In this document: piece after piece, positions 1-39,906 of the stretch
Layout of the letters: every line of letters begins with the position of its first letter
Numbering within the stretch: position 1 is the stretch's first letter
Origin: Puniceicoccaceae bacterium
GTDB taxonomy: Bacteria; Verrucomicrobiota; Verrucomicrobiia; Opitutales; Coraliomargaritaceae
Direction: 5' to 3'
NCBI GenBank assembly: GCA_007692545.1
Contig: REBV01000129.1
Span: 1-39,906 of the forward strand
DNA length: 39,906 nt
Translations under genes and position numbers: made by a program
Notes under the pieces: generated by a model
What the model was told of the DNA's origin: nothing
The model's database searches: none
Seen by the model: only the letters and a program-made list of their open reading frames with translations

Positions 1-30
1 GATACGAGATACGGGATACGGGATACGAGA
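1..30. repeat. Short degenerate tandem repeat (GATACGGG-like)
   Basis: Four near-identical 7-8 base units of the form GATACGRG follow each other at the very left edge, just past the end of the ExbB-like gene. The array may continue outside the window. It is low-complexity intergenic sequence with no coding potential that I can see. Confidence 0.6.
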
Positions 31-66
31 TGCTGAGCGAAGCGAGTCGGGGCGGGTGTCGGGCGG

Positions 67-999
67 TTAGCTTGCTGCTGGTGTTTCTGTTGGTTGAGGG
101 GGTGGGGTGTGGACCGGCTCTGCTGGTTTTTGTCTGGTTTCCTCTGGGTCGGATTGATCGAAGAGTTTGTCGATGAGTTGTTCGCGGCAGAAGGTTTGGA
201 GGCGCAGGATAAGGCCCTCTTGCCCGCTTTGCAGGAGGTGAATCAGGAGCATGAGAACAATGCTGATAAAGAGGGCGACGAAGGTGGAGTTGAAGGCTAC
301 GCCGAGTGCGCTGGTGACGCCGGCGATGTCGCCCTGGATGGCCTCGTCGGCGCGCTGGAGGGCGACACCGATACCGCGTACGGTCCCGATGAATCCGATC
401 GACGGAATAGCCCAGACGAGATAGCGGAGCATGGAAAGTTCGCTTTCCTGCTGTTCCGAGGCGACTTCGAGTCGGCCCATAATGGTTTCAGTGGCTTCGG
501 GCACGCTCCCGGTGATATGGTAGCGCTCGAGCCCGCGGGCCATGACATAGGGAAGGATTTTATCGCGGAGCTCAGGGCTTTGGCTTTTGAGCTCAACTTC
601 TTTGGAGAGTGCTCGGGCTCTTTCGCGGGAGATACTGCGGGCACCCTGGAGGAGGTCGACTTCGGGGGCATTTTGAAGTCCTTCACTTTCGGGTGCGAAA
701 CGTCCGAGTGTACTCACCTCCTGCTTGAGCAAGATAAATTTGTAGACAAGGATCATGGTGCCCCAGAGGAAGAGGGAAAAGCAGATCTGTTGCTCATAGT
801 CTTTCAGGACTATGTAGAAATTGGACCATGCAGTGCCAGCATCGACTCCGTAGCTGCTGGCGAGTGCGGCCTGATTGGCACCTGGGCGGATCAAGATAGC
901 GTAGATTGCAGCGACGAAAATGAAGGAAGCAAGGAGACCGAGGGTGAAAATAAGGCCTTTGACCGAAAAAAGACCGCGTTCTGGATTTCTTAAACTCAT
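67..999 (-). CDS. MotA/TolQ/ExbB-family proton channel protein
   Basis: Likely inner-membrane subunit of a proton-driven energy-transducing complex of the ExbB/TolQ/MotA type. Four hydrophobic segments are visible: one near the N-terminus (GLIFTLGLLASFIFVAAIYA), one around residue 75, and a C-terminal pair (LVWAIPSIGFIGTVRGIGVAL region and a long helix after GVAFNSTFVALF). The GFIGTVRGIG and ALGVAFNSTF stretches are typical of the family's conserved pore helices. The C-terminus is proline/threonine rich. An in-frame GTG at 1068 would add 23 residues. I prefer the ATG at 999 because it lies just before the first membrane segment and leaves room for a promoter between this gene and the divergent lipoprotein gene. 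An ExbD/TolR partner would lie downstream, beyond the left edge. The cargo is unknown. Confidence 0.85.
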   Translation of the reverse strand: MSLRNPERGLFSVKGLIFTLGLLASFIFVAAIYAILIRPGANQAALASSYGVDAGTAWSNFYIVLKDYEQQICFSLFLWGTMILVYKFILLKQEVSTLGRFAPESEGLQNAPEVDLLQGARSISRERARALSKEVELKSQSPELRDKILPYVMARGLERYHITGSVPEATETIMGRLEVASEQQESELSMLRYLVWAIPSIGFIGTVRGIGVALQRADEAIQGDIAGVTSALGVAFNSTFVALFISIVLMLLIHLLQSGQEGLILRLQTFCREQLIDKLFDQSDPEETRQKPAEPVHTPPPQPTETPAAS

Positions 1000-1082
1000 G
1001 ATTTGCTCTGGACTGAAAGAGGGTTCGGTGTGATAGTATCCTGTGTATTGCAATTTCTGCAAGGGCACTTATTCATCAGTAT

Positions 1083-1625
1083 ATGCTAAAAATTCTAACT
1101 ACGTCTCTACTGCTTTTCGCTCTCCTGCTATCGACGGGCTGTGAAAACAACCCGAATCGGGGCCGTGATATTGGCATGATAACAGGCGCCATTCTGGGCG
1201 GGGTTGCCGGCTCTCAAATGGGTGACGGTGCTGATATTAACATTTTGGCCGGGGCTGCAATCGGCGGTGCCTTGGGTGGTCTGGCGGGCAATGAGATCGA
1301 CAAGCGCCAAGAGGCCCTGGCGGCGGCGGAGGCACAGCGTCAATATGAATATGAGCAGGAAGTCCGGCAGCAGGAAAAGCTGGAGCAGGAAATCAAATCT
1401 TTGGAGGAGCAGCGGGTGCGTGACGAGATTGCCCGGCGGGCAACGGCGGACGACGTGCGGGCGGCCGAACGCGAGGCGGCACGGGTCGAGACCGCTTTAG
1501 CCGAAAAGAAGAAGGCTTACGAAGAGTCGCAGGAGCGGGCACGGCGTATTCAGGAAGCGCAGGAACGGATCGCCAAGGCGCAGCAAGAGCTTGCAGAACT
1601 TGAGCGGCGGGAAAACGGGCAATAG
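1083..1625 (+). CDS. Glycine-zipper lipoprotein with coiled-coil tail
   Basis: A 180-residue predicted lipoprotein. Residues 1-19 form a signal peptide ending in STGC, with Cys20 as the lipidation site. Residues about 30-72 are a glycine-zipper membrane-spanning motif (MITGAILGGVAGSQMGDG, then AGAAIGGALGGLAGNEID), as in outer-membrane proteins of the YMGG/17-kDa antigen type. From about residue 75 to the end the chain is almost entirely Glu, Arg, Ala, Gln and Lys, predicting a long coiled coil in the periplasm. It probably anchors or scaffolds something at the outer membrane; the precise role is unknown. It is transcribed divergently from the ExbB-like gene, with an 83-base gap between the starts chosen here. 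Confidence 0.8.
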   Translation: MLKILTTSLLLFALLLSTGCENNPNRGRDIGMITGAILGGVAGSQMGDGADINILAGAAIGGALGGLAGNEIDKRQEALAAAEAQRQYEYEQEVRQQEKLEQEIKSLEEQRVRDEIARRATADDVRAAEREAARVETALAEKKKAYEESQERARRIQEAQERIAKAQQELAELERRENGQ

Positions 1626-1665
1626 CTATCTTGGAGCTATCTTGTCGGCTCTGCTGTTCGAACAC

Positions 1666-1695
1666 TTTGGTGAGCTAGTTAAACCGTTCACCAAA
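1666..1695. terminator. Hairpin between two converging genes (possible bidirectional terminator)
   Basis: An 8-base perfect inverted repeat (TTTGGTGA at 1666-1673, TCACCAAA at 1688-1695) with a 14-base loop sits between the converging lipoprotein and TonB-receptor genes. Neither side has a strong T-run, so termination is only plausible. The same gap holds a direct repeat AGCTATCTTG (1624-1633 and 1635-1644) and the palindrome GCTCGCGAGC (1703-1712). Confidence 0.3.
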
Positions 1696-1726
1696 TCCGG
1701 GCGCTCGCGAGCGAGCACGCCACATT

Positions 1727-3571
1727 TTACCAGCGGTAGGTGAACCCTGCTGAGTATTGATCGCCGCGGCCGGGGGTGCCGGGGACGTTTTGGAAGTCGT
1801 CCTTCCAGGCATTATCAATGGCGAAGAATATTTCGAGCCCGGCTGCCTGTTTGGGATAAACACTCAGGCCAAGATTAGTGAAGAAAGCCGAGTTACTACC
1901 TTCGCGGAGTTCGTTGTCTTCGTTGTTACGCCATTCATTGTCGATCCGGAGCTCGATGATTTCATTGGGCCGCCAGATGGCCCCCAGCGTGATTCGGTGC
2001 TTGGCGTAGTTGAGGGCGTAGAAGCTGGCATCGATGGCAGCATCGCCGTAGTCCTCGTCTTTTTTCAGGTAAGTGTAGCTGGCGATGGCTTCAATCTGGT
2101 GCCAGCGGCGGGTGCCGATGATTTCGAAGCCGAGTGTTTCGATGTCTACATTGCTAGCACTGCGGGCGTTGGTGTTTGCCGAACTGAAAGTCCAATCAGC
2201 CAGATCGTCATCCCAGCGGTAGAATAATGCAGCCTCCAGGCTCCAATCCGGGCGGGTTAGTTTAGCCCCCAGTTCGAGGTTTTGGCTGATTTCGCGGCCA
2301 AGATCCGGATTGCTGGCAAATAAACCGACTTCGGGTCCGCCGATAGCCGTGTAGCCGACGACTTGGCTGGTTTGGGTGTAGGCCAGGTAGATTTTTTCGC
2401 TTTTACTTGCTGCGCTCTGGCGGAACCAGACCAAATCAAAGAGCGGGGAGATTTTGGAGTGGTCGCGGTTGGTATCGTCGAAAGTGGCACCCGCTTGAAA
2501 AATAATCTGTTCTGTCTCGTTCAGCAGAAAGGTGTATTCTGGCAACAGGGTCAGTTTGTAGTAAGTCCGGGAGGTGAAGGAATTTTCCAGTGTGGTGGAT
2601 TCGATCTCGTCGGCGGTCAGTTGCGAAGCGTAGTTTAGGGCGAATGCCTGGTCGAAGCGGTGCCGTCCGGAGAGGGAAATGGCGTGAGCATTGGTCTCGT
2701 GGACAAAGGCCTTGTTGGGCGCAAATCGGTTAAAAACGTAATGGTCGGAATGACGGCGGGTATAGGCGGTGGCTTCCCAGTGACTGTCGTCTGCATAGCT
2801 CTGTTGGTGATTTAACATAAACAGGCGGGTTTTCAGATTTTCCGTCTCGTTGGAACCAAAGGGAGCGGCATAGAGTTCGGGCCAGCCAAAGAATTTCGAT
2901 TGGTAGCCGGCAAAGATGTCTGTTTGTGAATTGGGGCCGACGAATTGGAGGCGTCCGTTACTCCGGGCAAAGTCATGGTCGCCGTAGCGAATGGTGCCGT
3001 CGCTTTCCGAGCGGGAGAACTCAGCCTCGGCACCCCAGCTCCAGTCGCCGGATGGGCCGATTGGCCCAACCATACCTTGGTGAACGCGCTGGAAGTTGAG
3101 ATTATGGTCGCCAATGCCGGCGGTGAGGCTGCCGCCTTGGGTAATCTGGCTCCAGCCATAGCTGATGGTGCCGACTGTGCTGTTGAAGCCGTAGAGTGCA
3201 TTTTCTGTGGCAGTGAGCACTTGGGGGCGGGTCAACATTTCCGGGGCGATCGGGAGTTCGGCGAAATAGTGGCCTGTTTGTGGGTCAATTAAAGTGGCGC
3301 TGCCGACACGAAAGCCTGTGCTCTCAAAAATGCCTCCGCGAATCGTGACATCGCCTTGGGCTTCAGCCATGTTTCGTGACTGTAAGTCGATACGAGGTTC
3401 GAACTCCAGGTTGGAAACAGGCGACTCGTAGGTGGCCACCGGCCGGATGTTGGCGGTTTGTTGGCCGTCGATGTAAAGTGTTGGCAGGCTCTGCGCACTC
3501 TCGGACATGGCCAGAAGAGGCAGCACGAAAAGGCTGGAAAATAGGAGAGGGTGGGTGTTACGTTGGATCAT
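1727..3571 (-). CDS. TonB-dependent outer-membrane receptor
   Basis: A 614-residue outer-membrane beta-barrel protein. A signal peptide (MIQRNTHPLLFSSLFVLPLL, then cleavage near SAQS) is followed by a plug domain with the family hallmarks DVTIRGG, DPQTGHY and ENALYGFNS. The rest shows alternating polar and aromatic strands typical of a 22-strand barrel, and the chain ends in an aromatic residue (GFTYRW), the usual barrel-assembly signature. By known family behaviour it would import a scarce ligand such as a metal chelate, cobamide or glycan with TonB energy; the plug looks nearest to the BtuB-like group, but the ligand cannot be read from sequence. A TTG at 3607 would add 12 residues; I chose the ATG at 3571 because a normal signal peptide begins there. 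The ExbB-like gene 1.7 kb away might supply energy, which is inference. Confidence 0.82.
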   Translation of the reverse strand: MIQRNTHPLLFSSLFVLPLLAMSESAQSLPTLYIDGQQTANIRPVATYESPVSNLEFEPRIDLQSRNMAEAQGDVTIRGGIFESTGFRVGSATLIDPQTGHYFAELPIAPEMLTRPQVLTATENALYGFNSTVGTISYGWSQITQGGSLTAGIGDHNLNFQRVHQGMVGPIGPSGDWSWGAEAEFSRSESDGTIRYGDHDFARSNGRLQFVGPNSQTDIFAGYQSKFFGWPELYAAPFGSNETENLKTRLFMLNHQQSYADDSHWEATAYTRRHSDHYVFNRFAPNKAFVHETNAHAISLSGRHRFDQAFALNYASQLTADEIESTTLENSFTSRTYYKLTLLPEYTFLLNETEQIIFQAGATFDDTNRDHSKISPLFDLVWFRQSAASKSEKIYLAYTQTSQVVGYTAIGGPEVGLFASNPDLGREISQNLELGAKLTRPDWSLEAALFYRWDDDLADWTFSSANTNARSASNVDIETLGFEIIGTRRWHQIEAIASYTYLKKDEDYGDAAIDASFYALNYAKHRITLGAIWRPNEIIELRIDNEWRNNEDNELREGSNSAFFTNLGLSVYPKQAAGLEIFFAIDNAWKDDFQNVPGTPGRGDQYSAGFTYRW

Positions 3572-3707
3572 CCAACAGGGAGGTAAAGCCTGCTCAGAAA
3601 AATTCAAGTGTTAATTAAAATAAAAACATACTTAACATTTAAAATTTCCTTTTTTAGTTGGCAGACCTGTTTAAGCCCTTCATTGCACTAGCTCATTTTA
3701 TTATTTC

Positions 3708-3971
3708 ATGGAATTACTAAACCTAGGCTTCGCTATTCTCCTGATCAAAATTGCCATCTGCATTTTGCCGGGTGTCGCTGGCATATTTCTGCTGGCAAGC
3801 TCGGAGGATAAAAAACGCGAGATGCGCAATTTTGCTTGTAACAAATTATTCGGGGTGTCCAACGCGATACCTTATCCGAAATTTGCTCTCTTTACCACAG
3901 TGTTTGGCTCGTGCTTGCTTTTGCTATCTTTGACGGGCACCTGGTTCCTTTTATTAAGAGGGTTGATTTAG
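3708..3971 (+). CDS. Small two-helix membrane protein of unknown function
   Basis: An 87-residue protein I do not recognise. Residues about 5-30 and 60-85 are strongly hydrophobic, so it should be a hairpin-like inner-membrane protein. The middle is charged ([12 protein letters not shown]). It opens with a clear ATG after an AT-rich leader, and its last 18 bases overlap the end of ppk on the opposite strand, so the two genes are tail to tail. The overlap may allow transcript interference. It could be a spurious ORF, but the clean two-helix pattern argues for a real gene. Confidence 0.55.
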
Positions 3972-6122
3972 CAGTTTGGCATCGATTGTAGCCTTTGGGA
4001 TAGGCTCTCGCTTGCCATCTTCTTCCAACTCTTTCATCTGAGCATCGCGCTTGGCCTCGGCTTGTTTCACAAAAAAGCTTTGGGCACTGACCGAATAAGT
4101 TCCTTTTTTTGGTGTTACACTATTGTAAGCACCATTGGCCCGTAGCAGTCTGGCATGCTGGGTATCTTTGAGGTAGGTTTCCAGTATGGCCATGACACGT
4201 TCGCGGTGCTCCGGTTCTTCGATCGGAAAGACGGCTTCGATTCTGCGGTAAAAATTGCGCGGCATCCAGTCTGCGCTGCCCGCGAAGATGTGTGGCTGGT
4301 TGCTGCTACTGTTTTCGAAGTAAAAGATACGGCTGTGCTCGAGGTAGCGACCCAGGATGCTGCGGACGCGGATATTTTCACTCACTCCTTTTACGTTTGG
4401 GACGAGGTTGCAAATGCCCCGGATAATGAGATCGATTTTGACCCCAGCCTGTGATGCCCGGTAGAGATTATCAATCGTTTCCTGGTCGACCAGGCTATTG
4501 GTTTGGACGATGATCCGGGCTTGTTTGCCTGCTCGTGCGTTGCGTGTTTCTGCCCGGATATATTTTTGAATATTACTGTGAAGGGTGAAGGGAGCGACGA
4601 GTAGTTTTTTGAAGCTCGGAGTCAGGGCAAATCCGGTCAAGGTGTTAAAAAGACCAGCGACCTCCTGGGTGATAGCTTCCCGCGTAGTGAAGAAGCTTAG
4701 GTCGGTGTAGAGGCGGGCGGTTTTTGGGTTGTAGTTGCCGGTGCCCAAGTGGACATAGCGTCGAAGCGTGGATCCTTCGCGGCGTACGACCATGCATGAT
4801 TTGCAATGAGTCTTGAGTCCGACGAGGCCGTAGACTACGTGGACGCCGACATCTTCAAGCTGGCGCGCCCACTGGATGTTGTTGGCTTCATCAAAGCGTG
4901 CCTTGATCTCAACCAGCACGGTGACCTGCTTCCCCCGGCGGGAGGCCTCCATCAGGGCTTTTATGATCGGCGAGTCTCCGGAGGTGCGGTAGAGCGTTTG
5001 TTTGATAGCAAAAACATTTGGATCCGTCGCGGCTTGATTGAGGAAATCGACAAAAGGCTGAAAACTATCAAAGGGGTGGTGGAGCAGGATATCTTTTGCG
5101 GCAATCACATCGAAGATTCGCTCGGTATTCTCCAATTCTTTGGGGTGAAAGGGGGTATGATGGGGGAATTTGAGGTCGGGCCGCTCGATGAGATCGTAGG
5201 CGCTCATCAGGCGGAAGAGGTTGAGTGGGCCGTCGATCGTATAGACATTATCCGGCGTGAGGTGAATGGCATCAAGTAACTCCTGCAGCAGTGCGGGGTC
5301 AGCCCCTTTAGCGATTTCCAGGCGCACAGCGGCACCTTTCTGCATGTTCATGAGTTCCTCTTCGATTTTGCGCAGAAGATTTTCAACTTCTTCCTCATCG
5401 ATGTAGAGATCGCTATTACGCGTGATACGGAAGGGCACGGCGGAACTCACCCGGTAGCCCGGGAAGAGTCGGGCGATAAAGCGCTGCACAATATCACTCA
5501 AAAAGATATAAACATCCGGCTTACCCCGGCGTGCTACGCCGACTTTTATGATTCGTGGCAGTACGCGTGGAATGGGGATAATCGCCATCAGACTTTCGAT
5601 AATCCGCGTCTCCGGATCATCGATCGAGGCTAGAATGTAGAGTGCCTTATTTGCCAGCTGAGGAAAGGGATGTGCCGGATCGATTGCCAGAGGCGTTAAG
5701 ACCGGAAAAATTTGTTCCTCAAAATAGGTCTCGACCCATTTTTTCTCATTTCGGGTGAGTGCATCATAGCCGCAGAAGTGAACATTGGATTCTTTTAGCC
5801 CGGGGACGATTTTTTGGTCCCAACAATCGTAGGTGTCGGCGACCAGTCGTTTACAGACACTTTGAATGCGCCGCAGCAGTTCTTTTGGCCCGAGACCATC
5901 CGGGCCGCGTTCGATTCGGCCTGATTTTACTTGTTGCAGTACACCGGCGACACGAATCTCAAAAAACTCATCCAGGTTCGAGCTGACGAAGGCGAGGAAC
6001 TTCATGCGCTCGAGTACAGGGTATTCCTCCGACTCGGCTTGCTCCAGAACCCGTCGATTAAAGGCCAGCCAGCTGAGTTCACGGTTAAAGTAAGGGAATC
6101 GCGGCGTATTAATTTTGGTCAT
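3954..6122 (-). CDS. ppk: Polyphosphate kinase (PPK1)
   Basis: Reversibly transfers the terminal phosphate of ATP onto long-chain polyphosphate, a cytoplasmic or membrane-associated phosphate and energy store. The protein has the PPK1 N-terminal signature ([15 protein letters not shown]), the [14 protein letters not shown] helix region, and the two phospholipase D-like catalytic halves. The catalytic histidines are in KTHCKS and [18 protein letters not shown]. With the ATG at 6122 they fall at residues 439 and 458, close to positions 435 and 454 of the E. coli enzyme. An upstream ATG at 6206 adds 28 residues that do not look like PPK, so I use 6122, giving 722 residues. The neighbouring alkaline phosphatase gene suggests a phosphate-handling neighbourhood. 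Confidence 0.96.
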
Positions 6123-6323
6123 GTGGCAGGAATCTATGGCAAATGGGAAAATTAATCTTGTGATGCTCGGGCGGTTTAGGCAAGAGGTTGCCTTAGGAAT
6201 AGGCATTATTTAACATTTCTGCTGCTTTTATTAGCGATTTGATGGATTCAAAGAATATAGTGCTAGAGTGTTGCATTCACCGAAAAAGTCGCTGAGAATT
6301 ACATCATAACCAAACAAAATACT

Positions 6324-6545
6324 ATGAAATCATTCAACTCCACCGTAATTCTAATCGCAGCGTTATTTATCATGGGCTGCGCCACAAATAAAACGGCATC
6401 CACTTCGGAGGAGGCAGCTCCTACTGCTGGAGATTCTAGTAGTGAGCGCCCCACAGGTACAAGAACTGCCTATGACGGAGCTACCGGCCCAAGTTTGCTG
6501 ATGGAGCGTTATCGCTCGGGCGAGATTCCAGGTCTGCACGACTAG
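6324..6545 (+). CDS. Small lipoprotein upstream of alkaline phosphatase
   Basis: A 73-residue predicted lipoprotein: a hydrophobic signal segment ends in IMGC, with Cys19 as lipidation site. The mature part is about 55 residues, rich in Ser, Thr, Ala and Gly, and ends in an acidic/aromatic tail (MERYRSGEIPGLHD). I do not recognise a family. Its stop codon lies only 9 bases before the start of the alkaline phosphatase gene, so the two are probably co-transcribed and translationally linked. It might hold the enzyme at a membrane or act as a small accessory, but this is inference from position only. Confidence 0.65.
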   Translation: MKSFNSTVILIAALFIMGCATNKTASTSEEAAPTAGDSSSERPTGTRTAYDGATGPSLLMERYRSGEIPGLHD

Positions 6546-6554
6546 GTTCTTCGC

Positions 6555-7976
6555 GTGCAAAGTAAAACGAAGTCAAAGCGTCGCGAATTTCTCAAACTCA
6601 CTGGTCTAGCAGGCGCTGCCTCGCTTTTACCCGCGGGTTACGTGCAGGCTTCAGCGGGGCGTAGTGCACTTGCCTCGAAGGGGCAAGCGAAGAATATTAT
6701 TTTTCTGGTGGTCGATGGGCTGAGCCACGGGACACTCGGCTTGGCCAACCAGTGGAAACTGCGCCAACACCAGACCTCGCTGCATTGGTTGCAATTACTG
6801 GAGCGCCCAGACTTAAACCGCAGTCTACAGGATACGGCTTCGGCTGATTCGCCGGTTACAGATTCTGCGGCGGCGGCGACTGCCTGGGCTGCCGGGCAGC
6901 GAGTGTTGAACGGCGCGCTTAATTACGATGTGCAGGGTCAAGCCCTCAAGCCAATCCTGAGTTATGCCAAAGAGGCGGGGAAGCGAACAGGGCTGGTCTC
7001 GACCTGCCGAATTACGCATGCGACGCCGGCTGGCTTTGCTACCAACGCTAAAAATCGCTGGATGGAGGATTTGATTGCCCGCCAGTATCTTGAGCGCGGG
7101 GTCGACGTTCTACTCGGGGGCGGGACGCGTCATTTTACTCAGGAGCAAGAAGATGGCTCGGTGGTGGATTATTTGGCGCGGTTTCAGGAGCAGGGTTATG
7201 CGCTGGCCACAGATCGGGAGTCGCTCAAAGCAGCCGCTCATAACGAGCGTTTGCTCGGTTTGTTCTCACAGAGCCACGTACCCTTTGCATTGGATCGGAA
7301 AAATGACCAATCCTACGCGAAGACTCCTGGATTGGCCGAGATGTTTGAAGCTTCGCTGACATCGTTGAGCGGAGCTGAAAACGGCTTTTTCCTGCAGGTC
7401 GAAGCTGGGCGCGTAGATCATGCAGGACATGCCAACGATGCAGGTGCGATCTTGCATGAGTATCTGGAGTTTGATGACTGTATTCCCATCGCGCTCGATT
7501 ATATAGAAAAGCATCCGGATACATTGCTTATCGTGACGACGGATCACGGGACTGGTGGTTGTCAGTTGGATGGGCAGGGTGAGAGCTACCTCGGGAGCGG
7601 GCCTGCTCTCGACCGGATCAATAGGCTCAAATACAGCTTCGAATGGCTGGAAACCCGTTTCCGTGCGACTGGCCAGTTCAATGCTTCGGATGTGACGCTG
7701 GCGACGGGGATTCAGCCGACTGCGGAGCAAGCAGCCATTGTGCAAAAAGGGCTCGACGATGGGATGATGTATTTGAGCATTGCTTTAATTGAAGCCTTCG
7801 GTCGACAGCTGAATGAATTGACCGCAGTTGGTTGGAGCTCTTCCGAGCACACGGCGGAGTGCGCCGACTTGTTTGCTTTTGGCCCGGGTGCTCATAGAGT
7901 GCCTGGCTATATGAAAAACAGTGAGCTGTTTGGGATTATGATGCAGGCCATGGGTATTTTGCCGGTTGGGAAATAG
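6555..7976 (+). CDS. Tat-exported alkaline phosphatase
   Basis: Hydrolyses phosphomonoesters in the periplasm to release phosphate. The N-terminus has a twin-arginine signal ([13 protein letters not shown], residues 8-20), so export should be through Tat after folding. Family motifs follow in order: metal-binding Asp54 in FLVVDG, nucleophile Ser104 in [20 protein letters not shown] near residue 155, metal ligands in VDHAGH (288-292), TTDHG (Asp330, His331), and the C-terminal SSSEHTAE. This is the arrangement of the PhoA superfamily, and at 473 residues the length is normal. The start is a GTG; no ATG exists before the signal. Co-transcription with the preceding lipoprotein is likely. Phosphate-starvation control would be expected from the family, but I see no clear Pho box. 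Confidence 0.9.
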
Positions 7977-8025
7977 GGACTTGCCACGCGGGCACTGTAG
8001 TCTCACTACTGTCTCAATAAGACCT

Positions 8026-8517
8026 ATGGATGCCACCGATACCAAAAACAGCAAAAATATGCAGGAAACCTTTAAGGATTTTTTATCCAGTAAGGGTTTA
8101 CGCGTGACGAATCAACGCCTGGCAATTTTCGATGCTGCTTTTGATCATCCGGATCATTTTACGGCAGAGGATCTTTTGGAGCGTGCCCGTGAAATTGATG
8201 ATTCTGTATCCCGGGCCACGGTCTATCGCGCACTGCCGATTTTGACTGAGAGCGGCTTAATTCGTGAGGTGGATGTGGGGCGTGATTACAAGTTTTACAT
8301 GGCGAATCGCAATGTGACGACTTTTCAGGCGCAGGTTATTTGCTTGGACTGCGATAAAATTTTCGAAATCGATGCACCCTTTATGGAGTGGTATGGTAAA
8401 ACGGTGGCGGACAAGCTCTCGCTCAAGGTCGAGAGCCAGCGCCTGCAGGTGACGGCGCACTGCAGCGAGCTGCAATCAAGCGGGCTTTGCAAGCGTGGCG
8501 GTAAGCGAAATTCGTAG
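8026..8517 (+). CDS. Fur-family transcriptional regulator with altered metal sites
   Basis: A 163-residue winged-helix regulator of the ferric-uptake-regulator family. The DNA-binding half is intact: [25 protein letters not shown] and the recognition helix [19 protein letters not shown]. The structural zinc pair CLDC (Cys106, Cys109) is present. The motif before it, HHDH in typical Fur, reads FQAQ here, and the C-terminal CxxC is Cys155-Lys-Arg-Gly158, so several usual metal ligands are missing. His145 is kept. The ATG at 8026 was chosen over a GTG-type start at 7966, which would lie inside the end of the phosphatase gene. It may sense a different metal, use fewer sites or respond to another signal; peroxide, zinc or iron sensing cannot be assigned. 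Confidence 0.85.
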
Positions 8518-8533
8518 CCGGGCGCAGTAAAAT

Positions 8534-8986
8534 CTACTGAATCGGCTCGAAACGCACTCCGATTAGGTTGAAGTCCGCCAGTGTGCCTGTTTCCAGCGTA
8601 GCGTCCCGGGGCGGATTGATCATCCGGCCTTCTACGATAATCGGCAGCTCGCGTGGGTGGTAGCCAGGCGCTGAAAGTCGGGCCGTGTAGGGGCCGTCCG
8701 GGATGTCTTGCAGCGGCATCAGATTACGGCCGATTTGCAGATTCTCAAAAGTGTAAACGACTCCACCCTCCGGCGCGACCAGTTCGATCATGGCCCCTGG
8801 TCCGCTTCTTCCATGCTGATTGAACTCAATGCTCATTTCATTGGCATAGCGCACCCCCACGTGGACCACTCCAGGCGACCGTTCTGTGGCCTGAGGGCCG
8901 AGTGCCATAAACAGGCTGCCGACGATGCCCGTCAGCACCAGCAGTAGCACGACGACCCAGCGGCCTCTTATTTCGAGTGTTTCCAT
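8534..8986 (-). CDS. Membrane-anchored periplasmic protein of unknown function
   Basis: A 150-residue protein with one N-terminal transmembrane helix (WVVVLLLVLTGIVGSLFMAL) after a short charged cytoplasmic tip. The periplasmic part contains beta-rich sequence, with a PDGPYTARLSAPGYHPRELPI segment resembling the carboxypeptidase-regulatory or PEGA-like beta-sandwich repeats often found in envelope proteins. I do not recognise a named family. It converges with the Fur-family gene, leaving 16 bases between stops, and is divergent from aspS, whose start is 110 bases away. Confidence 0.6.
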   Translation of the reverse strand: METLEIRGRWVVVLLLVLTGIVGSLFMALGPQATERSPGVVHVGVRYANEMSIEFNQHGRSGPGAMIELVAPEGGVVYTFENLQIGRNLMPLQDIPDGPYTARLSAPGYHPRELPIIVEGRMINPPRDATLETGTLADFNLIGVRFEPIQ

Positions 8987-9096
8987 AATAGCAAAGGTTT
9001 GCGTGCATCATCGCCAATAGATTGGGCCTTGGCAAACTTGTATCTCACAATTTCGTGCTTGTTTCGAGGGGGCAAGGTGTTTTCATCCCGCACCTT

Positions 9097-10884
<1,788 letters not shown>

Positions 10885-10984
10885 CCCCCCCTAAAAACGG
10901 TTTGGCGGTGCTCGACGCTTCCGTCTCAAAGCCGAGCTTTTGATTTGCATGAAGCGGGATTCTCGTTTGGCTCGCACACTTAAT

Positions 10985-12157
10985 ATGGCAAACACGACAC
11001 GCACAGGACTCATCGCATTTGAAGATGGCACGGTTTTTCGGGGCCGCGCCTTTGGCGCCGAAGCCACCAGCGTGGGGGAGGCCTGCTTCAACACCAGCAT
11101 GACGGGTTATCAGGAGATTTTGACGGACCCTTCGTATTATTCGCAAATCGTCACGATGACGGCCGTGCAGATCGGGAATTATGGGATCAGCCCGGACGAT
11201 ATGGAGTCAAACGGACCCAAGGTAAAGGGTTTTGTTGTGCGAGAAATCAGCCCCGTGGCCAGTAACTGGCGCAGTCACCAATCGGTGCAGGACTATCTGG
11301 CTGCCGCTGGCATTCCGGGGCTCGAAGGGGTCGATACCCGTGCCATCACGAAAAAGCTTCGCGTCTCGGGCGCACTCAATGCCTGTATCAGCACGGAGGC
11401 GATTTCTGAGGAAGCGGCCATCGAAAAAGCGCGTGCTTTCGGCGGTTTGATCGGTGTCGATTTTGTAAAAGAAGTGACGGCTAAAGCAGCCTACCCATGG
11501 GATCCGGAAATGAAGCAGTCGACCCCGTTCACGGTCGAAGGCACGCACCTGCTGCGTGAAGATACCTCGAAGCACAAACGCTATAAGGTAGCGGCCATCG
11601 ATTTCGGAGCGAAGTTTTCGATCTACCGGAAGCTGCAACACCATGGATTTGATGTTCATGTTTTCCCTGCCAATGTCAGCGCCGACGAGATCAAAGCATT
11701 CAATCCCCACGGAGTCTTTCTCTCGAATGGGCCCGGTGACCCTGGAGCAGTCGGGTATGCCCACGCCACGGTCAAAGAATTAATCGAACAGTATCCGACT
11801 TTTGGAATCTGCCTGGGGCATCAGATTATTACTCACGCTATCGGCGCGCAAACCTTTAAGCTCAGGTTTGGGCATCGGGGCGGCAACCAACCGGTGAAAA
11901 ACCTGGAGACCGGCAAAGTCTCCATCACCTCGCAGAATCACGGCTTCGCCTCGACCCGCGAGGAACTCGAAAAGGCCGGAGCCATCGTCACCGAAATCAA
12001 CTTAAACGACCAAACGGTGGAAGGCCTGCGGCTGAAGGATAAGCCAGTATTTTCGGTGCAGTATCATCCCGAGGCCGCCCCCGGCCCGAATGATGCGGAT
12101 CCACTCTTTGTTGATTTTTATAACATGGTGGCCAAGCACCATGATGGTGCCGGATAA
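10985..12157 (+). CDS. carA: Carbamoyl-phosphate synthase small subunit
   Basis: Glutaminase subunit of carbamoyl-phosphate synthase: it releases ammonia from glutamine and passes it to the large subunit (CarB) for arginine and pyrimidine synthesis. The N-terminal CPSase domain shows [17 protein letters not shown]. The C-terminal class I glutamine amidotransferase has its nucleophile Cys276 in GICLGHQ and the His361/Glu363 pair in YHPEAAPG. At 390 residues it is of normal length. The ATG at 10985 is chosen over 10940 because conserved sequence begins with the TGLIAFEDG stretch. carB is not in this window, so the two subunits are encoded apart here. A terminator-like hairpin overlaps the end of the gene. 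Confidence 0.97.
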
Positions 12158-12165
12158 TTTTTTTT
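12136..12165 (+). terminator. carA: Probable terminator at the end of carA
   Basis: An inverted repeat (GCACCAT at 12136-12142, ATGGTGC at 12144-12150; as a hairpin about 6 pairs with a short loop) lies at the very end of carA. An 8-base T-run follows at 12158-12165. The 7-base space between stem and T-run is longer than ideal. Confidence 0.4.
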
Positions 12166-12219
12166 ATCCTTTACGGCCTGAGGCTTGCGCTCACTTTGTT
12201 TGTAGCACCCTCCATTTCT

Positions 12220-13401
12220 ATGAGCGTAATCGACACCATCCGCACAAACACCGAATCAGTCATCGGTGAGACCGAACTAGAAGACCGTCTGCACGGCAGC
12301 AAGCCCCTGCGTGTCAAGCTCGGGGTCGACCCGACGCGGCCGGACCTCACCTTTGGCCATCTGGTCGTCTTCAACAAGCTTCGTCAGTTTCAGGACCTGG
12401 GTCATGAGGCGCTCCTGATCATTGGTGATTTCACCACACTGATTGGAGATCCCTCGGGCCGCTCCAGCACCCGCCCGGTGTTGACCAAAGAAGAGATTGT
12501 GGAGAACGCGCAGACCTACCTCGATCAAGCTTTCAAAATTCTTGATCGGGAAAAGACGACGGTCTACTACAACAGCGAGTGGTTCGACAGGATGAGCTTT
12601 GAGGATTGCCTCAAGCTCTCGCGCAAGATGACGGTGGCCCGCATGTTGGAGCGTGATGACTTTGCCAAGCGCTATGCCTCCCAGGCTCCCATTTCGATCA
12701 TCGAGTTTCTCTATCCGCTGATTCAGGGCTATGACTCGCTGGTGCTGAATGCCGATGTTGAAATCGGTGGCACCGACCAGCTGTTTAATATGCTGGTCGG
12801 TCGTGCCCTGCAAAAGGATGCCGGGAAGTTGGAGCAGGCCGTGATCACCATGCCCCTACTGGTCGGTTTGGATGGCACAAAAAAGATGTCGAAAAGCGCG
12901 GATAATTTCATCGCGTTTACGGACAGCGCCAAGGAGATGTTTGGCAAGGTCATGTCGATCAGTGACACAACCATGTGGGATTATTATCGCCTGCTGCTGG
13001 AGCTACCGCAGGACCGGATTGAAAAACTCAAAACCGGCCACCCGATGGAGGCTAAAAAGCACCTTGCATCGTCCCTGGTCGGTCAGTTTCACTCGATGAA
13101 AGCCGCCAAGCACGAGCTGGAGCAGTTCGAGCAGGTCTTTTCCCGCAATAAATTGCCCGATGATATGCCCACGTTTACCTGGAGTGATTTGGTCGGCTCG
13201 GCAACCCGCGCACCGCTCTGCGAGCTCATGGCGCAGTCGGAGTTATTTGAGAGCAAGGGAGCCGTCCGCCGTCTGGTGCAGCAGGGTGGGGTCAAGATCG
13301 ACGGTGAAAAACAGACCGATCCCAACCGCGAACTGAGCCCGCCGGAGGGCGAACAAATCTTTCAAGCGGGCAAGCGGATCTTCTTTAAAGTGGTCGGCTA
13401 G
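12220..13401 (+). CDS. tyrS: Tyrosyl-tRNA synthetase
   Basis: Charges tRNA-Tyr with tyrosine. The 393-residue protein has a class I Rossmann core with a HIGH-like element (LTFGH, His47), the KMSKS loop at residues 222-226 and the tyrosine/tRNA-recognition stretch YDSLVLNADVEIGGTDQLFN. A C-terminal S4-type RNA-binding domain (KGAVRRLVQQGGVKIDGE) completes it. The HIGH variant and the length resemble the TyrZ-like subgroup more than classical E. coli TyrS. The ATG at 12220 is used; an in-frame upstream start adds only 8 residues. It reads in the same direction as carA but is separated from it by a terminator-like structure. Confidence 0.95.
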   Translation: MSVIDTIRTNTESVIGETELEDRLHGSKPLRVKLGVDPTRPDLTFGHLVVFNKLRQFQDLGHEALLIIGDFTTLIGDPSGRSSTRPVLTKEEIVENAQTYLDQAFKILDREKTTVYYNSEWFDRMSFEDCLKLSRKMTVARMLERDDFAKRYASQAPISIIEFLYPLIQGYDSLVLNADVEIGGTDQLFNMLVGRALQKDAGKLEQAVITMPLLVGLDGTKKMSKSADNFIAFTDSAKEMFGKVMSISDTTMWDYYRLLLELPQDRIEKLKTGHPMEAKKHLASSLVGQFHSMKAAKHELEQFEQVFSRNKLPDDMPTFTWSDLVGSATRAPLCELMAQSELFESKGAVRRLVQQGGVKIDGEKQTDPNRELSPPEGEQIFQAGKRIFFKVVG

Positions 13402-13502
13402 ACGCATCGCTTGCGGTAATCGTTTGACATTCAAAAGCTTTCATAGAAAAACTCCTTGTATCTTCAGTTCAGCTATAAAAGCGCTTTAACCATCATCACA
13501 TT

Positions 13503-14525
13503 GTGTTTGGATTCCTCTCTAACGACATCGGCATCGACCTTGGCACTGCCAACACCCTAGTTTTCGCCAAAGAAAAGGGCATCGTTCTGCGAGAGCCCAG
13601 CGTGGTGGCGATCTATTCGTCGACCAAGAAAGTTTGCGCCGTCGGGTCCGAGGCCAAGAAGATGCTGGGCCGCACGCCCGGTAACATCACCGCGATCCGT
13701 CCGATGAAGGATGGGGTCATTGCCGATTTTGAGATTACCGAGGCGATGCTCCGCTACTTCATCAATAAGGTGAACCGAAAGAAAACCTTTGTGGCCCCCC
13801 GGATTGTGGTAGCCGTGCCCTCGGGGATTACGGAAGTGGAGCGCCGCGCCGTTAAAGATTCGGCTATTCGTGCCGGTGCGCGGGATGTCGTCTTGCTCGA
13901 AGAGCCCATGGCGGCTGCTATCGGAGTCGGCCTGCCGATCGACGAACCGGCGGCTAATATGATCGTGGATATCGGTGGGGGCACGACGGAGGTCGCCATT
14001 ATCTCGCTGGCCGGTGTCGTCTATACGAAGAGCATTCGCGTCGGTGGCGACGAGATCGACAGTGCCATCGTCAACTACATGAAGCGCGCTTATAATTTGA
14101 TGATTGGTGAGCGCACGGCTGAGGAGATTAAAATAACGGTGGGCTCCGCCTTTCCTTTGGAAGAAGAAATCTCCATGGAGGTGCGCGGGCGTGACTCCGT
14201 GGCCGGCCTGCCCAAGACGATCACGATCACTTCCCAGGAGATCCGCGATGCCCTCTCAGACACGATCGCTTCGATCGTTGATCTGGTGCGCAATGCCCTG
14301 GAGCGTTGCCCCCCCGAGCTTTCGGCAGACCTGGTCGATCGCGGATTTTTTCTTGCTGGTGGTGGTGCCCTGATCAAGGGACTGGATCAGCAACTCAGCG
14401 ATGCCACGGGGCTCCCCGTCGTCATTGCTGACGATCCTCTCAGTGCGGTTGCCAATGGCACCGGTATGGTCTTGCATGAGTTGGCCTTCCTGCTCAAGGA
14501 CCTCACGGGTAACCCCAAAAGCTAG
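13503..14525 (+). CDS. mreB: Rod-shape protein MreB
   Basis: Bacterial actin that polymerises under the inner membrane and guides lateral cell-wall synthesis. The 340-residue sequence carries the actin-fold phosphate-1 loop ([14 protein letters not shown]), the phosphate-2 region ([17 protein letters not shown]) and the adenosine motif ([15 protein letters not shown]). MFGF at the N-terminus fits the membrane-binding tip. The start is a GTG. The 101-base gap after tyrS contains a TTGACA at 13424-13429, but no good -10 box at normal spacing. It leads an operon with mreC (9 bases later), mreD and mrdA. Confidence 0.98.
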
Positions 14526-14534
14526 CGTAGGACC

Positions 14535-15386
14535 GTGGCGAATCACCGCCTCGATAAGATCAAACCGCTAGTCGCCCTCGGCGTCTTTCTGGTTGCGTGG
14601 TGGGTCATTCCAGCCACGGTCAAATCATTCATGCGGGTGAGCTTTACCGAGTTTCAGGCACCTGCCTGGGTGGCTACATCCTACCTGGATGATCTGGAGA
14701 GTTTTTGGGCGCGTCGCAGTCACTCCAAAGTCGAGTTGATCGAAGCCGGGCGCGATGTGGCGCGACTCAAGTCACTCTATCAGTTTAACGCGCAGCGCAG
14801 TCAGGCCCTTGAGTCTGAGGTTGAGCGTCTGGAAGCCATCCTCAAGCTGCCCAGTCGACGTGAGTTTCGCTACGAGGTGGCTCGCGTTATTCGGCGCGAT
14901 CTCAACGCCTGGTGGCAGCATATTATTATCCGTAAGGGCAAGGACTTTGATATCCCGCTGGGAGCAGCGGTCGTCTTCTCCGGTGGGGTAGTCGGCCGTG
15001 TGGTTGAGGTCAACGCTTTCACCAGTCGGGTCGAGCTGATCACCAGCCCAAATTTCCGCATGGCGGCCTACTTCGAAGGGGATGAGCGTCCGGTGGTTTA
15101 TCAGGGCGTGCCGCAGAGTGGCTTCGGATCCCCGGTCGGTTCGGTGCGCGATGCACCTCAGGATATGATCGCCAGCAGTCAAAACCCGCTTAAGCTCGTC
15201 TCGACGCGCCTCGGTGGTACTTTCCCGCCGGGTCTCTTTATCGGGGAAGTCAGGTGGCTGGAGCCCGGCAGCACGGGCATTTTTCAAGCGGGGGAGGTGG
15301 AACTCGATGCCCGCTTACTCAGTCTACACGAAGTCGCCGTGCTCATTCCCCTTCTTCCGATCGACCTCGATAACAATGCTCCTTGA
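14535..15386 (+). CDS. mreC: Rod-shape protein MreC
   Basis: Periplasmic scaffold of the elongasome, bridging MreB/MreD and the cell-wall synthase. One N-terminal transmembrane helix (PLVALGVFLVAWWVIPATV), a coiled-coil segment around residues 60-100 (KSLYQFNAQRSQALESEVER), then the beta-rich MreC domain with a GAAVVFSGGVVGRVVEV motif and FPPGLFIGEV. At 283 residues the length is normal. The start is a GTG preceded by a TAGGA stretch, a plausible weak ribosome site. Its last 11 bases overlap mreD. Confidence 0.93.
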   Translation: MANHRLDKIKPLVALGVFLVAWWVIPATVKSFMRVSFTEFQAPAWVATSYLDDLESFWARRSHSKVELIEAGRDVARLKSLYQFNAQRSQALESEVERLEAILKLPSRREFRYEVARVIRRDLNAWWQHIIIRKGKDFDIPLGAAVVFSGGVVGRVVEVNAFTSRVELITSPNFRMAAYFEGDERPVVYQGVPQSGFGSPVGSVRDAPQDMIASSQNPLKLVSTRLGGTFPPGLFIGEVRWLEPGSTGIFQAGEVELDARLLSLHEVAVLIPLLPIDLDNNAP

Positions 15387-15906
15387 TCCCAGAGCCCTAT
15401 TGCTTTTTGCCGCCAACGCGCTGCTGCTCTATCTGATGTTGCTGGTCAACTCCGCCTTGGCCGGCTGGTCCATCTATCTCTTCTTACTGGGGCCGATGGT
15501 CGTTTTGCCAGCACTTTACCTCCGACATCAGTCCTATTTTATTTGCACCTTTGTCTCCGGGCTTTGGGTCGATGCGGCCCTGCCAGGTCCCTTTGGTCTC
15601 TTTACCACGGGCTTTCTCCTGGCCGGCGCTTTTATTTTCATGCTGCGCATCCGCTTCCGGGCCGAGCACAACTACCACCCCATCCTGATCACCCATATTC
15701 TGAATCTTTTTTACCTTGGACTACTCACCCTGTTCGTGGGCCTCTCACAGTGGTCCAGCCCCGTATTTTGGATGCAGGTCCTCACAACCAGCCTGGTCTC
15801 CCACCTGGCACTTCTGATTGTGGCCCCCTGGTTTTTTCAACTCGAACGTGCGCTCTTCGTTCTGTTTCATTTGGACTCTGAGCCGGAGGACTATCCCATC
15901 TTATGA
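15376..15906 (+). CDS. mreD: Rod-shape protein MreD (likely)
   Basis: A 176-residue integral membrane protein with five to six hydrophobic segments (for example [20 protein letters not shown] and [16 protein letters not shown]). MreD is poorly conserved in sequence, so the call rests on its place between mreC and mrdA, its hydropathy and its length. The ATG at 15376 overlaps the end of mreC by 11 bases, and its stop overlaps the next start as ATGA, so translation of the operon is probably coupled. Confidence 0.85.
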
Positions 15907-17852
15907 GTCAGTTCGACGTGCATCGGCGGGAGAATCCGCGTCTGCTCTTTTTCTTTTGGATCGTCTTGATCTCCAGTCTCACGCTTGTCCTGGGCCTGGG
16001 TTGGAGGCAGCTCGTGGCCAACCAAAAGTATGAAGTCATTGAGAAGCGGCAGACCGAGCGCCGCGTGCTTAAGCCCGGCCCGCGCGGGGATATTTACGAC
16101 CGCAAGGGTAACCTGCTGGTCGGGAACCGCCCCCATTATTCGGCGGTGGTTTATCTGGACGATTTGCGCGCCGAATTCCGCGCCGAGTATTCCAGCATCA
16201 TTCGCGCGGAACGTGAACGGCTCCGCCAGGCCTATCTCCAGGCTCCGGAGAGCGAACGCTCCGAGCAAAGTCTGATCCCAAACTACAACGAATTGCAGTG
16301 GGTGGCCCGGCAAAACGTCATCCAACGCTACGTCGACGAAATTAACCGCATCACGGGGCGCGAAGATACCTTGTCCGCGCGAACTGTCATCCGTCATTTT
16401 AACGAGCAATTGCTCCTGCCCCTGGCACTGGTTGAAGACTTGAAACCGGAGGAATACGCCCGCCTGATCGAACAAGTGCCCGTGCAGTCGCCCATCGAGA
16501 TTCATACCGACACGGCGCGCTATTACCCTTACGGAGAGGCCGCAGCCCACACGCTGGGCTATGTGCAGAATGTAAACCCCGACCCGGATGAGATCCCTGC
16601 TGACGGGATCAAGACCTTTACCTTTAAAACCAAGCTGGGGAAGACCGGGCTCGAGTATGCCTTCGATGAGCAGCTTTCCGGGCGGACTGGCACCGAAATG
16701 TGGCGGGTCGATCCGCTCGGGTTTCAAGATACCTTGCTGGAGCAAGTGACGCCCAAACAGGGGCAAAATCTGATTACCAGTATCGATATCGACTTACAAT
16801 TGGCGGCAGAGAGGGCTCTGGGCGACCGCACAGGCGCCGCCGTAGCCCTCGATGTGCACACCGGCGAGGTGCTCGCTATCGTCAGCAAGCCGAGTTACGA
16901 CCTGAACGACCTCAGCCCCTTCATTCCGCGCACCACTTTCGACGCCATCAACGAGCGGGGCGCTTGGCTCAACCGCTCCCTGCAACTCTCTTACCCGCCA
17001 GGTTCCACCTTCAAACTAATCACTGGCATTGCCGGCGTGCGTGCCGGGACAATCGAGGCCGGTGTTGAGCACAACTGTCAGGGTGTCTACCGCTTGGGCG
17101 ACCGTATCTTCCGCTGCCACGCTCGTAATGGACATGGCTGGGTCGATGAGGCGAGTTCGATAGCAGCCAGTTGCAACATCTTCTATTATGCCGAGGGCCT
17201 GCGTATGGGGATCGATGTCCTTAGCGCCGAGGCCAAGCGCTTTGGGCTCGACCAGAGGACCGGCATTGAAGTCCCCTTTGAAACGGGCCGACTTGTCGTG
17301 CCGACCAGAGAATGGAAGCGTGAGCGCATTGGCTCTGGCTGGGTCCCGGGCGATACTGCCAACACTGCCATTGGTCAGGGCTTCCTCCTCGTTACCCCGC
17401 TGCAAATGGCCACGGTGATGGCCTCGATCGCACGTGGGGAGACACGAACCCAGCCCACGTTGCAGGCGCTTACTGCGGAAGCGGCCGCCCAGGTCCAGCA
17501 TGGTGGCGAACCGATTGGGCTGACTGCCGCGCAAAGGGCCGAGCTATGGGAGGGCATGGAGCGGGTCGTGGGCCCCGGGGGAACCGGGCGTCTGATTCAG
17601 ATTGATGGCCTGCGCATCGGCGGGAAGACCGGCACGGCTGATTTCCGGGCTCACGGGCAGAACGTAAATCTGGCCTGGTTTATTGGCTTTGCGCCAGTCG
17701 AGAATCCGCAGATTGCGGTGGCCGTGATGGTCGAAGGCACGAGTGCCAGCGATCGTTTCCACGGTGGTTCGACGGCCGGTCCTGTGGCCAAAGATATTTT
17801 TCTCGAATTTATCGAGCAGTACCCCGAGCGGGCCGGCTTTCCGACTTTGTGA
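15903..17852 (+). CDS. mrdA: Penicillin-binding protein 2 (elongation transpeptidase)
   Basis: Cross-links peptidoglycan during cell elongation, working with the MreBCD complex and RodA. A short cytoplasmic tip and one transmembrane helix ([18 protein letters not shown]) are followed by the dimerisation domain with [13 protein letters not shown], and then the transpeptidase domain. The active-site triad is visible: SxxK at Ser368-Lys371 (GSTFK), SxN at Ser423-Asn425 (SCN) and KTG at 575-577. At 649 residues it has normal length. No rodA follows; the next gene is on the opposite strand with its stop only 8 bases away. Confidence 0.95.
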
Positions 17853-17860
17853 GAGCAGCT

Positions 17861-18715
17861 CTACGCGCTTACATAGGCCAATTGCAGCAGTGCTTTAAGA
17901 CGCTCAACTTCATCACTGGAGGTTTTGGCAATGAAGCCCCGCGCGTGCGTAAAGTGCACATCAGTCTCTTCATCCAAGCGGGTGAATTCCATAGCCGGAT
18001 CGTCTTGAAAACGGCGCAGGCCATAGCCCTCGCCGCGGCTGTCCGGATAGACCAGCGCCCGTATTTCGCCCTCCATGCCGAGCTTCGCTACATGGTAGCC
18101 CATCCCCGCAGAAGCGTCTTCCGGTAGTGACTCCGTGCGTGGTAAGTAGAGTGCCTTAAAGCCGTCAAAGGCCCAGACTTCGGCGTGCTCGGCGACGAAA
18201 GCAAGGCGTTCTTTCAGGTTCGTCACGTAGTCCACCAGATCCTGACCAATCATTCGCATGACCTCCCAGACGGGCTCTCCCGGCTTGTGCTCCGTTCCGT
18301 TGGCGAAACGTCGTATTAGAGTGATATCGAGTGGCGAGTTAAGTCGGCCCACCAGCTCACGGTCGATGCCCAGCCATTCTGCCGTATCTGCTGGGCCCCT
18401 GCAATCAAACCACTCAGCCACTTCCAGCCAGCTGCAAAATTCGCGTGCCGATTCATAGATACCGAGGTGTTGCAGGACGAGTGAGAGTGCGCAAGTAGGG
18501 ACATGATCCCGGGGCAGTTGATGGTGGTCGAAGTTGTGTTGGTCCGGTGCGTGCTGATGGCCGACATCGACGACAGCCACACTTGGGTCGTCGAGGTCCT
18601 GTTCGGTCGGGTCACGGCGCAGGATGGGGACCGGAGCTAGGGTGAGGAGCACCGCGCAGGCTAAAAAGTCGTCTTTGTGGGCACCGCCCGGGTGAGTGAT
18701 TATGGTTTCGATCAT
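17861..18715 (-). CDS. MYG1/UPF0160-family metal-dependent hydrolase
   Basis: A 284-residue protein of the MYG1 family, a DHH-like metal-dependent hydrolase group; eukaryotic members are described as RNA exonucleases. Hallmarks are the N-terminal THPGGAHKDDFLACAVL (His8, His13, Asp15/16), DVGHQ, NFDHHQ, and the C-terminal ARGFIAKTSSDEVERL-type element. The substrate in bacteria is uncertain. It converges on mrdA with an 8-base gap and is divergent from miaA, with 128 bases between starts. Both miaA and MYG1-type proteins may touch RNA metabolism, though nothing shows a direct link. Confidence 0.85.
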   Translation of the reverse strand: MIETIITHPGGAHKDDFLACAVLLTLAPVPILRRDPTEQDLDDPSVAVVDVGHQHAPDQHNFDHHQLPRDHVPTCALSLVLQHLGIYESAREFCSWLEVAEWFDCRGPADTAEWLGIDRELVGRLNSPLDITLIRRFANGTEHKPGEPVWEVMRMIGQDLVDYVTNLKERLAFVAEHAEVWAFDGFKALYLPRTESLPEDASAGMGYHVAKLGMEGEIRALVYPDSRGEGYGLRRFQDDPAMEFTRLDEETDVHFTHARGFIAKTSSDEVERLKALLQLAYVSA

Positions 18716-18843
18716 AGCTGCCTAGTGCGCGGTCAGGAGGCGTCGCTGGCAAGTTTTCATTTTTACCGGTTGCGGAGCTACAAGGTTGCTAATTGTTTGC
18801 TCCTGACGCTCACTAGACAAGTCGATAGATTCGCTTCACACAA

Positions 18844-19734
18844 ATGAAACCAACCCTGCACATCATCACCGGCCCGACCGCCGTGGGCAAGACCGAGTAT
18901 GCCTTGAGCTACGCCGAGTCGCATGGCGCAGAAATTGTGTCCTGCGATGCCTCGCTCATCTATCGTGGGATGGATATCGGCACGGCCAAACCCAGTGCCG
19001 AAGAGCGAGCCCGCGTGCCACACCATTTGATCGATCTCAGTCCAGTTGACCAGCCCTACGATATCGTCGCCTATGTGCGCGATGCTGAGGCCGCGGTCAG
19101 GGATATTTTTGCGCGGGGCCGATCGGTCGTCGTCACCGGGGGCAGTGGCTTCTATCTGAAGAGTTTTTTCGCTCCGGTCATCGACGAAGTGGCAGTCAGC
19201 GAAGAACTGCGTGCGCAGGTGGCGACACTCTTTGCCGAAAAAGGCCTGGCCGGACTCCTCGCCAAGTTACGGGAGCAGAGTCCGGCTGGCTTGGGCAATC
19301 TGGACCTGCAAAACCCCCGGCGGGTCCTCCGTGCTCTGGAGCGCTGCCTCGCTGCCGGTAAGGACTTGCCCACGCTCCAGGCCGAGTTCGCAGCCCGCCC
19401 GCAGCCCTACGCAGATTGCAGCAAACAGTTTATTTTGCTGGAGCGCGACCGTGAGAGCCTGCGGCAACGCGTCGCTCAGCGGGCTGAGCAAATGCTGGCT
19501 AGCGGGCTGATTGAAGAAGTGGAAGGGCTACTCAGCCAGGGCATTCGCCAAAATCCCAGCGCCGCCTCAGCCATCGGTTATCGGGAGACCATCGCCTACC
19601 TGGAGGGGAGCTTATCCCGGGAAGACTTGCTGCCCGCCATCGTGCAGAACACGCTGCACCTAGTAAAAAAGCAACGCACCTGGTTTCGAACCCAGATCCC
19701 CGAACCGGATCAGCACCTCGTTCTCACTGCCTGA
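18844..19734 (+). CDS. miaA: tRNA dimethylallyltransferase
   Basis: Adds a dimethylallyl group to adenosine-37 of tRNAs that read codons starting with U. The protein has an N-terminal P-loop (GPTAVGKT, residues 10-17), the catalytic region around Asp35 followed by YRGMDIGTAKP, the VVTGGSGFYLKSF loop, and the C-terminal tRNA-binding part ending with VKKQRTWFR. The length of 296 residues is normal. The DASLIY sequence replaces the more common DSMQVY, a small but visible variation. An imperfect T-rich palindrome about 105 bases downstream may end the transcript. Confidence 0.95.
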   Translation: MKPTLHIITGPTAVGKTEYALSYAESHGAEIVSCDASLIYRGMDIGTAKPSAEERARVPHHLIDLSPVDQPYDIVAYVRDAEAAVRDIFARGRSVVVTGGSGFYLKSFFAPVIDEVAVSEELRAQVATLFAEKGLAGLLAKLREQSPAGLGNLDLQNPRRVLRALERCLAAGKDLPTLQAEFAARPQPYADCSKQFILLERDRESLRQRVAQRAEQMLASGLIEEVEGLLSQGIRQNPSAASAIGYRETIAYLEGSLSREDLLPAIVQNTLHLVKKQRTWFRTQIPEPDQHLVLTA

Positions 19735-19839
19735 TGCGCTTGGCTTAAAATGGCACACCGCTTCAAGGGGCAGTTTATTGGTCTACATTTGTAGGCCTTC
19801 TAGAGTCATATAAAGCGAAAACTCATCTGTAAAAATGTA

Positions 19840-19860
19840 AAAAAGGGACTGTCCCTTTTT
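19840..19860. repeat. Perfect 10-base inverted repeat (REP-like or terminator)
   Basis: AAAAAGGGAC and GTCCCTTTTT flank a single central T, making a perfect palindrome that could fold into a 9-pair hairpin with a 3-base loop. The right arm ends in a T-run, so it could end the miaA transcript. Palindromes built on GGGAC/GTCCC are also known as REP-like elements in many genomes. Only one copy is seen in this window. Confidence 0.5.
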
Positions 19861-19932
19861 GAGGTGTTTTAGAGAGATTAGTCTATGGGATTGGAACATG
19901 TTGTTGATGATAATCTTAGAGAGAACAACAGG

Positions 19933-19971
19933 GGCGGCAGAGCCAACCCTGCTACACTGGGGCGTAGCAGG
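19933..19971. repeat. Dispersed repeat copy with adjoining hairpin
   Basis: The 17-base GGCGGCAGAGCCAACCC at 19933-19949 recurs in inverted orientation at 31816-31832. It runs directly into an 8-base inverted repeat (CCTGCTAC at 19948-19955, GTAGCAGG at 19964-19971). It sits in the gap before the end of the AraC-type regulator gene and looks like part of a mobile or dispersed intergenic element. Confidence 0.5.
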
Positions 19972-19983
19972 ATGTCCTCTGAC

Positions 19984-21087
19984 CTAGGAGGGGTGTGTGC
20001 GGAAGGCCTTCGGTGAGTGACCGCTTTGCTTTTTGAACCAGGCGGAAAAGTGGTGGGGTTCGGGATAGCCGCAGCGGTGCCCGACTTCCATCACAGGGAG
20101 GGTGCTTTGGTTCAATAGTTCCCGGGCCAGTTTTAGCCGGTGTTCGCTCAATTTACGGTAGGGGCTGGTCTTGAACTGAGCACGAAAGGCTTGTTCGAGC
20201 GAGCGGCGGGAGACGCCGAGTGTCTCCGCCAAGCTTCCGACATCGAGCGTGGCCTCACCCAGATGCTCCTGGATGTAGTTGGCCGCCCGTTGGGCCAGGC
20301 GCGCCGGCCCGGGAGCCAGGCTGGACTCGCGGGAAATCAGTTGGGCCGGACTGGCGAAGCTCAACCATTCACCATCGCCTTTTCCAGCCTTCAATTGATC
20401 CAGCCGCCGAGCCGCCCGATAGCCGATTTCCTGGGTCGGCAATTGAAAACTACTGATCCCGATCTCGGCGAAGATGGATTCGGGTGGCTCGTTGCCGACA
20501 CCCAGCACCAGTAAGTCCTGCCCAATCTGCCAGCCCAGGTTTCGGGCCGCGATGATTAAGTCTCTGGCCAGGCGATCGCTGGCACAAAAAACACCGACGG
20601 GTCGGGGTAACTCAGCCAAGGCCGCTAGGACGGCCTTCACCGGTGGCCCCGCCCGTAGATCCTGAATACGTTCCCCGGGGAGGACGCTCATGAAGCCAGC
20701 CCGACGCAGTTGATTATAGTGAACTCGATCCGCGCTGTAAATGGCATAGCTTCGAGCCGCCTGTGCCTGCAAGTGCCGCCCCGCCTCGACCCCGAGGGCA
20801 AAGTCATCCACACTGACACTGGGAATACAGCGAATCTCAGAAAACTGAAATAGATTGACCGCCTCCACATGATAGTCCCGCAAAGCCGCAACCCAGCGGT
20901 CGCTGACGAAGCTCCCAATGACGCCACTAAGCTTTCCAGAGGCCGCCAATTGCATGAGTCGCTCCTCGAAGCCGAAGTTGAGCGGTAGTAGCTGCCAGTC
21001 CAGTTTGGCCTGTGCAAGGTAATCGGTCACGCCAGCAAAGATCTCCGCCGCATGACGGAAATTCAAATCAAAGGCGACGGCCACCAT
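19984..21087 (-). CDS. AraC-family regulator with XylR-like sensor domain
   Basis: A 367-residue transcription regulator. The N-terminal two thirds resembles a periplasmic-binding-protein/LacI sensor (MVAVAFDLNFRHAAEIFAG, then SVSVDDFALGVEAGRHL, VFCASDRLARDLI and GVGNEPP), as in E. coli XylR. The C-terminal part is an AraC-type double helix-turn-helix (DVGSLAETLGVSRRSLEQAF and MEVGHRCGYPEPHHFSAWFK). Such proteins usually bind a sugar and activate sugar-use genes; the ligand here is unknown. A TTG start at 21105 would add six residues; the ATG at 21087 is better placed. It is divergent from gmd, with an AT-rich 99-base gap that holds a tandem 8-base repeat, so it may control itself or gmd-fcl, but this is inference. 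Confidence 0.88.
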   Translation of the reverse strand: MVAVAFDLNFRHAAEIFAGVTDYLAQAKLDWQLLPLNFGFEERLMQLAASGKLSGVIGSFVSDRWVAALRDYHVEAVNLFQFSEIRCIPSVSVDDFALGVEAGRHLQAQAARSYAIYSADRVHYNQLRRAGFMSVLPGERIQDLRAGPPVKAVLAALAELPRPVGVFCASDRLARDLIIAARNLGWQIGQDLLVLGVGNEPPESIFAEIGISSFQLPTQEIGYRAARRLDQLKAGKGDGEWLSFASPAQLISRESSLAPGPARLAQRAANYIQEHLGEATLDVGSLAETLGVSRRSLEQAFRAQFKTSPYRKLSEHRLKLARELLNQSTLPVMEVGHRCGYPEPHHFSAWFKKQSGHSPKAFRTHPS

Positions 21088-21130
21088 GGATTCGGGCGTT
21101 TTCAATGAATTTTACGCATATATATAAAAA

Positions 21131-21146
21131 TAAATACGTAAATACG
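21131..21146. promoter_or_regulatory. Tandem TAAATACG repeat in AT-rich divergent gap (candidate operator)
   Basis: Two exact back-to-back copies of TAAATACG (21131-21138 and 21139-21146) lie between the regulator gene and gmd, beside a TATATATAAAA stretch. Direct repeats are a common site form for AraC-type regulators, though their half-sites are usually longer. This is the most AT-rich short stretch noticed in the window. Confidence 0.3.
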
Positions 21147-21186
21147 AAAAGACAAATTTTTAAAATAGTCTACACTGTTGTTGATT

Positions 21187-22203
21187 ATGAAAAAAGCATT
21201 GATTACCGGTATCACGGGGCAGGACGGATCGTATTTGGCCGAGCTCCTTTTGGAAAAGGGTTATGAGGTACACGGCATCATTCGCCGCTGCTCGACCTTC
21301 AATACGCAGCGCATCGAGCACCTGTATTCGGACCCGCACATCAATGGCACGCGGATGTTTTTGCACTACGGGGATCTGGCGGACGGTGTCATGCTGATGA
21401 AACTGCTCTATCAACTGCGCCCGGATGAGATTTATCACCTCGGGGCTCAGAGTCACGTGCGGGTCTCTTTCGACGTGCCGGAGTATACCGGAGATGTCAC
21501 CGGTTTGGGCACGCTGCGTTTGCTCGAGGCCATTCGTGAAGTTGGCTTGGAGAAGAAGTGTCGCTTTTATCAGGCTTCCTCGTCGGAGATGTTTGGCTTG
21601 GTGCAGGAGGTGCCGCAGACGGAGAAGACGCCGTTTTACCCCCGTTCACCCTATGGCTGCGCCAAGGTGTATGCTTATTGGCTGACGGTTAATTATCGGG
21701 AGTCTTATAATATGCATGCGACCAACGGCATATTGTTTAACCACGAATCGCCCCGGCGTGGGGAGACTTTTGTGACGCGCAAGATCACGCGTGCGGCCAC
21801 CCGCATCAAGCTGGGCCTGCAGGACAAGCTCTACCTCGGCAACCTCGACGCGCAGCGCGACTGGGGCTACGCCAAGGAATATGTCGAAGCGATGTGGCTG
21901 ATGCTGCAACAGGACGCGGGCGACGACTATGTGATGGCGACTAATGAGACGCACTCGGTCAAAGACTTCGTGAAAGAGACCTTTGCTTTGCTCGATCTGG
22001 ATTGGGAGGAGTATGTGGATTACGACAAGCGCTACGAGCGCCCGACTGAGGTGGACCTCTTGATCGGTGATCCGGCCAAGGCGAAGCGTCAGCTCGACTG
22101 GGAGCCCAAAGTGCGCTTTAAGGAGCTGGTCAAAATCATGGTCGATTCGGATCTGGTTCTGGCCAAGAATGAACTCGCCTATAAACAAGCCACGCATGGA
22201 TAA
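21187..22203 (+). CDS. gmd: GDP-mannose 4,6-dehydratase
   Basis: Converts GDP-D-mannose to GDP-4-keto-6-deoxymannose, the first step towards GDP-L-fucose. It is a short-chain-dehydrogenase fold protein of 338 residues, with NAD(P)-binding [12 protein letters not shown] at residues 8-19, the [15 protein letters not shown] element, the active-site stretch SSSEMFG, and YGCAK as the YxxxK dyad. [14 protein letters not shown] and [14 protein letters not shown] are Gmd hallmarks. The ATG at 21187 is chosen over a GTG-type start three codons upstream. It overlaps fcl by 8 bases, so the two steps are translationally coupled. The product would feed surface polysaccharide or glycan synthesis. Confidence 0.96.
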
Positions 22204-23143
22204 GCAGGCGAAAATTTATATTGCCGGGCATGGCGGCATGGTGGGCGGGGCCGTGGTTCGCGCCCTGCGTGACCAGGGATATGCTTCGTTGCTGACGCGG
22301 AGTCGCCGCGAGCTGGATCTGCTCAATCAGGCGGCGGTCGAGGCCTTTTTTGTGGCCGAGCGTCCGGATGTGGCGGTGATCGCAGCGGCCCGGGTGGGCG
22401 GTATTCACGCCAACAACACCTATCCTGCTGATTTCATATACGAAAATCTGGCTATCGCGCAAAATACTATACACGCGGCCTACCGTGCGGGGGTGAAGCG
22501 GCTGCTTTTCCTCGGCAGCACTTGTATCTACCCCAAGCTGGCCGAGCAACCGATTCGCGAAGATTCACTGCTCACCTCTGCGCTGGAGCCGACGAATGAG
22601 GCCTACGCCATTGCGAAAATCGCGGGACTGAAGCTGTGCGAGTTTTATCGGCGCCAGTATGGGGTGTGCTACCACTCCGCGATGCCGACCAATCTCTACG
22701 GTCCGGGCGATAACTACCATCCGCAGAACTCGCATGTGCTGCCGGCTTTGATCCGTCGTTTCCATGAGGCCAAGTTGAGTGGAGCCCCCGAGGTCATGAT
22801 CTGGGGCACGGGCACGCCACTGCGTGAGTTTCTCCATGCCGATGATGCGGCGGCCGGGATTATTCACCTGCTTCAGCTGGAGAGCCCGCCCGATTGGGTC
22901 AATCTCGGCTGCGGCGAAGATATTTCAATCGGCGATTTGGCCCGGCTGGTCATGAAAACGGTCGGCTACGAAGGTGCGCTCGTTTTCGACACCTCGAAGC
23001 CCGACGGCACACCGCGCAAGTTGACCGATATTTCCCGAATCAAGGCGACTGGCTGGACGCCGCAGATTGGTATCGAAGACGGCGTGGCGATGGCCTATCA
23101 GTCGTTTTTGGAAGAGCAGGCGAGCGGGCAGCTGCGGGAGTAA
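22196..23143 (+). CDS. fcl: GDP-L-fucose synthase
   Basis: Epimerises and reduces the Gmd product to GDP-L-fucose with NADPH. The 315-residue protein has the dinucleotide motif [30 protein letters not shown], the [10 protein letters not shown] strand with its catalytic Ser/Cys region, YAIAK as the YxxxK dyad, and [13 protein letters not shown], all typical of Fcl (WcaG). The ATG at 22196 lies inside the end of gmd. No other glycan-synthesis gene sits alongside, so the fucosyl transferase must be encoded elsewhere. Confidence 0.96.
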
Positions 23144-23153
23144 CTCAATGTCT

Positions 23154-23250
23154 GGCCAACAACACGGCTGTGGGCGGCAACATTTCCGCTCAACTCTTCG
23201 ATGACGCACAGGCCAAGCAGCAGCGTGCTGAGAAAAGCGGAAATCTGTGA
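23154..23250 (+). pseudogene. Possible gene remnant or untranslated tail
   Basis: Just past fcl, one frame reads without a stop as LANNTAVGGNISAQLFDD and then AQAKQQRAEKSGNL, ending at the TGA at 23248-23250. The composition looks more like protein than random sequence, but no start codon or family is recognisable. It could be the end of a decayed gene or chance. The whole gap from 23144 to 23508 otherwise holds only the large hairpin at 23305-23364. Confidence 0.2.
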
Positions 23251-23304
23251 CATAGAGGTATTTTTTGGGTATTTGCCGGGGTCGGGTCGAGTCTCCTTTT
23301 TAAA

Positions 23305-23364
23305 AGTAGTGCACGCTTCCAGCGTGTCGCCGTGTTGTTAGACACGCTGGAAGCGTGCGCTACT
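23305..23364. repeat. Large stem-loop with 24-base arms
   Basis: The 24-base arms (23305-23328 and 23341-23364) are complementary with one mismatch and enclose a 12-base loop. The core of the left arm is GCACGCTTCCAGCGTGTC. It lies in the 365-base gap between fcl and the RecO-like gene. It may act as a transcription terminator or mRNA end-protector, but the long near-perfect arms also fit a dispersed palindromic element. There is no terminal T-run. Confidence 0.7.
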
Positions 23365-23508
23365 TAGTCGCCCGGGATCGCAGGTCTTCCTTATCCGCTT
23401 GCCAACGTTAGTCAAAGGCCGTGTTGTTGGAAGACTGGTCTGCCAAGTATTTCAATTGGGCTTAATTGTCCCTTTGCGCTATTAGGTTAGAGCGGTTATT
23501 TAAGCGTT

Positions 23509-24126
23509 TTACGACGGCAGCACCAGATCGGTATGGTGGCGCATCCAGTCGTGGAGGTTTTGCAGAATCTTTTGGCAGTTTTCTTTTTCCGCTTGGGTCA
23601 GTTGCTCAGGGGCGGGTGCCATCAGGAGTGCTTTAGTCGGCTGGCGCAGGCTTTGGGGTAGCTTCGGCCACCAGGATTCGCGTACCGGGTAGCCTTCGTC
23701 CTTGAGTAGCAGGTAGATGCTTTTGAGTAGGACGACTTCGGGGGCCTTGCCACTGGCGAAGGCTGCCAGTGCGCGATTCATCAGCTCAAAGAGGGCCTCG
23801 GACTCGGGCATATGCGCGGCGTTGTGCACGAGGAGCTGACTCAGGCTGGCCGCCGCGCGCAGGCTGTGGTAGCTCTGGCCGATGGCCTCACGGCGCTGGA
23901 TCAGCTGGTAGTCTGTGACAAATTGCAGATCGCCGCCCTGCTTGGAGCGCTCCAGTTCGACGATGGCCTGGTCGAAAAGATCGGGGTTGGTTGAACGGTT
24001 GGATTTTTTCGAGATCCGCTTCAGGCAGAGGAAGACGCCTTGCTCCACCGTCAGTAAGTGCAGCTTGAGAAAGGATTCGCCGGAGGGCTCGGTTTTGAGC
24101 ACCAGGGCTTCGAAGCCCTCAGCCAT
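23509..24126 (-). CDS. RecO-like DNA repair protein
   Basis: A 205-residue protein resembling RecO, which helps load RecA onto single-stranded DNA in recombinational repair. An N-terminal OB-fold-like part (FEALVLKTEPSGESFLKLHL) is followed by a helical bundle with YQLIQRREAIGQSYHSLRAA and LLKSIYLLLKDEGYPV. It is shorter than typical RecO (about 240 residues) and shows no zinc-binding cysteine cluster. The call rests on overall pattern rather than a sharp motif, so it is less sure than its neighbours. The ATG at 24126 overlaps the end of the DUF502 gene by 8 bases, so the two form an operon. Confidence 0.65.
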   Translation of the reverse strand: MAEGFEALVLKTEPSGESFLKLHLLTVEQGVFLCLKRISKKSNRSTNPDLFDQAIVELERSKQGGDLQFVTDYQLIQRREAIGQSYHSLRAAASLSQLLVHNAAHMPESEALFELMNRALAAFASGKAPEVVLLKSIYLLLKDEGYPVRESWWPKLPQSLRQPTKALLMAPAPEQLTQAEKENCQKILQNLHDWMRHHTDLVLPS

Positions 24127-24832
24127 GGTCCGTCTTTTCCGCAGGGGTGGTCTCGGCCGCTTCGGCGGTCCCGGTGGCCTCGCGCGGGTTTTCGATGGGC
24201 AGGGGCTGGCCGGTCTTGGGGTCGGGCACGACGGCACCGCCGGAGATCACCAGCTTCATGCCTTCGGCGATGGTCATTTGTAGTCGGGTGACGTCTTCCT
24301 CCGGCAGCATCAGGAGAAATCCACTGGTTGGATTGGGGGTAGTGGGCACAAAGATATTCACGATGTGCTGCCCGGTGACTTGCTGGGGTTCACCTTTGGC
24401 GGTGCTGGTCAGAAAACCGATGACGTAGCAGCGTGTGCGCGGGTATTCGATCAGGACGACTTCCTGGAAGACGGCCTTCTTTTGCTGGCTGAAGGTATCG
24501 ACGATCTGTTTGACCGTGCGATAAACGGCGTTGATAAAGGGCACCCGGTCGAGCAGTTTCTCCAGGCCGCTGAGCATCAGCCGGCCCAAAACGAAGCGTG
24601 AGCCAAAGCCGAGTAGTGTGATCAGCAGAAAGACGACCAGCACGGAGATGATCTCCAGCAGGAATTTGATGGCGGGTGAGCTGCGCCAATCGGGATCGAG
24701 GTACCAGAAGAAGAACTGGCTGGCGGGGGTGCCCAGTCGCACTAGCAGGAAATTAATCACAATGATCGTGACCCCAAGCGGAAGCACGACGACGATGCCG
24801 GTGATGAATGCGTTGCGAATGGAGCGGAACAT
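24119..24832 (-). CDS. DUF502-family membrane protein
   Basis: A 237-residue inner-membrane protein. Two transmembrane helices (AFITGIVVVLPLGVTIIVIN near residues 8-28, and LLEIISVLVVFLLITLLGFG near 58-78) are followed by the DUF502 hallmark DRVPFINAVYRTVKQIVDTF and the VFVPTTPNPTSGFLLMLPEE-like stretch. The C-terminal 40 residues are low-complexity and acidic. The function of the family is unknown. The co-transcribed RecO-like gene gives no obvious functional hint. Confidence 0.88.
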   Translation of the reverse strand: MFRSIRNAFITGIVVVLPLGVTIIVINFLLVRLGTPASQFFFWYLDPDWRSSPAIKFLLEIISVLVVFLLITLLGFGSRFVLGRLMLSGLEKLLDRVPFINAVYRTVKQIVDTFSQQKKAVFQEVVLIEYPRTRCYVIGFLTSTAKGEPQQVTGQHIVNIFVPTTPNPTSGFLLMLPEEDVTRLQMTIAEGMKLVISGGAVVPDPKTGQPLPIENPREATGTAEAAETTPAEKTDHG

Positions 24833-24921
24833 AATGAAAGCGGGACGACCTTATGTCAGAATCTGCATACGGAAGGTTCCCGCAATGTTAAAGGGGCGCT
24901 GCGGAAAAATTATGAAGCTTG

Positions 24922-24957
24922 CGCCCGGCTGGGCGGAGGGTGCGTGTCCCCACGCAC
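24922..24957. repeat. Two adjacent small hairpins before the HAD gene
   Basis: CGCCC/GGGCG (24922-24926, 24931-24935) with a 4-base loop is followed by GTGCGTG/CACGCAC (24940-24946, 24951-24957), also with a 4-base loop. Both stems are perfect. They lie 46 bases before the HAD phosphatase gene. They could be part of a repeat family or an RNA leader structure. Confidence 0.45.
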
Positions 24958-25002
24958 TACACGGTTGACCCTTCCAGGTGGGCGCGATTAATAAGCGGCG
25001 TC

Positions 25003-25590
25003 ATGATAAACCTACATCACCACTACGACGGTCTTATCTTCGATATGGATGGCACCTTGGCCGATACCATGCCGACGCACTTCATCGCCTGGACACGCGC
25101 GATGGCGGAGCAGGGTATTGTCTTCCCCGAGGAGCGCTTCTATGCGCTAGGTGGGGTGCCGGCGACGGTCATCATCGAGATGCTGGCACAGGAGCAGGGG
25201 AAGACCATCGATGCCGAGCAGGTAGCGGAAGCGAAGGAGGTGCTTTTCATGGAGCTGCTGCAGGAGGTTCAGCCCATCATTCCGGTCAAGGCGATCGCCG
25301 AGTTTCATCGGGAGCACATTCCCATGGCGGTGGCGACGGGCAGTCTCAAGTGGGTGGCCGAGAAGATTCTCCGCTCGCTGGGGATACGCGAGTGGTTTGC
25401 GGCGGTGGTGGGCGCGGATGATGTGGCCCGCCCCAAGCCGGCGCCCGACACCTACCTGCGTGCCGCTGAGCTAATCGGAGTCGATCCGAAGCGCTGTCAT
25501 GCCTTCGAAGATACAGAGCTGGGCATGCAGGCGGCGCGCAACGCGGGGATGCAGGTCGTCAATATACACAGCCTGCTAAAGTCAGACTAA
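25003..25590 (+). CDS. HAD-superfamily sugar phosphatase (YqaB/beta-phosphoglucomutase-like)
   Basis: A 195-residue haloacid-dehalogenase phosphatase or mutase. Motif I is FDMDGTLADT (nucleophile Asp14, acid Asp16), with a THFIAW helix as in YqaB-type fructose-1-phosphatases. Motif II is VATGS, motif III lysine is in RPKPAPDTYL, and motif IV acids are in AFEDTELGMQAARNAGM. The cap is small and helical. The substrate is not certain: beta-phosphoglucomutase and fructose-1-phosphatase are the nearest patterns. An in-frame start at 24919 would add 28 residues with no family match; the ATG at 25003 is used. Confidence 0.85.
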   Translation: MINLHHHYDGLIFDMDGTLADTMPTHFIAWTRAMAEQGIVFPEERFYALGGVPATVIIEMLAQEQGKTIDAEQVAEAKEVLFMELLQEVQPIIPVKAIAEFHREHIPMAVATGSLKWVAEKILRSLGIREWFAAVVGADDVARPKPAPDTYLRAAELIGVDPKRCHAFEDTELGMQAARNAGMQVVNIHSLLKSD

Positions 25591-25687
25591 AACCCAAGCT
25601 TTACATAACTGTGACCAGGCTTAGGCTCCGCCGTTTCTAATTATCTTAGCGGGGAATGCCCGTTGATAAAGCATCCGACCAATTTTC

Positions 25688-27028
25688 ATGAAACAACGAA
25701 CTATTCTGAGGGAAGTCTCGATCAAGGGGAAATCCCTGCACACGGGCGAAGAAGTCCACCTCACGCTGAAGCCGGCGCCGGAAAACACCGGCGTCGTCTT
25801 CCGGCGGATCGACCTCTTTGGCAAGCCCGAGCTGAAGCCGCTGATTGAACTGGTGGATGATCTCGTGCGCAGCACCACCATCGCCGATGGCCACGCTAAG
25901 GTGCACACGATTGAGCATGTGCTGAGTGCCCTCAGCGGGTGTGGAGTCGATAACGTTGTGATCGAGATGGATGCCAGTGAGCCGCCCATCCTCGATGGCT
26001 CGGCCAAGCACTTCGTCAACCTGATTCAGGAGGCGGAGCCGGTGGAGCAAGATGCCGAGCGCGAGTATTTTGTGCTGGAGGAGCCGATTTCGGTGACGCG
26101 GGGCAGTAGCTCGATCATCGCCCTGCCGCACGATGGCTTTCGCATCACCTGCACTTCCGCCGACGACCGGGGCATTCATACCCAGCACCTGAGTCTCGAT
26201 ATCGACCCGGAGACCTATATCGCGCAAGTCGCCCCCGCCCGCACCTTTACCATTTACGAAGACATCGAGGAGTTGCTCAAGCTGGGCAAGATCAAGGGCG
26301 GCAGTCTGGATAGCGCGATCGTTATTAAGGGCGATAAAATCGTCTCGAAAGAGCCGCTGCGCTTCAAGGACGAGTTTGTCCGGCATAAGATACTCGATAT
26401 CATCGGCGACATCACTCTGATTGGTCGGCCGATCAAGGCACACATCGTCGGGGTGCGCCCTGGCCATGCCCTGAATGCCGAGCTTTCCAAGGTGCTGCGT
26501 AAGAAGATCCTGGCAAAGATCCAGGGGGCAAAAAAGAAAAAGGCGGATGCCAAAAAGCCCCTGACTCTGCTGGACTCGACCGAGAGCACGATGGATATCC
26601 GCCGGGTGCTCGACATCCTGCCGCACCGTTATCCCTTCGTGATGATCGACCGGGTGGTGGAGATTGTCAGTGAAGATGAGTTGGTCGCATTGAAAAATGT
26701 CACCATCAATGAGCCCTATTTCCAGGGGCACTACCCCGGCCGCCCCGTCATGCCGGGGGTCCTTCAGGTAGAGGCCATGGCCCAGGCGGCGGGCGTGCTT
26801 CTCTTGCGCAAGCTGCCGGTCGAAGAGAACAAAATCGCCTTTTTTATGAGCGTCGACAAGGTGAAATTCCGCCAGGCGGTCGAGCCGGGCGATTCCATTG
26901 AGATCCGGGTCAAGTTGATCAAGATCCGGGGGAATAAGATCGCCACCGCCACCGGCGAGTGTAAGGTAGGCGGTAAAGTTGTCTCCAGTGCCGAGCTGAT
27001 GTTTATGCTGGCTGACGCTACCGAATAA
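25688..27028 (+). CDS. lpxC/fabZ: LpxC-FabZ fusion (deacetylase plus dehydratase)
   Basis: A bifunctional 446-residue protein. Residues 1 to about 275 are LpxC, the zinc enzyme that commits UDP-3-O-acyl-GlcNAc to lipid A synthesis: zinc ligands His77 ([11 protein letters not shown]), His233 and Asp237 ([10 protein letters not shown]), and catalytic His260 (GH). A lysine-rich linker at about 275-290 leads to FabZ from about residue 300, the hydroxyacyl-ACP dehydratase of fatty acid elongation, with His348 ([16 protein letters not shown]) and Glu362 as the catalytic pair. Fusing the two links lipid A and phospholipid synthesis, which draw on the same hydroxyacyl-ACP pool. Such fusions are established in Bacteroidetes and some related phyla. 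lpxA follows after 15 bases. Confidence 0.97.
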
Positions 27029-27043
27029 CCGCCCCTGCTTGCT

Positions 27044-27820
27044 ATGCCTACGGACATACATCCGACTGCGATCATAGAGCCCGGCGCCGAATTGGAAACG
27101 GGTGTCGTGGTTGGCCCTTACGCCTATATCGGCCCCATGGTTAAAATCGCTCAGGGTACCGAAGTCATGCACCACGCCACTGTCGATGGGGCCACCACGA
27201 TGGGCCCGGATAACGAAGTGCATCCCTACGCTTATATCGGCGGGAAGACCCACGACCTGAAGTACACCGGTGGCTGCCCGGGTTTGAAGATCGGGTCGAA
27301 TAATGTCTTTCGCGAGTTCACCACGGTACACTGTGCCACGGCTGAAGGCACCGACACCATCGTGGGTGACCATAACCTGCTCCTTGCCTACAGTCATATC
27401 GCGCACGAGTGTATCGTGGGCAATCACCTCGTCATGAGCAGTCACGCGGCCCTGGGTGGGCATGTGCAGATCGGCGACCGCGTCAATATCGGCTGGGGGG
27501 TCGGGCTGCACCAGTTTTGCCGGGTGGGGGATTATGCGATGGTCGGTGCCGCTTCGAAGGTGGTGCAGGATGTGCCGCCTTATATGATCGCAGACGGTAG
27601 CCCGGCTATGGTCCGCACGACGAACAAGGTCGGCCTGGAGCGCGCCGGATTTTCGGCGGACGACCTCAACTTAATTCGGCGCGTCTTTAAAATGTTTTAC
27701 AAGGAAGGCCTCAACCGTCGTCAGGCGGCGGAGAAACTTCGCGCCGAAACGTCGGGCGATCATATTGTGGTGCAGACTTTTCTTGCCTTTGTTGAAGGCA
27801 GTGAGCGGGGCTTGTCCTGA
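27044..27820 (+). CDS. lpxA: UDP-GlcNAc acyltransferase
   Basis: Catalyses the first step of lipid A synthesis by adding a hydroxyacyl chain from acyl-ACP to UDP-GlcNAc. The N-terminal two thirds is a left-handed beta-helix of hexapeptide repeats, and the active-site histidine motif is [12 protein letters not shown], equal to AHIAHD in E. coli. [15 protein letters not shown] and the C-terminal helical region with [19 protein letters not shown] complete the family pattern. At 258 residues the length is normal. It probably shares a transcript with lpxC-fabZ and converges on the LOG-family gene with 25 bases between stops. Confidence 0.95.
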
Positions 27821-27845
27821 ATTTGTCGCGTCCGCTGGTGCGTGC

Positions 27846-28898
27846 TTAAACCAAGCGCTCGACGGTGGGGATGATTTCGTCGAGTTCATTGACCACGACG
27901 AATAGATCCTCATCACACCACGGCTCCAGCAGTGCCAGGAGTTTGTCCCAGAAGCGGACGCCGGTGCGTTCGTCTTTCCGGTTAAAGACAATGACGGGCT
28001 TGCCCTGCATGAGTGCGTTGCCTGTTTGCTTGAAGATGAGCAGGGCGAGCATTTCCTGCACGGTGCCGGAACCTCCGGGGAAGATGACGAAGGCTTCGGA
28101 GCGCTCGATCATCACCTCCATCCGGGTATAAATGTCCGGGCGCAACCAGAAGCTGGAAAGTCCGTCCGGTAGGCCTTCGATTTCGATGATGTGGGGCACA
28201 TTGGAGCCCCCGGTCCAGCCACCCGCATCGACGGAGCCGCGCACGACCGAGCCCATCACGCCGGTCGTGCCCGCGCCGGATACGCAACCGTACTTGTTTT
28301 CAGCCAGTAATTGGCCCAGACGATAGCCGTCTTCAATATAGTTTTCATCGCGAATACTGGCGGAGCAAAATACGCAGACACTGCCGCGATTGTCTGCCGG
28401 CAGGGGGGTCTCGAAGGAGTCGGTTGGCTGAACATGGATTCTCTTGCGCCCGGCATCGGGGATGCCCTCCTGCATGACTTTTTCGAGGTGTGCCAGGACG
28501 GACTTCGGCTCGTCCGCCATCAGCAGGAATTCGCGGTAGTTTTGATGGATGGTTCCGAGTCGCTGCAGCTCGCCGAGCAGATCAAAGAGTGGCGTCCACG
28601 AATGATCCGAATTCAAAATAACGGCCGCCTTGCCCTTGAGGTTGGGGTCGAGCGTCTGGTAGCCGACAAAAATGGAGACTGCCTTGAAGAGGTCTTCCAG
28701 CGAGGCGCCGGGCATGAAGACAAAGGCGTCCGAGGCGAGTATTTTGGCCTCGATGTTGGAGAGGGTGATTCGCTGGTCTCCATTTGAGTTATCGATGTCC
28801 CAGCCACTGGCAAAGAGCTGATAAAGCATGCGGGCACGCATCTCACGATTGGGGTCGTGTGAGCCTGTAACGGTTCCGGAAAGTCTGACGATGGGCAT
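27846..28898 (-). CDS. LOG-family protein with an internally duplicated fold
   Basis: A 350-residue cytoplasmic protein. The C-terminal half (residues about 173-350) is a LOG-type Rossmann domain: VCVFCSAS, SGAGTTGVMG, and the nucleotide-site motif PGGSGTVQE (274-282). Known members cleave nucleoside 5'-monophosphates to free base and ribose 5-phosphate. The N-terminal half (about 1-145) repeats the fold in degenerate form: SDAFVFMPGASLEDL (56-70) matches SEAFVIFPGGSGTVQEM (267-283), and LKGKAAVILN (87-96) matches MQGKPVIVFN (297-306), but its PGGxGTxxE motif is lost. In the C-terminal domain the usual MxxRK element reads YTRM, so activity is likely but not assured. It sits 20 bases after adenine deaminase on the same strand. 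Confidence 0.85.
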   Translation of the reverse strand: MPIVRLSGTVTGSHDPNREMRARMLYQLFASGWDIDNSNGDQRITLSNIEAKILASDAFVFMPGASLEDLFKAVSIFVGYQTLDPNLKGKAAVILNSDHSWTPLFDLLGELQRLGTIHQNYREFLLMADEPKSVLAHLEKVMQEGIPDAGRKRIHVQPTDSFETPLPADNRGSVCVFCSASIRDENYIEDGYRLGQLLAENKYGCVSGAGTTGVMGSVVRGSVDAGGWTGGSNVPHIIEIEGLPDGLSSFWLRPDIYTRMEVMIERSEAFVIFPGGSGTVQEMLALLIFKQTGNALMQGKPVIVFNRKDERTGVRFWDKLLALLEPWCDEDLFVVVNELDEIIPTVERLV

Positions 28899-28918
28899 AG
28901 TAAATTTTTTCGAATGAT

Positions 28919-30727
28919 TTAAATCGAGAGCGTCTCGACCAGTGGCAGAATTTCCATACCGGGCACAGTAATCAAGCCCTTATCGGTCAGGCGGATATCC
29001 GGGATGACCGAGAGCGGCAGCAAGTTGAAGCCCATGTAGGGGAGTATACAGCCGAGCTCAGTCCATGCCTTTTTCAAGGCGGTGGATTCTCTGGCCACGA
29101 TGGTCGCCCGTTTGTCGGAAAGCAGGCCCGCTATCGGCAAGTCCACTTTGGCGATGACCCGGCCTGCCGACACCACGACGACGGCGCCCTGGGTCTTTTC
29201 GATTTCGGCCAGTGCCAGCCGCATATCGGCCTCGTTGGTGCCGGCCATGACGATATTATGGGCATCGTGCCCGACACTACTGGCCACCGCGCCGTTTTTC
29301 AGCCCGAAGTTTTGCAGCAGCCCATAGCCGACGCCACCATTCTGGCCATAGCGCTCAATCACCGTCAGGTAGCAGAGGTCGTTGGCTTCGAGCACGGGGG
29401 CCCAGGCCTCGGGTGCGGCATCCAGTTCGACCGTGCGGTGGAGTGTGACAATGCCGGGCAACTCGGCGCGCAACAAATTCAAGCGGCAGGGCCCGGTGGG
29501 TAGATCGGGCAGGAGCTTCGGTGCTTCCGGCAGCTTGACGGTTTGGTAGGCCGCCGGAGGATAGGTGTAGGCGTCTTCGCTCAGAGTCTTTTCCAACAGA
29601 GGCGTCACCCGCTTGTCTTCGACTACCAGTTCGCCGCCAAACCAGGTATTCTGCACCTCGAATTGATCGTTGAGGAGGACCAGGTCGGCCCGGCGACCGC
29701 CGCCGAGTCCGCCGAACTCGCCGTCCATGGCGTAGCGGGTGGCTCCGTGTAAAGAGCCGGCACTCCAGGCCAGCTCCGGAGTCATACCGGCTTTGATCGC
29801 CTGGCGTGCCACCCAATCCATGCCAAAGAGAAAGAGGTCGTCCGCGTCGCGGTCGTCTGTGCAGAGGCAGACGCGCTTGGCGGATGCCCTGTTTTCGGTG
29901 ACTGGCTTGATGGCTTCGGGCAGGCTGTTCCAGGGCGTGGTGGGCGGGCCTCCGCGCAGGAAGATCCAGACGCCGGCTTCGAGTAGATCGTCGGCGATGT
30001 CCTGGCTGATCGCTTCGTGCGTATCCGTCACACCGGCAGCGGCGTAGGCACTGACAAACTCGCGCCCGTAAATGTGCCCGCAGACTGGCTTGCCCCGCTT
30101 CAGCGCTTCGGCGATGATGGCGTGCGAGCGTTCGTCGGACTGGCAGACCTGCACAAAGTCCATCTTCTCACCCAGTGCCACGGCTTCCGGCCACCGATCA
30201 AAGATGCCCGCAATGCGCTCCGGTGTCAGGTCGCCACCCGCAGTCTCGTACTTGGGCGAGGTGGCCGGCACGGTGCTGGGCACGGTGAGAAAAATGTTTA
30301 AAGCGGCCTTGCGGGCATCTTCCAGCATCCACTCGATGCCATCGACACCGGCCACGTTACCGATCTCGTGGCTATCACAGAAAATCGTGGTGGTGCCGTT
30401 GAGCAGGGCCGCCTCAGCGTAGGCGCAGGCGGTCATCATACTGCTTTCAATATGAATATGCGGGTCGACCAGGCCGGGCGCCAGGATGCCTCCCCGGCCG
30501 TCGTAGTAGCGCGTATCCAGATTTAAATGACGGGCCGTCCCGCTTGGCTGACGGCAGGCGATGCGCCCGTGTTTCAACCAGAGCTCGCACTCCGGTAGGA
30601 TACGTTCCGAGTAAGTGGACAGGAGACGTACGCCGGTGATGACGAGATCCGGTGATCGTTTTTGCAGGGCCACCTGTGCTAGCTCGCGGGTGACTTGATG
30701 GAGGGGAGCGATGGTGTTGAGTGGCAT
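28919..30727 (-). CDS. ade: Adenine deaminase
   Basis: Converts adenine to hypoxanthine and ammonia; an amidohydrolase needing a divalent metal centre. The 602-residue sequence has the metal-site motif [16 protein letters not shown] (His90, His92), the SHEIGNVAG and GHIYG stretches, DTHEAIS, and [11 protein letters not shown] with its metal-binding Asp. The C-terminal part with GGVGYGLL and [14 protein letters not shown] is typical of the prokaryotic AdeC family. Its start lies just after a run of GTGGAGT-type repeats, giving a CA-rich, G-poor mRNA leader. A LOG-family gene follows after 20 bases; the amidase gene precedes it by 107 bases. Confidence 0.94.
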
Positions 30728-30728
30728 T

Positions 30729-30792
30729 GTGGAGTGGAGTGGTGGAGTTGTGGAGTTGTGGAGTGTTGGAGTCGTGGAGTTGTGGAGTGTTG
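30729..30792. repeat. GTGGAGT tandem repeats in the adenine deaminase leader
   Basis: Imperfect tandem units of GTGGAGT fill this stretch, including two exact copies of GTGGAGTTGTGGAGTGTTG at 30750-30768 and 30774-30792. On the transcribed strand of ade this becomes a nearly G-free CA/CU-rich stretch ending one base before the start codon, so the leader should be unstructured. Confidence 0.8.
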
Positions 30793-30834
30793 CCTTCGCT
30801 TAAAGTTGGGGGATTTCTCCCGCATGGGCTGTTG

Positions 30835-31791
30835 CTAATCGATAAAAATGGCTTCCGGTAGGTAGCTGGTAACGGTGTAGTGGGGCAGGTTGACGACTTG
30901 ACTGAGCTTCAGGTCGAGTGCGGCCGAGCAGACCAGAAAGGCCTGTTCGGGGCTGAGGCCTATCCGCGTTTGGATATAATCGATGGCCCGGCGAACGGCG
31001 TTCTGTGCATTGACCTTGATGTCCGGCCCGCTGGAGACAAAGGCATGAAAGGGCTTGCCCGCGTAGGCGGGGGGCGTCAGATCGGGCGTGGTGAGGATGT
31101 AGGGCTCAGTCACGGAGACCGTATCAGAAATACTGATGCGCAATTTCACATCCATTGGAGCTTCCAGGCCGTTGATCGATACTTCGCCATCGCCCTGGGC
31201 GGCGTGTGCGTCGCCGGCGCAGAGCCGGCCACCCGCGACTTGCACCGGCAGGTAGAGGGTACTGCCGGCCACGAGGTGTTTGACATCCATATTGCCCCCG
31301 AAAGCGCCCGGAGGACGGGTGCGGAACTTGCCTGCTTCTTTGCGTTGCAGTCCGATAATGCCACAAAACGGGTGGAGGGCGAGTTTGATGCCCGGCATAC
31401 TTTCGCTGAAATCGCCGTCGAGTGTCCAGTGGTGCAAATAGAAGTCTGAAAAGTCTTCGGGTAAAAAGCACCGCTCTGGATTGACGCTTTGCCAGGCCCA
31501 GCCTTTGTGCGCATATTCAAGAATCTCGATCTTGAGTGTGTCGCCGGGCTTTGCGCCCCGCACGGCCACCGGGCCGGTCAATGAGTGAATGAGTTCAAAA
31601 TCGATGTTCTTAAAGGCTTCGGTCGTCATGCCCGGGGTGACTTGGCTATCGCTGGAGTCAGCCATCTCGATCAGGATGCTATCGCCGGATTCGATCTCAA
31701 TTCGAGGTTTTAGCGCATTGTCCCAGCGGTTGTGGGTAATGGATTTGTCGAGGTGATGGTGCATGATCGGGTTGTTGGCTGGGGATTTCAT
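30835..31791 (-). CDS. Acetamidase/formamidase-family protein
   Basis: A 318-residue amidase that would hydrolyse a small amide such as formamide to an acid and ammonia. Family pattern includes GPVAVRGAKPGDTLKIEI near the N-terminus, PFCGIIGL, PPGAFGGNMDVKHL, VAGGRLCAGDAHAAQGDGEV and the acidic/His pair in between. It lies upstream of ade on the same strand, separated by 107 bases, and is divergent from guanine deaminase. In this setting formamide released during purine catabolism is an appealing substrate, but that is inference; acetamide or another amide could be correct. The ATG at 31791 is used. Confidence 0.85.
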   Translation of the reverse strand: MKSPANNPIMHHHLDKSITHNRWDNALKPRIEIESGDSILIEMADSSDSQVTPGMTTEAFKNIDFELIHSLTGPVAVRGAKPGDTLKIEILEYAHKGWAWQSVNPERCFLPEDFSDFYLHHWTLDGDFSESMPGIKLALHPFCGIIGLQRKEAGKFRTRPPGAFGGNMDVKHLVAGSTLYLPVQVAGGRLCAGDAHAAQGDGEVSINGLEAPMDVKLRISISDTVSVTEPYILTTPDLTPPAYAGKPFHAFVSSGPDIKVNAQNAVRRAIDYIQTRIGLSPEQAFLVCSAALDLKLSQVVNLPHYTVTSYLPEAIFID

Positions 31792-31815
31792 CGCTATTCA
31801 AGTTTTATCCTAGTC

Positions 31816-31832
31816 GGGTTGGCTCTGCCGCC
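31816..31832. repeat. Inverted copy of the 17-base dispersed repeat
   Basis: GGGTTGGCTCTGCCGCC is the exact reverse complement of the sequence at 19933-19949. It stands just upstream of the amidase gene and 45 bases from the larger hairpin element at 31877-31960, so both may belong to one composite repeat unit. Confidence 0.5.
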
Positions 31833-31876
31833 AGAACCTAAGGAGTGGTTGGTCTGTATTGAGGTATGCTTTTCTC

Positions 31877-31960
31877 TCGTAGCGAGCGGGTTTATCCCGC
31901 GATTTATCAGTCTGAAAAGTCGATCTGTCTCGACTCCTGGCGTAAAGCCAGTCGCTACGA
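31877..31960. repeat. 84-base element with terminal inverted repeats and two inner hairpins
   Basis: The ends are perfect inverted repeats (TCGTAGCGA at 31877-31885, TCGCTACGA at 31952-31960). Inside are two hairpins with 5-base stems and 5-base loops: GCGGG/CCCGC (31886-31900) and CTGGC/GCCAG (31937-31951). Together they could fold as a branched structure. It sits in the 349-base gap between the amidase gene and guanine deaminase. It contains no ORF, so it resembles a small non-autonomous or REP-type element. Confidence 0.65.
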
Positions 31961-32045
31961 TAAAAAAATCATTTTGAGGCTCCACTAATTATACGAAATG
32001 ATGATTAAAGTTTGCGGGGATGGGGAAGTTATATTTACACTTAAG

Positions 32046-32102
32046 TTAATTATTCAACAGTTCAATGCTAAGATGGCATGGGTTTAGCTTTTTCCATGCC
32101 AT
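32046..32102 (+). promoter_or_regulatory. Candidate promoter and operator of the guanine deaminase-xdh operon
   Basis: An extended -10 box (TGCTAAGAT, 32066-32074) has a weak -35 (TTAATT, 32046-32051) 17 bases upstream. Directly at and after the -10, a perfect 9-base inverted repeat (ATGGCATGG at 32073-32081, CCATGCCAT at 32094-32102) has its half-sites centred 21 bases apart, about two helical turns. This fits a repressor site over the transcription start; it could instead fold as a hairpin with a 12-base loop. The start codon of guanine deaminase is 39 bases further on. Confidence 0.35.
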
Positions 32103-32140
32103 TCATTATGAAATCCATTTTTTAGTAGCCCCGCTTTCGA

Positions 32141-33490
32141 ATGCTTGAGACAGACCCCAGGTTTAAAGTCTTCCGCGGTGCGTTTATTCAATCGATCAGC
32201 GATCAGCGCGCTGAGTTCATTCCCGATGGGTTGGTGCTGGTTGCGTCAGCGGGCGAAGACTGCGGGCGCATTGTAGCCATGGGTGAGACCGCTCGGGTGG
32301 CCGCGGCCTACGGCCTGGAACTCAAAGACGAGTCGCCGGGGCAGGGCACGCATGTAGCGGGCGATCTGTGGCTACCGGCTTTTTTCGACACGCATTTTCA
32401 TTGGGTGCAGGATGCGGTGCGCGAGATGGCGAAGTATTCGCTGATTGAGTGGCTCAATAACATTACCTTTCCCGAGGAGGCGAAGTTTGCCGATGCGGCA
32501 TTTGCTGATAGGCAGGCGAAACAGTTTTGGGAAAGTATCCTGAGCCTGGGTACGGTCGGTGGGCTCTGCTACAGCTCGATTCATGAAGTGGCATTGGATG
32601 CAGCGATGCAGTGGGCACCGGCAGACTTTTATATTGGCAACGTGCTGATGACGATGGAGTGTCCGGACTATCTGCAACAAAGCGAGGCGGATGCCATCGC
32701 GATTGTGCAAAGCTGTGCCCGCCGCTATGGCCGGCGTTATATCGCCAGCCCCCGTTTTGCGCCGACGACGGCTCCGGCTGTCATGCGGGCAGCGGCAGAG
32801 GCCGCTCAAGCGAATGCCGCTTTTCAGCAAACCCATCTGGGTGAGACCTTGGCTGAAATTGACTGGGTACTGGATATTTACCGAAAGCTGCCCGGGTTTG
32901 AAGACGTGGGCTCTTATACTGAGATTTATCAACGGGTCGGTATGTTGGGTGAGCAGTCTGTATTCGGACACTGTATACATCTGACAGCTGATGAATGGCG
33001 TCTCTTGGCGGAATCGGGCAGTCGTATCGCCAGTTGCCCCACCTCAAATGCACCGGTCGAGAACATGGGCTTGGGCTCGGGTTTGTTCGACTACCCGACG
33101 GCCGAAGCCTACGGGGTGCCCTGGTCGCTGGCTTCGGATATCGGCGGTGGGCCTTACCTCTCGATGTTTGATGTGATGCATTCCTTCGTTTGGCAGAATC
33201 GTGCCATCGGCCGGGCCGATGCGACCTACACGAAAGCGCTCCACCGTGCGACGAGTCAGGGTGCCAAACTGATGGACCTGCCGGATCGTGGGGTGCTGCG
33301 TGAAGGCGCTTTTTTCGATGCGATCCGCCTCCGGATGCCGCAGGGGCAGTTTACTGCGGGGGATGCAGAGCCCATCCTGGCAGCTTTTTTTGAGCAGATC
33401 CCGGATCGGAAATCGACCGAAACACTGGTGCAAGAGACCTTTGTTAAGGGGGAATCACGTTTTAAGCGGGGGGCATCCACGTGCGATTGA
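32141..33490 (+). CDS. guaD: Guanine deaminase
   Basis: Deaminates guanine to xanthine in the cytoplasm. This 449-residue amidohydrolase has the zinc motif PAFFDTHFHW (His85, His87), followed by the guanine-deaminase signature IEWLNNITFPEEAKFAD, SPRFAPTT, the QTHLGE histidine, FGHCIHL and the Asp in SDIGGG. The usual PGFxDTHxH motif reads PAFFDTHFH, a small change that keeps the ligands. It opens the plus-strand arm of the purine locus; its last 10 bases overlap xdhC, so guanine-derived xanthine and its oxidase are made together. Confidence 0.95.
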   Translation: MLETDPRFKVFRGAFIQSISDQRAEFIPDGLVLVASAGEDCGRIVAMGETARVAAAYGLELKDESPGQGTHVAGDLWLPAFFDTHFHWVQDAVREMAKYSLIEWLNNITFPEEAKFADAAFADRQAKQFWESILSLGTVGGLCYSSIHEVALDAAMQWAPADFYIGNVLMTMECPDYLQQSEADAIAIVQSCARRYGRRYIASPRFAPTTAPAVMRAAAEAAQANAAFQQTHLGETLAEIDWVLDIYRKLPGFEDVGSYTEIYQRVGMLGEQSVFGHCIHLTADEWRLLAESGSRIASCPTSNAPVENMGLGSGLFDYPTAEAYGVPWSLASDIGGGPYLSMFDVMHSFVWQNRAIGRADATYTKALHRATSQGAKLMDLPDRGVLREGAFFDAIRLRMPQGQFTAGDAEPILAAFFEQIPDRKSTETLVQETFVKGESRFKRGASTCD

Positions 33491-34464
33491 GCGAATTCTG
33501 GCACCAGGCCTTGGCGGAGCTGCGCTCCGGGAAGCCTGTCTATGCCTGTTGGGTCGTCGATCACCGCAAGGGCTCGCCGGGCACGAAGTCGGCGCGTATG
33601 CTGCTGACTCTGGCCGGGCGGCAATATGGCACGATCGGCGGGGGGATCATGGAGCAGAACGAGCTGGAGATGGCGGCGGCATGCCTCGCGGCTGATAGCC
33701 TGCCCAGCCCTGAGCTGCAGACGATCGAACATCGGGAGGCTGCGGGGGAATCGGCCTCGGGCTTGATTTGCGGTGGAGCGCAAACCAACCTGCGTTTTAT
33801 ACTCAGCCCGCAGCGGCATCTTGAGGCGGTCGAAGCCATTGCGAAGGCGGCGAAAGAAGAAGCGCACTGTGTGGTTTGTATTGATAGTCGTGGCATCCAT
33901 CTGTGTGGGGTCGCCGGGCCCTGGGTGGGCGATGCGGTGAGCTTGCTAGGCGGTGATACGGAGCAGTGGGAGGCGCAGGCATATCTTAGAAACCTGCGGC
34001 GCATCGCTATCTTTGGCGGTGGTCACTGTGGGGCGGCTTTGGCCCGCTTGATGCTGGGTCTGGGCTACGCGGTTTCCGTAATCGAGCCCCGCCGCGAGGT
34101 CCTAAAGGCGGCGGGTCTGCCCAGGTGCGTAACCCGCATTATTCAACCATTTGAGACGGGGGCGTCGTCGGTTGCTTATCCCGAGGATACGCTGGCCGTG
34201 GTCATGACCTATTCGATGCTGTCCGATGTGGAGGCGCTGGCCGCAGCCATACCGTGCGGGTTTCAATCGATCGGTGTCATGGGGAGTCGTCCGAAAATCG
34301 CTCAAATCCGCTCCAGAATGCTGAAAAAAGGTATCGCACGCTTGCAAGTCGATGCGATCCGTGCACCAATCGGCTTGGCGTTTAACAGCGACACACCGGA
34401 GGAAATCGCGCTTAGCGTGGCGGCTCAGGTTCTTTTAGACAGGGAGGGAAAAAACTATGGTTAA
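33481..34464 (+). CDS. xdhC: Xanthine dehydrogenase accessory protein XdhC
   Basis: Binds molybdenum cofactor, helps its sulfuration and inserts it into XdhB; it is not part of the finished enzyme. The 327-residue protein has an N-terminal XdhC/CoxI domain (HRKGSPGTKSARMLL, GTIGGGIMEQNE, GLICGGAQTNL) and a C-terminal Rossmann domain (IAIFGGGHCGAALARLM, GVMGSRPK, RAPIGLAFNSDTPEEIALSV). It begins with a GTG inside the end of guaD, and its stop overlaps xdhA by 8 bases. Confidence 0.93.
   Translation: MRLSEFWHQALAELRSGKPVYACWVVDHRKGSPGTKSARMLLTLAGRQYGTIGGGIMEQNELEMAAACLAADSLPSPELQTIEHREAAGESASGLICGGAQTNLRFILSPQRHLEAVEAIAKAAKEEAHCVVCIDSRGIHLCGVAGPWVGDAVSLLGGDTEQWEAQAYLRNLRRIAIFGGGHCGAALARLMLGLGYAVSVIEPRREVLKAAGLPRCVTRIIQPFETGASSVAYPEDTLAVVMTYSMLSDVEALAAAIPCGFQSIGVMGSRPKIAQIRSRMLKKGIARLQVDAIRAPIGLAFNSDTPEEIALSVAAQVLLDREGKNYG
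34442..34447 (+). promoter_or_regulatory. xdhA: Shine-Dalgarno site of xdhA
   Basis: GGGAGG lies 9 bases before the xdhA ATG, inside the end of xdhC. Few genes in this window have such a site, so it helps set the start and the level of this subunit. Confidence 0.6.
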
Positions 34465-35926
34465 TTTTCATCACTCGATCCAATTCATTCTCAACAACGA
34501 GGCTGTGTCGACAGATGTGCCACCGGGAACGCTCGCCCTCGATTATGTCCGGCAACAGCTCCAACTGAACGGAACCAAGTCTGGTTGTAAAGAAGGGGAT
34601 TGCGGGGCCTGCACCGTGATCGTTGGGCAACTGGATGCCGCGGGCAAGCTGCGCTATCTACCCATGACCTCCTGCCTGCTCCCGGTCGGGGAGTTGCAGG
34701 GTAAGCATCTCGTCACGATTGAAGGACTCAATATGCCGGCGCTCTCTCCGGTGCAGCAAGCGATGGTCGATACCGGTGGCAGTCAATGCGGCTACTGTAC
34801 GCCCGGTTTTGTGGTGGCGATGACAGCCGGGCTGATGGAGCCGAAACTGCCGCTCAATGCAAAAGGGGCGCTTCACGCCATCTCAGGGAATCTGTGCCGT
34901 TGCACGGGTTATCGATCGATCAAGGCAGCCGGGCTCCAGGTCATCGAAGAGCTGGCGCATAAATTGCAAGCGGGCGACCGGGTCGGCTCACTGGTTGAGG
35001 CCGGTGCCCTGCCGGACTATTTTAAGGGCATCGAGACGCGGCTTCAAGCGATGCAACCCGATCCGGGTAGTCCCGCGGTCGATACACCGAAAGGGGAGAA
35101 GCAGGGGCCGCGTGTCATCATCTCCGGAGGGACCGATCTGTACGTGCAGCGGGGCGATGAGTTGCCCCATGCCGACGTCGTCCTGTTGAACAATCGGCCG
35201 CCGATTGAAGCACCCGAGTTGCGCCAGGGGCGTGTTTGCTTCGATGCCCGGATGACCTTCGAGGCCTTTGCCGAAGATCCGCTGATACTGCGTCACCTGC
35301 CGGACATGCCGGCCTATAATGATCTCATTGCCAGTTGGCCCATGCGGACACGCTCGTCCATCGGTGGTAATATTTGCAATGGTTCCCCCATTGCCGATAT
35401 GACCTGCCTGCTGCTGGCGTTGGAGGCCGAACTGACGCTCAGCGGTAGCGATGGGAGGCAGCGCACAGTTCCGCTGCGGGAGTTTTACCTGGGCTATAAA
35501 CAGCTGAATAAAAAGCCGGATGAGATCGTTGAGGAAATTTCCTTCCCTGCCTTTGATGCGAGCAGCCGGGTCAATTGGGAGAAGGTCTCCAAGCGTGCCT
35601 GGCTGGACATCGCGACGGTCAATTCGGCTTGTAAAGTTCGGGTGGAGGCTGGCCTGGTGACAGCAGCTCATCTGGCTCTGGGCGGTGTGGCGGCGACTCC
35701 CCTCTATCTATCCCAAGCCAGTCGCTATCTGGAGGGCAAGCCGCTCGACGCAGCCAGCATTCATGGATGCATCGAAGTCGCCATGGGTGAGTTCACCCCC
35801 ATGAGCGATGTGCGGGGCAGTGCTGATTATAAACGCCTGCTGGCCCGGCAGCTCTTGCTCGTCCACTTCGAGAAACTTTTTCCGGAAACCATCGAACAGG
35901 AGGATCTCTATGCGCCACTTCGATAG
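34457..35926 (+). CDS. xdhA: Xanthine dehydrogenase small subunit (iron-sulfur and FAD)
   Basis: Carries electrons from the molybdenum site to the final acceptor. The N-terminal 150 residues bind two [2Fe-2S] clusters: Cys44, Cys49, Cys52 and Cys73 for the ferredoxin-type cluster, and Cys111, Cys114, Cys147 and Cys149 for the second. A linker leads to the FAD-binding domain (from about residue 210: IISGGTDLYVQ, then RSSIGGNICNGSPIADM). The length of 489 residues is normal for the two-cluster-plus-FAD subunit of the XdhAB type. Its last 17 bases overlap xdhB. Confidence 0.95.
   Translation: MVNFHHSIQFILNNEAVSTDVPPGTLALDYVRQQLQLNGTKSGCKEGDCGACTVIVGQLDAAGKLRYLPMTSCLLPVGELQGKHLVTIEGLNMPALSPVQQAMVDTGGSQCGYCTPGFVVAMTAGLMEPKLPLNAKGALHAISGNLCRCTGYRSIKAAGLQVIEELAHKLQAGDRVGSLVEAGALPDYFKGIETRLQAMQPDPGSPAVDTPKGEKQGPRVIISGGTDLYVQRGDELPHADVVLLNNRPPIEAPELRQGRVCFDARMTFEAFAEDPLILRHLPDMPAYNDLIASWPMRTRSSIGGNICNGSPIADMTCLLLALEAELTLSGSDGRQRTVPLREFYLGYKQLNKKPDEIVEEISFPAFDASSRVNWEKVSKRAWLDIATVNSACKVRVEAGLVTAAHLALGGVAATPLYLSQASRYLEGKPLDAASIHGCIEVAMGEFTPMSDVRGSADYKRLLARQLLLVHFEKLFPETIEQEDLYAPLR
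35898..35903 (+). promoter_or_regulatory. xdhB: Shine-Dalgarno site of xdhB
   Basis: A perfect AGGAGG lies 6 bases before the ATG at 35910. It decides the start over an in-frame upstream codon at 35808, whose added residues have no family match. Confidence 0.75.
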
Positions 35927-38219
35927 TTCACTTCACGTCAGCGGGCGTTCTCAATATATTGACGATGTGCCCGCACCGCAGGGCATGTTGCACGCCGCCG
36001 TCTTTGGCTCACCGATTGCGCATGGCAAGATCGGCTCGCTCGATCTCGAGGCGGCCCGCGCCTATCCCGGCGTGCATGCCGTCTTTACCCACGGAGACAT
36101 CCCCGGTCACCCCTTCATCGGGGCGCTGGTCCAGGACGAGGCGCTCCTGGCCAAAGACGAGCTGCGCTTCCAGGGGCAACCAATCGCACTCATCGTGGCG
36201 GAGACCCATGAGGCCGCGCGCGAAGCAGTCAAACTATGCTCGGGCACTTTTGAGGAGCGCCCCGTCATCACCTGCCCGCGCGAGGCCTACGCGCGGGGCG
36301 AACTCTTGCAGGAAACACGTATTTTTGAAAAAGGCTCGGTCGATGCTGTTTGGGATCAATGCGATCATGTGATCGAAGGTGCGATCGATTTGGGCGGTCA
36401 GGAACACCTCTACCTCGAAACCAACCGCGCCCGGGCCATCCCGCGCGAGGATGAGCAGATGCAGATCTTCTCCTCCACCCAGAGTCCGAGCGCGGTGCAA
36501 AAATGCGTCGCCCAGGTCATCGGCCTGCCCATGCATAAGGTGGAGGTGGATGTGAAGCGTCTCGGTGGCGGCTTCGGCGGCAAGGAGGATCAGGCCACGC
36601 AGTGGGCCTGCATGGTCGCGGTGGCGGCCAAGCTGCTCGAACGGCCGGTCCAGATTGTGCTCAGCCGGCCCGACGACATGCGGATGACGGGCAAGCGCCA
36701 CCCCTACAAGCAGGACTTCAAGATCGGCCTCAACGCGGCGGGTAAGATCCTCGCCTACGAGGTCTCCCACTTTCAAAACGGGGGTGCCTACATGGACCTG
36801 TCGGCTCCCGTGCTGGAGCGCACCGTCCTGCACTCGACCAATGCCTATGCCTTGCCCAACGTGCGCATCCGGGCTGCTTGTTGCCGCACCAATCTCCCGC
36901 CAAATACGGCCTTCCGCGGCTTCGGCGGGCCACAGGGGATGTTTCCGCTGGAGGTGGCGATTGAAAAGGCTGCGGTGGCCATGGGCGTCACACCCGAGTG
37001 GATACAGTCGCGTAATTTAATGCAAGATGGCTACGTCTTTCACTATGGCCAGGAGGTCGAAGCTTGCAATATGCAGCGGACCTGGGACGAAGCGATGGAA
37101 CTCTACCAGGTCGAGGCCACCCGCGAGCGTATCCAAAAATTCAATGCGGAGAACGCCTATAAGAAAAAGGGCTATGCGCTGATGCCGGTTTGCTTCGGTA
37201 TCAGTTTTACCAAGACCTTTCTGAATCAGGGCAGCAGCCTGGTGCATGTGTATACGGATGGTTCTGTCAGTGTGACGACCGGTGGTATCGAGATGGGGCA
37301 GGGGGTTTCCTCCAATATGGTTGCCATCTGCGCCAGAGTCTTCGGCATTTCACCCGAGCGCGTGCGCTGGACCAGCACCAATACCAGCCGCATCGCCAAT
37401 ATCTCGCCGAGTGCCGCCAGTGCCACTTCCGATCTGAATGGCAATGCCACCATCATAGCCTGTCGTGAAATATTTGCCGGTATGCAGGGCGTCGCCGCCT
37501 TGGAGCTGGGCTGTGCCCCGGAGGCGGTCTCGCTGCGCGATGGGGTGGTCTATCAAAATGATGCAGCGACCGGGCTGACCTGGGAGGCCCTCGTTTTGAA
37601 GAGTTACTTCGCGCGCGTCCAACTGATGGCGCACGGCTTCTACGCGCCACCCAACATTCACTACGATGGGGTCAAGGGCTATGGGCGACCCTTTCACTAC
37701 TACACTTACGGCACCTGTCTGGTCGAGGCCACGGTCGACTGCGTGCGCGGCACCTACAAGCTCGACGCATCGCGTATCGTGCACGACCTGGGTCGCAGCA
37801 TCATCCCGGTCGTCGATCAGGGGCAAATCGAGGGCGGACTGGCTCAGGGTATCGGCTGGGTCACGCTGGAAGAACTGGCCTACAACGAGGACGGGCGACT
37901 CACCTCGCAGGCACTTTCGACCTATAAAGCGCCCGATGCCGAATTTATGCCCGATGTGATGGAGCTGAAGTTGCTCGAAAACGTGGAAAATCCCGGTGGT
38001 CCCTTGGGTAGTAAAGCGGTCGGCGAACCGCCGTTTATGTATGGGATGGCTGCCTTTTTCGCTATTAGAAGAGCGATTGACTCGTTTAGCTCGCTGCATA
38101 AATTCGAGCAAGAAGTGAGTTGCCCTGTCACTCCGGAACGGGTCTTGCTATCACTTTACCCGAACTTCGCCAGTAAGCCGGTAGCTTCGGATGCTCCCAA
38201 GACCGGTCAAGCTGTCTAA
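35910..38219 (+). CDS. xdhB: Xanthine dehydrogenase large subunit (molybdenum)
   Basis: Catalytic subunit that hydroxylates hypoxanthine to xanthine and xanthine to urate at a molybdenum-cofactor site. The 769-residue protein starts with the aldehyde-oxidase-like hammerhead domain (GRSQYIDDVPAP, HAAVFGSPIAHGKI). The cofactor-binding regions follow: GGGFGGKEDQATQWA, RGFGGPQGMFPLEVAIEKAA, EMGQGVSSNM and the C-terminal KAVGEPPFMYG with catalytic Glu706. Length and order match bacterial XdhB. It follows xdhA with a strong ribosome-binding site inside the overlap. Confidence 0.96.
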   Translation: MRHFDSSLHVSGRSQYIDDVPAPQGMLHAAVFGSPIAHGKIGSLDLEAARAYPGVHAVFTHGDIPGHPFIGALVQDEALLAKDELRFQGQPIALIVAETHEAAREAVKLCSGTFEERPVITCPREAYARGELLQETRIFEKGSVDAVWDQCDHVIEGAIDLGGQEHLYLETNRARAIPREDEQMQIFSSTQSPSAVQKCVAQVIGLPMHKVEVDVKRLGGGFGGKEDQATQWACMVAVAAKLLERPVQIVLSRPDDMRMTGKRHPYKQDFKIGLNAAGKILAYEVSHFQNGGAYMDLSAPVLERTVLHSTNAYALPNVRIRAACCRTNLPPNTAFRGFGGPQGMFPLEVAIEKAAVAMGVTPEWIQSRNLMQDGYVFHYGQEVEACNMQRTWDEAMELYQVEATRERIQKFNAENAYKKKGYALMPVCFGISFTKTFLNQGSSLVHVYTDGSVSVTTGGIEMGQGVSSNMVAICARVFGISPERVRWTSTNTSRIANISPSAASATSDLNGNATIIACREIFAGMQGVAALELGCAPEAVSLRDGVVYQNDAATGLTWEALVLKSYFARVQLMAHGFYAPPNIHYDGVKGYGRPFHYYTYGTCLVEATVDCVRGTYKLDASRIVHDLGRSIIPVVDQGQIEGGLAQGIGWVTLEELAYNEDGRLTSQALSTYKAPDAEFMPDVMELKLLENVENPGGPLGSKAVGEPPFMYGMAAFFAIRRAIDSFSSLHKFEQEVSCPVTPERVLLSLYPNFASKPVASDAPKTGQAV

Positions 38220-38237
38220 TCGCAGTTCGATAAGCCC

Positions 38238-39464
38238 ATGAGTTCAGAGCTAATCGAATTTCTCAATGTAATCTTCCGTTACATCCACGTCGTCGCCGCC
38301 ATTATGTGGATCGGCAACTCACTCTTGTTCACCTGGATGGAGGTCAACTTCGTGAAAGACCCGAAGAAGGGCCCGAACTCCATCGGCGAGATGAATATGC
38401 TGCACGCGGGCGGCGTCTATTTCCTCGAAAAGCGCGTCATTGATCCGAACAATATTCCGCCCAAGCTGCACGTCTTCAAGTGGCAGTCTTACACCACCTG
38501 GCTGAGTGGCTTTGTGCTGCTGGTCGCGGTCTTCTACTCACGGCCGGGCACGCTTTTGCTCGACCCCTCCAAGACCGACATGGCGGGCTGGATGGCCACG
38601 GTCATTAGCCTGTCTTCGCTGGTGATGGCCTGGGTGGTTTACGACCTTTTGCTCAAGACGCCGCTCAGGAAAAACACGGTCGCGGTGATGGCCACGCTCG
38701 CCTTGCTCCTGCTCGGCTATATGATCTGGATCGACGGGTTTTTCAGTAGCCGCTTCGTTTATCTGCAAGTCGGTGCCATGCTGGGCACGATCATGAGCGC
38801 CAATGTCCGCTTCGTGATCATTCCCAATCAGAAAAAAATCATGGAGAACCTCAAGGCCGGGCGCCCCCATGATTTGGAGATCGGGCGTCAGGCCAAGCTG
38901 CGCTCACTGACCAATCACTATGTGACTTTTCCGGTCATTTTTCTGATGCTCAGCGCGCACTTCCCGTCGCTCTACGGCGACCCTTATTACATAGCCATCG
39001 CTGCCGTCATTATCGTCTGTCTGATCATTATCAAATGGATGATGAATATCTACAATGAGTTCAGCGAGTGGCTCTACGTGGCCCTCGCCTGTTTCATTCT
39101 GGGTTCCTGCGCGGTTATCGGGCTGAAGTATGTGTCCAGCCATACCAGTGGGGGCGGGGGGCCGGCCCTCGCTATTGATGATCCGATCCGCCTGGGCCAG
39201 CAGCTGTATCAAAGAAACGGCTGCATGGTCTGCCACCAACTGGTCGATACCACGGTCGCGCCGACTCTCCACGGCATCTACGGCACCGAGCGGCGGCTCA
39301 CCAGCGGCGAAACCGTCCTGGCCGACGAGGCCTACCTGATCGAGTCGATCATGGATCCCCGGGCTAAAATCACCCAGGGCTACGCCGCCTCCATGCCCGG
39401 TTACGAGACTGTCTTTAACGAAGAAGAGCTTGCCCACTTGATTGCTTACATCCGTTCGCTTTAA
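38238..39464 (+). CDS. puuD: Membrane urate oxidase (PuuD type) with cytochrome c domain
   Basis: Oxidises urate to 5-hydroxyisourate. Unlike soluble uricase, which uses oxygen and makes hydrogen peroxide, PuuD-type enzymes sit in the inner membrane and hand electrons to a fused cytochrome c. The 408-residue protein has about eight transmembrane segments in its first 300 residues, with conserved HVVAAIMWIGNSLLF and the HAGG/FLEKR stretch. A glycine-rich linker (SGGGG) leads to a cytochrome c domain with heme motif Cys329-Met-Val-Cys332-His333 and the axial Met386 in SMPGY. It lies 18 bases after xdhB and 16 bases before the aminotransferase gene, so it completes a chain from xanthine. Confidence 0.9.
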   Translation: MSSELIEFLNVIFRYIHVVAAIMWIGNSLLFTWMEVNFVKDPKKGPNSIGEMNMLHAGGVYFLEKRVIDPNNIPPKLHVFKWQSYTTWLSGFVLLVAVFYSRPGTLLLDPSKTDMAGWMATVISLSSLVMAWVVYDLLLKTPLRKNTVAVMATLALLLLGYMIWIDGFFSSRFVYLQVGAMLGTIMSANVRFVIIPNQKKIMENLKAGRPHDLEIGRQAKLRSLTNHYVTFPVIFLMLSAHFPSLYGDPYYIAIAAVIIVCLIIIKWMMNIYNEFSEWLYVALACFILGSCAVIGLKYVSSHTSGGGGPALAIDDPIRLGQQLYQRNGCMVCHQLVDTTVAPTLHGIYGTERRLTSGETVLADEAYLIESIMDPRAKITQGYAASMPGYETVFNEEELAHLIAYIRSL

Positions 39465-39480
39465 CTCTACCCAAAATATC

Positions 39481-39906
39481 ATGGAAATCCCCAAACTACT
39501 CAAACAGATCAACCCGCCGTCGCGCCTGATGATGGGCCCTGGCCCCGTCAATGCCGATCCGCGCGTGCAGCGTGCTATGAGTGCCGACCTGCTCGGCCAA
39601 TACGATCCCGCAATGACGGACTACATGAACGAAGTCATGGCGCTCTATCGCCAGATTTTCGTGACCGAGAACCAATGGACCTTCCTGATCGACGGCACCA
39701 GCCGCTCGGCCATCGAAGCGGCCCTGCTCTCTATGATCGAACCGGGCGATAAAGTGCTGGTGCTCGTTTACGGCCGCTTTGGGCACCTGCTGACAGAAAT
39801 CGCCGGTCGCGCCGGGGCCGAGGTGATACCCCTGCACAAAGAATGGGGGCAGGTCTTTACCGCCGAGGAGGTGGCCGATGCCCTGGACCAGCATCAGCCG
39901 AAGATC
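39481..39906 (+). CDS. pucG: Class V aminotransferase, PucG-like (N-terminal part only)
   Basis: The first 142 codons of a PLP-dependent class V aminotransferase; the gene runs off the right edge. Visible features are the MGPGPVNADPRV opening, LLGQYDPAMTDYMNEVM, and the cofactor-phosphate region FLIDGTSRSAIEAALLSMIE. The pattern fits alanine-glyoxylate aminotransferase and PucG, the (S)-ureidoglycine-glyoxylate aminotransferase of purine catabolism. Its place right after puuD supports the latter, but the PLP-lysine is outside the window, so the exact reaction is inference. Beginning here, the reading frame has no stop. Confidence 0.8.
   Translation, partial: MEIPKLLKQINPPSRLMMGPGPVNADPRVQRAMSADLLGQYDPAMTDYMNEVMALYRQIFVTENQWTFLIDGTSRSAIEAALLSMIEPGDKVLVLVYGRFGHLLTEIAGRAGAEVIPLHKEWGQVFTAEEVADALDQHQPKI

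Follow-up and report, generated by a model that had tools for sequence, protein, structure and literature searches.

The closest described relatives of the protein analysed here are the type I and type II LOG enzymes, such as CgLOG (PDB 5ITS and 5ZBL), AtLOG3 and TtLOGII (1WEK), which are single-domain proteins that form dimers or hexamers. In CgLOG, the pocket is located at the dimer interface, where Glu125 and Trp129 on the side of the base are supplied by the neighbouring subunit, and little activity is left when an AMP-binding or catalytic residue other than Ser19 is replaced by alanine (PMC4979012). A further point of comparison is PpnN (YgdH), in which extra domains are likewise added to a LOG-type core, PAG1 and PAG2 flanking it on both sides, and for which the presumed reaction is the conversion of an NMP to a base and ribose 5-phosphate. 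PAG2 has structural elements in common with the second LOG monomer, and duplication has been suggested as the source (Baerentsen, Brodersen and Zhang, PMC6717881). With regard to genomic context, the PuuD urate oxidase and the purine-utilisation clusters that contain it have been described (PMC4562309).

The window, a stretch of 39,906 nucleotides (contig REBV01000129.1 of assembly GCA_007692545.1, Puniceicoccaceae bacterium), encodes a LOG protein in which each chain contains two halves, one of them degenerate (Table 1), whereas the known LOGs have a single domain. The C half adopts the same fold as type I and type II LOGs and carries their Arg, Glu and PGGxGTxxE motif; the N half adopts this fold minus one stretch. 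The protein scores 106.7 bits against TIGR00730 (NCBIfam), a model of one domain with 178 positions, and thus passes the curated cut-off of 96.35, as well as 88.7 bits against PF03641 (cut-off 27); TIGR00730 is also matched by 73 of 73 aligned relatives. The start codon and the full length are kept among relatives. The HMM score, the catalytic motif of the C half and the Rossmann-like LOG fold place the protein in the LOG/TIGR00730 superfamily. The reading preferred here, with a probability of roughly 0.6, is that it would act as a LOG-family nucleotide 5'-monophosphate nucleosidase that supplies base catabolism and in which a built-in dimer partner is provided by the N half; activity, substrate and geometry are all inferred.

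Table 1. Positions of the two halves, their key residues and the neighbouring genes within the window.
Feature	Position	Strand	Basis
Two-half LOG/TIGR00730-family protein, complete ORF, 350 aa	27846..28898	-	ATG start; TIGR00730 match
N half (residues 1-147), a shortened LOG fold whose catalytic site is degenerate	28458..28898	-	AlphaFold2, PDB matches, PF03641
Asn48 at the catalytic Arg position, N half	28755..28757	-	Asn in 73/73; profile alignment, codon check
PGASLED, residues 63-69, degenerate counterpart of PGGxGTxxE	28692..28712	-	Two residues shorter (PGA--T)
N-half helix alpha5, residues 67-84, most conserved N-half element	28647..28700	-	Mean column entropy 0.49 bits
Linker, residues 148-171	28386..28457	-	Sequence variable, modelled with confidence
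C half (residues 172-350), LOG catalytic domain intact	27849..28385	-	PF03641 E 4.9e-25; Foldseek to LOG, TMt 0.8
Arg259, catalytic, C half	28122..28124	-	Invariant in 73; equivalent to CgLOG Arg99 (PMC4979012)
Residues 274-282, PGGSGTVQE, including the catalytic Glu282	28053..28079	-	Column counts, alignment
Adenine-deaminase-like gene, directly upstream of the LOG gene	28919..30727	-	Pfam Adenine_deam_C 1.7e-49
FmdA/AmdA acetamidase/formamidase-family gene, beside the purine genes	30835-31791	-	
Guanine-deaminase-like gene, divergent from the LOG gene	32141..33490	+	NF006679 5e-75, TIGR02967 2e-72, both below cut-off
XdhC accessory factor, XdhA and XdhB subunits (xanthine dehydrogenase)	33481..38219	+	TIGR02964, TIGR02963 E 2.5e-103, TIGR02965 E 1.2e-238
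PuuD-type membrane cytochrome c urate oxidase	38238..39464	+	Urate_ox_N 5.9e-87 and Cytochrom_C (Pfam)

A first-pass annotation of the window had proposed that the protein is an internal duplication, on the basis of the cores SDAFVFMPGAS/SEAFVIFPGGS and LKGKAAVILN/MQGKPVIVFN in residues 54-106 and 265-324. These cores are present as quoted, and the likeness of the halves is borne out by a BLASTP comparison of the two (E 9e-5, residues 47-96) and by a profile-profile alignment built from the 73 relatives (probability 97.4%, E 1.6e-11, score 73, 82 columns). The similarity is in fact broader than had been noted, with residues 48-140 pairing with about 259-348. The reversed control profile scores 23 and 59 column shuffles score at most 26, which rules out a chance likeness. 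Additionally, PF03641 is matched by the first 150 residues alone at E 5e-5 and by 72 of the 73 N halves of the family. The score of the isolated N half against the single-domain TIGR00730 model is 16 bits.

The structural prediction that the first-pass annotation had suggested as a check leads to the same result. When folded alone with AlphaFold2, the N half is modelled at a pLDDT of 91.9, and its 18 best matches in the PDB are all LOG proteins (Foldseek, prob 1.00), the best being 5zbl_C (CgLOG with AMP; E 1.9e-5, TMq 0.74); the N-half profile also matches CgLOG and AtLOG3 in the PDB. An unrelated N-terminal domain is ruled out by this LOG fold of the isolated half. A comparison of the two halves reveals a difference in that the N half runs beta1-alpha1-beta2 and then directly alpha4-beta5-alpha5-beta6-alpha6-beta7-alpha7, so that the alpha2-beta3-alpha3-beta4 stretch of the C half has no counterpart, which makes the N half a truncated LOG domain rather than a full duplicate. 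The proposal of an internal duplication thus stands as an internal repeat, which is seen in the profiles, the predicted structure and the 73 aligned relatives, and falls as a whole copy. The full-length model, for which an alignment of 73 fairly similar sequences was the input, has a pLDDT of 93.2 and a pTM of 0.92, and again matches LOG in Foldseek (prob 1.00, best E 4.1e-11). The linker is variable in sequence (2.4 bits, residues 145-171) and confidently modelled (pLDDT 84-96), from which it follows that the halves are held in a set position relative to each other in the model.

How this repeat arose is addressed by a tree of the halves with 41 single-domain LOGs, in which the N halves form one group (support 100/99) and the C halves another (99/99). 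The best tree joins the N halves with the C halves against the single-domain LOGs, at a support of 94/69 and at a point where long branches meet under limited sampling, and a longer QT...L-GK loop is common to both halves and absent from type I LOGs. These observations favour internal duplication over the fusion of two paralogues, although the joining of long branches at 94/69 falls short of proof. A separate LOG paralogue fused upstream, in which case the common fold would reflect old family kinship with no internal duplication, would agree with that modest support and with the last third of the N half, which matches type I LOGs such as CgLOG; given the grouping and the common loop, this origin is considered rather unlikely.

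The catalytic residues are distributed unequally between the halves. As the first-pass annotation had stated, the PGGxGTxxE motif is confined to the C copy. Glu282, which corresponds to CgLOG Glu122, is invariant (73/73), and the phosphate-loop residues (PGG-x-GT) of the C half are nearly so. At the position of the catalytic Glu, the N half carries Asp69 (Asp in 67 and Glu in 6 of the 73 members). Because the Arg position is Asn and the phosphate loop is shortened, and because such residues are essential in CgLOG, no LOG catalysis by the known mechanism is expected from the N half. The earlier description of this half as dead therefore holds for canonical catalysis; it does not hold in the sense of decay. 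Over 31 pairs, the N half has a median dN/dS of 0.068 and the C half one of 0.077, and a decaying or pseudogene half is ruled out by the value of about 0.07 together with 77 relatives that are nearly all full length. This equal purifying selection and the absence of a stand-alone N half from the 388 genomes scanned suggest that it is catalytically dead yet needed. Within the N half, column entropy is lowest in alpha5, followed by beta5 (0.58 bits) and the beta2 loop (0.70 bits), and reaches 1.7-2.3 bits in alpha6/alpha7; the helix equivalent to alpha5 carries Glu125 and Trp129 in CgLOG, which reach into the pocket of the partner (PMC4979012).

The C-half site also differs from that of the cytokinin-activating LOGs. 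Met96, His97, Lys100 and Glu121, which contact the base or prenyl group in CgLOG, are replaced by Ile256, Tyr257, Met260 and Gln281, each in 73/73, and the score against the cytokinin-activating model (NF058542) is 67.4 bits, below the equivalog cut-off of 300. The altered or regulated site suggested by the first-pass annotation is conjectural; the base-contacting residues are altered and fixed family-wide. Gln281, which stands in place of the adenine-contacting Glu/Asp, could change or abolish the activity. In the stretch around the catalytic Arg, the C half (PDIEKRLEAF) is closer to E. coli PpnN (PDIYTRMEVM) than to the cytokinin LOGs (MHERK). The PpnN equivalog itself is matched at 36.5 bits against a cut-off of 450. 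Additionally, PAG1 and PAG2 have no sequence likeness to the N half (hhalign probability <1%), which rules out the N half as a PpnN PAG domain, so that the two-half LOG would be a parallel to the PpnN case rather than the same one. An anti-phage SLOG protein was ruled out by the absence of a PADLOC match.

The search for homologues of the same architecture, also proposed in the first-pass annotation, yielded 77 relatives in genome contigs at roughly 47-82% identity. Most are from Verrucomicrobiota; a few carry the label Pseudomonadota or Bacteroidetes. An assembly artefact is ruled out by the occurrence of the same layout in many independent genomes. In both half-trees, one sequence labelled Bacteroidetes (L014) is the partner of a sequence from Puniceicoccaceae, and another labelled Endobugula, Gammaproteobacteria (L066) lies near Puniceicoccaceae in the C-half tree; in view of this placement, both may be misbinned or transferred. 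When 388 genomes of the phylum were scanned with the N-half profile, strong matches were obtained in 12 genomes and were long fused frames, save one gene split across two contigs, whereas weak matches were ordinary single-domain LOGs; no stand-alone N half was found among the 388. The plasmid collection contained single-domain matches only, none covering 80% of the two-half query. Annotation pipelines would name such proteins simply TIGR00730 family. An earlier description of a fused two-half LOG was not found in the literature searched, coverage of which was incomplete; by that literature, the arrangement appears to be a previously undescribed architecture within a known enzyme family.

The gene neighbourhood points toward nucleobase catabolism. 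The adenine-deaminase-like gene lies on the same strand as the LOG gene with a gap of 20 nt, and the two are likely co-transcribed. Its product matches TIGR01178 at E 8e-106 with 354.7 bits, below the cut-off of 472.5, and the guanine-deaminase-like protein scores 244.6 against an equivalog cut-off of 375.4; both are divergent members, as these missed NCBIfam cut-offs indicate. The FmdA/AmdA-family enzyme might have a small amide product as its substrate. The window has genes for guanine deaminase, xanthine dehydrogenase and PuuD in common with the PuuD purine-utilisation clusters (PMC4562309); in the literature searched, no description of such clusters was found that includes a fused LOG next to adenine deaminase. 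In the host genome (assembly 92.6% complete), one PNP_UDP_1-family gene was found, and neither a second LOG-family gene nor an IU-type nucleoside hydrolase. Elsewhere in the window, an LpxC-FabZ fusion of 446 aa (25688-27028, + strand; LpxC domain 3-270, FabA/FabZ-like domain 311-435) is followed by an LpxA-like gene (27044-27820), and the window also encodes a MYG1/UPF0160-type protein (17861-18715, - strand), of which the Pfam match covers the first 67 residues only, and a XylR-like regulator (19984-21105, - strand) with a LacI-type ligand-binding domain and an AraC-type HTH_18.

Across the family, nucleobase-catabolism genes flank 37 of the 77 fused loci versus 0 of 20 single-domain LOG loci of the same phylum (Fisher p 1.8e-5, which is overstated since the loci share ancestry). 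A yeast-type cytosine deaminase that strongly resembles yeast Fcy1 (PDB 1uaq, E 1.6e-45) recurs at 29 of the 77 loci (L007, L048 and 27 others), and its gene and the fused one stand head-to-head in nearly all of them. Allantoin clusters (allantoinase, allantoate amidohydrolase, ureidoglycine aminohydrolase) occur at about nine loci, in some cases together with xanthine dehydrogenase. At about half of the 77 loci, the flanks, many of them cut by contig ends, hold none of the catabolic genes that were looked for; one relative of 82% identity (L002) has none of them within 8 kb. A fixed neighbourhood is ruled out, as the layout of the window is approached only by one other locus (L005) and by a genus relative (L175) whose adenine deaminase is 81% identical. 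The partner deaminase varies by lineage, so no single substrate is implied, and for this reason, as well as the relative without the sought genes, the link between the fused LOG and base catabolism is statistical.

In the proposed mechanism, PGGSGT of the C half would hold the phosphate while Arg259 and Glu282 cut the base-ribose bond, which would release the free base from an NMP and leave ribose 5-phosphate. The N half, with catalysis lost and the beta5-alpha5-alpha6 region (the LOG dimerisation segment) retained, would pack on the C half in place of a second LOG monomer and wall off the only active site on the side of the base; the enzyme would thus be asymmetric, with one working site per chain. 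The base would then pass to adenine deaminase, guanine deaminase, xanthine dehydrogenase and urate oxidase in the window, or to cytosine deaminase or the allantoin-degrading enzymes in many relatives.

The two-half model (pTM 0.92) and the retained elements are consistent with such a built-in pseudo-dimer, and the same model is compatible with a C-half homodimer or a higher oligomer. Characterised LOGs are all dimers, or hexamers of symmetric dimers (PMC4979012, PMC5379747), and the oligomeric state of type II LOGs is set by extra N-terminal elements, so that the C halves of two chains might form an ordinary symmetric LOG homodimer to which the N half is appended for oligomerisation or partner binding. 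This arrangement is judged improbable, because the dimerisation segment is retained in the N half as its most conserved part and the relative placement of the halves is predicted confidently within one chain. By analogy with the PpnN gating domains, which respond to (p)ppGpp (PMC6717881), the N half might instead be an allosteric domain, with a base, nucleotide or alarmone bound in its degenerate pocket and the C-half site under its control as a gate. The polar residues Asn37, Asn39, Gln42, Asn48, Asp69, Thr82 and Asp84 of the beta2 loop and beta5-alpha5 are strongly conserved, which speaks for such a pocket, and PAG2 has elements in common with the second LOG monomer; an interface role could also account for this conservation, and with no sequence likeness to PAG1 or PAG2 the allosteric role is regarded as unlikely.

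For the family as a whole, a wider proposal is held more tentatively than the built-in dimer partner, at somewhat less than even odds: through duplication, the LOG homodimer would have become an asymmetric pseudo-dimer in one chain, founding a conserved class of nucleotide nucleosidases. The dead half would form the base pocket of the live half, or a gate for it that senses ligands, and would thereby shift the enzyme away from cytokinin-type substrates and towards the ordinary nucleotides needed for base catabolism. If the pseudo-dimer is real, a catalytic homodimer has become an enzyme and a pseudoenzyme within one gene, the route suggested for the alarmone-gated PpnN (PMC6717881), and if duplication also holds, the protein offers a parallel, visible in sequence, to the duplication route proposed for the PpnN gating domains. 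The two-half chain provides a natural experiment on LOG dimerisation, in which the catalytic and pocket-shaping halves are separable by mutation. The bacterial LOGs, widespread and poorly understood, would gain a concrete role that is open to experiment, in the breakdown of purines and pyrimidines instead of hormone activation.
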